Positions 1-64,000 of a stretch of 64,000 nucleotides of DNA are shown piece by piece. The DNA is from Paracoccaceae bacterium (GTDB taxonomy: Bacteria > Pseudomonadota > Alphaproteobacteria > Rhodobacterales > Rhodobacteraceae). A program made the translations under genes and the position numbers. The DNA lies in assembly GCA_022448925.1 (NCBI GenBank), contig JAKVCP010000003.1, positions 1-64,000 on the forward strand, written 5' to 3'. Each line of letters begins with the position of its first letter. The first letter of the stretch is position 1. The notes beneath the pieces are model-generated. The model was not told where the DNA came from, searched no databases, and was given only the letters and a program-made list of their open reading frames with translations.

Positions 1-416
1 GTCCTACCCATCCCAAAAACCCTGCCTAAACGGAAGGGTAAATGCGGGTTGATTGGGCATGGGTGAGCCCGGGTCATTCCCGGGGCGCCACGCTGACGTC
101 CGACATCGACCCGAAACCGGGTTACGCCTTGGAATGAAGAAAGCCAGATCCACGGTGATACATACCCCTTTGGTCAAGGGGTTCATCGGATTGGAAGCTT
201 GAACAAGTTGCTGTTGTGGGGACAATCGTGTGCCGCACCGTGCCCGATCAGGCGTGATGGCTTTGGGATGCAGGCCGTTGTCTTGCCGGGTTATCTCCCA
301 GGCCTTGAAACAGGGTCAAAGACGCTGGACGCCAGACAACCACCTTGCTTTCGGATTTGATAGGCCTGACCAAAAATGACAGTCGGGTCACCGGGTGTAA
401 CCCGCGCGGCCCGCGG
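1..416. other. No supported gene
   Basis: This stretch lies downstream of the RutR-type gene, which reads leftward and ends at 417. I see no reading frame with a recognisable product. It contains short dyads, for example a CCCGGG-containing one near 68-97, but none has a convincing T-tract, so I do not call a terminator. Confidence 0.5.
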
Positions 417-1043
417 CTAGGGTGTGGGTTGAGTCAAAAGCGTGCGGAACATGCCGGTAACATGCGCCTTTGCGCGTTCCCAACTGGCGTCATCGTCCGA
501 CGCCAAAATGTGCACCTGCGCCTCGAAGTCGGCATAGTGCTGGGTCATGGCCCAAATCGACATGACCAGATGCTCGGGATCCAGCACAGGCAGGTGCCCG
601 GCATCGATCCACCCCTGAATTACAGCGCATTTCTGCATGAAAAGTGGCTTGAGATCGCTTTCCAGATGCGGCTTGATCCTTGGGGCTCCCTGAATGATTT
701 CATTGGCGAACAACCGGCTTTGACGTGGAAATTCCCGGCTCATCTCCATTTTGCGCGTCACGTAGTTGAGGATCTCTGTCACGGGGTCCCCGTTGGCGTC
801 CATGGCGTGTAGCGGCGCCAACCATTCGGTCATGAGGGCATTCAAAAGAGCGACGTGGATCGCTTCTTTGCCTTCGAAATAATACAGGATATTGGGCTTT
901 GACATGCCTGAGGCCGCCGCGATCTGATCCAGTGTTGCGCCCCGGTACCCGTGCTGCGAAAACACATCGAGAGCGGCATCCAGAATGCGATGTCTGTTGC
1001 GTTGCTGGATGCGGCTCATCTTGCGTGTTTCGGGGTCTGGCAT
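417..1043 (-). CDS. rutR: RutR-like TetR family repressor
   Basis: This TetR family repressor of about 208 residues closely follows E. coli RutR, the uracil/thymine-responsive regulator of pyrimidine use. The N-terminal helix-turn-helix ends in ILYYFEGKEAIHVALL, matching the LLYYF..KEA signature, and the C-terminal ligand domain has SRLFANEIIQGAP and IWAMTQHYADFEAQV, both typical of RutR. The frame is open further upstream, but I prefer the ATG at 1043 because the product then begins just before the DNA-binding domain. It is divergent from the pyrimidine catabolism genes, and a RutR-type palindrome lies between them, so it probably represses them and itself until a pyrimidine binds. The family call is firm; the ligand is inferred. 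Confidence 0.88.
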   Translation of the reverse strand: MPDPETRKMSRIQQRNRHRILDAALDVFSQHGYRGATLDQIAAASGMSKPNILYYFEGKEAIHVALLNALMTEWLAPLHAMDANGDPVTEILNYVTRKMEMSREFPRQSRLFANEIIQGAPRIKPHLESDLKPLFMQKCAVIQGWIDAGHLPVLDPEHLVMSIWAMTQHYADFEAQVHILASDDDASWERAKAHVTGMFRTLLTQPTP

Positions 1044-1146
1044 GGACGTCGATCTCCGTTGCGCAGCTCTTGTGCAATGCGCGTCAATCAGGCGCAAAGT
1101 TTTGAGGTCGGTTCTTGACAGCTGTGTCTCTCGTTGCAATCGTGTC

Positions 1147-1162
1147 TTTACCAAATGGTAAA
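1147..1162. promoter_or_regulatory. Probable RutR operator palindrome
   Basis: The sequence TTTACCA-AA-TGGTAAA is a perfect inverted repeat with a two-base centre in the divergent rutR-amidohydrolase intergenic region. It closely resembles the known RutR operator form TTGACCANNTGGTCAA. Its position suits repression of both divergent genes. Binding is inferred from similarity only. Confidence 0.65.
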
Positions 1163-1223
1163 AAACGTGCGGTTGCAATGACTATTGTCGATATATGCGC
1201 CGCAGACACGACAGGGTGATAAC

Positions 1224-2474
1224 ATGGCGGCACCAGGGGAAAACCTGCGCATCAACGGGGACCGGCTGTGGGACAGCCTCATGGAGATGTCCAAGATTGG
1301 TCCGGGCGTGGCTGGCGGCAACAATCGGCAGACGCTGACCGACGAAGACGCCGAGGGCCGCGAGGTGTTCAAAAGCTGGTGCGAAGCGGCCGGCTGCACG
1401 ATGGGGCTTGATGAAATGGGCAATATGTTCGCCCTTCGGCCCGGCACCGATCCAGAGGCTTTGCCGGTTTATGTCGGATCTCATCTCGACACGCAGCCCA
1501 CAGGGGGCAAATATGACGGTGTTCTGGGCGTGCTTGGCGGGCTTGAGGTGATCCGCACGCTGAACGATCTGGGGATCAAGACCCGGCATCCGATTGTTGT
1601 GACGAACTGGACCAACGAAGAGGGCACCCGCTTTGCACCGGCCATGCTTGCTTCGGGTGTCTTTGTCGGGCGTCACACGCAGGATTGGGCCTATGATCGC
1701 GTTGATGCCGAGGGCAAACGCTTTGGCGACGAGCTTGAGCGCATTGGCTGGAAAGGTGAGGAAAAGGTCGGCGACCGCAAGATGCATGCCTTTTTCGAAC
1801 TGCACATTGAACAGGGGCCGATACTTGAAGCCGAAGGCAAGGACATTGGTGTGGTGACACACGGTCAGGGTCTGCGCTGGATCGAGTGCACGGTCACCGG
1901 CAAGGAAAGTCACACCGGGTCGACGCCGATGCACATGCGCAAGAACGCCGGGCGCGGTCTTGCTTTGATCACTGAGCTGGTCCACGAGATCGCGATGAAA
2001 AACCAGCCAAACGCCGTGGGCGCCATTGGCCATGTCGATGTCTACCCGAATTCCCGCAACATCATACCGGGCAAAGTGGTGTTTACCATTGATTTCAGAA
2101 CGCCAGATCTGGAAAAACTGAACGGTATGGTTGACGAATTGATGGCACGGGCTCCTGCGCTTTGTGCGGATCTTGAAGTCAGCTTTGAGGCTGAGATAGT
2201 CGGCCAGTTCAATCCGCCGGCGTTTGATGAGAGCTGCGTTGCAGCGGTGCGTGATGCCGCAGAGCGCTTGGGATATAGTCATATGGATATCGTGTCGGGT
2301 GCAGGTCATGATGCCTGCTGGATCAATGATGTGGCGCCGACGGCGATGATCATGTGCCCCTGCGTCGATGGTCTGAGCCATAACGAAGCGGAAGAGATCT
2401 CTAAGGACTGGTCAACAGCCGGTGCTGACGTCTTGTTCCATGCGGTTGTCGAAACGGCGGGGATTGTCGAGTGA
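1224..2474 (+). CDS. N-carbamoyl-beta-alanine amidohydrolase (M20 family)
   Basis: This Zn-dependent hydrolase of 416 residues belongs to the M20 carbamoylase/hydantoinase group. It probably hydrolyses N-carbamoyl-beta-alanine to beta-alanine, CO2 and ammonia, the last step of reductive pyrimidine breakdown. The metal site is visible as GSHLDTQPTGGKYDG (His and Asp), TNEEGTRFAPAM (Glu) and a C-terminal SGAGHDACW; LHIEQGPILE is also typical. I chose the ATG at 1224 over an earlier one at 1185 because AGGGTGA sits just upstream and the length then matches the family. Dihydropyrimidinase, the preceding enzyme of the pathway, is encoded downstream. An L-amino-acid N-carbamoylase cannot be excluded from sequence alone. 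Confidence 0.88.
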   Translation: MAAPGENLRINGDRLWDSLMEMSKIGPGVAGGNNRQTLTDEDAEGREVFKSWCEAAGCTMGLDEMGNMFALRPGTDPEALPVYVGSHLDTQPTGGKYDGVLGVLGGLEVIRTLNDLGIKTRHPIVVTNWTNEEGTRFAPAMLASGVFVGRHTQDWAYDRVDAEGKRFGDELERIGWKGEEKVGDRKMHAFFELHIEQGPILEAEGKDIGVVTHGQGLRWIECTVTGKESHTGSTPMHMRKNAGRGLALITELVHEIAMKNQPNAVGAIGHVDVYPNSRNIIPGKVVFTIDFRTPDLEKLNGMVDELMARAPALCADLEVSFEAEIVGQFNPPAFDESCVAAVRDAAERLGYSHMDIVSGAGHDACWINDVAPTAMIMCPCVDGLSHNEAEEISKDWSTAGADVLFHAVVETAGIVE

Positions 2475-2558
2475 CAGCCGGGGAAGTCGTGGCAAGACTC
2501 GACACACAGAGTGCCAAGACGCTCTGTTCAATGAAGCTTGCTTCCGGAGACAGATGCC

Positions 2559-2801
2559 ATGTTTTGCAAAGACCTGTTGTTTTCGGGGTTCGCCATGGGG
2601 GCGATGGTGCTGGTCGGCGGCTGCATGGATGCCGGATCGGTGTCCGTCAGCGCTACGCGCCAGGCACCGATGCCTCAACCGCTGTCGAGCGTTGGCCGCG
2701 GCGGGTTTTACCAGGATGCAAACGGGTGTTTTGCGGTCGAGGACCCGAATGGGAACCTCAGACAGTGGACAGCGTCCAGCGGCAACCCGGTCTGCGAATA
2801 A
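2559..2801 (+). CDS. Small lipoprotein
   Basis: This 80-residue protein starts with a hydrophobic signal (MFCKDLLFSGFAMGAMVL) ending in a lipobox, VGGC, so it is probably lipid-anchored at the inner or outer membrane. The mature part is about 58 residues, rich in Gly, Ser and Pro, with a second Cys near the C-terminus. GGAG lies eight bases before the chosen ATG, which favours it over an in-frame ATG seven codons earlier. It sits between the two pyrimidine catabolism enzymes on the same strand, 84 bp after the first and 37 bp before the second. I do not recognise a family and assign no function. Confidence 0.65.
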   Translation: MFCKDLLFSGFAMGAMVLVGGCMDAGSVSVSATRQAPMPQPLSSVGRGGFYQDANGCFAVEDPNGNLRQWTASSGNPVCE

Positions 2802-2838
2802 CAAGGTCGAATACAGGCCACACAGGGAGATGTGAACC

Positions 2839-4299
2839 ATGACCAAGGTCATCAAGGGCGGCACGATTGTAACTGCCGATCGCCAGTATGTGGCGGATAT
2901 TCTGATCGAGGGTGAAACGATCAAGGAAATTGGTCCGGATCTGAAAGGCGATGAATATGTCGACGCCGAGGGGGCCTATGTGATCCCAGGCGGGATCGAC
3001 CCGCATACACATCTTGAGATGCCATTTATGGGCACCACAGCGGCTGAAACCTTCGAGTCGGGCACATGGGCCGCCGCCGCAGGCGGCACCACCATGTTGA
3101 TCGACTTCTGTCTGCCGGGTGCTGACGGCTCTATCAAGAACGCCATCGAGGAATGGCACCGCAAGTCCGCGCCGCAAATCTGCTCTGACATCGGCTATCA
3201 CATGGCGATCACCGGCTGGAACGAAAACATTTTTGCCGAGATGGAAGACGCGGTGAAGATGGGCGTCAACAGCTTCAAGCACTTCATGGCCTATAAGGGC
3301 GCGCTGATGGTCGAAGACGACGAGATGTTCGCCTCGTTCGCGCGCTGCAAGGAACTGGGCGCCCTGCCCATGGTGCACGCCGAAAACGGCGATGTGGTTG
3401 ACCTTTTGCAGAAGGAAATGCTTGCCAAAGGCATCACCGGCCCCGAAGGCCACGCCTATTCGCGCCCGCCCGAGGTCGAAGGCGAAGCCGCGAACCGTGC
3501 GATCATGATCGCCGATGCCGTGGGCACGCCGCTGTACATCGTGCACGTCAGCTGCGAACAGGCGCACGAGGCCATCCGCCGCGCCCGTCAGAAAGGCCAC
3601 CGCGTCTACGGCGAGCCTCTGGCGCAGTTCCTGTGCCTCGACGAAAGCGACTATTTTGAGAAGGACTGGGATTATGCCGCCCAACGCGTGATGTCGCCGC
3701 CTTTCCGCGGCAAGGAACATCAGGACGGGCTGTGGGCCGGTCTGGCCTCGGGCTCGCTGCAGGTGGTTGCAACCGACCACGCGGCGTTCACAACCGAGCA
3801 AAAGCGCATGGGGCGTGACAATTTCTGCATGATCCCGAACGGGACCGGTGGCCTCGAAGAACGCCTCGCCGTGCTCTGGTCGCTGGGGGTCGACACCGGC
3901 CGCCTGACGCCCGAGGAATTCGTCGCCGTGACCTCGACCAACATCGCCAAGATCCTGAACATCTACCCGCGCAAAGGCGCGCTGGTGCCCGGGGCGGATG
4001 CCGATATCGTGGTCTGGGATCCGAAACTGTCGAAAACACTGTCTGCCTCCAGCCAAAAGTCAGTGCTTGATTATTCTGTGTGGGAAGGCATGGAGGTCAG
4101 CGCTCAGCCGCGGTTTACGCTGTCCCGAGGTGACGTGATTTGGGCCTGGGGGCAGAACTCGCAACCCCAGCCTGGCCGAGGCAAATTTGTGCCTCGACCG
4201 GCCTTCAGTTCGGCGGCCACAGCCTTGTCGAAATGGAAGGACCTGAATTCGCCCCGCAAGGTCGAGCGTGATCCACTGAACATCCCGGCAGGCATCTAG
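2839..4299 (+). CDS. hydA: Dihydropyrimidinase / D-hydantoinase
   Basis: This 486-residue cyclic amidohydrolase probably opens dihydrouracil and dihydrothymine to N-carbamoyl-beta-amino acids, feeding the amidohydrolase encoded just upstream. The dinuclear metal site is visible: HTHLEMP early in the barrel, the carbamylated lysine region SFKHFMAYKG, HAENGD, IVHVS and ATDHAAF. Length is normal for the family. AGGGAG precedes the ATG. Linkage to a RutR-type regulator supports a pyrimidine rather than a general hydantoin substrate. Dihydropyrimidine dehydrogenase (PreTA) is not present in this window and may lie to the left. Confidence 0.93.
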   Translation: MTKVIKGGTIVTADRQYVADILIEGETIKEIGPDLKGDEYVDAEGAYVIPGGIDPHTHLEMPFMGTTAAETFESGTWAAAAGGTTMLIDFCLPGADGSIKNAIEEWHRKSAPQICSDIGYHMAITGWNENIFAEMEDAVKMGVNSFKHFMAYKGALMVEDDEMFASFARCKELGALPMVHAENGDVVDLLQKEMLAKGITGPEGHAYSRPPEVEGEAANRAIMIADAVGTPLYIVHVSCEQAHEAIRRARQKGHRVYGEPLAQFLCLDESDYFEKDWDYAAQRVMSPPFRGKEHQDGLWAGLASGSLQVVATDHAAFTTEQKRMGRDNFCMIPNGTGGLEERLAVLWSLGVDTGRLTPEEFVAVTSTNIAKILNIYPRKGALVPGADADIVVWDPKLSKTLSASSQKSVLDYSVWEGMEVSAQPRFTLSRGDVIWAWGQNSQPQPGRGKFVPRPAFSSAATALSKWKDLNSPRKVERDPLNIPAGI

Positions 4300-4752
4300 G
4301 CAAAAATTCGCAAGCCAAATGCCAGCCGCCGATCTGTATATCAAAGCCACAGAGCTGTGCCTGTCCCGTCGTTATATCGTTGGGCAAGCCACGGTGCTGG
4401 TGGTTTGTTGTGTCCTTGCAGGGATGGTGGTTGCAGGGTTGCTTCAAATGAACACTGTTGTTTCGCATGCATCGGCACATATTTGGCTGTTCGCTGCCGC
4501 AGCCGTGGCTTTTTGTCATCTGCGCGCTGCAGCCATGCGCTGGGGCTTATTGAACGGGCGCTCAGTCGCGACCTTGGCTTTCAGGGCCACTGACCGATGT
4601 TCCGAATTGGCTGCCCGGTGCATCAAAGCGACGCGGTTGCGGTGTTCAGCCGGTGACTTTTGCAAGAATTTTGCTGCACCCTCTGTTGCTGGCGTTGCGA
4701 TCGGCCGGACACATTCACCTATCAAACGACGATTTTCTGGAACACACACACG
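4300..4752 (+). other. Gap with one doubtful membrane-like frame
   Basis: About 450 bp between hydA and the ABC ATPase. A frame from 4319 encodes two hydrophobic stretches in its first 60 residues but ends in low-complexity Arg/Cys-rich sequence, has no good ribosome binding site and matches nothing I know. It may be a remnant or chance. I see no terminator. Confidence 0.3.
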
Positions 4753-5577
4753 ATGCTAACGACTGATGAAATCGACGACGTCACGGAACGTGATCCTTCT
4801 CCGGATGTTGTGATAGCCGCCGATGGTCTGTCTCTGACATTTCAGACCAATGATGGTGAAGTGCATGCGCTGAAAGATGTGTCGCTATCGATCGAGAGAG
4901 GTGATTTCGTCAGCTTCATCGGCCCCTCGGGCTGCGGCAAGACCACCTTTCTGCGCGTGTTGGCTGATCTTGAAAAGCCCACGGGCGGCGCGATCACCGT
5001 TAACGGCGTCAGCCCAGAAGAGGCCCGCAAGTCGCGCGCCTACGGATATGTGTTTCAGGCGGCAGGTCTCTACCCCTGGCGGACCATCGCGGGCAACGTG
5101 CGCCTTCCGCTTGAGATCATGGGATACTCCAAATCCGAGATGGCCGAACGGGTCTCCAAGGTCATGGAGTTGGTCGACCTGTCAGGCTTTGAGCAAAAGT
5201 TTCCGTGGCAGCTGTCGGGGGGGATGCAACAACGCGCATCGATTGCGCGGGCGCTGGCCTTTGATGCTGACATCCTGCTTATGGACGAACCATTTGGCGC
5301 GCTCGATGAAATTGTACGTGACCACCTGAATGAACAATTGCTCGCGCTTTGGGCTCGCACTGGCAAGACAATCGGCTTTGTTACCCATTCCATCCCCGAA
5401 GCGGTTTATCTATCGACCAAGATTGTCGTCATGTCTCCGCGCCCTGGGCGGATCACGGATGTGATCGACAGTTCCCTGCCGAAAGAGCGCCCCCTTGGCA
5501 TCCGCGACACACCGGAATTCCTCGAAATCGCCCACCGTGTACGCGATGGACTACGCGCGGGGCATGCCTATGATTGA
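4753..5577 (+). CDS. ABC transporter ATP-binding protein (NitT/TauT type)
   Basis: This 274-residue ATPase powers the importer formed with the two permeases and the binding protein that follow. It has Walker A GPSGCGKTT, signature LSGGMQQR and Walker B ILLMDEPFGALDE, followed by the THSIPEAVYL switch region typical of the nitrate/taurine/thiamine-precursor group. The frame is open upstream, but the ATG at 4753 gives a normal family N-terminus. The ribosome binding site is weak. Because the cluster follows hydA, pyrimidine or a related base is a reasonable substrate, but riboflavin- or thiamine-precursor uptake uses similar parts. Confidence 0.85.
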   Translation: MLTTDEIDDVTERDPSPDVVIAADGLSLTFQTNDGEVHALKDVSLSIERGDFVSFIGPSGCGKTTFLRVLADLEKPTGGAITVNGVSPEEARKSRAYGYVFQAAGLYPWRTIAGNVRLPLEIMGYSKSEMAERVSKVMELVDLSGFEQKFPWQLSGGMQQRASIARALAFDADILLMDEPFGALDEIVRDHLNEQLLALWARTGKTIGFVTHSIPEAVYLSTKIVVMSPRPGRITDVIDSSLPKERPLGIRDTPEFLEIAHRVRDGLRAGHAYD

Positions 5578-5717
5578 GGTATCAACGGCCCAAGGGGATT
5601 TGGGCGCCCGCATCCCCTCGGGTCCGTCCCGCTTGTTTTCAAAGGCTGCGGGTCCCTTCACCTTTCACGGTCATCGGCTCTCCAGCCTGTACCGTGACTT
5701 CAAAAGATCTCATAATC

Positions 5718-5796
5718 CTTTCATCTTTCCTAAAATACTCATCACTCTGTCTTCTATGGCTTTCGAGGCTTTTGAGTATTTGAAGAAAGATGAAAG
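5718..5796. repeat. Inverted repeat of a roseobacter-type intergenic motif
   Basis: The left arm (5718-5740) and the right arm (5774-5796) are reverse complements at 21 of 23 positions. The right arm reads GAGTATTT...GAAAGATGAAAG. The 33 bp between them would form the loop. The element ends 15 bp before the first permease start. A single copy of the same motif occurs at 16074-16095. It may act as a transcript-stabilising or attenuating hairpin, or be a mobile palindromic element. Confidence 0.75.
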
Positions 5797-5811
5797 ACGT
5801 GCGGTGCACTT

Positions 5812-6747
5812 ATGAAGTTGTCCTTTTTTCCTGTCTTGGGCGTGCTTGGTGCGATTGTTGTGCTTTGGTATTTGGCAGTGGCGCCGATGAACATTCGAGT
5901 GGCGCTGGATGTTGCGGAGCGTGCCGGGGCTGAGGTTGTACCAAAAGGCTCCGTTGTACGGCGGGACGTCTCGGTCTGGCGTTTGATGGCACAAAATTCT
6001 GGGCATGTTGCGCAGGGTTATGCACTTGATCGGCCAAGGTTGCCTACGCCGCAGCAAGTTGGACAAGAGCTATGGAAGACCACGGGCAAGATGGTGCAGC
6101 GGGGGAGAACGTGGTCCAAGAGGTCATTGATTTATCATGGTTGGATCACCCTGCAATCGACCTTTTGGGGATTTTTGTTGGGCACCAGTGTAGGAATTCT
6201 GGGTGCAGTTTTGATCACTCATTTGCGTGTGATGGAATTGAGCCTGATGCCCTGGGCGATCATAAGCCAGACCATTCCGATTGTCGCATTGGCTCCTATG
6301 ATTATCGTGCTCAGCAGCCAGGTTGGGATCGAAGAGCGCGGGGTGCCAAAGGCGATCATATCGGCATATCTTTGCTACTTTCCTGTGCTTGTCGGTATGG
6401 TCAAAGGATTGCGGTCGCCAGCGCCTGCACAACTGGATCTGCTGAAAACATACAATGCCTCTCAGTTTCAAGTGTTCAGGCTTCTGAGGCTGCCTGCTTC
6501 GGTGCCTTACCTTTTCACAACCCTGAAAGTGGGCGTCGCAGCTGCGCTTGTTGGAACAATTGTTGGAGAGTTACCGACGGGGGCCATTTCGGGATTAGGC
6601 GCACGAATCCTGATTGGTGATCAGTTTGGAACGCCTTTGGCGATCTGGTCTGCATTGTTTGCGGCGGCAATCCTCGCAGGGGCTCTGGTCACATTGCTTG
6701 ATGTGGCGCAACGCCTTGTACAGCGACGGATGGGAGGGCGGACATGA
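5812..6747 (+). CDS. ABC transporter permease (NitT/TauT type)
   Basis: This 311-residue inner-membrane permease belongs to the BPD_transp_1 group. It starts with a membrane segment at about residues 5-25, then has an unusual stretch of about 85 hydrophilic residues before the permease core, which contains the coupling-helix region around DLLKTYNASQFQVFRLLRLP. The next permease overlaps its stop (ATGA), so the two are probably co-translated and form a heterodimer. The start lies directly after the inverted repeat at 5718-5796 and lacks a strong ribosome binding site. Substrate is inferred only from gene context. Confidence 0.82.
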   Translation: MKLSFFPVLGVLGAIVVLWYLAVAPMNIRVALDVAERAGAEVVPKGSVVRRDVSVWRLMAQNSGHVAQGYALDRPRLPTPQQVGQELWKTTGKMVQRGRTWSKRSLIYHGWITLQSTFWGFLLGTSVGILGAVLITHLRVMELSLMPWAIISQTIPIVALAPMIIVLSSQVGIEERGVPKAIISAYLCYFPVLVGMVKGLRSPAPAQLDLLKTYNASQFQVFRLLRLPASVPYLFTTLKVGVAAALVGTIVGELPTGAISGLGARILIGDQFGTPLAIWSALFAAAILAGALVTLLDVAQRLVQRRMGGRT

Positions 6748-7598
6748 TCTGGCTGGGCTTCGCCTTGATTTTCTGGTGTGCGGCGACGTTGGTCAATGTG
6801 CGGTTGGCTGGCTCTGCATACAACGACACGCGCTTGGTGCGCATCTTCGTGCCTCTGTTATTCGGGGCCACGCTGCTTGTGCTGTGGGAGGCATTGGTAC
6901 GCCACTTTGATGTGTCGCCGGTGATCTTGCCGCCGCCCTCTCTGGTCGCACGTACTTTTGTGAGCTCGACGGAAACGCTGTGGATCGACTTTCAGCAAAC
7001 CGTCGTCAAGGGAGCTTTGTCGGGATATGTGATCGGAATGGTTGCGGCCTTCCTAACTGCGATCGCCATTGATCGCAGCACGTTCCTGACACGGGGGCTT
7101 TTGCCGATTGGAAACTTTGTAGCAGCCCTTCCGATTGTGGGAATTGCGCCAATTCTTGTCAGCTGGTTTGGTTTTGACTGGCACTCCAAGGCCGCCGTCG
7201 TCGTTGTGATGGTCTTTTTCCCGATCCTTGTGAATTGCGTGCAAGGTTTGAAAGAAGCCGAGGCCATGCAACGTGACTTGATGCGGACATATGCGGCCAG
7301 TTATCTGCAAACTTTGTTTAAGCTGCGCTTGCCGGCAGCCATGCCCTTTGTATTCAATGGCCTCAAGATTGCGACCACATTGGCACTGATCGGCGCAATT
7401 GTGGCTGAGTACTTTGGCTCACCGACGCGTGGCATGGGGTTTCGCATCTCCACCGGGGTCGGCAGCTTGTCGATTGATCTCGTCTGGGCAGAGATCGCGG
7501 TGGCGGCACTTGTAGGGTCGGCGTTTTATGGCGCAGTGTCGCTGATGGAGCGATCGGTAACGTTTTGGCACCCCTCCCAGCGTGGAGGTCGATCATGA
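6744..7598 (+). CDS. ABC transporter permease (NitT/TauT type)
   Basis: This 284-residue permease is the partner of the preceding one; its ATG overlaps the upstream stop by four bases. It has about six hydrophobic segments and an EAA-type coupling region, RDLMRTYAASYLQTLFKLRLP. The C-terminal PTRGMGFRISTG is typical of nitrate/sulfonate/thiamine-precursor permeases. Together with the ATPase at 4753 and the periplasmic binding protein at 7889 it makes a complete importer. Confidence is high for permease and low for substrate. Confidence 0.85.
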   Translation: MIWLGFALIFWCAATLVNVRLAGSAYNDTRLVRIFVPLLFGATLLVLWEALVRHFDVSPVILPPPSLVARTFVSSTETLWIDFQQTVVKGALSGYVIGMVAAFLTAIAIDRSTFLTRGLLPIGNFVAALPIVGIAPILVSWFGFDWHSKAAVVVVMVFFPILVNCVQGLKEAEAMQRDLMRTYAASYLQTLFKLRLPAAMPFVFNGLKIATTLALIGAIVAEYFGSPTRGMGFRISTGVGSLSIDLVWAEIAVAALVGSAFYGAVSLMERSVTFWHPSQRGGRS

Positions 7599-7787
7599 GC
7601 GGTATCACGCAGGCTGTGGCTGGGCGTTTTGGGCTTTTGGTTGGGGGGGGGTGTGTTGGGCGTCATGCATTGTGGATTTGACATGCTGAATGGGCTTCGC
7701 GGGAAAGAGGCTTCGAAAATTTCCTTTCCCATCTGTGGCAGGCCTGTGCCACGCTATGACCGTGGAGGACAGCGATCAGCAGGGTAG
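7595..7787 (+). pseudogene. Possible short ORF broken at a nine-G tract
   Basis: An ATG overlaps the permease stop (ATGA, 7595) and opens a frame that passes through nine consecutive G residues near 7643-7651 and then stops after 28 codons. If one G were absent, the frame would run to a TAG at about 7785-7787 and give about 63 residues. This is either a broken gene, a slippage-prone site, or a chance frame in the 290 bp gap before the binding protein. Confidence 0.3.
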
Positions 7788-7888
7788 GCTGTATCGGCTT
7801 TAACCAGTATCCTGACCGGGAACCCGCCATTCGGCTTGATCGCGGCAGAGACATAAAAATAAACCAGACCAACAAGGAGTGTGTGAGA

Positions 7889-8875
7889 ATGAAACACCTG
7901 ACAAAACTCGCGGCTGGTGCCGCACTGAGCGCCTGGGCCGGCATTGCCGCTGCGGCGGATGATGTGACGTTGCAGCTTAAATGGGTCACGCAAGCGCAAT
8001 TTGCCGGGTATTACGTTGCGCTGGATCAGGGCTTTTATGAAGCTGAGGATCTCAATGTAACGATCAAACCCGGTGGTCCGGACATCGCGCCAACGCAGGT
8101 GCTGGCCGGCGGCGGTGCAGACGTAACGGTTGAGTGGATGCCAGCAGCGCTTGCCGCCCGTGAAAAGGGCCTTGCGATGGTAAACATCGCGCAACCGTTC
8201 AAGAGTTCAGGCATGATGCTGACATGTCGCAAAGACGCGGGTGTGGCGACCACCGATGATTTCGCCGGAAAAACGCTGGGCGTCTGGTTCTTTGGAAATG
8301 AGTTCCCATTCCTGAGCTGGATGAGTCAACTGGGTCTTGGCACCGATGGCGGGGATGGCGTGACAGTCTTGAAGCAGGGATTCAACGTCGACCCAATCCT
8401 GCAAGGCCAGGCGGCCTGTGTTTCGACCATGGCCTACAACGAATACTGGCAGGTGATCGACGCGGGTCTGACTCCCGACGATCTGGTGGTGTTCAAGTAT
8501 GAAGACCAAGGCGTCGCAACGCTTGAGGATGGTCTTTATGCTTTGGAAGAGAACCTCGCTGATCCGGCGTTTGCCGACAAGATGGTGCGTTTCGTCCGAG
8601 CTTCGATGAAGGGCTGGAAATGGGCCGAAGAGAACCCCGAAGATGCGGCAATGATCGTGTTGGATTTCGATGAAACGGGCGCACAGACAGAAAAGCACCA
8701 GGTTCGTATGATGGGCGAGATCGCCAAGCTGACAGCTGGCAGCAATGGGGCTTTGGATCCCGCTGACTATGAACGCACAGTCAACTCGCTGTTGTCGGGC
8801 GGATCGGATCCTGTGATTACCAAGGCGCCTGAGGGGGCCTGGACCCATGCGATCACTGACCTGGCACTGAACTGA
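7889..8875 (+). CDS. THI5/NMT1-type ABC substrate-binding protein
   Basis: This 328-residue periplasmic binding protein carries a signal peptide (about residues 1-22, cleaving after AAA) and the THI5/NMT1 hallmark LKWVTQAQFAGYYVALDQGF, seen in proteins that bind pyrimidine and riboflavin-type ligands. I chose the ATG at 7889, not the in-frame GTG at 7883, because AAGGAG at 7874-7879 is nine bases from the ATG. It follows the ATPase and two permeases and is closed by a strong terminator, so the importer operon ends here. A pyrimidine or a pyrimidine-like ligand is my inference from the hydA and rutR neighbourhood. Confidence 0.85.
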   Translation: MKHLTKLAAGAALSAWAGIAAAADDVTLQLKWVTQAQFAGYYVALDQGFYEAEDLNVTIKPGGPDIAPTQVLAGGGADVTVEWMPAALAAREKGLAMVNIAQPFKSSGMMLTCRKDAGVATTDDFAGKTLGVWFFGNEFPFLSWMSQLGLGTDGGDGVTVLKQGFNVDPILQGQAACVSTMAYNEYWQVIDAGLTPDDLVVFKYEDQGVATLEDGLYALEENLADPAFADKMVRFVRASMKGWKWAEENPEDAAMIVLDFDETGAQTEKHQVRMMGEIAKLTAGSNGALDPADYERTVNSLLSGGSDPVITKAPEGAWTHAITDLALN

Positions 8876-8950
8876 GTTAGACGCACTCACCCTGTGAAAA
8901 GTGGCTGCCGGATCTTTTCGAACGGAGCCGTCCAGAGTTTGCGATAAACA

Positions 8951-8985
8951 GAGGCCCGAGAGGAAACACTCTCGGGCCTCTTGTT
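8951..8985 (+). terminator. Rho-independent terminator after the ABC operon
   Basis: A 12-bp perfect stem, GAGGCCCGAGAG paired with CTCTCGGGCCTC, with a six-base loop is followed by TTGTTGTG. It lies 75 bp past the binding-protein stop. Confidence 0.85.
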
Positions 8986-9057
8986 GTGTGAATTGTCAGC
9001 TATGTGGACAAAGCACGGTGCGCTGAGATCTGTCCAATCGCCTTTTATATAAACATT

Positions 9058-9084
9058 GGTCACAAATTTGGGGTCCCGATCGTC
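9058..9084 (+). promoter_or_regulatory. Candidate ECF41 sigma-factor promoter
   Basis: GGTCACA (9058-9064), a 16-bp spacer and CGTC (9081-9084) match the ECF41-type promoter form TGTCACA-N16-CGTC as I recall it, with one mismatch in the -35 element. It sits about 30 bp before the first gene of an operon that ends with an ECF41 sigma factor, so autoregulation is likely. Confidence 0.7.
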
Positions 9085-9115
9085 TTGTCTCTGAAATTGC
9101 AAATTTGGAGACATC

Positions 9116-9523
9116 ATGCGACGACACATTTTGATCGGGGTCGGAGGCCTCTCAGTTCTGACTGCTGCCTATATGGGGTCAGCCACGCAGCACTGGTACC
9201 AGACGATACCGGGGGTAGCGCATACGGGGCCAATGAATTTTCATTTTGCCAAAGATGTCGCGCTTGCCTACCTGTCAAGCGGTGCGGCACTGATCTGGGC
9301 TGGTGTCAGGCAGGATAGATTGATCGGAATATGCGGCGCATCTTGGCTTGTCCTGCATGCTCTGTTTCATATTTTGATCTGGTTTCAGCGTGGCATGCCG
9401 GCCGACATGATTGCCCTCACCAACCTAATTGGAATTCAAACGCCCGCCTTTGCGGGCGTCATTTCGGTATTCGGCCTCAAGTCAGAAGGAACGAAATCTT
9501 GCTCCGCGCGCTTCAAAAAATAG
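9116..9523 (+). CDS. Four-helix membrane protein of the ECF41 operon
   Basis: This 135-residue protein has about four hydrophobic segments (roughly residues 5-22, 45-63, 70-90 and 100-120) and several His residues near membrane borders, such as HALFHI. GGAG lies just before the ATG and the ECF41-type promoter precedes it. The next gene starts inside its 3' end, so the three genes are probably one transcript. I recognise no named family. It could be a sensor or a target of the sigma factor; nothing in the sequence decides this. Confidence 0.75.
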   Translation: MRRHILIGVGGLSVLTAAYMGSATQHWYQTIPGVAHTGPMNFHFAKDVALAYLSSGAALIWAGVRQDRLIGICGASWLVLHALFHILIWFQRGMPADMIALTNLIGIQTPAFAGVISVFGLKSEGTKSCSARFKK

Positions 9524-10041
9524 GTTTTCAGCGGTTCGCATCGCGATACAACTACGATACGACCTACATGAGCTACACAGCCGATACTTCTGCATGGGCA
9601 GGGCTAGGGCTGGCGATCCTGCCGCTTTACAGTCAGTTTCGTGGCCCCAAAGCGGCCCAAGACGTTTGGGCTGGCGCCATGCTTGGATCAACGCTGGATG
9701 GTGACTGTGGACCATGTGTGCAATTGATCGTCGACATGGCAGTCGAGGCAGGGGCTTCGGTGGACCAGCTTATGCTTTGCCTTCAGGGTCATACCACGTC
9801 GGCGGGTGACATCGGCCTGGGTTTTCAGTTTTCTCAGGCGGCTATTGCGGACGCTCCGGAACTTGAAGATTTGCGGAGCGAAATCGAAACCCGTTTTGGC
9901 GCGCAAGCGGTTACCGCAGCCTCTTTTGCGGCATCAAGCGGACGCATATATCCAGTCTTGAAACGAGGCCTTGGCTTTGGCCAAATTTGTAGCCTTGTGA
10001 ATATTGAAAGCACGTCTGTCGTGGTACGGCATCCAACATGA
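9499..10041 (+). CDS. Carboxymuconolactone-decarboxylase/AhpD-like protein
   Basis: This 180-residue protein has a CGPC motif inside DGDCGPCVQLIVDMAVEAG, the redox CxxC signature of the carboxymuconolactone decarboxylase/AhpD superfamily. I propose a TTG start at 9499, eight bases after AGAAGGA, so it overlaps the upstream gene by 25 bp. It is coupled to the sigma factor by an ATGA overlap. ECF41 sigma factors are known to be linked to COE genes (carboxymuconolactone decarboxylase, oxidoreductase or epimerase), and this is the COE partner here. A peroxide-reducing or thiol role is plausible but unproven. Confidence 0.75.
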   Translation: MLRALQKIGFQRFASRYNYDTTYMSYTADTSAWAGLGLAILPLYSQFRGPKAAQDVWAGAMLGSTLDGDCGPCVQLIVDMAVEAGASVDQLMLCLQGHTTSAGDIGLGFQFSQAAIADAPELEDLRSEIETRFGAQAVTAASFAASSGRIYPVLKRGLGFGQICSLVNIESTSVVVRHPT

Positions 10042-10913
10042 ACATGGTCGCAGACATATTTGAAGCAGAGCGCCCCAAGCTTGTATCCTTGTGCTACCGA
10101 ATGCTTGGTGAACGTGCTGGGGCAGAAGATGCAGTACAAGACACATGGTTGAAATGGTCAGCGGCCGACGTAACACAGATTGACAACCCGGCGGCCTGGC
10201 TGCGCCGGGTTGCCACAAACGTTGCTATTGACACTTTGCGTACCGCACATCGAAAACGCGAGGTCTATGTCGGCCCCTGGCTTCCTGAACCTCTTATTCC
10301 GAGCGAAGCTGAACAGCCTATGTCTCAGTTCGAACTGGCCCAAGAGTGCGAGCTGGCGTTGCTATGGGCCATGGAGAGGCTCACTGAACGTGAGCGCGCT
10401 GCATTCATTCTGCGCGAAGCATTCGACGCCAGCTATTCGGATATTGCTGGCACTCTTGGGGCGACCGAAGCCGCCTGTCGTCAACTTGTAAGCCGTTCGC
10501 AAAAGAAGTTGCAGGAGTCCGGTCCTCGTTTCGACGCCACTCCGGAAGAAGTGGCAGATTTGAGCCAGCGCTTTTTCATGGCGATTATGGCCGAAGATTT
10601 CGATGCGGCTTTGTCACTGCTGACGCCGAGGTCCGTTGCGCTGTCTGACGGTGGCGCACAAAGACGTGCTGCGCGGCGCCCATTGATAGGTGGCAGCGAA
10701 ATTCTACAGGTATTCCGGAGTTTGTACGAAAAAACGCGTCATGAACCCGGTTGGACAACCCAGATTGCGTTGGTGAATAACAAACCTGCCTTCCTGCGTT
10801 ATCAATTCGGACAGTTGGACTCTGTCACGACGCTTGCGCCAGATGAGACCGGAAAAATTGCTTGGCTCTATATCATGCGAAACCCAGATAAACTTGGGAT
10901 AATCGAACAGTAG
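10038..10913 (+). CDS. ECF41 family RNA polymerase sigma factor
   Basis: This 291-residue ECF sigma factor has region 2 (DAVQDTWLKW), region 4 (about residues 110-165, LTERERAAFILREAF and a helix-turn-helix) and a fused C-terminal SnoaL-like domain. Three ECF41 hallmarks are visible: YVGPWLPEP in the linker, SDGGAQR near residue 200 (usual form DGGGK), and NPDKL near the C-terminus. In this group the fused domain replaces a separate anti-sigma factor and sets activity. It overlaps the CGPC protein gene by four bases. The signal it responds to is unknown. Confidence 0.92.
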   Translation: MNMVADIFEAERPKLVSLCYRMLGERAGAEDAVQDTWLKWSAADVTQIDNPAAWLRRVATNVAIDTLRTAHRKREVYVGPWLPEPLIPSEAEQPMSQFELAQECELALLWAMERLTERERAAFILREAFDASYSDIAGTLGATEAACRQLVSRSQKKLQESGPRFDATPEEVADLSQRFFMAIMAEDFDAALSLLTPRSVALSDGGAQRRAARRPLIGGSEILQVFRSLYEKTRHEPGWTTQIALVNNKPAFLRYQFGQLDSVTTLAPDETGKIAWLYIMRNPDKLGIIEQ

Positions 10914-12000
10914 AGGCGTCGACCCGGACTGAAGGTTTGATAGCTGATTAAATTCGGCGTTGTCCTTGTTCGAATTTCTCCCACAGAGGGGTCTTGGAAC
11001 AGTCGCAGGGAGTACACCATGCGCCTGCGACCAGTCGCTGGCGTTGGCCTTCTACAAAGGGCCATCGCGTCTCTCTCCAAAGATGAAGCGTTGCATGGGC
11101 CATCGGCCTCGCGCATCGCGATCAACATCCCATCTTTGTTTTCTGCAGGGTGTTGATCGTCCCCCGGAGTGGTTTGAATGAGCGGATCGGGGACCCGTTC
11201 AGCCACCATGCGCAAGACGATTGGTGTAAAAAAAGCCGGTGGATGAAGCATAGAAAGACAGCGAAAAAGACCACGGCCAGCAAAATCCAGGGCGACCTTA
11301 TCCATATCAGTGAGACCATCTAAAAGCCGCGTTGCCTGCTTGGGCTGAATTTTAGGTGTGCAGGTGCAGACCGGGACCACGCGGAAGACGCCCGTTGATA
11401 GCAGCACCCGTCTTTAGGCCTTGAAAATGCACTGGATTGGGAAAGTGTTGTAGAAGCTGATGGCGTTTGGGTGAGAGACGCCACCTATCCTGGCGCGAAT
11501 GACGCTCTGGGTTTTCATTGATCCGTTCGCTTGGTGTGGCCTACGTATTTGCGTGAACACAAGCGGGAACACTTAACAAGCGCAAGGGTCAATTGCCAGG
11601 AAATTGAAATCGCCGATCGCGTCGTTCAGCATTTGACACGGGATATGGTCAGGTGTCCGAAAGACAGTACCTGCGCAACCGTCGCGCGACGTCTGTGAGG
11701 ACATCCAGCGATGCTGAAATTCAAACACGCGTACTTTGCGCTGCTGTCTGGGGTTGGCACCAAAGAAAGATAGGGCAAACAGAAACCGACGGATGCCTTT
11801 GAAACCAGTTGTTTTTCAGGTGCTGTCGATCGCGTTTTGAGTTGCCAGGTCAACATCAATCTCTTGCTGAGCACAATCTCAACAGTGACCGATTCTTGCG
11901 TCACCGATCCTGGGTTGTGTTACATACCTTTTGCACATCTGTCACAAAAACGTAGTCGTAGAAGCCTAAAGCGTGCGTCGTCCAACCACGAGGTGACCGC
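10914..12000. other. Gap of about 1.1 kb without a supported gene
   Basis: Frames on both strands exist (for example 10868-11407 on the minus strand), but none has a family signature, and the longest runs back through the sigma-factor gene. The sequence looks like decayed coding DNA. The last 90 bp hold the phnC promoter region with a Pho-box-like repeat. Confidence 0.45.
11918..11946 (+). promoter_or_regulatory. Weak Pho-box-like repeat upstream of phnC
   Basis: TGTTACA (11918-11924) and TGTCACA (11940-11946) lie exactly 22 bp apart, two 11-bp Pho-box periods, and end 54 bp before phnC. The middle period is poorly conserved. PhoB control fits the phosphonate genes but rests on this pattern alone. 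Confidence 0.35.
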
Positions 12001-12810
12001 GTGCTGCGCATTGAAAACCTAACCAAAAGATTTGGTGAAAATACAGCTGTTGATGCTGCAAATCTGAAAGTCGACAGACCCATGATGATTGGCATCATTG
12101 GTCGGTCCGGTGCTGGCAAGTCCACATTGCTGCGCATGCTGAACCGACTGACGGACGTCACAGAGGGCAAGGTCTGGTATGGTGATCTGGATGTCACTGC
12201 GCTGCGGGGCGGTGACAAGCGCAGGTGGCAATCTGACTGCGCGATGATCTTTCAGCAGTTCAACCTTGTGCCCCGACTGGACGTTGTCAGCAACGTTTTG
12301 CACGGGACATTGAATGCGCGCTCAACGTTTGCAACGATGTTCAATTTGTTCCCAGCCGCAGATATCTACAAGGCGATCGAGATCCTTGATCGGTTGGGTA
12401 TTGCAGAGCACGCGCCGAAGCGCGCCGAGGCTTTGTCGGGCGGTCAACAACAGCGCGTTGCGATTGCCCGCGCCCTGATGCAGGATCCCAAGATCATTCT
12501 GGCGGATGAACCCATCGCCTCGCTTGATCCGATGAATGCCCAGATCGTGATGCAGGCCTTGCGCCGCATCCACGAAGAGGACGGCCGGACGGTCATCGCC
12601 AATCTGCATACCCTGGACACCGCGCGTCGCTACTGCGACCGGGTGATCGGCATGCGTGCGGGTCGTATTGTCTTTGACGGAACGGCTGATCAGCTGACGA
12701 CCGCAATGGCACGGGAAATCTATGGCGCAGATGCGCAGTTTTCCGAAAAGGCGACTTCGACCGAGATCGGGACGCTCGACAGACCTACCACACAACCAAT
12801 CACAGCCTGA
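12001..12810 (+). CDS. phnC: Phosphonate ABC transporter ATPase PhnC
   Basis: This 269-residue ATPase energises phosphonate uptake with PhnD and PhnE. It shows Walker [14 protein letters not shown], signature [15 protein letters not shown] and Walker [12 protein letters not shown], plus the PhnC-typical [20 protein letters not shown]. The start is GTG at 12001, with GAGGTGA upstream. It is the first gene of the transport half of the locus and is separated from phnD by a small hairpin. Length and context are normal for the family. Confidence 0.93.
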
Positions 12811-12820
12811 GTTTCATCAT

Positions 12821-12850
12821 CGGAGTCCCATTCTGGGCCTCCGTTAATCT
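12821..12850 (+). terminator. Hairpin between phnC and phnD
   Basis: CGGAGTCCCA and TGGGCCTCCG pair with one mismatch around a three-base loop, followed by TTAATCTTT. It may partly terminate or stabilise transcript between the ATPase and the binding protein. Confidence 0.5.
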
Positions 12851-12867
12851 TTATGGAGACATCAACG

Positions 12868-13779
12868 ATGAAAAACCTGACCGCCGCGATCCTGGCAACA
12901 ACGGCCCTGGCCTCGGCTGCATTTGCCGATGGTCACGCTATTTCCGAGTTCCGCATCGGCCTGCTGGGCGGTGAGAATGCCCAGGATCGCCTGAACAACA
13001 ATGAGTGCCTGCGGGCTTACACCGAAGACGCCCTTGGAGTGCAAACCAAGCTGTTCGCTCCGGCTGATTATGCCGGTGTGATCGAAGGTCTTGTTGGCGG
13101 GACCCTTGATATGGCGTGGCTGGGTGCGTCGTCCTATGCTGCGACCTACTTGCGCAACCCTGACGCCGTTGAGCCGGTATTGGTCAAAATCAATCTCGAT
13201 GGGTCTTATGGCTATCATTCGATCGGGTTTGCCCGCAAAGACAGCGGAATTGCTTCGCTGGATGACATGGCCGGCAAGGTCTTTGGCTTTGGCGATCCGA
13301 ACTCGACCTCCGGCTACCTGATCCCGTCGATCGAGATCCCCCAGTACAAAGACGGCATCACCATGGAAGCAGGTGACTACTTTGGCGATGTGAAATTCAC
13401 CGGCGGCCACGAACAGACCATCGTTGCCGTGAACGCGGGCGACATCGACGGCGGCGTAACCTGGGCCGACGGCCAGGGCGACTGGGAAGACGGCTACAAC
13501 TCGGGCGCACTGCGTCGTGCGGTTGACGCGGGTCTTGTGGACATGAACGATCTTGTTCAGATCTGGAAATCGGCGCCGATCCCGGAAGGCCCGGTGGTCC
13601 TGCGCAAGTCGCTGCCTGATGACGTCAAAGCGAAGATGGTCGCACTGGTCGACACCCTGTACGAAAACGACGCTGACTGCGCCTACGGCGTTGCGGCTGG
13701 CGATTCGCTGGGTTTTGATCCGATCACGCATGATGCCTACGTGTCGATCATCGAAGCACGTAAAGCGAAGTCGAACTGA
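12868..13779 (+). CDS. phnD: Phosphonate-binding protein PhnD
   Basis: This 303-residue periplasmic protein captures phosphonates for PhnCE. A signal peptide (MKNLTAAILATTALASAAFA) is followed by FRIGLLGGENAQDRL, the start of the PhnD fold, and by DMAWLGASSYA and FGFGDPNSTSGYLIP, both diagnostic for the phosphate/phosphonate-binding group. I chose the ATG at 12868 because GGAG lies nine bases before it. Hairpins flank the gene on both sides, which could make it the most abundant message in the operon, as is common for binding proteins. Confidence 0.94.
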   Translation: MKNLTAAILATTALASAAFADGHAISEFRIGLLGGENAQDRLNNNECLRAYTEDALGVQTKLFAPADYAGVIEGLVGGTLDMAWLGASSYAATYLRNPDAVEPVLVKINLDGSYGYHSIGFARKDSGIASLDDMAGKVFGFGDPNSTSGYLIPSIEIPQYKDGITMEAGDYFGDVKFTGGHEQTIVAVNAGDIDGGVTWADGQGDWEDGYNSGALRRAVDAGLVDMNDLVQIWKSAPIPEGPVVLRKSLPDDVKAKMVALVDTLYENDADCAYGVAAGDSLGFDPITHDAYVSIIEARKAKSN

Positions 13780-13796
13780 GTGTGACAAATATTTTG

Positions 13797-13825
13797 GCGG
13801 GCCCCCGATCGGGGCCCGCTTTTTC
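13797..13825 (+). terminator. T-tailed hairpin between phnD and phnE
   Basis: GCGGGCCCC and GGGGCCCGC pair with one bulged C around a GATC core and are followed by TTTTTCG. This is a good intrinsic-terminator shape inside the operon, so it probably attenuates the permease genes. Confidence 0.7.
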
Positions 13826-13847
13826 GTATATACCCAAAGGCTCTCTC

Positions 13848-14726
13848 ATGTCAGATAACACCGCAGGGTCCCTTCGCATAGGTGAGGTGCAGTCGTCCTA
13901 TATGGCGCAGGCTCGTCGCCGCAGGCTGTATTCCGGCATCATGCTGGCGATATTTGTTCTGCTTATGGTTGCGGGATTCCAAACCGCCGAGGATCGCAAC
14001 GGCGGCAGTTTTCTTGGCGGTATTGACAATGTTTTCGACTACCCCGCCGAGGTGATCGCAGAGGCCGCCAGCAAGGCCAGCGAGCTGCCCGGCCATCTGG
14101 TACACTTTTTCCCCGCGCTTATTGAGACAATCAACATCGCTGCGGTATCGACTTTGATTGGGGCGCTGGGGGCCATTTTGCTGTCGCTCCTGGCAACGCG
14201 GGGAATGGCGCGCTATCCGCGGTTAATCGGTGTGTTTCGCAGAGTCCTGGACATCATGCGCGCCGTGCCCGAGATCGTGATTGCGCTGGTTTTGATCTTT
14301 ATCCTTGGTGGTGGCCCGGTGCCTGCGATGATCGCGATTGCCTTTCACACTGTGGGTGCATTGGGCAAATTGTTTTCCGAAGTGAATGAAAACGCTGATC
14401 TGAAGCCTTTGGACGGGCTGGCCTCGGTTGGGGCGAACTGGTCCCAACGCATGATCTTGGGTGTGGTTCCGCAAGTGGCACCGAATTGGCTGAGCTATGC
14501 GCTTCTGCGGTTTGAGATCAATATCCGTGCCTCCGCCATCCTCGGCTTTGTCGGGGCCGGTGGTTTGGGACACGAGCTCAAAGTCTCGATCCAATGGGGA
14601 CAGGGAAAATATGACGAGGCCGCGGCCATGTTCATCCTGCTTTTCCTGACCATTGTCTTCTTTGATCAGCTGTCGAGTTATGCGCGCGACAAGCTGGTGC
14701 ACGGATCCAACGCAGGGAGCCACTAA
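13848..14726 (+). CDS. phnE: Phosphonate ABC permease PhnE (first copy)
   Basis: This 292-residue inner-membrane permease belongs to the PhnE family. After a short cytoplasmic tail it has a membrane segment at about residues 25-43 and the permease core from about residue 80. The coupling region VNENADLKPLDGLASVGANW and the C-terminal RASAILGFVGAGGLGHEL are typical. The frame is open upstream through the terminator hairpin, so I take the ATG at 13848. A second, longer PhnE follows after three bases, and the two probably form a heterodimer. Confidence 0.92.
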   Translation: MSDNTAGSLRIGEVQSSYMAQARRRRLYSGIMLAIFVLLMVAGFQTAEDRNGGSFLGGIDNVFDYPAEVIAEAASKASELPGHLVHFFPALIETINIAAVSTLIGALGAILLSLLATRGMARYPRLIGVFRRVLDIMRAVPEIVIALVLIFILGGGPVPAMIAIAFHTVGALGKLFSEVNENADLKPLDGLASVGANWSQRMILGVVPQVAPNWLSYALLRFEINIRASAILGFVGAGGLGHELKVSIQWGQGKYDEAAAMFILLFLTIVFFDQLSSYARDKLVHGSNAGSH

Positions 14727-14729
14727 GCT

Positions 14730-16052
14730 ATGACCATGATGGACTTGAATGCTGACCTTCGGGATCAGGCAAACCGGCTGTTTCGGCGGAAACGACTGCT
14801 GGCCTTTGGGATCCCCGGACTCGTTTTGCTGTATTTTGCCTATGTTGTCTTCGCGTTCGACATTCCGGGTTTGATCCAGCGCGCCAGCGCTGACAATGCC
14901 CGCGCGCTTGTGGCTGATGTCTACAGCCACAAGGTGCATATCACGCGCGACAATCGCAGTGGCGACGTTATCGCTGCGATCGAGGGTGAGAAAAAGGGTC
15001 GTTACCCGAACGGGGAAGCCCCGGCCTGGGTCACCTTGGGTGACACCACGGTCATTGATCTGGGCAAAGGCCACGTGATCACCTATTTGCCCACCGACAA
15101 TGGTGTTACCTATGACGTGCCGGGCTATGGGGTGATGTCGTTCACGGTGTCGCGCAGCAAGGGCGTGGTACAGTCCTATCCATCCGATGAGATCCCGACA
15201 TGGATCAACGCGTCCAAAAATCGCGTCGCCATAACCACCGACGCGGGGCGTTTGACCATCACCCGCAACCGCACTGAGGTGTTTCGGTATTTCACTGGCT
15301 GGGAGTTGTTTTTCTTCACGCTTGATAGCCCGTACCACGGGCTTGGATTTGGTGAGGTCGCAAGGCACTTTTTGGGCGGCGAGGCTGGAGCGATCCTGAG
15401 CGAGTTTTGGAACAACAAGATGTGGCTTCATAAGGATGTCTATTGGGCAATAGGCGAGACCGTCATGATGGCCTTTTTGGGTACATTTGGCGCTGCCATC
15501 ATTTCATTGCCACTGGCGTTTTTGGCTGCCAAAAACTTTTCTCCCCTTGTGGCGGTGCGCTTTGGCACGCGGCGCGTCTTTGATTTCTTTCGTGGGGTTG
15601 ATGCGTTGATCTGGACAATCATCCTGACCCGCGCTTTTGGTCTTGGGCCTTTGACTGGCGCGCTGGCGATCCTGATCACCGATACCGGGACCTTTGGCAA
15701 GCTGTTCTCTGAGGCGCTGGAGAATGTCGATGAAAAGCAAGTGGAGGGAATACGCTCGACTGGCGCGAAGCCTCTGCAGCGGTATCGTATCGGCGTTGTG
15801 CCGCAGATCACACCGGTTCTGCTGAGTCAGATACTGTACTATCTTGAATCGAACACCCGGTCTGCGACAATCATCGGAGCCATCACTGGTGGCGGTATCG
15901 GATTGTTGCTGACACAAGCAATGATCACCCAGAAAGACTGGGAAGAAGTCACGTATTACATCGTGCTCATTGTGCTGATGGTCATGGTGATGGACTGGAT
16001 TTCAGGTGCGCTGCGTCGACGCTTGATCTCTGGCCATGATGGCAAAATCTAG
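14730..16052 (+). CDS. phnE: Phosphonate ABC permease PhnE (second copy, long form)
   Basis: This PhnE homologue is 440 residues long, about 150 more than the usual size. A membrane segment at about residues 25-45 is followed by about 130 residues rich in beta-strand patterns (about 50-185), which should face the periplasm, and then by the normal permease core (about 240-440) with [20 protein letters not shown] and [17 protein letters not shown]. The extra domain could contact PhnD or the ligand; this is inference. Long PhnE forms are, from memory, not rare in alphaproteobacteria. Confidence 0.9.
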
Positions 16053-16073
16053 CGGCATTCGAGGGAGCCATTT

Positions 16074-16095
16074 GAGTATTTCGAGAAAGATGAAG
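16074..16095 (+). repeat. Single copy of the GAGTATTT-GAAAGATGAA motif
   Basis: GAGTATTTCGAGAAAGATGAAG matches the right arm of the inverted repeat at 5774-5796 apart from a few central bases. It lies at the phnE2-acetyltransferase junction and its 3' end runs into the G-rich ribosome binding site of the next gene. No inverted partner is nearby. Confidence 0.65.
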
Positions 16096-16104
16096 GGGGG
16101 CGAT

Positions 16105-16719
16105 GTGACACGACTTTCGAGGGAAGCGCCGATGTTGCACGAAGGATGCCTGATCAACGACAGCAGTTTTGGAGGCTTTGTCGAAATTGGTCAGGGTAGC
16201 CGGATCGCACACTCAACCATCGGGGATTATTCATATTGCGACAGATATTGTGATATTGCCAACACCGAGATTGGGAAGTTCTCCAATATTGCCAGTTTCG
16301 TTCGGATCGGGGCGACTGATCATCCTTTGGATCGTGCCAGTCTGCACCACTTTCTATATCGATCGGCGTCCTATTGGCAGGATGCGGAAGATGATGCTGA
16401 ATGGTTTGAACGACGTCGCGGTCGGCGTGGCCGTATTGGTCATGACACCTGGATTGGCCACAATGCGCAGGTGAAGCCGGGGGTGCGGGTTGGAGATGGG
16501 GCCGTTGTCGCCTCGGGCGCTGTGGTGACCAAGGAGGTGCCCGCCTATGCGATTGTGGCCGGTGTGCCGGCCAAGGTGATCCGCATGAGATTTTGTGCTG
16601 ATACGGCTGATCGGCTGCAACGGCTTGCCTGGTGGGATTGGAGCCACGATACTTTGCGGGTCGCACTTGTAGATTTTCGTGCCTTGTCGGTGGCAGAGTT
16701 TCTTGCGCGCTATGAGTGA
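16105..16719 (+). CDS. Phn-operon hexapeptide-repeat acetyltransferase
   Basis: This left-handed beta-helix acyltransferase of about 204 residues has hexapeptide repeats (for example [19 protein letters not shown], then [20 protein letters not shown] and [20 protein letters not shown]) and the [12 protein letters not shown] tail. Relatives recur in C-P lyase operons of alphaproteobacteria (chloramphenicol-acetyltransferase-like phn protein). It may acetylate an aminoalkylphosphonate. The frame is open further upstream; I favour GTG at 16105 because AGGGGGG lies just before it and homologues begin with a similar MTRLS-type sequence. An ATG at 16132 is an alternative. Confidence 0.8.
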
Positions 16720-16902
16720 CTGGGCTGCGGGATCCACGTAGCAGTGCCGGCATGTTGGGGGGTATAAGACTCGCCTTGCTGAGTATGGGCGTCGCGCTGG
16801 TTCGTTTGGCGTGAGCCAACGTCAGGCAACGAAAGTCGATGTGGTCGGTCGAGGCAAAGGCGTGTGGTGACAAGAGCTGCCCACCCTATCCTTGTGCTGT
16901 CG

Positions 16903-17613
16903 TCAGGCATCATGAACCGTGAGCGTGATGCGTTCTCCACAGAACCAGGTTCGACCATATTCGATCGGTTGGCCTGCGAGGTCGATATTGATCGCAATCG
17001 TGCGCAGGATTGGCGCGCCCTCGTCGATCATCAGGTGCAAGGCCTGTGTCGGGTTTGCCGTTTTGGCGTTCAAGCGGGTTTCGGACCTGGTGAAATCGGT
17101 CACGCCACAGTCTTTAAGTGCCTGTGTAATTGAAGAATGCCGGTTCAATGCAGCGGGCAGGCTGGGCAGGCGGTCGGCTGGAAAGACGCTTCGGTACAGG
17201 GCGACGGGCTGTCCATCCAGCAGGGACAAGCCTTCGCAGACATGCACGGCTGCCCCGATGTCCAAGGCCAGTGCTTCGGCCTCTTTTGCGCTGGCCTTAC
17301 GGGTGACATTCGACAAGAGGCGCTTGCCGGGCAACCGGCCTGCAGCGGTCAGGTTGGCATGAAAGCGGGTTCGGCGCCCTATGGGATAGTCGGTTGGGGT
17401 CTGGGCCACAAACACACCCGAGCCGCGCCTCGAGTGCACAAGCCCAGCCTCGGACATGGATTGAAGCGCCCGACGCACGGTGTGGCGGTTGACACCGAAC
17501 CGGGCTGAAAGTGTTGCTTCGGTCGGTAGTTTGTCTCCGGCACCATAGTGACCTGCAGCTATTTCACTGCGCAGCACGTCAGTAATTGTTTCCCAAATCG
17601 AGCTGCCTGCCAT
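16903..17613 (-). CDS. phnF: GntR/HutC-family regulator PhnF
   Basis: This 236-residue regulator has an N-terminal winged helix (LPTEATLSARFGVNRHTVRRALQSM, about residues 28-52) and a C-terminal UTRA effector domain (about 80-230). It is divergent from phnG, the usual PhnF position, and probably represses the C-P lyase genes. Its start codon overlaps the Pho-box-like repeat at 17613-17630, so PhoB binding would also affect it. The ligand is not known. Confidence 0.9.
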   Translation of the reverse strand: MAGSSIWETITDVLRSEIAAGHYGAGDKLPTEATLSARFGVNRHTVRRALQSMSEAGLVHSRRGSGVFVAQTPTDYPIGRRTRFHANLTAAGRLPGKRLLSNVTRKASAKEAEALALDIGAAVHVCEGLSLLDGQPVALYRSVFPADRLPSLPAALNRHSSITQALKDCGVTDFTRSETRLNAKTANPTQALHLMIDEGAPILRTIAINIDLAGQPIEYGRTWFCGERITLTVHDA

Positions 17614-17700
17614 GTCACAAAACTTTCACTCGGATCTTGTTGCAAGGCTCATGGGAGCCGTATAGGTATTTGTCTAGTTGTATAGGAAAGCAGACAGGTC
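17613..17700 (+). promoter_or_regulatory. phnF-phnG control region: Pho-box-like and repeat elements
   Basis: TGTCACA-AAAC-TTTCACT (17613-17630) is a two-period Pho-box-like repeat. Further on, GTATAGG occurs twice (17660-17666 and 17680-17686), 20 bp apart, and TGTCT (17671-17675) and AGACA (17692-17696) form a spaced dyad. The latter two are candidates for PhnF sites. None is experimentally grounded here. Confidence 0.45.
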
Positions 17701-17714
17701 TTCAAGGTGCCCAT

Positions 17715-18158
17715 ATGACAGCGACATTTGATCGAAAAACCTGGATGGGCATTCTGGCCCAAGCCCCGGCACAGGATTTGTGTCGCCTGTGGTCAGATCT
17801 GGGCTTCAGCCCGAAATACACCTGGTTGCGGGCTCCCGAGATCGGCGCAGCCATGGTGCGCGGACGGGCGGGGGGAACGGGGGCGCCATTCAACCTTGGC
17901 GAAGTTACAGTCACGCGCTGTTCTTTGCAGTTGGAAGGCGGACAGGTAGGACACGCCTATGTTCAGGGTCGCGACAAGGCCAAAGCCATGCAAGCCGCAC
18001 TTGTCGATGCCATGATGCAGACAGAAATGGCGGGGCCGCTGACTCAGTTATTGCTAGAGCCTTTGGCGGCGGATCGCATGGCCGCACAGCGGGCGCGGGC
18101 CTCGAAGGCGGCCGCGACCAAGGTAGATTTCTTTACCATGGCACGAGGAGAGGACTGA
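17715..18158 (+). CDS. phnG: C-P lyase subunit PhnG
   Basis: This 147-residue protein is the PhnG subunit of the C-P lyase core complex (PhnGHIJ), which acts in the cytoplasm. Family features include RAPEIGAAMVRGRAGGTG and FNLGEVTVTRCSLQL. The frame is open 43 codons upstream, but the ATG at 17715 follows the promoter region and gives the normal length. Its stop overlaps the phnH start by one base. With PhnH, PhnI and PhnL it attaches the phosphonate to the ribose of ATP. Confidence 0.92.
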   Translation: MTATFDRKTWMGILAQAPAQDLCRLWSDLGFSPKYTWLRAPEIGAAMVRGRAGGTGAPFNLGEVTVTRCSLQLEGGQVGHAYVQGRDKAKAMQAALVDAMMQTEMAGPLTQLLLEPLAADRMAAQRARASKAAATKVDFFTMARGED

Positions 18159-18733
18159 TGCAGGAACAATCGCTGCAGGGGGGATTTTCGTGTGAACCGA
18201 TCGAGGCAGCGCAGGCGTTTCGCGCGGCTATGTCTGCCATGGCTCGGCCCGGTCGGATCGAGGTCATGGCGGGGGCTCGTCCTCCGGCCCCAATGTCTGT
18301 TGCTGCGGGTGCCCTGATCCTGACGCTGTGCGACCCAGAAACACCAGTTTACTTGGCCGGTGCCTGGGCGTGTGCAGAGGTCCGTGACTGGATCACGTTT
18401 CACTGCGGTGCGCCGTTTGCTGATCGCGCGACCTGCACATTCGCCTTGGGGGACTGGGCGTCGCTATCGCCTCTGTCTGCCTATCCCATCGGAACCCCGG
18501 AATACCCGGACCGCTCAGCGACACTGATTGTTGAGGTGCCGGTGCTGGCTGAACAGGGGGCAACGCTGCGCGGCCCGGGGATCCGCGATACGGCGACTCT
18601 CTTGTTGCCCGAGGTTGCCGCCTTTCAGTCCAACTCAGCTCTGTTTCCGCTGGGCCTGGATTTCTTTTTGACATCCGGGGAATGCCTGGCGGCCGTGCCG
18701 CGCACCATCCAAGTTTCACAGTCGGAGGGCTGA
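18158..18733 (+). CDS. phnH: C-P lyase subunit PhnH
   Basis: This 191-residue PhnH subunit starts at the ATG overlapping the phnG stop (TGATG). Recognisable parts are AFRAAMSAMARPGR, LTLCDPETPVYL and FPLGLDFFLTSG. It supports the PhnI-dependent coupling of phosphonate to ATP within the core complex. phnI follows after three bases, with the GGAGGG for phnI inside the phnH tail, so the genes are tightly coupled. Confidence 0.93.
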   Translation: MQEQSLQGGFSCEPIEAAQAFRAAMSAMARPGRIEVMAGARPPAPMSVAAGALILTLCDPETPVYLAGAWACAEVRDWITFHCGAPFADRATCTFALGDWASLSPLSAYPIGTPEYPDRSATLIVEVPVLAEQGATLRGPGIRDTATLLLPEVAAFQSNSALFPLGLDFFLTSGECLAAVPRTIQVSQSEG

Positions 18734-18736
18734 GCG

Positions 18737-19825
18737 ATGTATGTTGCAGTCAAAGGCGGAGAGCGTGCAATCGACAATGCGCATGCCTGGCTTGCCGAAG
18801 AGCGACGGGGGGATCCTAATGTCGCCGAACTTTCTGTTGCGCAAATTCGTGAGCAGCTCAAACTGGCGGTGAACAGGGTGATGGCCGAGGGATCATTGTG
18901 TGATCCTGATTTGGCCGCGCTGGCGATCAAACAGGCACGTGGTGACCTGATTGAGGCGATTTTCCTGATCCGCGCTTACCGCACGACGCTGCCACGGTTT
19001 GGCGCAACCGCGCCGGTGGACACTGCTCAGATGGCCTGTGATCGTCGAATCTCGGCCACCTTCAAGGACGCGCCGGGTGGGCAGGTCCTGGGGCCGACGT
19101 TTGACTACACCCATAGACTTCTGGATTTCCAGTTGGCAGCGGATGGTGAGGTGCCGGATGCGCCGGTTGCCCCCCCCCGCGAAGAGGCGACGCCCCACAT
19201 CACCGGGTTCCTGAACCAGGAAGGGCTAATTCAGTCCGAGCCTGAGAGCGATGAAACCCCGCCGGATCTGACCCGTGAACCGCTGGAGTTGCCTGCCGGT
19301 CGCCCCTTGCGGCTACAGAACCTGACCCGCGGTGACGAGGGCTTTATTCTGGGCATGGCATACTCGACCCAGCGCGGCTATGCGCGCAATCACGCCTTTG
19401 TCGGCGAGTTGCGGATCGGTACCTGCGTGCTGGAACTGGAGCTTCCCGAACTGGGCTTCGCTGTTGAAATTGGTGAGGTCGAGTTGACGGAATGCGAGAC
19501 GATGAACCAATTTGCTGGCTCCAAGACAGAGCCGCCGCAGTTCACCAGGGGGTATGGGCTGGTCTTCGGTCAGTCAGAGCGCAAGGCCATCTCTATGGCG
19601 CTGGTTGATCGGGCGTTGCGCTGGAAGGAATTGGGCGAAGATGACATGGGCGCGCCGGCACAGGACGAAGAGTTCGTGCTGTATCACTCTGACAATATTC
19701 AGGCGACGGGGTTCCTCGAACATATCAAACTGCCGCACTACGTTGATTTTCAGGCCGAACTCGAATTGGTGCGCCGTTTGCGGCGCGAGGCAATGAGCAG
19801 TGGACACCAAGAGGCCGCAGAATGA
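18737..19825 (+). CDS. phnI: C-P lyase subunit PhnI
   Basis: This 362-residue PhnI is the nucleosidase-type subunit that displaces adenine from ATP with the phosphonate, giving ribose 1-phosphonate 5-triphosphate. The N-terminus MYVAVKGGERAIDNAHAWLA and the central GFILGMAYSTQRGYARNHAF are family hallmarks. GGAGGG lies seven bases before the ATG. Length is normal. A 168-bp gap, unusual for this operon, separates it from phnJ. Confidence 0.95.
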   Translation: MYVAVKGGERAIDNAHAWLAEERRGDPNVAELSVAQIREQLKLAVNRVMAEGSLCDPDLAALAIKQARGDLIEAIFLIRAYRTTLPRFGATAPVDTAQMACDRRISATFKDAPGGQVLGPTFDYTHRLLDFQLAADGEVPDAPVAPPREEATPHITGFLNQEGLIQSEPESDETPPDLTREPLELPAGRPLRLQNLTRGDEGFILGMAYSTQRGYARNHAFVGELRIGTCVLELELPELGFAVEIGEVELTECETMNQFAGSKTEPPQFTRGYGLVFGQSERKAISMALVDRALRWKELGEDDMGAPAQDEEFVLYHSDNIQATGFLEHIKLPHYVDFQAELELVRRLRREAMSSGHQEAAE

Positions 19826-20001
19826 TCCTGATGACCGATCCGATTGCCCTCGCCCACGGTGGCGGCGCGCATTCTCGGGCATGCGTACGCCTTTGGTGCC
19901 GTGACATGCAATTTCGCGCATCCGGCTGCGATGCGGGGCCTGGCCAGGATCACCACACGCAAGAGTGTTTGTCGTACCCAAGAGGGAAAGACCATGTCTG
20001 A
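19822..20001 (+). CDS. Doubtful 59-residue ORF between phnI and phnJ
   Basis: An ATG overlapping the phnI stop (ATGA) opens a 59-codon frame that ends just inside phnJ. The product contains several Cys and His residues but matches nothing I know. It could be coupled to phnI, act as a leader for phnJ, or be chance; coding quality looks poor. Confidence 0.25.
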   Translation: MILMTDPIALAHGGGAHSRACVRLWCRDMQFRASGCDAGPGQDHHTQECLSYPRGKDHV

Positions 20002-20845
20002 GTACAATTTCGCATATCTGGACGAACAGACAAAACGGATGATCCGTCGCGCCATTCTAAAAGGGCTGGCTGTTCCGGGTTACCAGGTGCCCTTTGCCAG
20101 CCGCGAGATGCCGATGCCTTACGGTTGGGGAACCGGTGGCGTTCAGGTCACAGCTGCAACTCTTGTGCCGTCAGACACCTTGAAGGTGATTGACCAAGGG
20201 GCTGACGACACCACCAACGCCGTGTCGATCCGAAAATTCTTTGAGCGCACCGCAGGTGTGGAGACCACGGAAAAGACGGCACACGCCAGCATTATTCAGA
20301 CCCGCCATCGCATTCCCGAAGAGTCTCTGACCGAGGATCAGGTGCTGGTTTTCCAAGTGCCAATCCCAGAGCCTTTGCGTTTCCTGGAGCCTTCGGAGGT
20401 CGAGACGCGCAAGATGCACAGCCTCGAAGAATACGGGCTTATGCATGTGAAACTTTACGAAGATATCAGCCGCCACGGCCATATCGCCACCTCCTACGCG
20501 TACCCGGTCAAGGTCGAGGGGCGCTATGTGATGGACCCGTCGCCCATCCCGAAATTCGACAATCCGAAACTGGGGGATATGGCGGCGATCCAGCTTTTTG
20601 GCGCCGGGCGCGAACAGCGCATCTATGCGCTGCCGCCCTATACGCAGGTGGTTAGCCTCGATTTTGAAGACCACCCGTTTGAGGCCAGCAAGGCCGACCA
20701 TGCCTGCGCGCTTTGCGGGGCAGAGCATAGCTATCTCGACGAGGTCATCGTCGATGACAGCGGCAAACGGATGTTTGTCTGCTCGGACACGGATTTCTGC
20801 GAATCCCGCCGCGCCGCAGGCCATGTCGGAGAGCAGGCCGCATGA
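19994..20845 (+). CDS. phnJ: C-P lyase catalytic radical-SAM subunit PhnJ
   Basis: This 283-residue PhnJ cleaves the C-P bond by radical-SAM chemistry, giving an alkane and a 1,2-cyclic ribose phosphate. The four essential cysteines are visible at about residues 238, 241, 263 and 269 (CALC, then VCSDTDFC), with the same 3-22-6 spacing as the E. coli cysteines 241, 244, 266 and 272. I take the ATG at 19994, preceded by AGAGGGAAAG, although the frame is open 50 codons upstream. The protein appears catalytically intact. Confidence 0.96.
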   Translation: MSEYNFAYLDEQTKRMIRRAILKGLAVPGYQVPFASREMPMPYGWGTGGVQVTAATLVPSDTLKVIDQGADDTTNAVSIRKFFERTAGVETTEKTAHASIIQTRHRIPEESLTEDQVLVFQVPIPEPLRFLEPSEVETRKMHSLEEYGLMHVKLYEDISRHGHIATSYAYPVKVEGRYVMDPSPIPKFDNPKLGDMAAIQLFGAGREQRIYALPPYTQVVSLDFEDHPFEASKADHACALCGAEHSYLDEVIVDDSGKRMFVCSDTDFCESRRAAGHVGEQAA

Positions 20846-21111
20846 CGGTGATCTTTCTCACCCATGCAGAGGGGGCGCGTGTCCGTGATGGTTCCGTTTC
20901 AGCCAGAGTGCTGGATGCGCAGCGTCTGGTTTGCGATCGGCCACGTGCTTCGGATGCGTCTCTGGCGCTGGCGCAGGCGCGGCGCCCAAATTGCCGTGAC
21001 ACTGCGGGGATCGAAATCACCCGCGACCAAGACCAAACAGGGGGCGGCGGCAACTGGTTTGCCTTTGCCCCGGATATGACCACTGCCCCAACCGAATGGA
21101 GGGCCATATGA
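20842..21111 (+). CDS. Unknown 89-residue protein between phnJ and phnK
   Basis: This frame starts at an ATG overlapping the phnJ stop (ATGA) and its own TGA overlaps the phnK ATG, so it is coupled at both ends. The product is hydrophilic, starts MTVIFLTHAEGARVRDGSV and has two Cys, an Arg-rich middle and a GGGG stretch near residue 72. I see no known domain. The standard operon goes straight from phnJ to phnK. It may be a real accessory subunit or a chance open frame; the double overlap favours a real gene. Confidence 0.55.
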   Translation: MTVIFLTHAEGARVRDGSVSARVLDAQRLVCDRPRASDASLALAQARRPNCRDTAGIEITRDQDQTGGGGNWFAFAPDMTTAPTEWRAI

Positions 21112-21878
21112 CACCCCTTTTGTCTGTTCAAGGCATCACCAAGACCTATGGCGCGCATATTGGCTGCGCGGATGTCAGCTTTGACCTTTACCCCGGTGAG
21201 GTGATGGGGATCGTTGGCGAAAGCGGGTCGGGTAAGTCGACACTGCTGAACTGCATGGCTGGTCATTTGGTGCCGGATGCGGGGCAGGTGGTGTTTGACA
21301 CCCGCAGCGATGGGCCGCGCGACACCGTGACAATGTCTGAACCAGAGAGGCGGATGCTGGCGCGTACGGACTGGGCTTTTGTGCATCAACATGCGCGCGA
21401 TGGGTTGCGGATGAACATCAGTGCCGGTGGCAACGTCGGGGAACGGCTGATGGCGGTTGGTGCACGGCATTATGGGCAGATCCGAGAGGTTGCGGCTGAT
21501 TGGCTGGACCGTGTCGAAATTCACGAAGACCGTATGGATGACCGGCCCACGGCGTTTTCAGGTGGGATGCAACAGCGCTTGCAGATAGCGCGCAACCTGG
21601 TCACGGGGCCTCGGCTGGTGTTTATGGACGAGCCGACCGGAGGGCTTGATGTCTCGGTGCAGGCGCGTCTGCTGGATCTTTTGCGGGGTCTGGTGCGCAA
21701 GATGGGGCTTAGCGCCATTATCGTAACCCATGACCTGGCCGTTGTGCGCCTGTTGGCAGACCGCCTGATGGTGATGAAGGACGGGCATGTGATCGAAACG
21801 GGGCTGACTGACCAGGTTCTGGATGATCCGCAGCATGCCTACACGCAGCTTTTGGTATCAAGCGTTCTGCAAGTTTGA
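21108..21878 (+). CDS. phnK: C-P lyase ABC-type subunit PhnK
   Basis: This 256-residue ABC ATPase has no membrane partner; in the family it docks on the PhnGHIJ core. It shows Walker A GESGSGKSTLL, signature FSGGMQQRLQIARNL and Walker B LVFMDEPTGGLD, and the PhnK-typical FVHQHARDGLRMNISAGGN. The start is the ATG at 21108 after GGAGGG, overlapping the preceding small frame by four bases. Confidence 0.94.
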   Translation: MTPLLSVQGITKTYGAHIGCADVSFDLYPGEVMGIVGESGSGKSTLLNCMAGHLVPDAGQVVFDTRSDGPRDTVTMSEPERRMLARTDWAFVHQHARDGLRMNISAGGNVGERLMAVGARHYGQIREVAADWLDRVEIHEDRMDDRPTAFSGGMQQRLQIARNLVTGPRLVFMDEPTGGLDVSVQARLLDLLRGLVRKMGLSAIIVTHDLAVVRLLADRLMVMKDGHVIETGLTDQVLDDPQHAYTQLLVSSVLQV

Positions 21879-21937
21879 GGGATCTTACCGGTATCGTCCC
21901 GTGTGGACCTCTGGCGAATTATTGAGGCAAGAAGAAC

Positions 21938-22627
21938 ATGAATGCGATGATAGAAATTGCGGGTGTTGCCAAGACATTCACGTTGCACAATCAGGGCAGT
22001 GCCGTGATCCGGGTCATGGAAGGCGCCAACTTGACGGTGAACCGTGGCGAATGCGTCGCCCTTGTTGGGGCATCGGGGGCGGGCAAGTCCACCTTGATGC
22101 GGATGATTTATGGCAACTACCTGACAGCAAGTGGCTCTATCGTGGTGGGTGGCGTGAACGTTGCCAGGGCGGAACCGCGCGACATCCTGGCGCTGCGCCG
22201 CGACACGCTGGGCTACGTGAGCCAATTCCTGCGGGTGGTGCCCAGGGTTGCCACATTGGACGTTGTGGCCGAACCATTGCTGTCCGTCGGCGTGGACCCT
22301 GAAATTGCCAAATCCAAGGCGCAAGCGCTTTTGCAGCGCCTGCGTATCCCGCAACGACTGTGGGGCCTGTCGCCGACCACCTTTTCAGGCGGAGAGCAGC
22401 AACGCGTCAATATCGCACGCGGCTTCGCACATGGCTACCCCGCGCTGTTGCTGGACGAGCCGACGGCCTCGCTTGATGCGGAAAACCGTGAAACTGTGCT
22501 GACGCTGATCGAAGAGGCCAAAGCCCGCGGAGCTGCAATCATAGGCATCTTCCACGACGAAGCCGCACGTGACCGCGTTTGCGATCACGCGATCGACGTG
22601 ACAGCTTTTGTGCCCGAGGCGCAGTGA
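21938..22627 (+). CDS. phnL: C-P lyase ABC-type subunit PhnL
   Basis: This 229-residue ABC-type ATPase works with PhnGHI in forming the ribose-phosphonate adduct. Walker A is [11 protein letters not shown], the signature is FSGGEQQRVNIARGF and Walker B is LLLDEPTASLD; VSQFLRVVPRVATLDVVAEPL is characteristic of PhnL. The start is the ATG at 21938, with an alternative three codons on. Its stop overlaps the phnN start (TGATG). Confidence 0.94.
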   Translation: MNAMIEIAGVAKTFTLHNQGSAVIRVMEGANLTVNRGECVALVGASGAGKSTLMRMIYGNYLTASGSIVVGGVNVARAEPRDILALRRDTLGYVSQFLRVVPRVATLDVVAEPLLSVGVDPEIAKSKAQALLQRLRIPQRLWGLSPTTFSGGEQQRVNIARGFAHGYPALLLDEPTASLDAENRETVLTLIEEAKARGAAIIGIFHDEAARDRVCDHAIDVTAFVPEAQ

Positions 22628-23169
22628 TGGCGGGCCGTTTTGTCGCCTTTGTCGGCCCGTCTGGCGTTGGCAAGGACACCGTGATGGAGGCAACCGCCGC
22701 CTCTTTGGACCATGCGGTGCTGGCACGCCGTGTGGTGACGCGGCCAGCAGATGCCGGCGGCGAGATCTTTGATGCGGTCAGCGACGCTGAATTTCGCCGG
22801 ATGGCAGATGCGCGTGCCTTTGCGCTCAGTTGGTCTGCGCATGGATTACACTATGGCATCCCAACGTCAGTTGATGCGACTCTGGCCGCGGGCAAAACTG
22901 TTTTGGCCAACCTGTCGCGCTCTGTCCTGGTGCAGGCGCGGGACCGCTTTGCGCAGTTTCACGTGATCCTGTTGACCGCACCGCCCGCTGTACTTGCCGC
23001 GCGTTTGGCTGAGCGGGGGCGGGAAACGCAAGGGGACATCACAACGCGACTGTTACGCGCTGGTTTTGATATGCCCGACAACCTGCCCGTTACCGAAATC
23101 AGCAATGACAGGCCCCTGAAACAGACGGTTCAGCGCGTGCTGAGCATAGTTCAGGCTGAAAGCGCGTAG
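22627..23169 (+). CDS. phnN: Ribose 1,5-bisphosphokinase PhnN
   Basis: This 180-residue kinase of the guanylate-kinase-like fold phosphorylates ribose 1,5-bisphosphate to PRPP, the last step of the C-P lyase pathway. The P-loop is GPSGVGKDT near the N-terminus, and RRVVTRPADAGGEIFDAV is the usual next motif. The start overlaps the phnL stop. The last 19 bp overlap, on the opposite strand, the 3' end of the 2H phosphoesterase gene. Confidence 0.93.
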   Translation: MAGRFVAFVGPSGVGKDTVMEATAASLDHAVLARRVVTRPADAGGEIFDAVSDAEFRRMADARAFALSWSAHGLHYGIPTSVDATLAAGKTVLANLSRSVLVQARDRFAQFHVILLTAPPAVLAARLAERGRETQGDITTRLLRAGFDMPDNLPVTEISNDRPLKQTVQRVLSIVQAESA

Positions 23170-23837
23170 CGATGCACTTCATGGAACCGTCCTTCGCTGT
23201 CTTCGCCGCACAGCGTCAGTGCGTCGATCTGAAAGGGAGCCGGCAAGATCGGATCAAGACGCGTTTGCAGGATCGACAGCACCGCTGCGCTGACGTCTTG
23301 GTCAAGCCGACCACTCAGCGTCATGTGAAAACGAAAGTCCTCCATGACATAGGGATACCCCCAAGCGCGCAAAAGGTCGTCCTGGCGTTTTGTCAGGTTG
23401 GATTTGCGTCTGCGCGTCAGCTCGTCCTTTGTCAGGGCGGCGCGAAACTGGTCCAGCTCGCGGACGGTTGCGCCAGCAAGGTCGCACAGCGCGCTGGCAT
23501 CGCCCTGTGGGGTCAAAGCCAGAAAGTGACCCAGGCGCGTGACGGCAAGCGCGTCCAACTCGACACTCGGGCGTGTGGCGCAGAATGCGGCCAAGGCCTT
23601 GGACAAGTCATCCGCTGTCGTGCCCTGGGCAAGGCGGAATGGCGGTTTGATGGTGCCGTGAAAACCATATTTGCGAGGGGTCTTTGTGATCCTCTCAATC
23701 GGAATCGGCAACTCGGGGATCTGCAGGTGCGTGCAAGGCGCGCCCTGCACGGCGTCCCAGCCCAGCCAGCTGGCCCCAAAATCTGCCAAGGGGCCGGGCA
23801 AACAAGTGAAATAGACAGCGTAACGGGAAAACATCAT
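23151..23837 (-). CDS. DUF1045 2H-type phosphoesterase of the phn locus
   Basis: This protein of about 228 residues is the DUF1045 phosphonate-operon protein. Two H-x-T motifs are present, HGTIKPPF near residue 61 and HMTLSG near residue 179, which form the active site of 2H phosphoesterases acting on cyclic phosphates. phnP, the usual cyclic-ribose phosphodiesterase, is absent from this locus, so this enzyme may open the 1,2-cyclic phosphate made by PhnJ; this is inference. The frame is open far upstream, but homologues begin near MMFSRYAVYF. It converges on phnN with a 19-bp overlap and is divergent from phnM. Confidence 0.82.
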   Translation of the reverse strand: MMFSRYAVYFTCLPGPLADFGASWLGWDAVQGAPCTHLQIPELPIPIERITKTPRKYGFHGTIKPPFRLAQGTTADDLSKALAAFCATRPSVELDALAVTRLGHFLALTPQGDASALCDLAGATVRELDQFRAALTKDELTRRRKSNLTKRQDDLLRAWGYPYVMEDFRFHMTLSGRLDQDVSAAVLSILQTRLDPILPAPFQIDALTLCGEDSEGRFHEVHRYALSA

Positions 23838-23886
23838 GGATACCTCGGTTCTTTCGAACCCTGTCGCAGAAAAAGATGACTGCGTG

Positions 23887-25029
23887 ATGACACAAGAGAT
23901 GTGCCTCGCCAATGTGCAACTGATCCTCCGGGATCGGGTGATGACGGGCTGGCTGCGGGTGGCAGATGGACAGATCGTTGAGGTGGGCGAAGGTGATCGT
24001 GTTCCACGCGGTGCAATTGATTGCAGCGGGGATTTCGTGGCGCCTGGTCTGATCGAATTGCACACCGACAACCTCGAGCGTCACATCCAGCCGCGCCCGG
24101 GCGTGGATTGGCCGTATGCTTCGGCCATCGTGGCGCATGACGCGGAGTTGGCAGCCACCGGAATCACGTCTGTCTTTGATGCCATGCGTGTCGGGTCGAT
24201 TCCCTCTGGAAAGGGGGGCACTGAAAAATACGCCCGCGCCATGGCGACCGAACTCTTAAATCTACGCGCTGCGGACGCCTTGAAGATCAGCCATTTCTTG
24301 CACCTGCGTGCAGAGGTTTGCTCGGAAACACTGATCCAGGAATTGGAGGAGTTTGGCCCCAACGATCGTGTCGGCATCGTCAGCTTGATGGATCATACAC
24401 CGGGGCAACGGCAATTTCGCGATGTTACCAAGATGAAGGCCTATGTGATGGGCAAACGCTCGATGAGCGAGGCCGAATTCGAAGAGCATGTGGTGCGTCT
24501 CGCGGGCCTTCAACGGCGATTTGGCGCCAAACATGAGGCCGCCACCGTCATGCAGGCGCGCCGGTTCGGAGCCGTGTTGGCCAGCCATGACGACACCACG
24601 GCGAGACATGTTGCGACATCTGCAGCGCATGGCGTCCGGTTGGCCGAGTTTCCCACCACACTCGAGGCGGCACAGGCCTGTCATGACCGGGGTGTGGCTG
24701 TCATGATGGGGGCGCCAAACCTGATCCGGGGTGGATCTCATTCTGGAAACGTGGCTGCACAAGAGTTGGCGGAACGCGGTCTTCTTGACGTGGTTTCATC
24801 CGACTATGTGCCGTCGGCGCTGTTGTCTGCGGCTGTGCATCTGGGGGTGTTGTGGAATGATATGGCCCGCGGAATGGCCACAGTCACGGCGACACCTGCC
24901 AGCGCGGTTGGACTGGCGGACAGGGGCTCTTTGCAGGTCGGTCTGCGTGCCGATGTGATCCGGTTTCGTTTGGCCGGCAGCGTGCCCTTGCTGCGTGGCG
25001 TTTGGTGCCGTGGCGCGCAGGTGGCTTAA
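23887..25029 (+). CDS. phnM: Ribose 1-phosphonate triphosphate diphosphatase PhnM
   Basis: This 380-residue amidohydrolase-fold enzyme removes pyrophosphate from ribose 1-alkylphosphonate 5-triphosphate before PhnJ acts. The metal motif ELHTDNLERHIQPRPGVDW is diagnostic; LMDHTPGQRQFRD and GAPNLIRGGSHSGN also fit. I take the ATG at 23887 because MTQEMCLANVQLILRDRVM aligns with the family start; an in-frame ATG at 23836 would overlap the start of the divergent phosphoesterase gene. The available promoter space is only about 50 bp. Confidence 0.94.
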   Translation: MTQEMCLANVQLILRDRVMTGWLRVADGQIVEVGEGDRVPRGAIDCSGDFVAPGLIELHTDNLERHIQPRPGVDWPYASAIVAHDAELAATGITSVFDAMRVGSIPSGKGGTEKYARAMATELLNLRAADALKISHFLHLRAEVCSETLIQELEEFGPNDRVGIVSLMDHTPGQRQFRDVTKMKAYVMGKRSMSEAEFEEHVVRLAGLQRRFGAKHEAATVMQARRFGAVLASHDDTTARHVATSAAHGVRLAEFPTTLEAAQACHDRGVAVMMGAPNLIRGGSHSGNVAAQELAERGLLDVVSSDYVPSALLSAAVHLGVLWNDMARGMATVTATPASAVGLADRGSLQVGLRADVIRFRLAGSVPLLRGVWCRGAQVA

Positions 25030-25036
25030 GGTTCTA

Positions 25037-26065
25037 TTAACGTTTCAGCGTGTCGCCATAAGTGATTGTCGGGGTCAGTTCGACGGTGCGCTCTATGTCT
25101 TGGGCCGGTGCATCGACTGACGCCGCCACGATTTCGGCTGCACGGCGCCCAATCTCGGCCCGGCATGCATCCATTGTGGCAAGCTGACGCGGCATTCCTT
25201 CCAGCAATTCGACCCCATTGAAGCCGGCCAGCCCAATTTGCCCGGGAATGTCGATGCCTTGCTCTAGCAGGTACAGCATTCCGCCGGCGCCGATCATGTC
25301 ATTGGAGTAATACAAGAAGTCGAGATCAGGAGAGCGCTCAAGCATGGTCTGGGTCATTTCACGCCCCTTGGCAAGCGCGGAACCGCCTGAGTAGAACTCT
25401 TGATCGGTTACCTCGACACCGCCTTTGGCAAGCGCCTCGGTAAAGCCTTCAAAGCGCTTTCGTGCCCGGTGATCCAAAGGCATCTTCGTGCCCATGAAGC
25501 CAATTTTCTTGTATCCAGCCTTCAAGATGGCGCGCGCCATCTCGCGTCCGGCCCTTCGATGGGAAATGCCAACAACCGAGTCGATCGGCGTGCCGTCCAC
25601 ATCCATGATTTCCACGACAGGTATACCACTGGCCCGCAACATGGCACGGGCGGCATCTGACCGTTCCAGCCCGGCAATGATGACGCCGGACGGGCGCCAT
25701 GACAACATTTCGTAGAGCACACGCTCTTCTTTTTCGGGCAGATAGTCGGTGACCCCAACCACTGGCTGCAACTCGGTTTTTTCAAGCACTGAACTGATGC
25801 CGTTCAGAACCTCTGGAAAAACCATGTTGCGCAATGATGGAATGACGACCGCCACAAGGTTGACCCGTTGGCTGGCCAATGCACCGGCGATCTTGTTGGG
25901 AACGTAGCCCAACGTCTTTGCCGCCTCCATCACCTTTTCGCGTGTGGCCGCGGATACGTCGCCACGGTTTCGCAACACGCGGCTGACCGTCATTTCCGAG
26001 ACGCCCGAGGCTTCTGAGACATCGCGGAGGGTTAGGGGGCGGTTTTTGTCGTGGGCCACGGACAA
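25037..26065 (-). CDS. LacI family transcriptional regulator
   Basis: This 342-residue regulator has an N-terminal helix-turn-helix (LRDVSEASGVSEMTVSRVLR, about residues 13-32), the hinge region GYVPNKIAGALASQR and a periplasmic-binding-protein-like effector domain with GYKKIGFMGTKMPLDHRARKR. It resembles GntR-type (gluconate) members of the LacI family. It converges on phnM with an 8-bp gap. No target sugar genes lie nearby, so its regulon is probably elsewhere. Confidence 0.88.
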   Translation of the reverse strand: MSVAHDKNRPLTLRDVSEASGVSEMTVSRVLRNRGDVSAATREKVMEAAKTLGYVPNKIAGALASQRVNLVAVVIPSLRNMVFPEVLNGISSVLEKTELQPVVGVTDYLPEKEERVLYEMLSWRPSGVIIAGLERSDAARAMLRASGIPVVEIMDVDGTPIDSVVGISHRRAGREMARAILKAGYKKIGFMGTKMPLDHRARKRFEGFTEALAKGGVEVTDQEFYSGGSALAKGREMTQTMLERSPDLDFLYYSNDMIGAGGMLYLLEQGIDIPGQIGLAGFNGVELLEGMPRQLATMDACRAEIGRRAAEIVAASVDAPAQDIERTVELTPTITYGDTLKR

Positions 26066-27211
26066 TGATCCTGTAGTTGTTTGCGAAACGTTACTGCGAA
26101 TTTTTGTTGCGGCACAAGGTACTCAGTGCGTTTTCGCTTCAGCGCAACGGCCTTTGAGCGGTATTAGCTGTTGCATGTTCCCGCTTTGGCGAGACCAGTT
26201 CGCATCCTATTCACGGTCTGCCATCAAGTGGCCGGTGTGAGGCAGGCCATCCGGCAATGCCCGTGTTTCGGTGTCGTCACCCCGCTGTCCAACCGTCACA
26301 AAACTCTGCAGTGGGCGGGCCGCCGCGCCGGCGCAATCCTAAAGCCGAAGACGCGCTTGTCTTGGCGCGCTTCAGCTGGTGGTGGCCATGCGCCCAACTC
26401 GTGGTTATCTTTGGATCGCTGCCATCTTGGCCCAGCGACTGCGGTGCAAAGACCGTGCCACGGCACTCACTAGGGCGTTTATCGTTTCATGGAGCGCAAC
26501 ACCCTGCTGCTTTGATGATCCGGCTTTGAACAGCCTGAGCCAAACCATGATGGTAAGGTCCTCGTGATATGCTCATACCTGTGTGGGTGCTCGGACGAAT
26601 TGGAGGTTCTCTTTTGACTTGGCGGAGCGGTCTGCCGGGGCTCCCTGATTTATGCTCATGATCGGAAAACACCCACAAAACGGCCTGAAATAGAAACCTC
26701 CTCCTGAGTTCACCAGAGCCAAGATCCAGAGTGCTTCGGTTTCCGGTTAAAGGGGGCAGGATCAGGACGCCGTCCTTTGCACCCAAATCTGGGACCGTTG
26801 TGTTGCGACCTGAAGGCGGTGAGGCGCAAAGTTCGACAGGCGAATCCGAAAAGGCGTTCTGAGGAAGATCAACTTGGTCTGGTTCTTGCCGTGGTCTGAA
26901 GCAGCGATTGTCAGCAGGAAGAGGCCCGCAGTGTCTCAGACATTTTCATCGGGTCCACAGGGATATGTGTTCAAAATGAGCAGCGCGCCCATCCCGCCAA
27001 TGTGTTGCCGTCTGTGCGTAAAGTGGTCCGTACCCGACACAGGCCTTTATCAATGGGACCTGTCGCCAAAAGCTTTCCTGCGCTTTTTGAAGATTTTCTG
27101 ACCGGCGTATAGGTCAAGTTTTGCAATCCTGATGATTGTATACAAATGTATGCTGTAGACGATTGGAAAGAAGTGCACTAAGGAGGGGGCAAATCAAGAA
27201 AGGTGTGCACC
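26066..27211. other. Long gap before icd, no supported gene
   Basis: About 1.1 kb. Several short frames occur on both strands, but none has a domain signature, ribosome binding site and sensible composition together. Near the icd end there is a TGTATACA palindrome (27137-27144) followed by TGTATGC, a pattern seen in GntR-type operators, about 70 bp before icd. Confidence 0.4.
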
Positions 27212-29416
27212 ATGTCAGATCAGACCTCCCCCGATATCATCTACACCAAGGTTGACGAAGCGCCAGAGCTGGCCTCTGCGTCCTTCCTTCCAGTTATTCG
27301 AAAGTTCGCAGCGGCGGCGGGTGTCAGCATTGGCACCAAGGACATCTCGCTGGCCGGCCGCATTATTTCAGCCTTTCCAGAAAAGCTCTCAGACGCACAG
27401 CGTCAAGGCGACGACTTGGCTGAACTCGGCCGGCTGGTGAAAACACCAGAAGCCAATGTGATCAAGTTGCCCAATATTTCTGCCTCGGTCCCTCAGTTGG
27501 TGGCTGCCATCAAAGAATTGCAAACACAGGGCTACGATCTTCCTGACTATCCTGAAGAGCCCGCAACAGAGGCTGAGCGCGAAGCGCGCGCGCGCTATGA
27601 CGCGATCAAAGGCTCGGCCGTGAACCCGGTTCTGCGTGAAGGCAACTCTGACCGCCGGGCAGCCAAAGCCGTCAAGTCCTATGCGCAAAACAATCCACAT
27701 CGCATGGGCGATTGGGCTGCTGATAGCAAAACCCGGGTTGCTGCGATGGATGGGAACGATTTCCGCTCGAACGAAGTTTCGGCAACTCTCGGCCAACAGA
27801 CCGGTGCAAAAATCGTGCTGGAGACAGACGCGGGTGAAACGATCTTGAAGGACGGGTTGACCTATCCAGCAGGTACGGTTGTTGACGCCACGTTCATGTC
27901 GGCTGCCGCTCTGGACGCGTTTCTTGCGGATGAGATTGAAAAGACCAAGGCCGAGGGCGTACTTTTCTCGTTGCACATGAAAGCCACCATGATGAAGGTG
28001 TCTGACCCAATCATCTTTGGCCATGCGGTCAAGGCTTGGCTGGCCCCTGTCTTCGAACAGTTTGGCGACAAGCTGGACGCTCTGGGGGTTACGGGCAATG
28101 CTGGCCTCGGGACATTGCTGGAAAAGGTGGCGGACGAGCCAGAGATCCTGGCCGCAATCGACGCCGTCACAGCAACCCGCCCGCCAATGTACATGGTCGA
28201 CAGCGACAAAGGCATCACCAACCTGCACGTTCCGTCCGATGTTATCATCGACGCCTCAATGCCGGCTCTAATCCGCGGCGGTGGCAAAGGCTGGGGGCCT
28301 GACGGTCAAGAAGCGGACTGTGTTTGCGTGATCCCCGATAACAGCTATGCACCGGTCTATGACGAAGCAATCAACTTCTTCAAGGCCAACGGCAAACTCA
28401 ACCCCGCCACAGCCGGCACCGTGCAAAACATCGGCCTGATGGCGCAGAAAGCTGAGGAATACGGCTCACACCCGACCACGTTCGAAATCGCCGAGGCAGG
28501 CACTGTCAAAATGGTCCTCGAAGACGGCACAGTTCTGCATTCACACGCGGTACAGGCAGGCGATATCTGGCGCTCGGCTTCGGCGCGTAAAGCACCAATC
28601 GAAGACTGGGTAAACCTGGCAATCGATCGCCAACAAGCCGAAGGCTGCGAAGCGGTATTCTGGCTGGATGCAACCCGCGCGCACGATGCAGAGCTGATCA
28701 AATATGTCACCCCGATCCTAGAGGCCAAGGGTGTATCCGACAAATTCCAGATCCTCGCCCCGCGCGAGGCAACCCGGCAAGCGCTTGAAACCATCACCAA
28801 GGGCGATAATCACATCGCGATCACCGGTAACGTTCTACGTGACTATCTTACGGATCTGTTCCCGATCCTTGAATTGGCCACCTCTGCAAAAATGCTGTCG
28901 ATCGTGAAACTGATGCAAGGCGGGGGCCTGTTCGAAACTGGCGCGGGAGGCTCAGCGCCCAAGCACGTCCAGCAACTGCAGTCCGAAAACCATCTGCGCT
29001 GGGATTCGCTTGGCGAGTTCTGCGCCCTGGGCGAAAGCCTGCAGTTCCTTGCAGACGCGCGCGGCAACGAAAAAGCCCGCGTGCTGGGCCAAGCGGTTGA
29101 TGCAGCGACCCAAGGCATCTTAGACAACAATCGCAGCCCCGAACGAAAAGTCGGCCAACCCGACAACCGTGACAGCCATTACTGGTTCGCCCGCTACTGG
29201 GCTGAGGCCCTTTCGGCACAAACCGATGATGCCGAGTTGGCGTCGCATTTTGCGCCCGTTGCCAAAGCATTGGCCGATGGTGAAGAGGCAATCTTGTCCG
29301 AATTGACAAACGCACAGGGCGGCACAGCTGACCTTGGCGGATATTATCACACCGATCCGGCCAAAACCGCCGCTGTGATGCGTCCTTCTGCGACCTTTAA
29401 CGCCATTATCGGCTGA
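27212..29416 (+). CDS. icd: Monomeric NADP-dependent isocitrate dehydrogenase
   Basis: This 734-residue enzyme is the monomeric type of NADP isocitrate dehydrogenase (IDH-II), roughly twice the size of the dimeric form, and converts isocitrate to 2-oxoglutarate in the TCA cycle. The substrate-binding segment [19 protein letters not shown] and the downstream [12 protein letters not shown] are diagnostic. I prefer the ATG at 27212 over an in-frame GTG at 27203 because GAAAGG lies about eight bases before the ATG. A strong terminator follows. Both the family and the function are secure. Confidence 0.96.
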
Positions 29417-29437
29417 CACAGGCGCATTGCATACTTT

Positions 29438-29480
29438 GCCCCCACCTGTGCATTATACAGGTGGGGGCTCATACTGTCTT
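29438..29480 (+). terminator. Rho-independent terminator after icd
   Basis: A 12-bp perfect stem, GCCCCCACCTGT with ACAGGTGGGGGC, surrounds a seven-base loop 22 bp after the icd stop, with a T-rich stretch a few bases further on. Confidence 0.85.
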
Positions 29481-29693
29481 TTATCTGTTTCTGGGAATTT
29501 TCATTAGATGCAGCGGCGCGCATAGCCAGTCTGGGCGCATTGTTTTGTATAAATGAATTCCACTTTTGGCTGTTCATGACGGCCTGAGGGGCAGCATCCC
29601 GTCTCGGCAATCAGAAAAATCCGGCCCGGCTGCATCATCAAACACCATATCACTGACGGTGGTGCGGGGCCGCGCTATTGGGAAGGGGATCTT

Positions 29694-29792
29694 ATGAGCA
29701 TAACGAACAATCCGCGCCCCGATCTTGATGGTTTGGTCTTGAATGCCAGGGAGTTAACGACAAAGCAGCGGAATCTCATAAATCTCCGATAG
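29694..29792 (+). CDS. Short ORF, possible truncated gene start
   Basis: A 32-residue frame follows a good ribosome binding site (GGAAGGGG, about five bases from ATG). The product includes ARELTTKQRNLINLR, which resembles the start of regulatory proteins with an ELTPKQR-type segment, and then stops. It may be the surviving 5' end of a lost gene at the edge of the AT-rich island. The remaining 500 bp of this gap hold nothing else I can support. Confidence 0.3.
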   Translation: MSITNNPRPDLDGLVLNARELTTKQRNLINLR

Positions 29793-29998
29793 ATCCTTCA
29801 CCATTTTGGTTGAAAGGATGCCGAATGCCAAATGGGGGCCAGCTCTAAATCCTTGAAAACTTGGTACTTGGAGTTCAAATTGGGGCTGCCGCCGTTCAGT
29901 TCCATTTTGCACTAAAACTACACAGAATTGGACTGTTCTGTCGAACTGCGAAAACACTTCTTGCGTAAGCTATCTGGACAAGATTGAAGGATAAGCCA

Positions 29999-30547
29999 GT
30001 GCACGTTGATAGACTAGAAAGCCCGCGAAACCCAGAGATCCCGAAACCGGTCGAACCTAACCAGCCAGAACTATTCGATGCAAAAGCCTTTAACGCGAAG
30101 AATATTGCCTGCGTTGTATCCGAAGAGCAAACCTTCTTTAAAATTGTTCTCGGCCTTGAAAACTTAGGGTTTGAAGTTGCCTGCTCTGCCTCTCTCGAAA
30201 CTACCTTCAAGGTCGTTTTGGAAGATCCCGAGGACTGGGCTATGATCATCGTAAGGTTGGATCAACCTCTGGACGAGGACAGACTTGAGGCACATATCCG
30301 ACTACTGCGGATGATGGATGTGAAGATACCAGTTTTGGTTATGGCTTTGGCAAAAAACAGGAAATTTCAAAGCAATGTCAGCATTCCTAAGCTCTACGCA
30401 GACTGTGTTGAGAGCGAACCGACTACAAGGCTAGAGCTATCGACCGCGCTACAAACCGCTGTTGAAGCAAACATGAGGTGGGAAAACAAGTTTGATAATT
30501 TCCGCCGGGACTCCGTCAACGAACATTGCCAAAAGACAAGGAAATAA
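29999..30547 (+). CDS. Degenerate receiver-domain protein
   Basis: This protein of about 182 residues has a receiver-like alternation of strands and helices from about residue 35, but every key position is changed: SEE in place of the acidic pair, Arg in MIIVRLDQP at the phospho-Asp position, Ala in VLVMALA for Thr/Ser, and no Lys-Pro. It cannot be phosphorylated in the usual way. I choose GTG at 29999 because AAGGA lies seven bases before it; a TTG five codons upstream is possible. It is divergent from the receiver and kinase genes on the minus strand. The family placement is by fold pattern only. Confidence 0.55.
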   Translation: MHVDRLESPRNPEIPKPVEPNQPELFDAKAFNAKNIACVVSEEQTFFKIVLGLENLGFEVACSASLETTFKVVLEDPEDWAMIIVRLDQPLDEDRLEAHIRLLRMMDVKIPVLVMALAKNRKFQSNVSIPKLYADCVESEPTTRLELSTALQTAVEANMRWENKFDNFRRDSVNEHCQKTRK

Positions 30548-30632
30548 CACAGCCAAACCGGCTCGCTAAGGCGCCACTCACGGAGCACCAGCACCCCTAG
30601 CGGCCGGAAAGACGCGGATTGATTGTTTTGTT

Positions 30633-31049
30633 TCAAGTCACTCCGCCTTTACTGGGGCATCTGCTCTGCGTTTCTGAGTGCAGGAGGTGCCCAATTTTTT
30701 CCCTTAAATCCCCAAAACTAAGTGGCTTATGTAAAACTGTTAACATCAGACAACTTTCTATTTCCTTACCGTTAATTTCAGCAAGGCCAGTCATGATAAA
30801 TTTTCTCGGCGAATTGGAAAAAAGACTATCCGCGACCTTAAGGAAGTTGAGACCATTTATACGTGGCATGGCCAAGTCGACTATAACTATGTCATATTCT
30901 TTCTGAGCGTTTTCCAAAAACCCTAAACACTCTACAGGATTTGTAAATGCGTCCACTTCTCCACCGATTAAAGATATTGCTTCCGCAACTTCTTCGACAA
31001 CGATCTTTTCATCATCTACGACTAAGGCCTTAAACCATGATGCTTGCAT
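30633..31049 (-). CDS. Stand-alone receiver (CheY-like) protein
   Basis: This 138-residue protein consists of one receiver domain with all key residues: Asp12 and Asp13, phospho-acceptor Asp58 in VIVDLAMP, Thr87 and Lys108 in LHKPL. It has no output domain. It lies 18 bp downstream of the broken histidine kinase on the same strand, so it was probably that kinase's partner. The reading frame is intact, unlike the kinase. The region is more AT-rich than its surroundings. Confidence 0.82.
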   Translation of the reverse strand: MQASWFKALVVDDEKIVVEEVAEAISLIGGEVDAFTNPVECLGFLENAQKEYDIVIVDLAMPRINGLNFLKVADSLFSNSPRKFIMTGLAEINGKEIESCLMLTVLHKPLSFGDLREKIGHLLHSETQSRCPSKGGVT

Positions 31050-31067
31050 AAAGTATCACTCTCCGGA

Positions 31068-33640
31068 TCAAGTAGAGATCTTTGGAAGTACTATTTCAAT
31101 ACATGCCCCGAGATCCACATCTAGCGCTTTGATGCATCCATGCATCTCGTCAATAACAGTTTTGCTCATATAAAGTCCAATACCGCTACCACTTTCAGCT
31201 CTTTTCGTTGAGAAAGCAGGGTCGAACACACGATTAATAAATTTCTTGGGGATGCCTGGACCTGTATCACGTATTAAGATAGTGACATTGCCTGATTGAA
31301 CAGAAAATGAAATGTTTACAAAGCGCGTCGAAACGTCTTGGTGCGCCATTGCCTGCCTATCTTTGACAAGTAAATTGACCATCGTTTGTTCATACAGCAT
31401 CGGTCGGCCCATAACGCTTATTTGAGCTGAAGGTTCAGAAATGTTTACCTCAACATTATCAAGGCGAAGCTGTTCGCTTATTAAATCGATAGCTGAGTAT
31501 GTTCGCTACACGGGATCAAATGCACCACTTTCTTCATCACCAATTTTTAAAACGAAACTTCTAATTCCTTGAATGACCTTGCCGGCGCGAATGGCTTGTT
31601 GTTCAATGCGCTCGGCTTTGCTTATCAAGTAATCGATTGATACTGAGCCGTTTTTGGAGTTTTCCAATAAAGCTCCAGCTGACAAGGTTATAACATTCAA
31701 AGGCTGATTAAGTTCGTGTGCAAATGAACTTGCCATTTCTCCCAAGGCTGCAAGGCGTGAAGCGTGTATCAGCTTGGCCTGGGCCCTTTTCAATTCACTA
31801 AGATTCTGTGCAATAAAGTATAAGGTAGAATTCTCAATGTTTTCTGAAGCATAGTCGGCTTGATCAATTGGCGTTTCAGTTGTGCGAATAACGAGTTGAC
31901 TCACAACGAGGTGGACAGATTCCCCACTTTTACTTTCGATATCGATCATAAAATCAGCAACTGGTTGTTCGCCCTGAACTTGAGAGGATGCTGTGGCATT
32001 ATCAAACAGTTCAGAAATGGATCGGCCAACAACTTCATCTTCGGAATATCCAGTAAGATCTTGCAAAGCTGGGTTCCACACTACAATCTGACCTTTTTGG
32101 TTCGTTCCAAACACTGGTGTCGATGCCTTGAAAAGTAACATTCGAAAATTGCGCTGCGCAAGAAATCGACGCTGCTCTTCAGTTTCAACGGCCCGTGCAA
32201 ATCTACTTAACCATCTTGTTATTTCGCGATCTTCCTTGAAATTTGGATCAATTGAATGCGTTGAGGGCATGCGATGAAGCAAGTAAGCCTCAGAAACTCT
32301 TGCAATTTTCTCAACCCATTTACGAAAAAGCATGTGAAGTATCTGTCCGACAATAATAATGAATGCTGCTAGAACAAAAAGTCTTTGAACGGCGGCCGAC
32401 GTGTCTTGCTGTATCTGCGTTATTCTGTGACGTAGCGAATGACTCATTTCAATCATTCCGGGCATTAGAGATCGCTAATATGTCCGCGCTTGGACATGGG
32501 CATTTAACCAAGATTGAAGGACTGGAAAAGCCGTTGAATCGTCGCGTTTTACAATAACAGTCGTGCGCTTGAGAACTTCATCTGGATCCAAGACTGAGTC
32601 ATGGATGCATAAAACTTGCAACTCTTCAGAGATATGTGAATACGATACTGATCTTGCAACGTCAGGTGACCAAACGAACGTAAATAATTGGGATTTTTCT
32701 CCGACGGTGTATAATGAAGCAAATTGATCATTCTTGCAGCCAGCCATAAATGCGTCATGTTCCTTGCTGTCTGGGAGGTCTTGGAAAGTTATGTCTCGTT
32801 TCCGCGTTGGCAATAACTCATTTCCATAGATGAACTCAGCGCTTCCATCACTAAACACTTGATAAATTTCTGAAGGGGCAGCTGAAGTATCTGCGCTGAT
32901 TAGTTGTTGTATGCGGAGATCATTGTTGATTAAATCCATTCTGGCGTGACTATCTCCCCAGTAAAGCGTTTCTAGCTTAAGGAAGGCTTACACATTTTTC
33001 GCTTACCTAAGTAAATCTTCTTCTGATTGAGAAAGATCAGTTGCTACGCTTCGCTCAAAATTTCGCCGAAGGTCATAGACTTCAGACAATAATAGTGGTG
33101 CGAGAAACGCTATTCCAAGTATAGCTTGAAGCAAACCACTGTATGAGTTCGATTCCTTTAAGAATCTTGGAAGCTTTTAAGCTGAAAAAAGAATAGGATT
33201 GAGGATATTGTCAAAGCTGCGGTCATTGCGTTTACCAATCCATTTAGCGCTTGCTTTGAAGATACCAATAGAGAGGTTGACCAAGGAAGATCGAGGGCGT
33301 GGGAGAAAACAAGTAACCCTACAGGTACTCCTACAGTTACTCAATATCCCAGTACTTGGATTGTTAGTCGATTGACTGAGCTTATCTTGAAAAACATAGC
33401 AACGAAAGCTGCTTCTGATGTGTATATTATTACTGCATACCAATGGCTCAAAAGTTCGAAAGTTTGTAATGAGCCAACGAATGCTGACGTAATGGCCCAG
33501 AACGGGCCCAAAACGATCAAAGCCAACCAAACGAAGATGGATCCAAAAAGGAAGTTTGCGCCAAAAAACATATCGACGTCCAAAACGTTTCCCAAGTATG
33601 TAAGGATGCAAAAACATATCCCACACAGAATTTTTAACCT
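31068..33640 (-). pseudogene. Membrane sensor histidine kinase, broken by five stops and a frameshift
   Basis: Joined conceptually, this is a hybrid-free sensor kinase: a multi-helix membrane domain (33340-33640, with FGANFLFGSIFVWLAL and, further on, SSKQALNGLVNAMTAAL), an extracytoplasmic region (about 32480-33170), a second membrane helix, a PAS domain (about 31800-32150), HisKA with FAHELNQPLNVI and HATPase_c with RDTGPGIPKKF and SGIGLYMSKT. It is interrupted by TGA at 33341-33343, a frameshift near 33170-33180, TAA at 33003-33005, TAA at 32988-32990, TAG at 32475-32477 and TAG at 31506-31508. Homology continues in frame across each of the last four stops. The 5' end is uncertain. Confidence 0.85.
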
Positions 33641-33945
33641 GCTTCTGTGAATTTCAATTTTTCAATCACTTTGGTTATTTGATAAATCGGTTTTTACAAT
33701 TTTTCCGTTTCGACATTTTTAATGTTCAATTTTCACTTTGATAGCGGGTTGAAGTTAACGTCTGGTCAACCATAGTGCTTTAGGTTTTGTTTTTGTGATT
33801 TTGGGTCAACAAATTTGAATTTTGTGTGTAATTGTGCGTCATGATTGTGAAATTATCAGGCATTGCGTAGCGGAATTGCCTCGGGACGCTAAGGACTTCT
33901 TTGCAAGCGGAGCTGTACATGAACGCAATCGTGAGAGACCGTTAA

Positions 33946-34659
33946 ATGAGACAGGCTAATATTTTAATTGTCGACGATGATATAGAACTATCTGAAGAGG
34001 TTGCGGAGGTTCTGCATGAGCAGGGTTTTTCAGCTCTTTTCGCACGAACACTTTTACAATTCGATCAACAGCTAAGAGATCATCACATTGACCGGTTTGT
34101 GGTGGATCTGTTGCTGCCTGACGGTCATGGACACAAAATAATCCGAAAGATTCGCCAATTCAGTTCAGCAGGTATCGTGGTACTTTCGGGAAAGTTGAAC
34201 GAGGTAGACAAAGTTGTTTCTTTAGAACTTGGAGCAGACGACTATGTTGTGAAACCTTTTGCACGATCAGAGTTCATTGCACGCATCAAGAGTTTGCTGC
34301 GCCGAATTGAGCCTCAGCACTCGCGCATTACAGAAACTGATCTAGAGGGTTCAGAAATAAATTTCGCAGGTTGGCGTACGGAGCCAAACGCTCGCAGGAT
34401 ATTTTCTCCAGCCGATGAGCAAGTGCATCTCACCAAGTTGGAGTTTGATCTCTGGATCACCTTCTTGAAGGGCCTGGATCGGGTGCTGGCGCGAGATCAG
34501 CTTATTTATTCAATCAGGGGCCGCGACTGGGCGGGATATGACAGGTCCATCGATGGGTTGGTAAGCCGGTTACGAAAAAAACTAGCTATCGACCCAAACC
34601 TAGAGGAAAGTTTCTAGACAATCCGTGGTGTGGGGTATCTACTACGCAGCCCTCGGTAG
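33946..34659 (+). pseudogene. OmpR-family response regulator truncated by TAG
   Basis: The open frame (33946-34617, 223 residues) has a complete receiver (Asp10-12, phospho-Asp54 in VVDLLLP, Ser81, Lys103) and most of a winged-helix DNA-binding domain ending SRLRKKLAIDPN. It stops at TAG 34615-34617, but the frame continues as TIRGVGYLLRSPR to 34659, the normal end of an OmpR wing (TIRGVGY). So the last strand of the wing is lost and DNA binding is probably impaired. It was likely the transcription factor of the broken two-component locus next door. Confidence 0.75.
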
Positions 34660-34803
34660 AGCCTCAGTATGCAAATTGAAAATTAAGCCAAGAAGTGATT
34701 TCAGCATAACCGGTGGGGTGCATGAGCCTTTGGCCTAACACGAAATACAAGTGTTCAGACCTGCGGTTTGAATTGATCCGAGGGCTTGGCTACGTTGCAC
34801 AAA

Positions 34804-34995
34804 TCAGCAAAGGGTCACCGGAGCGGTCCCACCTAGATATTGCGGTTCACGTTCAGGGTTTTCTGGCGACGGCGGCGAAACCATTTCGGGATTAAACCAG
34901 ATCGACAGCGATCTACGTCCCTTCAGACCATTTTTTTCAGCCGACCAGTTCGTGGCTTTGTACCTCGTGGGGGACCAGCTGCTCATGCCGCTCAA
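34804..34995 (-). mobile_element. IS5-family transposase fragment
   Basis: A 63-residue frame contains YKATNWSAEKNGLKGRRSL and SIWFNPEM, which match the N-terminus of IS5-type transposases (NW..YN.ALK.RGSLTIWFDPEM). The rest of the transposase is missing or unreadable. This is one of three decayed insertion sequences in a row. Confidence 0.5.
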
Positions 34996-35150
34996 CTATC
35001 ATGCTGGTTTCGCAAGATGAATCCCCGACGGGATCCGCTCAACAATGGCCGTGGGCGTAACATGAGGCGCTGATAATCTAGGTTTTGTCTGCGATGGCCT
35101 AGGTGAGGCGTCTGATTGATGGACGGTAAAGACAGCAGCGCTCCAAAATT

Positions 35151-36435
35151 TCAAAAATTTAGACTTACGGAATTTTTAATGGTCTTGTGATATTCTGTTG
35201 AAGCAAACATCTGGAATCGAGCGCCTTTTGCGACACTTTGAGGCCTACTGGGTGAGCGATGGCGTATTGACCTGGTGACCCAGCCCTTTGATCCGGGCCG
35301 TTTGGATGGCGAACCCGTTTCTGTTCTTTGCTGTGTTTTTATTGCTGTCCAGGCCTGCTGAGCGGAGACTGTGCGTCGCTCAAGCCAAACAGGGGGGGCA
35401 CGATAAAGAGTGGCGCACACGACTGGAGCCAGTCCGCCAAGTGATATGAATGGCGGTCGTTTGCTGTAATCAGTGCCCCAGTTTTTAATGATCTTGCCTG
35501 CTTCAGCAAGATTGCCGGAGATGTGTTCCTTCAGGCGTTCATCTCGCAATTTGCCTATGAAGCTTTCCACAAATGCGTTTTGTATTTGTTTGCCCGGCGC
35601 ACTGTCTTGCCAGTTCACACCTCAGTCTTGACACCACTTCAAGACGGCATGCGATGTCATCTCTGTTTCATTATCAGAGACAACCATACCCGGGTGACCA
35701 TGCCAGCGGATCAGATCGTCCAGTTCACGGAGCAATCGCTTCTCAGACAAGGAACGATCCACAACCTTTGCCAGTGCCTCACGGGCCCACTCATCCGAGA
35801 AACACAGCACTGGAACCTTTGGGCCTCTTCACAGGCATCAGAAACGAAGTCCAACGACCGTCGCTGATGCGCGCGATCCGGCATCAGAACAGGTCGGCGA
35901 GTGCTCAGAGCCCATTGACGTGGCCGTCTGCGGCGCACTGAATTACCGTCCTGTGTTTCATGTCAAAGCCCTCTCTGGTGAGCAGGATACCCAAACGGCG
36001 ATAGCCGAACCAGCGATGTTCATTCGCCAGTTCGCGCAACCTCTTTCGCAGAGCATCATCGCCCTGTTCCTGCTTCTGATACTGAAAGACGGACCTGTGC
36101 AGGTCCAACAAATCACGCGCCCGACGCTCAGACACGCCGCGTCACATCAGGCGTCAGTCATTTTTGTCGCGCGATCCTCAAGCGCGGCATCAACCATTAT
36201 CGCATCCGCCAACATGCGTTTCAGCTTGTTGTTCTCGTCTTCCAGAGCACGAAGTGTCCTGGCATCTGAGGCGTTCATGCCGCCAAACTTTGCTTTCTAC
36301 TTACAGAAGGTCGCATCACTGATCCCAGAAAAGAAGCACAGCTCTTGGGCTTTAACACCCGTTTCATATTTATTTATCATTCCGATGATCTGTCCGTCTG
36401 AAATATGGTCCACCTTTCGTTTGGACGGTTTGTTT
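35151..36435 (-). mobile_element. Decayed IS3-family element (orfA and orfB)
   Basis: Reading leftward, orfA (about 36430-36146) shows the usual DGQIIGMINKYETGVKAQEL and KAKFGGMNASDARTLRALED, but a TAG replaces the conserved Trp just before KAKFGG. orfB follows in pieces in different frames: SERRARDLLDLHRSVFQY and FGYRRLGILL (36135-35905), RRSLDFVSDACEEA (about 35850), VSDNETEMTSHAVLKW (about 35650) and NAFVESFIGKLRDERLKEH (from 35618). The order is that of an IS407-type IS3 element. Several frameshifts and stops show that it is inactive. I could not fix the terminal repeats. Confidence 0.8.
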
Positions 36436-36467
36436 CCACCTCAGTGGCGAGATCTCAGGGGGCTGGG

Positions 36468-36830
36468 TCAATCTGCCGGGTGGATGCCCGCTTCATCCCA
36501 TTCTTTCTTTGGCGCCGAGTTCTGTTTGTTCGCGTCCGCCTCTATCTGGCTGGCATCAATCGCCATCTGCTGGCCGTTGACCAAACTCTCCTCAATGCAA
36601 CGGAAGACGGTCTTGTCGAACAGATGGCGCAGCAAGTCACCCCCGCGGAATCTGCGATGCTGGTTCTTGGAAACGGTAGAGTGTTCTGGCAGCCGGTCAT
36701 TTAGATCAAGGCCGCAGAACCATCGGAGGGCGAGGTTTAGCCGCACCTCTTCGCAAAGCCGCCGCCAAGAACGGATGCCCAAGTAATATCTACCTTACAG
36801 CATACGGATCAGCAGCTCAGGGTATGTGAA
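36468..36830 (-). mobile_element. IS1182-like transposase N-terminal fragment
   Basis: A frame of about 104 residues (36782-36468) contains GIRSWRRLCEEVRLNLALRW, HSTVSKNQHRRFR and AIDASQIEADANKQ, matching the N-terminal part of IS1182-type (DUF772) transposases. Homology continues upstream across a TAA as ELLIRML...GRYYLGIRS. The fragment ends where the IS3 element begins, so the latter may have inserted into it. Confidence 0.65.
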
Positions 36831-37088
36831 CGGGCGATTGGTGTGGCTTTAGCGCTCCGCAGGATGAGTCCGAATAGTGCCAAGATCTACGAACTGATCA
36901 ATCGACCGCGACACATGATCTTGAGTTGAAACGGCACTTCATGCCTCGATCACGCAAGAGTTGTTCAGCGCAATACCCCAAAGCTGACATCTGAGCGTCC
37001 CGCAGCGAGGGCATTTTCAGCTCAATTAGACCGACTCCGCAGAAAAATCGAGTGTCAGCTTGGTTTAACTGATGACCATCGTCCGGTC
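36831..37088. other. Short gap at the edge of the IS remnants
   Basis: I see no gene, terminator or clear repeat in this stretch between the transposase fragment and the membrane protein gene. Confidence 0.4.
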
Positions 37089-37505
37089 TTAGAAACGTCC
37101 AAAGCTATAGGCTGGCAAACCAAAGCACAAAATGCCGATTAACCCGCCAATCAGCTGGAAATTTGATAGAAACAGCGCGCCGACAATAGAAATGGCCAGC
37201 AGTATGACACAGGTCGTCAGGCTGATGAACCAATGGGGAACATGCGTCCGAGGAACCTGAATCAGAATAGCCAACAGGATAAGTCCCAAAGCCGTTGAAA
37301 AGAATCCCATCAAAAGCGAGATGCCTTGGAAAAGGTCCCATGCCGAAACCGCGCTTCCTTGCAACGCGACCGGTCCGATCCCCAAAAAACGTGCCCTTAG
37401 GTCATCCCCGGCCAATTCCGCGAAGTGAACATAGGTATGCATGATACCAATGACGATGAAAGCGATGCTTCCCGCTGCGAATGTCCTTCTAGACAGTCTG
37501 ATCAT
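37089..37505 (-). CDS. Small four-helix membrane protein (TetR-linked, module 1)
   Basis: This 138-residue protein has four hydrophobic helices (about residues 8-26, 56-84, 92-113 and 115-134) with a conserved-looking GIMHTYVHF at the first helix end and AWDLFQGISLLMGF in the second. It resembles small uncharacterised membrane proteins of the LIC_13387 type. It is divergent from a TetR gene, with one of two palindromic operators 14 bp before its start, so it is almost certainly the repressor's target. Its function is unknown. Confidence 0.75.
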   Translation of the reverse strand: MIRLSRRTFAAGSIAFIVIGIMHTYVHFAELAGDDLRARFLGIGPVALQGSAVSAWDLFQGISLLMGFFSTALGLILLAILIQVPRTHVPHWFISLTTCVILLAISIVGALFLSNFQLIGGLIGILCFGLPAYSFGRF

Positions 37506-37518
37506 TCAACCCCTCCAA

Positions 37519-37576
37519 CCATACACTAGTGTCTTGTAGTGGTCTTATTGGAGTAATTCAAGACACTAGTGTATGG
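37519..37576. promoter_or_regulatory. Paired TetR operators, 18-bp perfect inverted repeat
   Basis: Positions 37519-37536 and 37559-37576 are perfect reverse complements over 18 bp, and each contains the 10-bp palindrome ACACTAGTGT. The two palindrome centres are 40 bp apart. One lies 14 bp before the membrane gene and the other 7 bp before the TetR gene, so both divergent promoters can be covered. Confidence 0.85.
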
Positions 37577-37583
37577 TGGCAAA

Positions 37584-38123
37584 ATGAAACGATTGACGAA
37601 AGATGACTGGGTCCAGTTCGGCCTGAAAGTTCTAAAGAACGAGGGATATTCGCAGCTGAAGGCCGGCACACTGGCCAAAAGGCTCAATGTATCGCGGGGG
37701 TCCTTTTATTGGCACTTTGAAGACTTGAATGCGTTTCACGCGGCGCTGATTGCTGAGTTCTGGTCAGTCAGCGAAAATATTGCATCCACGTTGGGATCAA
37801 ACCATGGCCCACATCAAAAATTGCAATTTTTGATGCATGCAACCCAGCAAGCGGATTTTGAACTGGAGCGCGCCTTTCGCGCGTGGGGCCGCGTGCATCA
37901 GGACGTTGGTCTTCAGATTGAACGTTTGGATCAAATGCGGCTTGCTGTTGTGCACTCCATCGTCAAAGACGCGATTGAGGTACCAGAAAAGTCTGAAAGT
38001 TTGGCGAAATTTACTTATGCCGCTGCGATCGGTCTTATGACTTTAGGGAAAGAGAAAGTTGGTCTGACCGACACAGATTTGGCTGGCGTGATCGATGCGT
38101 TGCTTGGGTTGGAAAGCGCCTAG
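37584..38123 (+). CDS. TetR family regulator (module 1)
   Basis: This 179-residue regulator begins with a helix-turn-helix (about residues 25-50) with LAKRLNVSRGSFYWHFEDLNAFHAAL. It is clearly related to the TetR at 42851 (both have FYWHF.D..AFH and a similar AIRAWGR/AFRAWGR segment in the ligand domain). I take the ATG at 37584; an upstream in-frame start would lie inside the operator. It probably represses the divergent membrane protein and itself. The inducer is unknown. Confidence 0.87.
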   Translation: MKRLTKDDWVQFGLKVLKNEGYSQLKAGTLAKRLNVSRGSFYWHFEDLNAFHAALIAEFWSVSENIASTLGSNHGPHQKLQFLMHATQQADFELERAFRAWGRVHQDVGLQIERLDQMRLAVVHSIVKDAIEVPEKSESLAKFTYAAAIGLMTLGKEKVGLTDTDLAGVIDALLGLESA

Positions 38124-39210
38124 GTTCATCACATGCAGGCTCAAGTTGATCAGTATGTCGCTTATGTGTCGCAACACCATTCCAAGAGGAGACATTGGGA
38201 CAATAGGGCCGAGAGTTCGCCTCGTCTCCCATGGCAGACCTAAGTGCAAAGCGCAGCGCATGACCACGTCTCACCCTGATTTGCGCCAGCGGCGTACAAT
38301 ACGAGCGGGAATGTAGTCATTATCTTGATGTATTCTGCGCAAAAACCGAGTGTCTTACATTTGGGGATTGTCACAGGGGCTGACCCTTTTGCGGTGGCGC
38401 GATGCGCATCATTGACAGGTTCCGGCGTGGCCAAAGTGTCCGATCCTGCGCTGCAGCAAGGAAACCGGCTGCATGACCAAGTGTCCAGTCATCACTTCCA
38501 ACGCAGATCTATTGGCTCATTGAAAGCCGCTGACCTGTTTCACGTCGCTTTAGGCACCAAACAAGGCAGCCGGAAGATCAATCAGGCGTTTCACGTACAG
38601 AGTGAGAACGCCCCGCACTCGCGCTTGAAAGCGTTCCTTTGCCTCTTCAAAGGGGCTCCACAAAGTATGTGGATGGCAATGTAACTTGGCACTTTGTGAG
38701 CGAAGCCTCATGGGCAAAAGATGCGTTTGAGGGGCCCTTCGACACGCCTTGAAAGCATGCTTGTAAATTCTCTCCAAAGACACAGGTTCACCAGAGGCGC
38801 CACCGTCATATGAGCCCTCGGCCTGTCTTTCCTCCAGAGGAGTCTTTCGCGCTGCTAAAAGCAGCACAGCAAATTCCGCCTTGGCCGTATAGCCATCGCT
38901 CAGATCCACGCAGGCCGGAACAGTGATCGGCTCCCGGCCTGAGATCACGATTTCCTGCTCATGCGCGTCATGACGGAAGCACTGTTCATCCCAGCAGTTC
39001 CGACCTTTACGATTGACTTGACCCCAGTCGCCCTCAGATCCGGAAAATCTTGTGTTTGCAAATTTAGGTCGCCCAATATTGCTGCACAATCAGGACTGAC
39101 CATTGTTTCAATGGCGCTACCAACACGGAATTCAGACATCGTCTTTTTATTTGATTCCTTGGGATCAGTCGCTAACCTTCCGCGAAACCAGTTTATTTCG
39201 AGATGTTTTT
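38124..39210. other. Gap with no recognisable gene
   Basis: About 1.1 kb with overlapping frames on both strands, such as 38550-39089 (minus) and 38325-38684 (plus). Neither has a domain I recognise or a convincing ribosome binding site, and they overlap each other. The sequence has the look of decayed coding or IS-derived DNA near the remnants upstream. Confidence 0.4.
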
Positions 39211-39747
39211 ATGCTGTTTCGTTTGACCGTTCTTGGGTGTTTTTTGTCGAGTGCAAGTTCGGCTGCAACGCTGTCACTGGCCTATGATCCGGAACGGCTG
39301 GCACTGGCACAGGGAGTGTATTGCAAGCAAGAGACCGTTGATACTCTGGCAGCGCCCAATACTGAGGCTGGGGAAATCAATTTGTTCGAGCGCTCTCCCG
39401 ACTTTCTTGCCGAAACCAATGTCATTCCGGCACTTCTTGGGATCGGCTTTGGTATCAAGGTCGAAACGCTTGACGGCGCATTTTATGATCCGGTCGAAGT
39501 CACCGTGACTCATCCACCATTCCAACACACCGGGACCACCACACAGCGCTACATGTCGACGATTGGCGGCACCGGCGGATCGATCGTCGCTTACAGCTTT
39601 GATATCCCGCGTGAATTGGCGGTCGGCACCTGGACTTTCACGGTCAGTACGATGGATGAAACTCTGTACACTGCCACCTTTGAAATCGTGGCGCCAGGCC
39701 AAGCGCCAAATTACGCGGCCCTGTGCGCAGGCGATCTGACCTCTTGA
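39211..39747 (+). CDS. Secreted DUF3859 domain protein
   Basis: This 178-residue protein starts with a signal peptide (about MLFRLTVLGCFLSSASSAA) and continues as a DUF3859 domain. Features that fit are an early Cys-containing strand (QGVYC), APNTEAGEINLFER, GIGFGIKVET, TVTHPPFQHTGTTTQR and TWTFTVS near the end. DUF3859 proteins are exported and of unknown function. I use the ATG at 39211 because it starts the signal peptide. It converges on the TauE-type permease, with stops 3 bp apart. Confidence 0.72.
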   Translation: MLFRLTVLGCFLSSASSAATLSLAYDPERLALAQGVYCKQETVDTLAAPNTEAGEINLFERSPDFLAETNVIPALLGIGFGIKVETLDGAFYDPVEVTVTHPPFQHTGTTTQRYMSTIGGTGGSIVAYSFDIPRELAVGTWTFTVSTMDETLYTATFEIVAPGQAPNYAALCAGDLTS

Positions 39748-39750
39748 TCG

Positions 39751-40518
39751 TCACGACATATATCCACGGCGGACCAGGTTCAGCCCGGCAAGCAAAAGCA
39801 CCAAGAGCGTGACCCTGCGAAATCCCGCCTGGTCAATCCGGTCCTGCATTTGCCCTCCGATCCACATGCCCAGCACCGCCGGGGCCACCAGTGCCAATGA
39901 AAACAGCGCAGAGGTCCAATTGAAAATGCCCGACCAGATGTGCGCGACTGTCAACGCTACCGCGCCAAGACCATAGATGACCCCCTGAACTCTCATCTGC
40001 TCGGTCTTTTCAGTGCCGATAGCTGTCAAATAGGACACCGTCGGAGCCCCCCAGGACCCTGAGATCCCGCCAATCACACCAGCCAATCCGCCCACCAGAA
40101 CCTCGGCGCGGGTCCCGCCCCCTTTGGACATCTTGGGCTTCCACCCCAACAACTGGACACTGGCCAGTCCCGTGACAACCAGACCGATGATCAGAAACAT
40201 CACGGCCGAGGACATAACGGGCACCAATTGGGCGGCGGCCAGCAGAGTGACCAAACCAACGAGCAAGAATACACGAAATCGGCTGATCGAGTCTGCAGCG
40301 GCCGACCACCCCTGCCGCAGGGCCTGCATCCCATTTGTGACCAGAGTTGGCAGGATCAACCCGGCCAGTGCCAGCTCAGGTGCAATCAGGCTGCCCAAAC
40401 CAGAGATCAGAATGGTCGGCATGGCAAAACCCACCACACCCTTCACCACGCCCGCAATCAGCGCCATCGCACAACAGCACGCAAACATAAGGGGGTCGAT
40501 TATGTACACATTTACCAT
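39751..40518 (-). CDS. TauE/SafE family sulfite-exporter-like permease
   Basis: This 255-residue inner-membrane protein has about eight hydrophobic segments in two similar halves, each starting with a Gly-rich pattern (GVVKGVVGFAMP and GLAGVIGGISGSWGAP), as expected of the TauE/SafE family of anion exporters. Members export sulfite or sulfoacetate-like compounds, but the substrate here is unknown. No sulfonate genes are adjacent. Confidence 0.85.
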   Translation of the reverse strand: MVNVYIIDPLMFACCCAMALIAGVVKGVVGFAMPTILISGLGSLIAPELALAGLILPTLVTNGMQALRQGWSAAADSISRFRVFLLVGLVTLLAAAQLVPVMSSAVMFLIIGLVVTGLASVQLLGWKPKMSKGGGTRAEVLVGGLAGVIGGISGSWGAPTVSYLTAIGTEKTEQMRVQGVIYGLGAVALTVAHIWSGIFNWTSALFSLALVAPAVLGMWIGGQMQDRIDQAGFRRVTLLVLLLAGLNLVRRGYMS

Positions 40519-40666
40519 CTGTTTGTCCTCATAGCAGGTCTGACCCTGCCGCGCTGCAGAAATCAGCGCGTAATTTTAGAACCAATTGCTTTGTGTATTG
40601 GTATTTTTGTTGCGCTGCGGATGCAAAGTCGTTATGCCGGAGCGCAGCAAAAGGAGGATGTGATTC

Positions 40667-42355
40667 ATGGCTCATGACGGACAGGATCTTACACCCCAGG
40701 TCGGTATCGTTCTGCCAGACCTTCTGACCCTTACCGGTGCGGCACTGGCCCCGGTTGCAACGGTTGTCGACACCGCTCGTGCGCGGGTTCGGTCGTTGGT
40801 TGAGTTGGACGGTCGGGTTGCAGCGCATCTGATTGAGGCCAATCAGACAGCGGCGCATGGCCTGGCTTGGCTCGCGACATATGCAGAGGCCCTGCAGCAG
40901 ATGCAGGGCTGGGCAACCGCGCTGGATGAAACAGGCAAATTCGGTGAAATGGAACAGTTGCTGCTTCAGATCACATTTGGTGAATACCTTTGGCAGATCT
41001 ACGGCGGCATCCCCATGAGCCAGGGCGAAATCCTGCGCTTGCAGGATCTTGGCCTAACCCAAGACGAGATGGGCGTGTTGATGACGCCATCGACGATGAT
41101 CCTGACACAGACCGGCAACACAGAGGCCGCGCGATCGCGCTTGGTTGAATTGATGCGAGAGCGGTCAGCAGAGGGGACCGTCGGGGCAAGCGGTCTGGAT
41201 GACGAGCTTGAAATGATTCGTGACCAATTCCGCCGCTATGCCGCGGAAAAGGTTGAGCCCTATGCGCATGAATGGCACTTGCAGGACGATCTGATCCCGA
41301 TGGAAATCATCGAGGAGCTGGCGGATCTGGGCGTGTTCGGTCTGACAATCCCCGAAGAGTACGGCGGACTTGGCATGAGCAAGGCCTCAATGTGCGTCGT
41401 GTCAGAAGAACTGTCGCGCGGCTATATCGGCGTTGGATCGCTTGGGACGCGAACGGAAATCGCGGCAGAGCTTATCCTGGCCGGCGGGACGGAGGAACAG
41501 AAGGCAAAATGGCTTCCGGCACTCGCATCCGGTGAGAAGCTGCCAACCGCTGTTTTCACCGAACCAAACACGGGGTCAGACTTGGGCAGTCTGCGCACCC
41601 GCGCCGTCAAGGATGCAGACGGGACGTATTCGATCACCGGAAACAAGACCTGGATCACCCATGCGACCCGAACCCATGTGATGACGCTTTTGGCCCGAAC
41701 GGACCCTGAAAGTTCCGACTACAAGGGGCTCAGCATGTTCCTGGCGGAGAAAACACCAGGCACGGACGACGTGCCATTTCCTACCGACGGCATGACCGGT
41801 GGCGAGATCGAAGTGCTGGGCTATCGCGGCATGAAGGAATACGAGCTTGGGTTCGACGACTTCAAGGTCAAGGGAGAGAATCTGCTTGGCGGTAAAGAGG
41901 GCCAAGGCTTCAAGCAACTCATGCAGACCTTTGAAAGCGCACGAATACAAACTGCCGCACGGGCAGTTGGCGTGGCCCAATCGGCACTTGATCTGTCCAT
42001 GCAGTATGCCGAGGATCGCAAACAGTTTGGCAAGTCACTTATCAATTTCCCCCGCGTGTCGTCAAAACTGGCAATGATGGCTGTTGAAATTATGGTGGCG
42101 CGTCAGCTGACCTATTTCTCTGCTCGCGAAAAGGACAATGACCGCAGATGTGATCTCGAGGCCGGGATGGCCAAGCTGCTGGGTGCCCGCGTCGCGTGGG
42201 CAGCGGCCGACAACGGCTTGCAGATCCACGGTGGCAATGGCTTTGCGCTGGAATACAAGATCAGTCGTATCCTTTGCGACGCACGGATTTTGAACATATT
42301 CGAGGGCGCGGCTGAGATTCAGGCCCAGGTCATCGCGCGACGTTTGCTGGGCTAA
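40667..42355 (+). CDS. mcd: (2S)-methylsuccinyl-CoA dehydrogenase
   Basis: This 562-residue acyl-CoA dehydrogenase carries an N-terminal extension of about 165 residues before the usual flavoprotein fold, the distinctive build of methylsuccinyl-CoA dehydrogenase of the ethylmalonyl-CoA pathway, which makes mesaconyl-CoA. Core motifs are FTEPNTGSDLGSLRTRAV, NKTWITHATRTHV and LQIHGGNGFALEYKISRIL. AGGAGG precedes the ATG. Two other enzymes of the pathway (ccrA and ecm) lie about 18-22 kb downstream, which supports the call over a general acyl-CoA dehydrogenase. Confidence 0.9.
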   Translation: MAHDGQDLTPQVGIVLPDLLTLTGAALAPVATVVDTARARVRSLVELDGRVAAHLIEANQTAAHGLAWLATYAEALQQMQGWATALDETGKFGEMEQLLLQITFGEYLWQIYGGIPMSQGEILRLQDLGLTQDEMGVLMTPSTMILTQTGNTEAARSRLVELMRERSAEGTVGASGLDDELEMIRDQFRRYAAEKVEPYAHEWHLQDDLIPMEIIEELADLGVFGLTIPEEYGGLGMSKASMCVVSEELSRGYIGVGSLGTRTEIAAELILAGGTEEQKAKWLPALASGEKLPTAVFTEPNTGSDLGSLRTRAVKDADGTYSITGNKTWITHATRTHVMTLLARTDPESSDYKGLSMFLAEKTPGTDDVPFPTDGMTGGEIEVLGYRGMKEYELGFDDFKVKGENLLGGKEGQGFKQLMQTFESARIQTAARAVGVAQSALDLSMQYAEDRKQFGKSLINFPRVSSKLAMMAVEIMVARQLTYFSAREKDNDRRCDLEAGMAKLLGARVAWAAADNGLQIHGGNGFALEYKISRILCDARILNIFEGAAEIQAQVIARRLLG

Positions 42356-42395
42356 GCTGCGGCGGCGCCGAACTGTCCGGCGCCAGCCATCAATA

Positions 42396-42770
42396 TTACG
42401 TTCTCGCCCAGACCATAAGAGCAGGGATCAAAAGGAAACCGATCCACTGCGGCATCGGCCAGACCGACCCCAGATCGGCAATTCCAACCACCAAAAACAG
42501 CCCGGCCAAACCCAACTGGATGGCGATCATCATGATCTCCATCGGCCTGTTGGCGTGGCGGCTGACCCAAGCCAGCCCCAGTGCGAAAACGGTAAGCAAC
42601 ACGGTGACCGCATGCCAAGCAACCGTGCTCACAGAGCGTACGACCTCGTCCAGCGCGCTTGCGCGCACGGGCGCATTTATTTCGGGCCCGCCCATGAAGA
42701 CATGGACCAGCGTTAGCAAAGCCATCAGACCGGCTGCCAGGGCCATTTTGGGGTTCAGCGTCAAAGTCAT
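42396..42770 (-). CDS. Small four-helix membrane protein (TetR-linked, module 2)
   Basis: This 124-residue protein has four hydrophobic segments (about residues 8-26, 48-68, 77-98 and 104-121). His residues sit near the first and second helices (TLVHVFMGGP and VAWHAVTVLL). In size, topology and divergent TetR partner it mirrors the protein at 37089, though direct sequence similarity is slight. It converges on mcd. Function unknown. Confidence 0.72.
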   Translation of the reverse strand: MTLTLNPKMALAAGLMALLTLVHVFMGGPEINAPVRASALDEVVRSVSTVAWHAVTVLLTVFALGLAWVSRHANRPMEIMMIAIQLGLAGLFLVVGIADLGSVWPMPQWIGFLLIPALMVWART

Positions 42771-42785
42771 GTCGTTCTCCTGATT

Positions 42786-42844
42786 CCATACGGCAGCGTA
42801 CGGATAGGCATGCCCCTTGATTTAATCAATACGGAACCGTATGG
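42786..42844. promoter_or_regulatory. Paired TetR operators (module 2)
   Basis: The right site (42827-42844) contains ATACGG-AA-CCGTAT, perfect over six bases per arm. The left site (42786-42803), CCATACGGCAGCGTACGG, is a weaker version. CCATACGG and CCGTATGG at the outer edges form an inverted repeat, and the centres lie 41 bp apart. The sites lie 15 bp before the membrane gene and 6 bp before the TetR gene. Confidence 0.75.
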
Positions 42845-42850
42845 AGAGGC

Positions 42851-43411
42851 ATGGTCAAATCGCCGCAACTTTCTGCCGAAGACTGGGTGCTTGCCGGGTT
42901 TCGTGCACTCACACACAAGGGCCCGCACGCCTTGCGAGCCGAACCCTTGGCGCGCGACCTCAAGGTCACCAAGGGGTCGTTCTACTGGCATTTCAAAGAC
43001 GTCGCGGCATTTCACGACGCCATGCTTACCCTATGGGAAACACGTGCTTTCCATGACATCGCCGACGCGCTGAACCGCATCCCCGATCCCGCCAGCCGGC
43101 TGCGCATGCTGGCCGAAATATCGGCAACCCCCTCTGACGAGCAATATGGTGGGATTGGCGCGGAAACGGCCATTCGTGCCTGGGGACGATCCCATCAGGG
43201 TGTGGCAGAGGCCGTCCGACGTGTCGACGGGCAGCGCATTGCCTATGTACGTCGAATACTGGAAGACCTTGGACTGGCACCGGACCCTTGGGCACGACTT
43301 GTCTATGCCGCCTACGTCGGGCTTGAAGACCAGTCCACCCGCGACGCTGCCGACAACCTGCCCGCCATGCGCGGCATGGTCGAGATGATCCTGTCCCAAG
43401 CCCCCCGCTGA
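42851..43411 (+). CDS. TetR family regulator (module 2)
   Basis: This 186-residue regulator has a helix-turn-helix with LARDLKVTKGSFYWHFKDVAAFHDAM and a ligand domain with AETAIRAWGRSHQGVAEAV. It is homologous to the TetR at 37584 and, like it, is divergent from a small membrane protein with two operators in between. GGAGAGG serves as ribosome binding site and abuts the right operator, so binding should block its own expression. It converges on the flavoprotein gene, with stops about 10 bp apart. Confidence 0.87.
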   Translation: MVKSPQLSAEDWVLAGFRALTHKGPHALRAEPLARDLKVTKGSFYWHFKDVAAFHDAMLTLWETRAFHDIADALNRIPDPASRLRMLAEISATPSDEQYGGIGAETAIRAWGRSHQGVAEAVRRVDGQRIAYVRRILEDLGLAPDPWARLVYAAYVGLEDQSTRDAADNLPAMRGMVEMILSQAPR

Positions 43412-43420
43412 CAGGTCTGG

Positions 43421-45925
43421 TTAGCCGTCCTTGCGGATGGTCTCATTCTTGGGATCATAAGGACTGTCACATGTCACGACGGCGTCAAACAGACGATCGA
43501 ACATCTTGACCTGCAGCTTCGTTCCTTCGACAGCCAGATCGGGACGCACGTATCCCATTCCGATTGACTGACCAAAGGCCACTGAATACCCCCCCGAGGT
43601 CAGACGACCGACGCGCGCCTCACCCGCATACAGCGCCTCTCTGCCCCAGGGATCGGCATCCTCAGGCCCATCGATCAATAGCGTCACACATTTACTTCGG
43701 ATGCCCTTGGCCTCCATCTCGGCCTTGCCGTGAAACTCTTTGGACAGATCGACGAACCGCGGCAGGTCTGCCTCAAGCGGAGTTGCATCCCGCCCCAGCT
43801 CTGTACCAAACGCGCGATAGCTTTTTTCCTGTCGCAACCAGTTTTGAGCCCGGGCGCCGACCAGCTTCATACCATGCGCTTGACCGGCCTGTTCCAGAAG
43901 GTCGAAAAGATAGGTCTGCATCTCGATCGGATGATGCAGTTCCCAGCCCAGTTCGCCGGTATAGGCCACTCGGATGGCGTTGACAGGGCACATACCAAGT
44001 TCAATCTGGCGCGCACTCAACCAGGGGAACCGCTTGTTCGACAGCGCCGTTGCGGGATCAGCATCTTTGATCACCGAGGCCAGAACTTCGCGTGACTTCG
44101 GACCGGCAATCGCAAAGACCCCCCACTGGGTGGTGACATCCTGGATCTCTATGTAGCCAAACTCCGCCATCTTGTCTTCGGCGGCTTTACGCAGAAAGTC
44201 AGCGTCGTATTCGGTCCAGGCACCGGCCGAGACCAGGTAATAGCTGTTTTCACCATTCCGGACGATGGTGTATTCGGTGCGCGTCGTCCCTGCTGCGGTC
44301 AAAGCGTAGGTCAGATTGATCCGCCCGACTTTCGGCAGCTTGTTACAGGTAAACCAGTCCAGGAACTGCGTCGCGCCCGGCCCTTTGACGACATGCTTGG
44401 TAAAGGCCGAGGCGTCGATCAGGCCGACTCCCTCACGGATCGCCTTTGCCTCGTCTACGGCGTGCTGCCACCATCCTCCGCGCCGGAACGAGCGTGCGTC
44501 GTGGTCAAAATTGTCCGCGGCATCAAGCGGGCCGAAATAATTCGGACGCTCCCATCCGTTGACTTGCCCAAATTGCGCCCCGCGGGCCTTTTGACGATCA
44601 TAGACCGGGGTGGTGCGCAGCGGACGGCAGGCCTCGCGCTCTTCGTCCGGGTGGTGCAGAATATAGACGTGGCTGTAGCACTCTTCGTTTTTGCGTGCCG
44701 CATACTCGGTGGTCATCCAATTCTGACTGTAGCGTTTGGGGTCAAGGCTTGCCATGTCGATTTCGGCTTCGCCCTCGACCATCATCTGCGCCAGGTAATA
44801 CCCTGTTCCACCAGCGGCGGTGATGCCAAAACTGAAGCCCTCTGCCAACCACATGTTGCGCAGGCCCGGCGCTGGACCAACCAGCGGATTGCCATCAGGA
44901 GTATAACAGATCGGACCATTGAAATCATCTTTCAGACCGGAGTCAGCGCATGATGGCACACGCTCGGTCATGGCCATGTACTGTTCGGCGATGCGGTCGA
45001 GATCTAGTGGGAAGAGATCCGCGCGGAAGCTGTCCGGAACACCATGTTCAAAACGGGCCGGGGCGCCCATTTCATAAATACCAAGGATCCACCCCCCGCG
45101 CTCTTCGCGAGCGTAGGACTGCCGGTCCGCATCGCGCACGACCGGATGCTCGGGGTTGCCAGCCGCGCGCCACTCTACCAGCGCGGGGTCCTTGTCCATG
45201 ACGATGAACGTATGCTCAACCGGGATGGCTGGCATCTTGATGCCCAGCATTTTGGCGGTGCGTTGCGCGTGGTTGCCCGAAGCGGTGACAACATGTTCTG
45301 CCGTGATCACGATCTGCTCGTCAGAGGCGACGAGATTGCCGCCCTGCTCGACCATCTTTGTGCAGGTGACCTCCCAGTGCGAGCCGGTCCAGTGGAAGCC
45401 ATCCGCCTGCCACTTGCGCTCAATCGTGACACCGCGCTGACGCGCACCCTTTGCCATGGCCTGGGTCACATCTGCGGGGTTAATATAGCCGTCCTCGGTA
45501 TGGTAAATCGCCCCCTTGAGGTCCGAGGTTTCGATCAGCGGCCAGCGTTCCTTGATCTGCTCGGGGGTCAGCCATTCATAGGCCACGCCACATGTTTCAG
45601 CCGTAGACGCATAGAGCATGTATTCGTCCATGCGCTCCTGCGTTTGCGCCATCCGCAGGTTGCCAACCACCGCAAAGCCTGCGTTCAGTCCGGTTTCTTC
45701 TTCCAGTGTTTTGTAGAAATCCACCGAATACTGGTGAATGTGGGTTGTTGCATAGCTCATATTGAACAGTGGCAACAAACCTGCCGCATGCCATGTCGAA
45801 CCGCTGGTCAATTCGTCGCGCTCTAGCAGCATCACGTCTGTCCAACCTGCCTTGGCCAGATGATAGGCAATCGAGGTTCCGACGGCACCGCCGCCGACAA
45901 CAAGCGCTTTGACGTTGGTTTTCAT
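43421..45925 (-). CDS. FAD-dependent dehydrogenase with GcvT domain (dimethylglycine dehydrogenase type)
   Basis: This 834-residue protein joins an N-terminal FAD oxidoreductase (VVGGGAVGTSIAYHLAKAG) to a C-terminal aminomethyltransferase/GcvT half (from about residue 470). STWHAAGLLPLF contains the His that binds FAD covalently in dimethylglycine and sarcosine dehydrogenases. It probably demethylates an N-methyl amino acid and passes the one-carbon unit to tetrahydrofolate. Roseobacters carry many paralogues, so the substrate cannot be set from sequence. It stands alone, divergent from mreB. Confidence 0.82.
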   Translation of the reverse strand: MKTNVKALVVGGGAVGTSIAYHLAKAGWTDVMLLERDELTSGSTWHAAGLLPLFNMSYATTHIHQYSVDFYKTLEEETGLNAGFAVVGNLRMAQTQERMDEYMLYASTAETCGVAYEWLTPEQIKERWPLIETSDLKGAIYHTEDGYINPADVTQAMAKGARQRGVTIERKWQADGFHWTGSHWEVTCTKMVEQGGNLVASDEQIVITAEHVVTASGNHAQRTAKMLGIKMPAIPVEHTFIVMDKDPALVEWRAAGNPEHPVVRDADRQSYAREERGGWILGIYEMGAPARFEHGVPDSFRADLFPLDLDRIAEQYMAMTERVPSCADSGLKDDFNGPICYTPDGNPLVGPAPGLRNMWLAEGFSFGITAAGGTGYYLAQMMVEGEAEIDMASLDPKRYSQNWMTTEYAARKNEECYSHVYILHHPDEEREACRPLRTTPVYDRQKARGAQFGQVNGWERPNYFGPLDAADNFDHDARSFRRGGWWQHAVDEAKAIREGVGLIDASAFTKHVVKGPGATQFLDWFTCNKLPKVGRINLTYALTAAGTTRTEYTIVRNGENSYYLVSAGAWTEYDADFLRKAAEDKMAEFGYIEIQDVTTQWGVFAIAGPKSREVLASVIKDADPATALSNKRFPWLSARQIELGMCPVNAIRVAYTGELGWELHHPIEMQTYLFDLLEQAGQAHGMKLVGARAQNWLRQEKSYRAFGTELGRDATPLEADLPRFVDLSKEFHGKAEMEAKGIRSKCVTLLIDGPEDADPWGREALYAGEARVGRLTSGGYSVAFGQSIGMGYVRPDLAVEGTKLQVKMFDRLFDAVVTCDSPYDPKNETIRKDG

Positions 45926-46119
45926 GGGTTTGCGACTCCGGCATTACGTTTGGTCTTGATCTTGCAGATAACGCCCCCTGCTTCGCAACCCAGCCGACGC
46001 AAAAATGGACGAAACCGACCTTTCCGCCTCCGACATCGTTAGCGCCGCAACTGTTGCGGCGGTTTCGCGCTGATTTGACGCTGTGCACCTCTTTCGCAGG
46101 TGCGAAACGCCCCTTATAA

Positions 46120-47229
<1,110 letters not shown>

Positions 47230-47261
47230 TCAGCCCACGGTCTGCGCCTAAAGGAGCAGGT

Positions 47262-48176
47262 TTGGCCAAGGAACGTACAAATAGCGAAACCTATTCGGGT
47301 CCGTTGCGGCGGCTTTTTCTAGGCGTGCTGGTGTTATGTCTGGTCCTGCTGTTTCTCGTCTGGAGGGTCGACAGCCCGCGGGTGGAAAGGTTTCGTGCTC
47401 AAGTCACCGATCGCGTGTTGCCCAGTTTCGATTGGGTGATGGCGCCTGTGACTGCCAGCGTTAAGATCCTGCGCGACTTCCAAAGCTATCGTCAAATTTA
47501 CGAACAAAATCAGGAACTGCGGCGCGAATTGCGGCAGATGACTGCCTGGAAAGAAGCCGCTCTTCAACTTGAACAGGAAAACGCAAGGCTGCGCGATCTG
47601 AACAACGTGCAACTTGACCCAAAGCTGACCTATATCACCGGCGTTGTTCTGGCCGACAGCGGCTCACCGTTTCGCCAATCAGTCCTGATCAATGTGGGGT
47701 CTCGGGATGGTATTGTTGACGGATGGGCAACAGTGGACGGCATTGGCCTGGTGGGCCGCATCTCGGGCGTTGGCAACAATTCAAGTCGGGTGATCTTGCT
47801 GACAGACGTCACAAGCCGGATCCCAGCGGAAATTCAACCCTCTGGCCAGCGCGCGCTGGTCGTGGGCGACAATACTGTCGCGCCACCGATTGATTTCCTT
47901 GAAAATCCCGATCTTGTTCGCCCCGGGGACCGAATTGTCACAAGCGGAGATGGTGATGTGTTTCCCCCGGGGCTTCTGATCGGCCAAGTCGCGGCTGACC
48001 CTGGCGGGCGCCTGCGCGTCCTGCTTGCTGCGGACTACGAACGACTTGAGTTCCTGCGCGTCTTGCGAGACCACGGTGCACGGCGCGTGAACAATCCCAG
48101 CGCCCTGATTCTGCCCGAGGTCTTGCCCGGGCAGGACGATCCGCAACCGCGTGTGCCGGGCGACGACAATGGCTGA
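47262..48176 (+). CDS. mreC: Rod-shape-determining protein MreC
   Basis: This 304-residue MreC has a single membrane helix (about residues 17-36), a coiled coil (about 75-110, with QELRRELRQM and LEQENARLRDLN) and the periplasmic beta domain with VLADSGSPFRQSVLINVGS. It scaffolds the elongasome. The start is TTG at 47262, five bases after AAGGAG; no ATG fits. It overlaps mreD by eight bases. Confidence 0.94.
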   Translation: MAKERTNSETYSGPLRRLFLGVLVLCLVLLFLVWRVDSPRVERFRAQVTDRVLPSFDWVMAPVTASVKILRDFQSYRQIYEQNQELRRELRQMTAWKEAALQLEQENARLRDLNNVQLDPKLTYITGVVLADSGSPFRQSVLINVGSRDGIVDGWATVDGIGLVGRISGVGNNSSRVILLTDVTSRIPAEIQPSGQRALVVGDNTVAPPIDFLENPDLVRPGDRIVTSGDGDVFPPGLLIGQVAADPGGRLRVLLAADYERLEFLRVLRDHGARRVNNPSALILPEVLPGQDDPQPRVPGDDNG

Positions 48177-48708
48177 TGGCAGGGCATCTTGGCTTTGGCT
48201 GATGCGCGGGCTCTATGTGCTGTTGGGCCTGATCATAATTTTCTTTCAACTGCTGCCGCTTGAAACGCTTCCACGCCGCTGGGCTGGCCCCGATCTCTTG
48301 ATTGTCATGACATTCGCCTGGGCACTTCGGCGCCCTGACTATGTTCCCATGTACACCGTCGCCCCCGTGATGTTGCTGGCAGACCTGATGTTCCAAAGAC
48401 CACCCGGGCTTTGGGCAGCCCTTGTGCTCATTGCCAACGAATGGCTGCGCGCCCGGGACAGGCGGCAGCGTGAAACCGCCTTTGCAGTGGAGTGGCTGAC
48501 CGTTGCTCTGGTTCTGGTCGGGATTGTCATGTTAAATCGCATTATCCTCACACTCACCGTTGTGCCGACAAGCCCGTTGTTTCTGATCACCATGCAGACC
48601 CTGTTCACCATTGCGGTTTATCCTCTCGTTGTTCTGGTTTCGCGCCTCCTATTCGGCGTGCGCCGTATTGCACCGGGCGAATTGGATCCCGGACGGTGGC
48701 GCCCATGA
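48169..48708 (+). CDS. mreD: Rod-shape-determining protein MreD
   Basis: This 179-residue membrane protein has about five hydrophobic segments and lies between mreC and mrdA, the fixed place of MreD. WAGPDLLIVMTFAWALRRPD and MLLADLMFQRPPGLWAALVL fit the family. The start is inside the mreC 3' end, and its stop overlaps the mrdA ATG (ATGA), so translation is coupled. Confidence 0.9.
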   Translation: MADGRASWLWLMRGLYVLLGLIIIFFQLLPLETLPRRWAGPDLLIVMTFAWALRRPDYVPMYTVAPVMLLADLMFQRPPGLWAALVLIANEWLRARDRRQRETAFAVEWLTVALVLVGIVMLNRIILTLTVVPTSPLFLITMQTLFTIAVYPLVVLVSRLLFGVRRIAPGELDPGRWRP

Positions 48709-50648
48709 GACGATCGCCAAAAGAAAGTGCTGAGAGTTTTCGCAAAATCTCGCGCCGCGGGGTGATCCTGTCCGGGGCGCAGCTGGCGATGGCCACCGCT
48801 TTGGGCCTCCGCATGCGTTACATGCAGGTCGATCAGGCCGATGAATTCCGACTGCTGGCCGAGGAAAACCGAGTCAACATTCGCCTGATCCCACCGACGC
48901 GCGGTCGGTTGTTCGACCGCAATGGCAAGGTGATCGCCGAAAACGAGCCAAGTTATCGGATCACGCTGGTGCGTGAAGATGCCGGCGACGTCGACGCTGT
49001 GATTGCCAAGCTGAGCATGCTGATCGAACTGGACGAAGACGACCTGAACCGCGCCATCGTCGAAATGCAACGCAGTGCACCGTTCTTGCCAGTCACCGTG
49101 GCCGACCGGGTCACCTGGCAGGATGTCAGTCGGGTCGAGGTGAACAAGCCCGCACTGCCGGGGGTCGAAGCGGATGTGGGTCTGTCGCGTGTATATCCCC
49201 TGGGACAGGATTTTGCACATGTCGCTGGCTATGTAGGCCCCGTCAGCGAGCGCGATCTGGCGCGCTATGAAGACCCAGAACCCGTCCTGCGCATCCCGCG
49301 CTTTCAGATCGGCAAGGTCGGTGTTGAGGCCAAGAACGAGGATTACTTGCGCGGGCGCGCCGGTACAAAACGGGTCGAAGTGAATGCTGTTGGGCGCGTG
49401 ATGCGGGAATTGGACCGGCGTGAAGGCGACGCCGGGTCAGACATGCAATTGACTGTCGATGCCGATTTGCAAAACTATGTTCAAGCCCGGCTTGGGACGG
49501 AAAGCGCATCGGTTGTTGTGATGGACCTTGAAACGGGCGATCTGCGGGCCATTGCATCATCCCCAAGCTATGATCCAAACAAATTCGTCCGCGGCATCTC
49601 GGTCGCGGACTACAGCGTGTTGCGCGACAACGAACGTCGCCCTCTGGCGTCGAAAACCGTGCAGGACGCCTATCCGCCCGGCTCGACTTTCAAGATGGTG
49701 ACCGTGCTTGCGGCCTTGGATGCCGATCTGATCACTCCCGAGGACACGGTTTGGTGCCCAGGACATCTAGACATCGCCGGCCGCCGCTTTCACTGCTGGA
49801 AGCGCGGGGGTCATGGTCATATGAACCTTGAACACGCGCTACGCGAAAGTTGTGATGTCTACTTCTACGACCTTGCCGTCAAAGTCGGAATTGAAAACAT
49901 CGCAGCCATGGCGCGCAAGCTAGGGCTGGGCCAATCCTTTGATGTTCCGATGTCGGCAGTAACCAGCGGTTTGGCGCCCGACAAGGATTGGAAACGTCGC
50001 GAGCGCGGCGCCGAGTGGGTGGTCGGCGACACCGTCAACGCCTCTATCGGGCAGGGTTTTGTTCTGACGTCGCCTTTGCAGTTGGCTGTTATGACCGCTC
50101 GTCTGGCGACCGGACGCAGTGTATCGCCGCGTCTTGTCAAATCCATCGACGGGGTCGAAACTGCAGAGCGGGGCGGCGAAAGTCTGGGTCTGAACGAAAA
50201 CCACCTGCGCCAGGTGCGCGCGGCCATGTATGAGGTCAGCAACAACAGGCGCGGTACGGCCTATGGATCGCGCATCATCGAAGATGCATTCCGCATGGCC
50301 GGCAAGACCGGCACAAGCCAGGTGCGCAACATCACCGAAGCAGAACGCGCGCAGGGGGTCACAAGCAACGAAGACCTGCCGTGGAACCGTCGTGACCACG
50401 CCTTGTTTGTCAACTTCGCCCCCTATGAAAATCCTGAAATAGCCGTTGCGGTTGTTGTGGAACACGGGGGCGGGGGCTCAACGGCGGCAGCGCCAATTGC
50501 GCGGGATGTGACACTCCAGGCGCTTTACGGGGATGACCCACCGCTTGAGGCCTATCCAGCCAAAGACCGTGATGCGATCGCACAACAGCAGGATCGTCTG
50601 CGCCGGGAACGTGACCGCACGCCGGGTCAAGGTCAAAGCCGCGCATGA
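48705..50648 (+). CDS. mrdA: Penicillin-binding protein 2 (elongasome transpeptidase)
   Basis: This 647-residue transpeptidase makes the cross-links of lateral wall peptidoglycan. After a membrane anchor (about residues 20-40) comes the PBP dimerisation domain with IPPTRGRLFDRNGKVIAENE, then the penicillin-binding domain with the active-site STFK (YPPGSTFKMVTVL), SCD and KTGTSQ. I use the ATG at 48705, overlapping the mreD stop; the frame is open well upstream inside mreD. The rodA start overlaps its own stop. Confidence 0.96.
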   Translation: MRRSPKESAESFRKISRRGVILSGAQLAMATALGLRMRYMQVDQADEFRLLAEENRVNIRLIPPTRGRLFDRNGKVIAENEPSYRITLVREDAGDVDAVIAKLSMLIELDEDDLNRAIVEMQRSAPFLPVTVADRVTWQDVSRVEVNKPALPGVEADVGLSRVYPLGQDFAHVAGYVGPVSERDLARYEDPEPVLRIPRFQIGKVGVEAKNEDYLRGRAGTKRVEVNAVGRVMRELDRREGDAGSDMQLTVDADLQNYVQARLGTESASVVVMDLETGDLRAIASSPSYDPNKFVRGISVADYSVLRDNERRPLASKTVQDAYPPGSTFKMVTVLAALDADLITPEDTVWCPGHLDIAGRRFHCWKRGGHGHMNLEHALRESCDVYFYDLAVKVGIENIAAMARKLGLGQSFDVPMSAVTSGLAPDKDWKRRERGAEWVVGDTVNASIGQGFVLTSPLQLAVMTARLATGRSVSPRLVKSIDGVETAERGGESLGLNENHLRQVRAAMYEVSNNRRGTAYGSRIIEDAFRMAGKTGTSQVRNITEAERAQGVTSNEDLPWNRRDHALFVNFAPYENPEIAVAVVVEHGGGGSTAAAPIARDVTLQALYGDDPPLEAYPAKDRDAIAQQQDRLRRERDRTPGQGQSRA

Positions 50649-51784
50649 GCTATCTTGAGTATACCGTCAAAACTGTGCCTTCGGGCTTGCGCAAGATCCT
50701 GTTCCTGAACTGGCCCTTGGTGATCCTGCTGACCGCTGTTTCCAGCGTGGGCTTTCTGATGCTTTACTCAGTGGCAGGCGGCTCCTTTGAACCCTGGGCC
50801 GATACACAGATGAAGCGCTTTGCCATGGGGCTTTGCGCCATGTTTATTGTGGCGATGATCCCAATATGGTTTTGGCGCAATATGGCCGTTGTCGCCTATG
50901 CAGGATCCATCTTGCTTCTTCTCGCTGTTGAGTTCTTTGGCGTTACCGGTATGGGCGCCCAGCGCTGGATCGACCTTGGTTTCATGCGGCTACAGCCCTC
51001 GGAGTTGACCAAGATCACCATGGTGATGCTGTTGGCGGCCTATTACGATTGGCTGCCCCTCAAGCGCACCTCGCATCCGCTTTGGGTGTTGTTGCCTGTC
51101 GTCATGATCGTGGTCCCGACGTTCCTTGTGCTGGTTCAACCAGACCTAGGCACCGCAATCCTTTTGGTTACCGCAGGCGGGTTGATGATGTTTCTTGCCG
51201 GCGTGCATTGGGCATATTTCGCAACCGTGATCGCCGCCGGAGGCGCGTTTGTGTTTGCGGTTTTCCAAAGCCGGAACACTGAATGGCAACTTCTCAAGGA
51301 CTACCAATTTCGCCGGATTGACACCTTTCTTGACCCCGCATCGGATCCATTGGGCGCAGGCTATCATATCACCCAGGCCAAAATTGCAATGGGGTCAGGC
51401 GGTTGGACTGGCAGGGGGTTTATGCAAGGCACCCAGTCGCGGCTTAACTTTTTACCCGAAAAGCATACCGACTTCATCTTCAACACATTGGCAGAAGAAT
51501 TCGGCTTTATAGGCGCATTTTCCCTTTTGGTACTTTATGTGTTGATCCTTGTATTCTGCGTTGTCTCGGCGCTGCAGAACAAAGACCGCTTTTCGTCTTT
51601 GTTGATCCTGGGAATCGGTCTGACGTTCTTTCTGTTCTTCGCGGTAAACATGTCGATGGTTATGGGGCTGGCACCGGTTGTCGGCGTGCCGCTGCCGCTG
51701 GTCAGCTATGGCGGCTCGGCAATGCTTGTGCTTATGGTGGCGTTTGGACTTGTCCAAAGCGCGCACATCCATCGCCCGAGGTAA
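50645..51784 (+). CDS. rodA: SEDS glycosyltransferase RodA
   Basis: This 379-residue polytopic membrane protein belongs to the SEDS family and polymerises peptidoglycan together with PBP2. QRWIDLGFMRLQPSELTKI, LVLVQPDLGTAILLVTAGG and the C-terminal APVVGVPLPLVSYGGSAML are diagnostic. It is coupled to mrdA by ATGA and ends the cell-shape operon; a reductase gene follows after three bases and may be read through. Confidence 0.96.
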   Translation: MSYLEYTVKTVPSGLRKILFLNWPLVILLTAVSSVGFLMLYSVAGGSFEPWADTQMKRFAMGLCAMFIVAMIPIWFWRNMAVVAYAGSILLLLAVEFFGVTGMGAQRWIDLGFMRLQPSELTKITMVMLLAAYYDWLPLKRTSHPLWVLLPVVMIVVPTFLVLVQPDLGTAILLVTAGGLMMFLAGVHWAYFATVIAAGGAFVFAVFQSRNTEWQLLKDYQFRRIDTFLDPASDPLGAGYHITQAKIAMGSGGWTGRGFMQGTQSRLNFLPEKHTDFIFNTLAEEFGFIGAFSLLVLYVLILVFCVVSALQNKDRFSSLLILGIGLTFFLFFAVNMSMVMGLAPVVGVPLPLVSYGGSAMLVLMVAFGLVQSAHIHRPR

Positions 51785-51787
51785 CTT

Positions 51788-52723
51788 ATGCCGATCAATA
51801 TCCTTTTTGCCGCCCTGCCCAAACGCTGGACCGAATATGAAGCGCCCTTGCGGGCAGCACTGGATAAACATGGGCTCGACTACATCCTTGAGACCGACTT
51901 GCCGCCTCAGGATGTTGATTACATCGTCTACGCCCCCAACAGTGCCGTGCAGGATTTCACGCCCTACACACGCCTGAAGGCCGTTCTGAACATCTGGGCC
52001 GGGGTCGAGGCGATCGTCGGCAATCCGACACTGAAAGTGCCCCTGACCCGAATGGTGGACAGCGAAGGCCTGACCCGTGGCATGGTCGAATGGGTAACAG
52101 GGCATGTGTTGCGCCATCACCTGGGGATGGATCGACATATTGTTAATCCAGATCATGACTGGGATCCGGCCATTCCCCCGCTCGCGCCAGAGCGTCCCGT
52201 CGCGATCCTGGGATTTGGTGCCTTGGGGCAGGCCTGTGCCCGGTCCCTGCAGGGTCTTGGGTTTGCGGTTTGTGGCTGGAGCCGATCTGCAAAAGCAATA
52301 GAGGGCCTGACCTGCGATCACGGACAAGATGGATTGAAACGCGTGCTGACGCATGCAGGCATTGTCGTACTGCTTTTGCCCGATACGCCTGAAACCGAGA
52401 ACACCCTGAACGCCCAGACCCTGTCATGGCTGCCCAAGGGGGCCTTTGTGATCAATCCCGGCCGCGGCCCACTTATCGACGATGACGCTTTGATAGCTGC
52501 TTTGGACAGAGGGCAGATCGCACACGCCACGCTTGACGTGTTCAGGACCGAACCCCTCCCCAAAGGCCACCCTTTCTGGTCCCACCCAAAGATCACCGTG
52601 ACGCCACATATCGCAGCAGACACGCGGCCTGCCTCGGCCGCACAGGTCCTGGCCGAAAATATCCGGCGCAGTGAAGCGGACGAGGCATTGCTTTACACTG
52701 TTGACCGCAGTGCCGGGTATTGA
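51788..52723 (+). CDS. Glyoxylate/hydroxypyruvate reductase A-like dehydrogenase
   Basis: This 311-residue D-2-hydroxyacid dehydrogenase resembles GhrA, which reduces glyoxylate and hydroxypyruvate. The NAD(P) site is PVAILGFGALGQACARSL; catalytic residues are in NPGRGPLIDDDAL (Arg), LDVFRTEPLP (Glu) and TPHIAADTRP (His). It begins three bases after rodA, so it is probably co-transcribed with the wall genes, although its role is metabolic. Confidence 0.85.
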   Translation: MPINILFAALPKRWTEYEAPLRAALDKHGLDYILETDLPPQDVDYIVYAPNSAVQDFTPYTRLKAVLNIWAGVEAIVGNPTLKVPLTRMVDSEGLTRGMVEWVTGHVLRHHLGMDRHIVNPDHDWDPAIPPLAPERPVAILGFGALGQACARSLQGLGFAVCGWSRSAKAIEGLTCDHGQDGLKRVLTHAGIVVLLLPDTPETENTLNAQTLSWLPKGAFVINPGRGPLIDDDALIAALDRGQIAHATLDVFRTEPLPKGHPFWSHPKITVTPHIAADTRPASAAQVLAENIRRSEADEALLYTVDRSAGY

Positions 52724-52874
52724 TCGACCCAAGAGACCAAGGGCACGGGCCCACGTACCTTGCGACATCGTGGGAATGGAGCATACAGGAGCATCGGCCA
52801 GTCCCATGCCATCAGTTTCAAATCACTAGAAGGGGCCGCAGGCGCAAGCGCCTTGGACCAAGAAGGAGTTTCCA

Positions 52875-53891
52875 ATGACAGATACCATGACCCGTATCGC
52901 GCTGGCCCGCCGCCCGGTAGGCATGCCAGTGCCCGAAGACTTTTTGCTGACAACCGCGCCGTTGGCCGCACCGGATCAAGGCGAAGTGCAGATTGCTGTC
53001 AGCCATATGTCCCTGGATCCCTACATGCGCGGCCGCATGGATGATGTGAAAAGCTATGCGCCCTCGGTCGAGATCGGCGGGACGATGACAGGCCAGGGCG
53101 TTGGCAGGGTCACCGCCTCTGGAGATGATCGGTTCAGCGTTGGCGACCAGGTGACCGGCATGACTGGATGGGCCAGCCATGCGGTGCTGCCTGCAACAGA
53201 GGTTACCAAGCTGAACAATGATCTGCCGGCGTCAACTGCTCTTGGTGTATTGGGCATGCCTGGTCTGACTGCTTGGGTGGGTTTGCAAGAGTACGGGCGT
53301 CCAAAAGCCGGCGAAACCCTTGTTGTGGCTGCGGCCACCGGTCCGGTTGGATCGTTGGTTGGCCAATTGGCCAAGGCCGCGGGCCTCAGAACCATTGCAA
53401 TTGCCGGAGGGGCGGAAAAATGCCGCATCGCAACAGAGACTTTCGGCTTCGATGCCGCCATCGATCACCGCGCACATGACGATGCAAGCAGCCTGCGCAA
53501 GGCCATCGCGGCTGCCGCACCAGATGGTGTTGACATTTATTGGGAAAATGTTGGCGGCAAGGTTCTGGACGCCGTTCTGCCGCTGATGAATGTTCATGGA
53601 CGCATACCGGTCATCGGCACCATCGCCTGGTACAGCGGCCTGGAAGACGTGCCCGACCGATTGCCGGCGCTCTGGCGCTCGGTTCTGGTCAAGCGGCTTC
53701 AAGTCAGCGGCATGATCATCTTTGACCATTGGCACCTTATGCCCGATTTCCTCGCCGAGGTGACGCCAATGGTGGCCGCAGGAAAAATTGCCTATCTCGA
53801 AGATGTCGCCGAGGGACTGCACACCGCCCCAGATGCCTTCATCTCGATGCTGAACGGAGGAAACACCGGCAAGCAGATCGTGCAGATTTAG
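52875..53891 (+). CDS. Zinc-independent MDR-family NADP oxidoreductase
   Basis: This 338-residue medium-chain reductase belongs to the leukotriene-B4-dehydrogenase/CurA-like group of double-bond reductases. The Rossmann motif is AATGPVGSLVGQLAKAAGLR, and YWENVGGKVLDAVLPLMN and GRIPVIGTIAWY are typical. No catalytic zinc ligands are seen. AAGGAG precedes the ATG. Its stop overlaps the convergent SDR gene by four bases. It probably reduces alpha,beta-unsaturated carbonyls; the natural substrate is unknown. Confidence 0.85.
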   Translation: MTDTMTRIALARRPVGMPVPEDFLLTTAPLAAPDQGEVQIAVSHMSLDPYMRGRMDDVKSYAPSVEIGGTMTGQGVGRVTASGDDRFSVGDQVTGMTGWASHAVLPATEVTKLNNDLPASTALGVLGMPGLTAWVGLQEYGRPKAGETLVVAAATGPVGSLVGQLAKAAGLRTIAIAGGAEKCRIATETFGFDAAIDHRAHDDASSLRKAIAAAAPDGVDIYWENVGGKVLDAVLPLMNVHGRIPVIGTIAWYSGLEDVPDRLPALWRSVLVKRLQVSGMIIFDHWHLMPDFLAEVTPMVAAGKIAYLEDVAEGLHTAPDAFISMLNGGNTGKQIVQI

Positions 53892-54616
53892 CCCCGGCCG
53901 ATATAGGGCATTTTGGTGGCCATAACGGTCATGAACTGAACATTGGCCGACGGCGGCATCTGCGCCATGTGCAAGACAGAGTTCGCCGCCTCGGCCACAT
54001 CCATCATGGGCAATGGCTGCAGGCCTTCAGCGACACGGCGGGTGTTCAGATCCTCAACCAGATCGGTCATTGCATTCCCGATGTCGATTTGGCCGCAGGC
54101 AATATCAAAGGCCCGGCCGTCAAGCGACAGCGTGCGGGTCAGGCCCGTCACAGCATGTTTTGACATGGTGTAACTCACAGATCCTTCGCGGGGCACGTAG
54201 GCCGAAAGAGAACCGTTGTTGATAATTCGGCCTCCTTGCGGGACCTGATGACGCATTCTTGCAAAGGCTGCGCGTGCGCAAAGAAACATGCCGTTGATGT
54301 TGGTGTGCATCACCTGCAACCAACTGTCGATCGGAACCGTATCGATGGTCCCGGATTGCCCGAAAAGGCCAGCGTTGTTGAACAACACATCCATGCGGCC
54401 AAAGCGTTCCATGAAGATATCAAAAGCGGCGTCGACCGCCTTTGGATCCGTCACGTCACATTGCAACGGCAGAACTGCGTCATGACCCGCAGCAAGGTCC
54501 TGCAGTTTGTCCCAGCGTCGCGCAAGTGCACCAACGGCCCACCCGGCGTCGAGGAACACCTCGGCAGTGGCGCGACCGATGCCGGAGCTCGCGCCCGTGA
54601 TCAGAATGGTCTTCAT
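53888..54616 (-). CDS. Short-chain dehydrogenase/reductase
   Basis: This 242-residue classical SDR has the cofactor motif TGASSGIGRATAEVF, the NNAG motif (VLFNNAGLFG), the catalytic Ser in INNGSLSAYV and YTMSK as the Tyr-x-x-x-Lys pair. An Arg-rich segment after the first strand (ARRWDKL) suggests NADP. It is downstream of the helicase gene, whose stop overlaps its ATG. Substrate is unknown. Confidence 0.87.
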   Translation of the reverse strand: MKTILITGASSGIGRATAEVFLDAGWAVGALARRWDKLQDLAAGHDAVLPLQCDVTDPKAVDAAFDIFMERFGRMDVLFNNAGLFGQSGTIDTVPIDSWLQVMHTNINGMFLCARAAFARMRHQVPQGGRIINNGSLSAYVPREGSVSYTMSKHAVTGLTRTLSLDGRAFDIACGQIDIGNAMTDLVEDLNTRRVAEGLQPLPMMDVAEAANSVLHMAQMPPSANVQFMTVMATKMPYIGRG

Positions 54617-56157
54617 AACAATGGTTCTGACTCCTCAGAGGGCTGTAACGCCAAAACCGGCGCAGTGGTCACACGCAGGTCATCGATCGCCAACGGGGAT
54701 GCGGGCCGGGACAGGCGGTTCCGCACAACCCATATCAGCCGGTCCTGCGCCCGTGTAATCGCCACATAGGCCAGGCGTTTCCATAAGGGTTGGCTGGCCT
54801 CAACCCGCCCCATACGTGCAGCAACATACAGGTCAGGCGCAAAGACCTGAACCGTATCCCATTGACTGCCTTGTGCCTTGTGGATCGTCACCGCAGCACC
54901 GTGCAGGAATGTCGCGCCCATCCTTGCAGCAAAAGGAATGAACGGTTCTTCCTCGTCCGGTTTTTCAATCTTTACGATCGACGCGGCCGAGACCTGCGGG
55001 TCTTCGGCTCCCATCACGTGAAGACGCGAAAAGCCCGGCCTCCGCCCCGGTCCCAGGTAGACAACCTGTGCGCCCTTGATCAGGCCGCGCGCCTCTAGAT
55101 CGAGGCGTTTTTTACGGTGTTTGAGCGGCAATTCGAGGCCATCGCAGATCAGCGGCTCTCCGGCCAGAAGCTCGGTTTCGGGGGCATCATAGACAGATCG
55201 GAAAGCGTTGATAAGCCGAATGCGTGTGGCATTGCGCCAGACAAGCACCGGCGAGCGCGCCATCAAATCCACCTCGACCCGCTGTCCCCAGATCACCCGC
55301 TCATCGCGCTTGGCAGTCTCTTCAACCATACGCTCAAAGTCGTGAAATTCCAGCGCAGGATCTGCAAGCGCATGGGCCAGATCAAGAATAGGGTTTCCAG
55401 CATCCTGCCTGTGAATGCGACTCAGTTCCATCTTCTGGCTGCTCTCAAGAGCATCAAAGACCATCGCCCCAGACTGGTTTACTGGTGCCAACTGCGCGGG
55501 ATCGCCAAAAAGCAGCAGGTTTGGAAAGATCTCTTGCAGATCCTCGAACTGCCGATTGTCCAGCATCGATGCCTCGTCGACAAAGCCCACATCCAGCGGA
55601 TCGTCACGCCGCTTCCAACCTGTTATGAAGTCCGATCCTCGCAACCCAGCCGCTGCAAGTGCGGCGGGAATGGATTGGTGACCCTCGTAACTGGTCCTGG
55701 CGCGTTCCAGCGCGTCATCGGTCAGCGCTTCAATATCGGGTTTTTCGCCATTGCCTGTCAGCCACTCTGCGATGCGTTCATATTCGGGATCATAGACTGG
55801 TGTGTAAAGAATGCGATGGATCGTTGTTGCGGGCACCCCCCGCATGCGCAGGACGCTGGCCGCCTTGTTTGTCGGGGCGAGCACTGCGAGGGTGCGCCGC
55901 TCTTTTCTCCGCCGAGGTTCGTAGTCTCCTGAAACAACCTCAACCCCGGCGCTCTGCAGAGCTTTGCACAGCTCAGACAAAAGCAGAGTCTTTCCAGATC
56001 CCGCCTTGCCCATCAGTGCCATGACGCGGGTTTTGCCCTCTCGTGCAGGCAGAACTATGCCTTGGTCTAGGTCGATGCCCACATCGCGCAGCATCTCAGC
56101 AACACGATCGTGGGCTTCGGCCTGATCCTCAGAGAAGGTGAGTGCTGGCAAAGTCAT
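54613..56157 (-). CDS. RecD/UvrD-type superfamily 1 DNA helicase
   Basis: This 514-residue helicase has an N-terminal P-loop (MALMGKAGSGKTLLLSEL), a Walker B DVGFVDEASML, motif III LLFGDPAQLAPVNQSG and the C-terminal UvrD-type motifs TIHKAQGSQWDTV and YVAITRAQD. It is shorter than RecD and has no accessory nuclease domain. Similar stand-alone proteins occur in many alphaproteobacteria as RecD-like ATPases. It probably acts in DNA repair; the exact role is unknown. Confidence 0.85.
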   Translation of the reverse strand: MTLPALTFSEDQAEAHDRVAEMLRDVGIDLDQGIVLPAREGKTRVMALMGKAGSGKTLLLSELCKALQSAGVEVVSGDYEPRRRKERRTLAVLAPTNKAASVLRMRGVPATTIHRILYTPVYDPEYERIAEWLTGNGEKPDIEALTDDALERARTSYEGHQSIPAALAAAGLRGSDFITGWKRRDDPLDVGFVDEASMLDNRQFEDLQEIFPNLLLFGDPAQLAPVNQSGAMVFDALESSQKMELSRIHRQDAGNPILDLAHALADPALEFHDFERMVEETAKRDERVIWGQRVEVDLMARSPVLVWRNATRIRLINAFRSVYDAPETELLAGEPLICDGLELPLKHRKKRLDLEARGLIKGAQVVYLGPGRRPGFSRLHVMGAEDPQVSAASIVKIEKPDEEEPFIPFAARMGATFLHGAAVTIHKAQGSQWDTVQVFAPDLYVAARMGRVEASQPLWKRLAYVAITRAQDRLIWVVRNRLSRPASPLAIDDLRVTTAPVLALQPSEESEPLL

Positions 56158-56195
56158 GCGCGGACACTATCGGCCCACCTGAGAAAGTGCCAGCG

Positions 56196-56834
56196 TCAAG
56201 CAGCGCGCGAGACCCCCTGTTTTGGTACGTCACCAAAGGCTTGCTGAAACCAGCCTTTGGACTGTGCCTCGGAAATGCCCGACCCGTGCGACAAACGCGC
56301 GCGTGTCTCTGTTGAAAATTCCCAAAGCCCAACGCAAAGCTTGGCACGCCCTTCACCCTTGGTGCCCAGCACATCGGGTGTTGCGCCGATCCGGCGATAA
56401 ACACGCTGCATCAATCCGTCAAAGACGCCAACAAAGTGCTTCACACCGAAACCGGTCATTATTTCGCCCCCCGCCAACATGAGCGCCGCAGCCGTACGCG
56501 GCTCTGGTCGTGGGGCGAGGCAAAACCGGGTGCATTCCCAGATAAAGGGGCTTTCGATACGCACCCCATCGGCCAAATCCATAAAGTGGTCGTTCACCAT
56601 CGTCTGCCCGGTCGTTGGCAGGAACCTCATCGAGCCACCATGTCGCCCTGCGCCGTCTTCCCAGATGACGTAAAGCGGGTTGATGGCATCATAGGCATCC
56701 CGCTCTTCGCCGCGGGCATCAACGCTGACGGCCCAGCCCAATCGATCATGAAACTGTGTTGCCCTGTCCTGGAACATGCTGCGCGCCAGTGTCGGCCAGT
56801 TGTGCAAATCGTTACCATAGATGTATCGGATCAT
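56196..56834 (-). CDS. N-acyl-homoserine-lactone synthase (LuxI family)
   Basis: This 212-residue autoinducer synthase makes acyl-homoserine lactones from SAM and acyl-ACP. The invariant residues fall at canonical places: Arg24, Phe28 and Trp34 (DRATQFHDRLGW), Arg70 (GSMRFLP), Glu100 and Arg103 (WECTRF). The strong GGAGGTGAG lies directly before the ATG. It is downstream of the LuxR gene on the same strand, 71 bp apart. The chain length of the signal cannot be read from sequence. Confidence 0.95.
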   Translation of the reverse strand: MIRYIYGNDLHNWPTLARSMFQDRATQFHDRLGWAVSVDARGEERDAYDAINPLYVIWEDGAGRHGGSMRFLPTTGQTMVNDHFMDLADGVRIESPFIWECTRFCLAPRPEPRTAAALMLAGGEIMTGFGVKHFVGVFDGLMQRVYRRIGATPDVLGTKGEGRAKLCVGLWEFSTETRARLSHGSGISEAQSKGWFQQAFGDVPKQGVSRAA

Positions 56835-56905
56835 TTCTCACCTCCGCTGCAGATGGCAACCAAGGTGCAAAGAGCGTGTTAACGATTACGATATCCAGCG
56901 TGCGC

Positions 56906-57634
56906 TCAGATCACGATCAAGCCGCGCGACAAAGCACGGGCAACGGCGTGAATGGTATTCAACGCCCCAAGTTTATGACGCGCACTTTCAATATAGACCC
57001 TAAGTGTGTGTTCGGAAATGGACAGGCTGTTGGCAACCTGTGCGCGGCTGTAACCCAACGCCAGCAGCGTCATCGCGTCGACTTCGCGCGGTGAAAGAGC
57101 CTGTGCTGTTTCCTGTGCCCGCCCCGGTTCCAGCTCCAAGGCGCGCTGGTTGAAGGCATGCGCAGCCATGATAAGGTCCCGATGATGGGAAGCGGTGAAA
57201 TCCGCCCACGTATCGTCATCACTGTTATGACTGAGCGAAAACAAGGCATATTGCCCGTTGGGGCCTCGGATCGGAACGGAGAAACCCTGGTTCCCGACAC
57301 CATGCTCAATAGCATCCGCCAAAAAGTTGCGCGCCGCTTTTCCCGACCAATCCAGCCGCTTCCAGTCCACTGGATGAAACCTTTGGTAGCAGCCCAACAC
57401 CACCGGATCTATCCGTAGGTAATTTTTTTCTAGATATCGTTCCACCCAAGTCATTGGGTAGGTTCCACAGCCGTACTGCTCTCCGTCCGATGACACCCAA
57501 TGATAGACAATGTGATCCACACCGAAATGATCGCGCAGGCGTTCAATCTCCTGCTGCATATCGGTCAGTGTGTCAGCGCGTGCGACACGCTCCAATATTG
57601 AATTGAGAGACGTTGTCTCTGCCACTAAAACCAC
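56906..57634 (-). CDS. LuxR family quorum-sensing regulator
   Basis: This 242-residue regulator has an autoinducer-binding domain (about residues 30-160, with TWVERYLEKNYLRIDPVV providing the Trp, Tyr, Asp and Pro of the pocket) and a LuxR helix-turn-helix (LSPREVDAMTLLALGYSRAQ and HTLRVYIESARHKLG). The start is GTG at 57634, so it overlaps the preceding small gene by about 60 bp. With the adjacent LuxI it forms a complete quorum-sensing pair. Confidence 0.93.
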   Translation of the reverse strand: MVLVAETTSLNSILERVARADTLTDMQQEIERLRDHFGVDHIVYHWVSSDGEQYGCGTYPMTWVERYLEKNYLRIDPVVLGCYQRFHPVDWKRLDWSGKAARNFLADAIEHGVGNQGFSVPIRGPNGQYALFSLSHNSDDDTWADFTASHHRDLIMAAHAFNQRALELEPGRAQETAQALSPREVDAMTLLALGYSRAQVANSLSISEHTLRVYIESARHKLGALNTIHAVARALSRGLIVI

Positions 57635-57779
57635 GCGTCGCGGTCTCCCCTAAAGACGTGATTTCCGCCCTGGCGATCCTTCGGGTTTCCTCAAGTTGCC
57701 GTTCCAAATCAGGCAAATCGTTGGAAGCTGCAAAGGTTTTCAAGTCGGTCAGTACGTCCAAAATCCACTCTTTTCCCAT
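57573..57779 (-). CDS. Small conserved-type protein upstream of luxR
   Basis: This 68-residue protein (MGKEWILDVLTDLKTFAASN, then a helical acidic segment) resembles small helical proteins that I recall upstream of LuxR genes in roseobacters. It starts at ATG 57779 and its last 20 or so codons overlap the luxR start in another frame, so translation of luxR may depend on it. I know no function. Confidence 0.6.
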   Translation of the reverse strand: MGKEWILDVLTDLKTFAASNDLPDLERQLEETRRIARAEITSLGETATRGFSGRDNVSQFNIGACRTR

Positions 57780-57800
57780 CTCTACTTCCTCTTCTAATGC

Positions 57801-57815
57801 CTAACAAAAGGTTAA
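57801..57815. promoter_or_regulatory. Possible CtrA half-consensus box
   Basis: CTAA-N7-TTAA lies about 22 bp upstream of the small gene that leads the luxR-luxI operon; the CtrA consensus is TTAA-N7-TTAA. Quorum sensing and CtrA are linked in several Rhodobacterales. With one mismatch in eight bases this could be chance. The remaining 400 bp up to 58231 hold no gene I can support. Confidence 0.3.
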
Positions 57816-58231
57816 CAGAAGTATATCTCAAGCGAGCAAGACCCGATATTCGCGTTTTTGCACTCCCCATAAATAGCGGGTTTTGCGTTAACGAATCATG
57901 ACGGGGCATCGCTTCCGACCCAAAAGGCCACCCAATTGGTAGCCGTAAAGTGGTCGCAACACTCTGAATGACCGTCAAAGTCTGTGCTGAAAAACAAGGC
58001 GACCATCAGGCGCTGCAAGGTCGCCCGATTCGCCGCACTGACCGATGATCCAACCACTCCGGTAGGGCATACCTGACATATCGAGCCATAGAGGCAATTT
58101 TTCGTTCACACAAGCCAGGTTTGTCACGAGACACCTTTGCTCACAGTCGCGTGGACTTTGCATATGAAAACGAGAAGACTGCATCAGGCAGGGTGCAAAA
58201 TGAAAGGCTTCAAACTGCAAAAAGCACTGCG

Positions 58232-58474
58232 ATGAATAACGGTCAAAATGATGTCGCTCTGCCCGTTGGCACCAGGGTACGTCTTGATAGCCATAATGAA
58301 ACCGGGCAAAACCCATCAGAATACGGTGTTGTGATCCACTGTTGGCGAGATACAGAACTACAAATCTACGATTGCCTAATCGCCTTTTTCGGGTCTGAGT
58401 TTCCAGATGGACGACCATAAGAAAAGCCGTACATTCTTCGATACGCCAGTATGAATCTGGTGGTGGTTGATTGA
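58232..58474 (+). pseudogene. Small cytoplasmic protein gene split by one TAA
   Basis: The frame MNNGQNDVALPVGTRVRLDS and on gives 62 residues and stops at TAA 58418-58420, but it continues in frame for 17 more codons as EKPYILRYASMNLVVVD before TGA at 58472-58474. The joined product of about 80 residues looks like a small beta-rich protein; the extension reads like a natural C-terminus. A CAA-to-TAA change would explain the break. I do not know its function. Confidence 0.6.
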
Positions 58475-59425
58475 TCCGTTTAAGCCATTCGACCCGCGCT
58501 GGGCTTCCAAAAGATCCCAAAAAGCGGATGGATGCGTTCCTGCACTTTCGTTCAATTCGGATCAGCCTGGCGGTCACGCGCAATATGGAAACGCGCACAA
58601 TTCGTGATCAGATCACAAGCCAGCTGCGGCACCCCGTTGTCGTGAAAATTTTGGCACGACAGCCCTGTCAGTTGGGCGACATATCTGCTGTCCTAAGCTT
58701 GATGTTTCACGATTGCGAAAACAGCTTTTGAGAAATGGCTCTCTTCGTTTAAAAGCTGTCGCGGCGATGCCCTTTGGGGCCTGCCTCATGACGCCGCCCT
58801 AGTCTCACTGTCTGCCGCAGAGCGTTTCGCCTTGGTCAAAAGCGCTACCGCACCGGGTGACGCGATCTGTGCGCGATCTACTGACGCGAACCTTCGTATA
58901 AGAGCGGTCGTGTGCCATAGACATGGTTTGCGGGTGCAGGCAGTCACAGAGCACGGGAGTATCATAAGGCAAAGTCCGCCTCAAAGACGCAACCCATGGC
59001 AACACAACGCGTGACGTGCGCTGCCGGCGTCGAAGACATCGCCCTGATCGTTGACGCCAGGAACCATACCTTTGGCAAGCTTCGGCCCAACAGCAAGCCC
59101 AATTGTTTGAAAGGGAAACGGAGCTTGCAGTCGGCATGCCTGTCGACGAAGACCCCCACCTTATCGCTATCGGCGGGGCTGACCGCGCCGTGATTTTCCA
59201 TGCCCTACACCACGGTGAACCCCGCGAAAAATTTGGGGAATCTGCAGCGGTGAAAGACACATCCCCCGCAGTTCACAGGGTCAGCCCAAATCCACGCCCC
59301 ACCTGCTCCCCCCAATGACGCATAAGGCCCCGGCCCGTGTTCCCAAAATCACAGGCCACTTTCCATGTGACAGGGCTCAAGCATAGGCTGGTTAGGCGCA
59401 GTGGAATGGCACCCCAAAAATGCAG
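58475..59425. other. Gap with coding remnants
   Basis: About 950 bp between the broken small gene and the ccrA terminator. A stretch at about 59050-59318 on the plus strand reads EPYLWQASAQQQAQLFERE then ELAVGMPVDEDPHLIAIGG, which looks like former coding sequence, but no start or family is evident. Minus-strand frames across 58805-59260 are Arg-rich and unconvincing. Confidence 0.35.
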
Positions 59426-59460
59426 CAAGACCCGCAGAGCGCTGCGGGTCTTGTCTTTTC
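59426..59460. terminator. Bidirectional-looking terminator beyond ccrA
   Basis: A 12-bp perfect stem (CAAGACCCGCAG with CTGCGGGTCTTG, loop AGCG) lies 21 bp past the ccrA stop. Reading on the ccrA strand it is followed within a few bases by ATTTTTGG, and on the plus strand by TCTTTTCC. Confidence 0.8.
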
Positions 59461-59473
59461 CTTCTGCCGGCCT

Positions 59474-60757
59474 TTAACGAGCTGCAAGCGCCTCTTCGAC
59501 AGTGCGCAACCCTGGTTTGGGGCTTTGGACAAGAACCGACATATTGCCGGGCAAATGTTCGTTGTGCATCATTTTCATGTGCGCCTCGGGGATTTCTTGC
59601 CAGGGAAACACCTCGGACATACACGGGTCAAGACGCCGCTCAATCATAAGGTTGTTGGCAGCAGAGGCCTGCTTCAGATGCGCAAAGTGGCTGCCTTGCA
59701 AGCGTTTCTGATGCATCCACATATACCGCACGTCGAAGGTGGTGTTGAACCCTGACGTTCCAGCACAAATCACGACCATACCACCCTTTTTCACAACCAA
59801 TGTCGAAACCGGGAAGGTGGCCTCGCCTGGATGTTCAAAGACCATATCGACGTTTACACCTTTCCCGGTGATTTCCCAGATGGCTTTGCCGAACTTCCGC
59901 GCCTCTTTGAGCCACTCGTTATATTCAGGCGAGTTCACTACAGGCAGTTGACCCCAACAATTGAAATCCTTGCGGTTAATGACGCCTTTTGCCCCCTGAT
60001 CCAGCACGAACTGTCGTTTGCTTTCGTCCGAGATGACGCCGATCGCGTTCGCCCCAACGGTGTTCGCCAACTGGATCGCATAAGACCCCAGTCCACCAGA
60101 GGCCCCCCATACCAGCACATTTTGCCCTGGCTTGAGTTCATGCGGGTGATGACCAAAGAGCATTCTGTAAGCCGTCGCGAGCGTCAACGTGTAACAGGCC
60201 GCTTCTTCCCATGTCAGATGCTTTGGCCGCGGCATAAGTTGCTGTGCCTGCACGTTGGTGAATTGCGCGAACGATCCGTCAGGGGTTTCATACCCCCAAA
60301 TCCTTTGGCTTGGCGAAAACATTGGGTCGCCACCGTTGCACTCTTCGTCGTCTCCATCATCCTGGTTGCAATGAATGACCACCTCATCGCCGACTTTCCA
60401 GTTTTTTACCTTCGACCCAACTGCCCAAACGATGCCCGAGGCATCCGAGCCCGCGATGTGGAATGGCGCCTTGTGAACGTCGAAAGGGCTGATCGGCTCA
60501 CCACGCCCGGCCCAGACACCGTTGTAATTCACGCCTGCTGCCATCACCAGAACCAGAACTTCATGGCTGTCCAACTTCGGAACATCCACCACTTCAACTT
60601 GGAAAGACTTGTCCGGTGGACCGTGACGTTCGCGCCGAATGGTCCAAGCATACATCTGTTTGGGAACATAACCGAGCGGTGGCATTTCACCGATGTCATA
60701 AAGGTCTTTTTCAGGGGCGTCATAGGGCGCGATACCCGTTTGCGTGTCCAAGGCCAT
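59474..60757 (-). CDS. ccrA: Crotonyl-CoA carboxylase/reductase
   Basis: This 427-residue MDR enzyme reductively carboxylates crotonyl-CoA to ethylmalonyl-CoA with NADPH and CO2, the key step of the ethylmalonyl-CoA pathway. The cofactor motif is VLVWGASGGLGSYAIQLAN; HIAGSDASGIVWAVGS, GYETPDGSFAQFTNVQAQQL and FEHPGEATFPVSTLVVKKGG are characteristic. The insertion HCNQDDGDDEECNGGDPMFS is a family hallmark. A terminator follows. It belongs to the same pathway as mcd (40667) and ecm (63010). Confidence 0.96.
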   Translation of the reverse strand: MALDTQTGIAPYDAPEKDLYDIGEMPPLGYVPKQMYAWTIRRERHGPPDKSFQVEVVDVPKLDSHEVLVLVMAAGVNYNGVWAGRGEPISPFDVHKAPFHIAGSDASGIVWAVGSKVKNWKVGDEVVIHCNQDDGDDEECNGGDPMFSPSQRIWGYETPDGSFAQFTNVQAQQLMPRPKHLTWEEAACYTLTLATAYRMLFGHHPHELKPGQNVLVWGASGGLGSYAIQLANTVGANAIGVISDESKRQFVLDQGAKGVINRKDFNCWGQLPVVNSPEYNEWLKEARKFGKAIWEITGKGVNVDMVFEHPGEATFPVSTLVVKKGGMVVICAGTSGFNTTFDVRYMWMHQKRLQGSHFAHLKQASAANNLMIERRLDPCMSEVFPWQEIPEAHMKMMHNEHLPGNMSVLVQSPKPGLRTVEEALAAR

Positions 60758-61197
60758 GGCAGGCTCCCTCAGTGTTGGTCGTTCTCAGTATTGAACGTTG
60801 TGTTTGTCGTTTGCCGCAGTGCAGAATCACAGGGTCTCTTTGGTGAAATAGACCCTGGAAGGTAATATTGCAATTCATTTTGATACATTTTTGAAATTTT
60901 ATAACCGAGCAGTTGCAGAAACTCGGGAAATCTACTGCAAACAAGCCTCTGCCCCCGCAGAGCGGGGACCCCAACAAAGACATCCCCAGCCGATCCGGAT
61001 CCAAACTGAATGAGATACTACAGGATGAGATCCGGGCGCGTCGCAGACAAATGCATCCAGCACATGCCCCCAATGAAGCACCCGGGGTGTGCATCGTCCT
61101 TGAAACGATAGAGCGCGTCGCAGACATCCGTGGCACTGGACGTCATGCGATCCTGATAAGAGGACCTCAGGCCAGATCCGTCAGGAAACAGTCAACA
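60758..61197. other. ccrA upstream region
   Basis: About 440 bp containing the ccrA promoter region. A plus-strand TTG frame from 60913 runs to 61254 over the end of the acyltransferase gene, with a charged segment NEILQDEIRARRRQM, but it has no recognised family and no clear ribosome binding site, so I do not call it. Confidence 0.4.
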
Positions 61198-62601
61198 CTA
61201 GTCTACCAGCTCGCTTTGGGATCTGGTCTGACTTTCTGGCGCGTTGTTCTTTGAGTGATTTGGCTCAGACAAAAGTGACGCGGCATAATAGGACAGAATA
61301 TCGCCGGCACCGTCAGAAACCGAAATGGCCTGCGCATTCTGAGTTATCAAATCACGCTCAGACAGGACGCTCAGTCCGCCCTGCATGATATCGTCCACTG
61401 ATCCCTCGACGGGCTTTCCGGCGGCAACCGTTTGATCAATTTTTTGCTGCAAAGCAGTGCGCAGCTCGTCTCGATCCCACGCACGCTTTTCCTTCAGAAC
61501 AGAGGCGATCAGAGGAACCGGCAAGGCAGGAACAGCTGAAACGATGCGCGTCATCAAGTCCTGCGCCAACGCATCGACGTTTGCGCCCTTATCTTGCCGC
61601 GACCGAAGACTGATCGGTTCCGCAAAACGAACCGCTGCCTTGCCATAGCGATGGGTTTTCCCCCGAAGCCGCAGCCAAAGATGACGGAGGACAAACCGCG
61701 CAACGACACCATTGTTGGCCCGGAAGCGACGAACCCCTGTTTTGCCGGCATTAACGAGAATGCGGTCCTCGAACACACGATCGTAATTCAGCGCCACCGG
61801 CACAAACACAACATCGCGTTTATCCAGGTCCACACCCGTGACGATATATTTCAGCAACCCGACCTTGGCGGGCGCAATTGCCCCATCCAAACTTAGCCCA
61901 CCCTCGGGAAACATGGCCTGTGTTACACCCGCAGCACTGGAGATTTGGACATAGCGCGCCAGAACTTTGCGAAACAGCGGATTTTGCGACCTCCGCCGGA
62001 TAAAATACGCCCCCATCGCCCGGATCAACCGTGACAAAGGCCAGACCTGAGCCCACTCTCCGACAGCATAGGACAGCGCCGAGCGGTTTCCGGCAAGATA
62101 TGTCACGAGAACATAATCCATATTTGAGCGATGGTTCATAACAAAAACAATCGTGGCATCAGAATCAATGGTGCTTAGGACCTCGCTGTCAGTGCCCAAG
62201 GGAGCCACCTCGTACAGCGTATTTGACAAGGCACGCGCCGCCCGAATGGCAAACCCGAAATAGGCCATGGTTGAGAAAGATGGCACGATTTCACGTGCGT
62301 AGCGGTTCGCCGTCTGAAACGCGACGTCTTCACGCAGATCATTTGCGCGGGCGTAAGCGACAATCTCTTCTGTCACGTCCGGCGCATAGACCAAACGTTG
62401 GATCATGTCGTGACGACGGGCTAATTTGAAAGGCTGGATTGGCACCGCTAGGCGCCGGTTGAGACGTGCCACCGCGCGCTCCATCCGACGCCGGAAAAAC
62501 CACCGGACCGACGGCAGCAGAAAATGCGATGAAAACGTGACCACAGCAAAAAGCAGGATCAGCACAAAAAGCCAAACAGGCAGGGTCACAGTTGCAGTCA
62601 T
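61198..62601 (-). CDS. PlsB-like glycerol-3-phosphate acyltransferase
   Basis: This 467-residue protein has an N-terminal membrane helix (about residues 7-29) and an LPLAT acyltransferase domain with the H-x4-D motif (VMNHRSNMDYVL), the FPEGGLSLDG motif and VFVPVALNYDRV, an order seen in PlsB-type glycerol-3-phosphate acyltransferases. It would start phospholipid synthesis at the inner membrane. I take the ATG at 62601; the frame is open seven codons upstream. It lies between ccrA and ecm, all three distinct in direction or spacing, so no operon is implied. Confidence 0.82.
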   Translation of the reverse strand: MTATVTLPVWLFVLILLFAVVTFSSHFLLPSVRWFFRRRMERAVARLNRRLAVPIQPFKLARRHDMIQRLVYAPDVTEEIVAYARANDLREDVAFQTANRYAREIVPSFSTMAYFGFAIRAARALSNTLYEVAPLGTDSEVLSTIDSDATIVFVMNHRSNMDYVLVTYLAGNRSALSYAVGEWAQVWPLSRLIRAMGAYFIRRRSQNPLFRKVLARYVQISSAAGVTQAMFPEGGLSLDGAIAPAKVGLLKYIVTGVDLDKRDVVFVPVALNYDRVFEDRILVNAGKTGVRRFRANNGVVARFVLRHLWLRLRGKTHRYGKAAVRFAEPISLRSRQDKGANVDALAQDLMTRIVSAVPALPVPLIASVLKEKRAWDRDELRTALQQKIDQTVAAGKPVEGSVDDIMQGGLSVLSERDLITQNAQAISVSDGAGDILSYYAASLLSEPNHSKNNAPESQTRSQSELVD

Positions 62602-63009
62602 CGCAAGACCGTGGCAGCGCATGCGCCTCTAGGCAACCCCCTTAGACCCACCCGCGGGCCAATATGGTCCGAAAAATAGGGTTGGCACTTACGCGTAACG
62701 GCAAACCACGTTTTGCGACCGACAGCAGATCCTGCGTCCTAGGCGCCTCATCAAGCGAAAAACAGCTTACAGCCCAGAGCTGTTCCACGGAGTTTTGGAA
62801 CCGTTCGAAGCAAAAACCGCTGGCGCGACAGGCCAGCGTGTTCATAAACCCATAATACCATTGCGGTGTGAATGTTGCCCGCCGTTGTATTCTGCCAATC
62901 GGAGCCAATATCCAGTTGCTGCGACGCAGCGAATTGACAAAGCCATATTATTTCCAATAGATACTAAAAAAAGAAATATAATTTCGCAACCATGATTCCC
63001 GAGGGCCCC
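62602..63009. other. Divergent promoter region of the acyltransferase and ecm
   Basis: About 400 bp without a supported gene. The last 70 bp before ecm are AT-rich (around 62940-62990), as expected of a promoter. No palindrome stood out. Confidence 0.4.
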
Positions 63010-64000
63010 ATGACCGAGACCCAACAGACCCGCGACCGCCCATGGCTTATCCGCACCTATGCGGGCCACTCAACCGCTGCAGCCTCAAATGCGCTGTATC
63101 GCTCGAACCTGGCCAAGGGACAAACCGGTCTGTCAGTGGCATTCGATCTGCCAACGCAAACCGGCTATGACAGCGATCATATTCTTGCCCGTGGCGAAGT
63201 CGGAAAGGTTGGGGTGCCCGTCTGCCATTTGGGCGACATGCGAACACTGTTTGATAACATCCCACTCGACCAGATGAACACCTCCATGACGATCAACGCC
63301 ACAGCGCCTTGGCTTTTGGCACTTTATATTGCGACCGCCGAGGAACAGGGCGCGGACATCAGCCAACTACAGGGCACCGTCCAGAACGATTTGATAAAGG
63401 AGTATTTAAGCCGGGGAACGTATATCTGTCCTCCCAAGCCTTCGCTCAAAATGATCGGGGACGTCGCTGAATATTGCTACACGCACGTACCCAAATGGAA
63501 CCCGATGAACGTGTGCTCCTATCACCTGCAAGAGGCGGGTGCGACGCCGGAACAGGAATTGGCTTTCGCATTGGCAACCGCAATTGCCGTCTTGGACGAG
63601 TTGCAGCCACGTGTCCCCAAGGACGACTTCCCAGCGCTTGCAGGGCGCATCTCATTCTTTGTGAATGCAGGCATCCGTTTTGTCACGGAGATGTGCAAAA
63701 TGCGCGCCTTCGTCGATCTGTGGGATGAAATACTGACGACCAGGTACAGGGTCGAAAACCCCAAATTCCGTCGCTTTCGTTATGGCGTGCAGGTCAATTC
63801 GTTGGGGCTGACAGAGCAACAGCCGGAAAACAACGTCTATCGCATCCTGATTGAAATGCTTGCTGTGACACTGTCGAAAAAGGCGCGTGCCCGCGCCGTG
63901 CAACTGCCTGCCTGGAACGAAGCGCTTGGACTGCCGCGCCCTTGGGATCAGCAGTGGTCAATGCGCATGCAGCAGATCCTCGCCTATGAAACTGATCTGT
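63010..64000 (+). CDS. ecm: Ethylmalonyl-CoA mutase, N-terminal part
   Basis: The frame opens at ATG 63010 and runs off the window after 330 codons; the full protein should be about twice as long. It starts MTETQQTRDRPWLIRTYAGH, and NLAKGQTGLSVAFDLPTQTG, MTINATAPWLLALYIATAEE and GTVQNDLIKEYLSRGTYICP are those of the B12-dependent mutase family, closest to ethylmalonyl-CoA mutase (MeaA). It converts ethylmalonyl-CoA to methylsuccinyl-CoA, the substrate of Mcd. The cobalamin-binding C-terminus lies outside the window. Nearness to ccrA favours this over methylmalonyl-CoA mutase. Confidence 0.93.
   Translation, partial: MTETQQTRDRPWLIRTYAGHSTAAASNALYRSNLAKGQTGLSVAFDLPTQTGYDSDHILARGEVGKVGVPVCHLGDMRTLFDNIPLDQMNTSMTINATAPWLLALYIATAEEQGADISQLQGTVQNDLIKEYLSRGTYICPPKPSLKMIGDVAEYCYTHVPKWNPMNVCSYHLQEAGATPEQELAFALATAIAVLDELQPRVPKDDFPALAGRISFFVNAGIRFVTEMCKMRAFVDLWDEILTTRYRVENPKFRRFRYGVQVNSLGLTEQQPENNVYRILIEMLAVTLSKKARARAVQLPAWNEALGLPRPWDQQWSMRMQQILAYETDL

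Follow-up and report, generated by a model that had tools for sequence, protein, structure and literature searches.

Two divergent TetR/small membrane protein modules in a Paracoccaceae genome suggest that one operator base goes with one repressor residue

The window analyzed here, a stretch of 64,000 nucleotides at the start of contig JAKVCP010000003.1 of a Paracoccaceae bacterium, carries two modules in which a gene for a small four-helix membrane protein is divergent from a TetR-family gene. Both pairs, and the homology of their TetRs, were part of the original prediction, and both are present. In module 1, the membrane protein gene P0001 (37089..37505, minus strand; 138 amino acids; LIC_13387 family by a match to NF047765, four helices in a low-confidence model) lies opposite P0002 (37584..38123, plus strand; 179 amino acids), a predicted repressor with Arg38 and Gly28. 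We took the ATG at 37584 as the start of P0002; an in-frame GTG lies at 37569. Module 2 consists of P0003 (42396..42770, minus strand; 124 amino acids), a membrane protein gene without Pfam or NCBIfam assignment, and P0004 (42851..43411, plus strand; 186 amino acids), a predicted repressor with a lysine at the position of Arg38 in P0002. P0002 and P0004 reach 28.4 and 27.0 bits, respectively, with the TetR_N DNA-binding domain PF00440 (cut-off 24), which places both in the TetR family, and they are homologous to each other (36% over 158 aligned columns, E 1e-30). The divergent intergenic gaps measure 78 bp in module 1 and 80 bp in module 2. Transposase remnants (35151..36782, minus strand; rve_3 and DUF772 above their cut-offs, HTH_21 below its own) adjoin module 1. 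The neighbor of module 2, outside the switch, is an acyl-CoA dehydrogenase gene (40667..42355, plus strand; PF00441, PF02771, PF02770), which is conserved: in 10 of 157 loci such a gene precedes the TetR gene on its strand at a distance of no more than 1 kb.

A TetR-family repressor is expected to have a palindromic site near its own gene, and by sequence each module has two candidates. In module 1, candidate operator 1a on the membrane-gene side (CCATACACTAGTGTCTTG, 37519-37536) is of the ATACA type with one departure on the inner arm, and candidate operator 1b on the TetR side (CAAGACACTAGTGTATGG, 37559-37576) is its exact reverse complement. In module 2, both candidates are of the ATACG type: 2a on the membrane-gene side (CCATACGGCAGCGTACGG, 42786-42803), with one departure, and 2b on the TetR side (CAATACGGAACCGTATGG, 42827-42844). 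The predicted spacings hold. The two sites of a module lie 40 bp (module 1) or 41 bp (module 2) apart from start to start. The distance to the membrane gene start codon is 15 bp in both modules, taken from the 14-bp framework site in module 1 and from the 18-bp site in module 2; on the TetR side, 7 bp (module 1) and 6 bp (module 2) separate the 18-bp site from the ATG. The operator cores had been described as different words, but ACACTAGTGT and ATACGGnnCCGTAT seem unrelated only because they are cut at different places. In a common register, module 1 reads ATACA-NNNN-TGTAT (one inner-arm departure in each copy) and module 2 reads ATACG-NNNN-CGTAT (one departure in the membrane-side copy). Both follow one framework, ATACxNNNNxGTAT; what distinguishes them is the spacer and a single base of each half-site, x, which is A in module 1 and G in module 2. 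Throughout the 3.48-Mb genome, CMATACRNNNNYGTATKG with at most one mismatch matches these four operators only; the backwards-read pattern used as a control gives one forward and one reverse match in the same genome.

The TetR-side operators coincide with putative promoters, both predicted by consensus match. For TetR-1 the elements would be TTGGAG (3/6 at -35), an 18-bp spacer and TATGGT at 37572-37577 (37548..37577, plus strand), and for TetR-2 TTGATT (4/6 at -35), a 17-bp spacer and TATGGA at 42840-42845 (42817..42845, plus strand). Operators 1b and 2b each overlap the spacer and the -10 element of their predicted promoter. Of 78 rows in the comparison with relatives, 29 have a TetR-side site that begins at -22 or -23 and lies on a TATG hexamer, and TTG occupies the -35 place in 18 of these 29; start codons of the relatives were picked by script, which affects this geometry. 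The GAGG in the leader of P0004 itself makes a leaderless transcript less likely there.

The pairing and its palindromes recur in related genomes, as the original prediction required. Relatives have paired operators between a TetR gene and a divergent gene, and the paired pattern as such is found in 16 of 198 genomes of the family (own genome included), compared with 1 of 198 for the backwards-read control. Upstream of the TetR starts of relatives, exact framework sites have a density of 4.21 per kb (118 in 28,017 bases). The rest of these loci has 0.022 per kb (8 in 364,980), and upstream DNA after shuffling has 0.009 per kb (12 in 1,394,600). We collected 157 distinct TetRs, leaving four weaker matches out of the row collection; 31 proteins lacking the required helix pattern entered neither the tree nor the count and were looked at afterwards. 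Plasmid records were included: 13 of 97 (60 listed), picked for different organisms, and 15 of 17 of another set.

Within this collection, the residue at position 38 of the repressor goes with the fifth base of the half-site. All 25 scored rows with Arg38 have ATACA, among them the window's own module 1, which was scored by hand since both of its sites depart from the framework by one base. The 50 scored rows with Lys38 have ATACG (41), ATACC (8) or ATACT (1) and never ATACA, and the other scored rows carry Ser38 with ATAGA (2) or Ile38 with ATAAC (1). A scan open to every 5+5 dyad around a 4-bp spacer, whatever its half-site, returns ATACG in 41 of the 80 lysine rows, ATACC in 8 of them, and ATACA in 24 of 36 arginine rows. 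Among the columns with an occupancy of at least 70%, position 38 is the sole perfect separator of the classes, with position 28 second. These counts suggest that one repressor amino acid goes with the paired DNA word in relatives. The rule covers part of the subfamily only, since an exact site is missing in 11 of 36 arginine rows and 30 of 80 lysine rows; in one unscored lysine row (L201) an imperfect dyad combines an ATACC half with an ATACA half. Residue 38 alone is moreover insufficient to fix the base, as lysine pairs with G, C or T, and among the columns examined none convincingly separates G from C within the Lys38 rows.

Residues 1-60 of P0002 align with residues 1-60 of the TetR class B chains, and we take positions 28 and 38 of P0002 to be in register with the same positions there. 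Residue 38 lies where the recognition helix begins. In TetR itself, Gln38 and one other side chain form hydrogen bonds to operator bases (PMC7102968). Residue 38 probably acts via direct base contact, together with residue 28, and the operators vary in step with the likely DNA-reading residue of each repressor, as distinct specificities would require. The open PMC literature yielded nothing on covariation in the TetR recognition helix or on lysine/arginine binding specificity.

We consider it likely that the locus holds two independent, locally acting and autoregulated TetR-type switches of one subfamily, in which the operator base goes with residue 38. In such a switch, a TetR dimer would bind both operators in the short stretch between the divergent genes. 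One operator would adjoin the membrane gene promoter and the other would cover the TetR gene's own promoter, so that both promoters would be repressed until a small molecule inducer releases the repressor. The subfamily would read the half-site CCATACx, with x following residue 38 (A for arginine; G, C or T for lysine). Because residue 38 differs with base x, each repressor is expected to prefer its own operators. The genes, the operators and their uniqueness in the genome, the recurrence of the unit and the covariation of residue 38 with the operator are observed; repression, autoregulation, specificity, induction and orthogonal binding of the two repressors are inferred.

The most serious competitor of this model is that residue 38 and the operator base travel together by descent, while other positions determine specificity or each repressor also binds the other's operators. 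The tree allows just three lysine/arginine changes to be scored, of which one falls on starred branches, and the sign test is uninformative as it cannot reach 0.05; the link between residue 38 and base 5 is therefore a covariation whose causality is unproven. Position 28 varies with the classes too, and all scored Arg38 rows come from the phylum of this genome, which makes the residue-38 test in other phyla one-sided. We nevertheless hold co-descent to be unlikely, given that the only perfect separator examined matches a base-contact residue of TetR, that the Lys38 rows of other phyla with a site have ATACG or ATACC, and that the group left out before the count agrees. In that group, the 30 Arg38 rows without Gly39 include 7 with xxACA and none with xxAC[GCT] (0.06 of 30 in shuffled DNA), and the single Lys38 row (L212) has ATACG. 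The tree also argues against the proposal that a single cassette was duplicated locally and its copies later diverged to orthogonality. P0002 falls in a group of 19 rows, all Arg38 (support 95; in an earlier, smaller tree the group was not starred, with support 83-89), and P0004 in a group of 25 rows, all Lys38 (support 96), each with many proteins of other genomes. Gene order, operator layout and spacing are alike, the modules are 5 kb apart and the TetRs are homologous, yet the same layout is common in the subfamily, the membrane proteins have no detectable relationship and the surroundings differ (acyl-CoA dehydrogenase versus transposase remnants). Duplication, as originally predicted, is thus highly improbable.

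The membrane proteins themselves look like exchangeable outputs from families without detectable mutual relationship. P0001 reaches 47.3 bits with NF047765 (cut-off 33) and thus belongs by score to the LIC_13387 family, which is found in 6 of 385 genomes of the class (own included); no Pfam family matches it up to E 1. For P0003, NF047765 is not among the matches up to E 1, and no Pfam or NCBIfam model is reached. BLASTP finds no relationship between P0001 and P0003, and a profile comparison gives E 0.18. Four hydrophobic segments are predicted in both proteins at one threshold, and four and three, respectively, at another, and low-confidence single-sequence models of both have four helices (pLDDT 64 and 62, pTM 0.41 and 0.35); their quality is too low for a fold search or comparison. 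In the P0003 family, H23, G27, W52, H53 and L59 are invariant in 15 relatives, and the P0003 profile matches a HSxLGE-type family (E 2.6e-7). P0001 is found in 1 of 195 relatives, which is its own genome, and matches (85% over 88 residues) a short contig labeled Hyphomicrobiaceae with different flanking genes; neither P0001 nor P0003 was found in plasmids. Further small membrane families, DUF3995 (PF13160) and DUF6463 (PF20064), adjoin TetRs of the same subfamily. Three rows of the DUF3995 type have no detectable relationship to the families of P0001 or P0003. For partner proteins of relatives, matches to TspO (19.8 bits, cut-off 180) and several DUFs were below the cut-offs and set aside. Solved structures offered nothing convincing for the membrane families, and a search of the open PMC library gave no paper that names LIC_13387 or the partner DUF families.

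Four helices, a TetR partner and a size of about 125-140 amino acids would fit SMR-type small multidrug efflux pumps, induced by their substrate as TetA is by tetracycline, and in one relative (L091) the partner weakly matches the AmiS/UreI transporter family at 17.2 bits (cut-off 25), a match that was set aside. Against this, no efflux family reaches its cut-off for P0001 or P0003 in NCBIfam or Pfam, no SMR model is among their matches up to E 1 or among the Pfam matches up to E 0.1 of the 15 members of the P0003-type alignment A1, and the partners in the subfamily include other than membrane proteins; the SMR reading is quite improbable. The unit may, as originally suggested, be an undescribed sensing or efflux system; our preferred guess, made with low confidence, is that the membrane proteins protect against a hydrophobic or reactive organic molecule sensed by the TetR. 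A divergent small membrane partner was called by an automatic rule in 30 of 79 loci with a site, so that the membrane protein is no obligate part of the system. One could go further and regard the membrane gene as a bystander of an intergenic region in which the TetRs autoregulate only, and two Lys38 rows (L039, L045) indeed keep two sites, one with a departure, while the script found no divergent gene. This is very unlikely in view of the outer operator near the membrane gene start in both modules, the recurrence of small membrane partners in both lysine and arginine rows, and a P0003-family gene in one relative (G004) that retains paired sites with no TetR found beside it.

TetR/tetA is among the closest known counterparts of the preferred model of two autoregulated switches. 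Among solved structures, the best match of P0002 is AcrR (residues 9-66, E 1.7e-5; VTRGAIYWHF versus VSRGSFYWHF), with similarity in the DNA-binding part only. The AcrR operator differs in spacing from the present framework, the open PMC library gave no paper on it, and AcrR was dropped as an outside check. The half-site of EilR is unlike the CCATACx framework (PMC6127294), and EilR was rejected. In TetR/tetA, as described in PMC3511530, a TetR-family gene is likewise divergent from a membrane gene, and both promoters are repressed through two palindromic operators in between. More generally, divergent TetR-family genes less than 200 bp from a neighbor mostly repress that neighbor (PMC3511530). 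Both modules have this layout, with one operator by each divergent gene in a gap well below 200 bp. Here, in contrast, a 4-bp spacer separates half-sites of ATACA or ATACG, the partner is a small four-helix protein instead of TetA, and repression is predicted.

Repressors of the TetR family are widely used by bacteria as sensors and are a chief source of parts for synthetic switches, yet their operators are usually found singly. We give even chances to a broader reading, in which a subfamily spread over several phyla has a compact code: residue 38 (with 28) would set base 5 of CCATACx, single substitutions would create orthogonal pairs in nature, and genomes would keep several switches, each with an exchangeable small membrane protein. 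The rule is checkable by a one-residue change and, if true, would make operators predictable from sequence and allow orthogonal pairs to be chosen without screening. As several small membrane families are tied to one kind of sensor, the subfamily may also provide a route to their inducers.

The two units studied here each pair a small membrane protein gene with a divergent TetR-family gene. Module 1 consists of P0001 (138 aa; 37089-37505, minus strand) and the TetR P0002 (37584-38123, plus strand), module 2 of P0003 (124 aa; 42396-42770, minus strand) and the TetR P0004 (42851-43411, plus strand). P0002 and P0004 both pass the Pfam TetR_N cut-off and share 36% identity over 158 aligned columns. 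Each intergenic region holds two 18-bp sites, spaced start to start by 40 bp in module 1 and 41 bp in module 2, and the divergent units with paired sites of the original prediction are thus present in the window sequence. The sites of module 1 are exact reverse complements of one another. In a common register, module 1 reads ATACA-NNNN-TGTAT (one departure in each copy) and module 2 ATACG-NNNN-CGTAT (one departure in the membrane-gene-side operator 2a). The operators indeed differ, at the fifth half-site position (base 5) and within the spacer, yet they share one framework rather than representing two different words. In the whole 3.48-Mb genome the site consensus, with at most one mismatch, matches these four places only (one match per strand for the pattern read backwards), so the candidate operators likely act locally. 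According to PMC3511530, most TetR-family regulators whose gene is divergent from a neighbour less than 200 bp away repress that neighbour, and the tetR-tetA interval contains two operators to which TetR binds. The modules resemble these pairs in their short divergent gap with two candidate operators, and by analogy both units would be a known kind of switch.

Base 5 goes together with residue 38 of the TetR (P0002 numbering), Arg in P0002 and Lys in P0004. We sampled whole genomes and plasmid records, the latter also contributing Actinomycetota, Bacillota, Deinococcota, Chloroflexota and Cyanobacteriota, and obtained 157 distinct TetR relatives; 126 formed the helix-pattern set, and the remaining 31 were set aside beforehand and looked at later. 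Exact framework sites occur upstream of 77 of the 126 and are some 190 times as frequent there as in the rest of these loci. The 50 Lys38 relatives with a site carry ATACG (41), ATACC (8), ATACT (1) or ATACA (0), and all 25 Arg38 relatives carry ATACA, the window's own row among them scored by hand. Both Ser38 relatives with a site have ATAGA and the single Ile38 relative ATAAC. The scored Arg38 rows belong to the own phylum without exception; outside this phylum, the scored rows combine Lys38 with ATACG or ATACC, apart from one Ser38 row. The exact site is absent from 30 of 80 Lys38 and 11 of 36 Arg38 rows. One Lys38 row without an exact site (L201) has an imperfect dyad, half ATACC and half ATACA. 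The pairing of residue 38 with base 5 looks alike in a half-site-free scan.

We compared the columns occupied in 70% or more of the 75 scored Lys38 and Arg38 rows. Only column 38 divides the two classes without exception (mutual information 0.918 of 0.918 bits); column 28 comes second (0.765 bits), and the next column reaches 0.667. Glu28 is present in 46/50 Lys38 versus 1/25 Arg38 rows. Residues 1-60 of P0002 match residues 1-60 of TetR class B chains, on which we assume the exact register of positions 28 and 38. The equivalents of both positions are placed in the DNA interface of AmtR by a table in PMC2723105. On a tree built leaving out column 38, Lys/Arg changes occur three times among scored rows, and the operator class changes three times in step; the sign test is uninformative, since just one contrast lies on starred branches. 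In the set-aside rows, the sole Lys38 row (L212) has ATACG. Of the 30 Arg38 rows without Gly39, seven have an xxACA dyad (TGACA, GTACA, CGACA) and none an xxAC[GCT] dyad (shuffles 0.06/30); they are a further concordant group, limited by the 23 rows with neither dyad.

ATACC is a second Lys38 operator class spread over several clades (L107, L118, L121, L138, L152, L190, L198, L199; L101 and L147 are mixed), and no single column explaining ATACG versus ATACC was found in the column comparison. Ser, Thr or Ile38 rows (L135, L137, L144, L150, L195, L211) carry ATAGA, ATAA-like or ATAAC half-sites, in few rows each. Four Lys38 loci without ATACx sites (L035, L042, L049, L050) have TGCTGCA-like words and then TGCA upstream of the TetR gene, which we take to resemble PhaR sites.

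The original prediction saw a duplicated cassette that had become orthogonal. P0002 belongs to a group of 19 rows, all Arg38 (support 95), and P0004 to one of 25, all Lys38 (support 96), in a tree built by a quick method with SH-aLRT support only; in a smaller tree (92 rows) the P0002 group has support 83-89 and no star. P0001 is a member of the LIC_13387 family, and P0003's family reached no model in Pfam or NCBIfam. Profile comparison connects the P0003 family with HSxLGE-type partners (E 2.6e-7), and these with a third partner type (E 3.4e-10), but showed no relationship between the P0001 and P0003 families (E 0.18). The surroundings differ as well. Transposase remnants adjoin module 1, and the closest relative of P0001 (85% over 88 residues, truncated by a contig end) lies on a short contig in other surroundings. 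Module 2 has an acyl-CoA dehydrogenase gene nearby, and a similar gene precedes the TetR gene on the same strand, at most 1 kb away, in at least 10 of 157 loci, a lower bound as most loci reach just 1-2 kb upstream; a P0003-type gene stands between them in four (L002, L003, L004, L136), and no P0003 relative was found in six (L035, L044, L045, L051, L052, L053). An eleventh match (L121; 33% identical, opposite strand) was left out of the count. Separate TetR groups, membrane families without detectable relationship and different surroundings argue against local duplication; more likely, the modules would be old relatives that met here. On the short contig with the closest P0001 relative (L021, 1561-2764; labelled Hyphomicrobiaceae), this relative follows an SRPBCC-like gene (by sequence reading), and AT-rich flanks suggest transfer or mis-binning.

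P0004 relatives (E 1e-12 or better) occur in 68 of 198 family genomes, own included, P0003 relatives (E 0.001) in 17 of 195, own genome counted, and P0001 relatives in the own genome only (1/195). The paired operator pattern is found in 16 of 198 family genomes versus one for the pattern read backwards, which bears out the expected conservation of pairing and operators in related genomes. One of the 16 (G074, locus L062) lacks a TetR gene at the site and looks like a chance match. Genome G004 has two site pairs; at one (L005), a P0003-family membrane gene (1462-1896) with an ATACG site pair (1858-1915) has no TetR gene found adjoining. The sole TetR match of this genome at E 1e-12 sits elsewhere (L038), making regulation in trans possible.

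The TetR-side site begins at -22 or -23 in 29 of 78 rows, where a TATG hexamer (TATGGT in 21) overlaps its end. With spacings of 16-18 permitted, the best -35 place has TTG in 18 of the 29 rows and a mean match of 3.8 of 6 versus 2.3 at random places. Just one of the 29 leaders, P0004's own, contains a Shine-Dalgarno-like word. Read from consensus matches and start codons picked by script, the operator probably covers the -10 of the tetR promoter, and leaderless mRNAs may be common among these repressors.

An automatic rule that asks for a divergent gene encoding 100-170 aa with three or more hydrophobic segments assigns small membrane partners to 30 of 79 loci with a site. It overlooks at least L037, cut by a contig edge, L072, a 213-aa fusion, L192, in which two segments were found, and L215, whose DUF3995 gene lies downstream. 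Other partners include, by sequence reading, cupins, VOC-type proteins and a flavin monooxygenase, and DUF2867 proteins (by annotation) lie beside or behind the TetR. This mix hints, quite tentatively, at responses to small organic molecules. AmiS/UreI and TspO gave weak matches among partners of relatives, and no transporter family reached its cut-off. In L009, L010 and L011 a P0003-type gene ends at or overlaps the start of the same-strand TetR gene, an operon rather than a divergent arrangement. In L026 (478-1920; genome G126) a four-helix gene without Pfam or NCBIfam match lies behind a Lys38 TetR gene with paired operators, and a LIC_13387-family gene comes next on the strand of the four-helix gene; this gene order suggests that one switch can serve two membrane protein types.

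Our best explanation, slightly weakened because the scored Arg38 rows all come from one phylum, is that the modules are probably two independent, locally acting TetR-type switches in which residue 38 goes with base 5. The residue-38 rule was not found in print in open PMC text. Gln38, Pro39 and Thr40 of TetR matter for recognition specificity according to PMC7102968; the recognition principle is therefore known, and the possible novelty lies in a residue-38 rule that extends across the subfamily.
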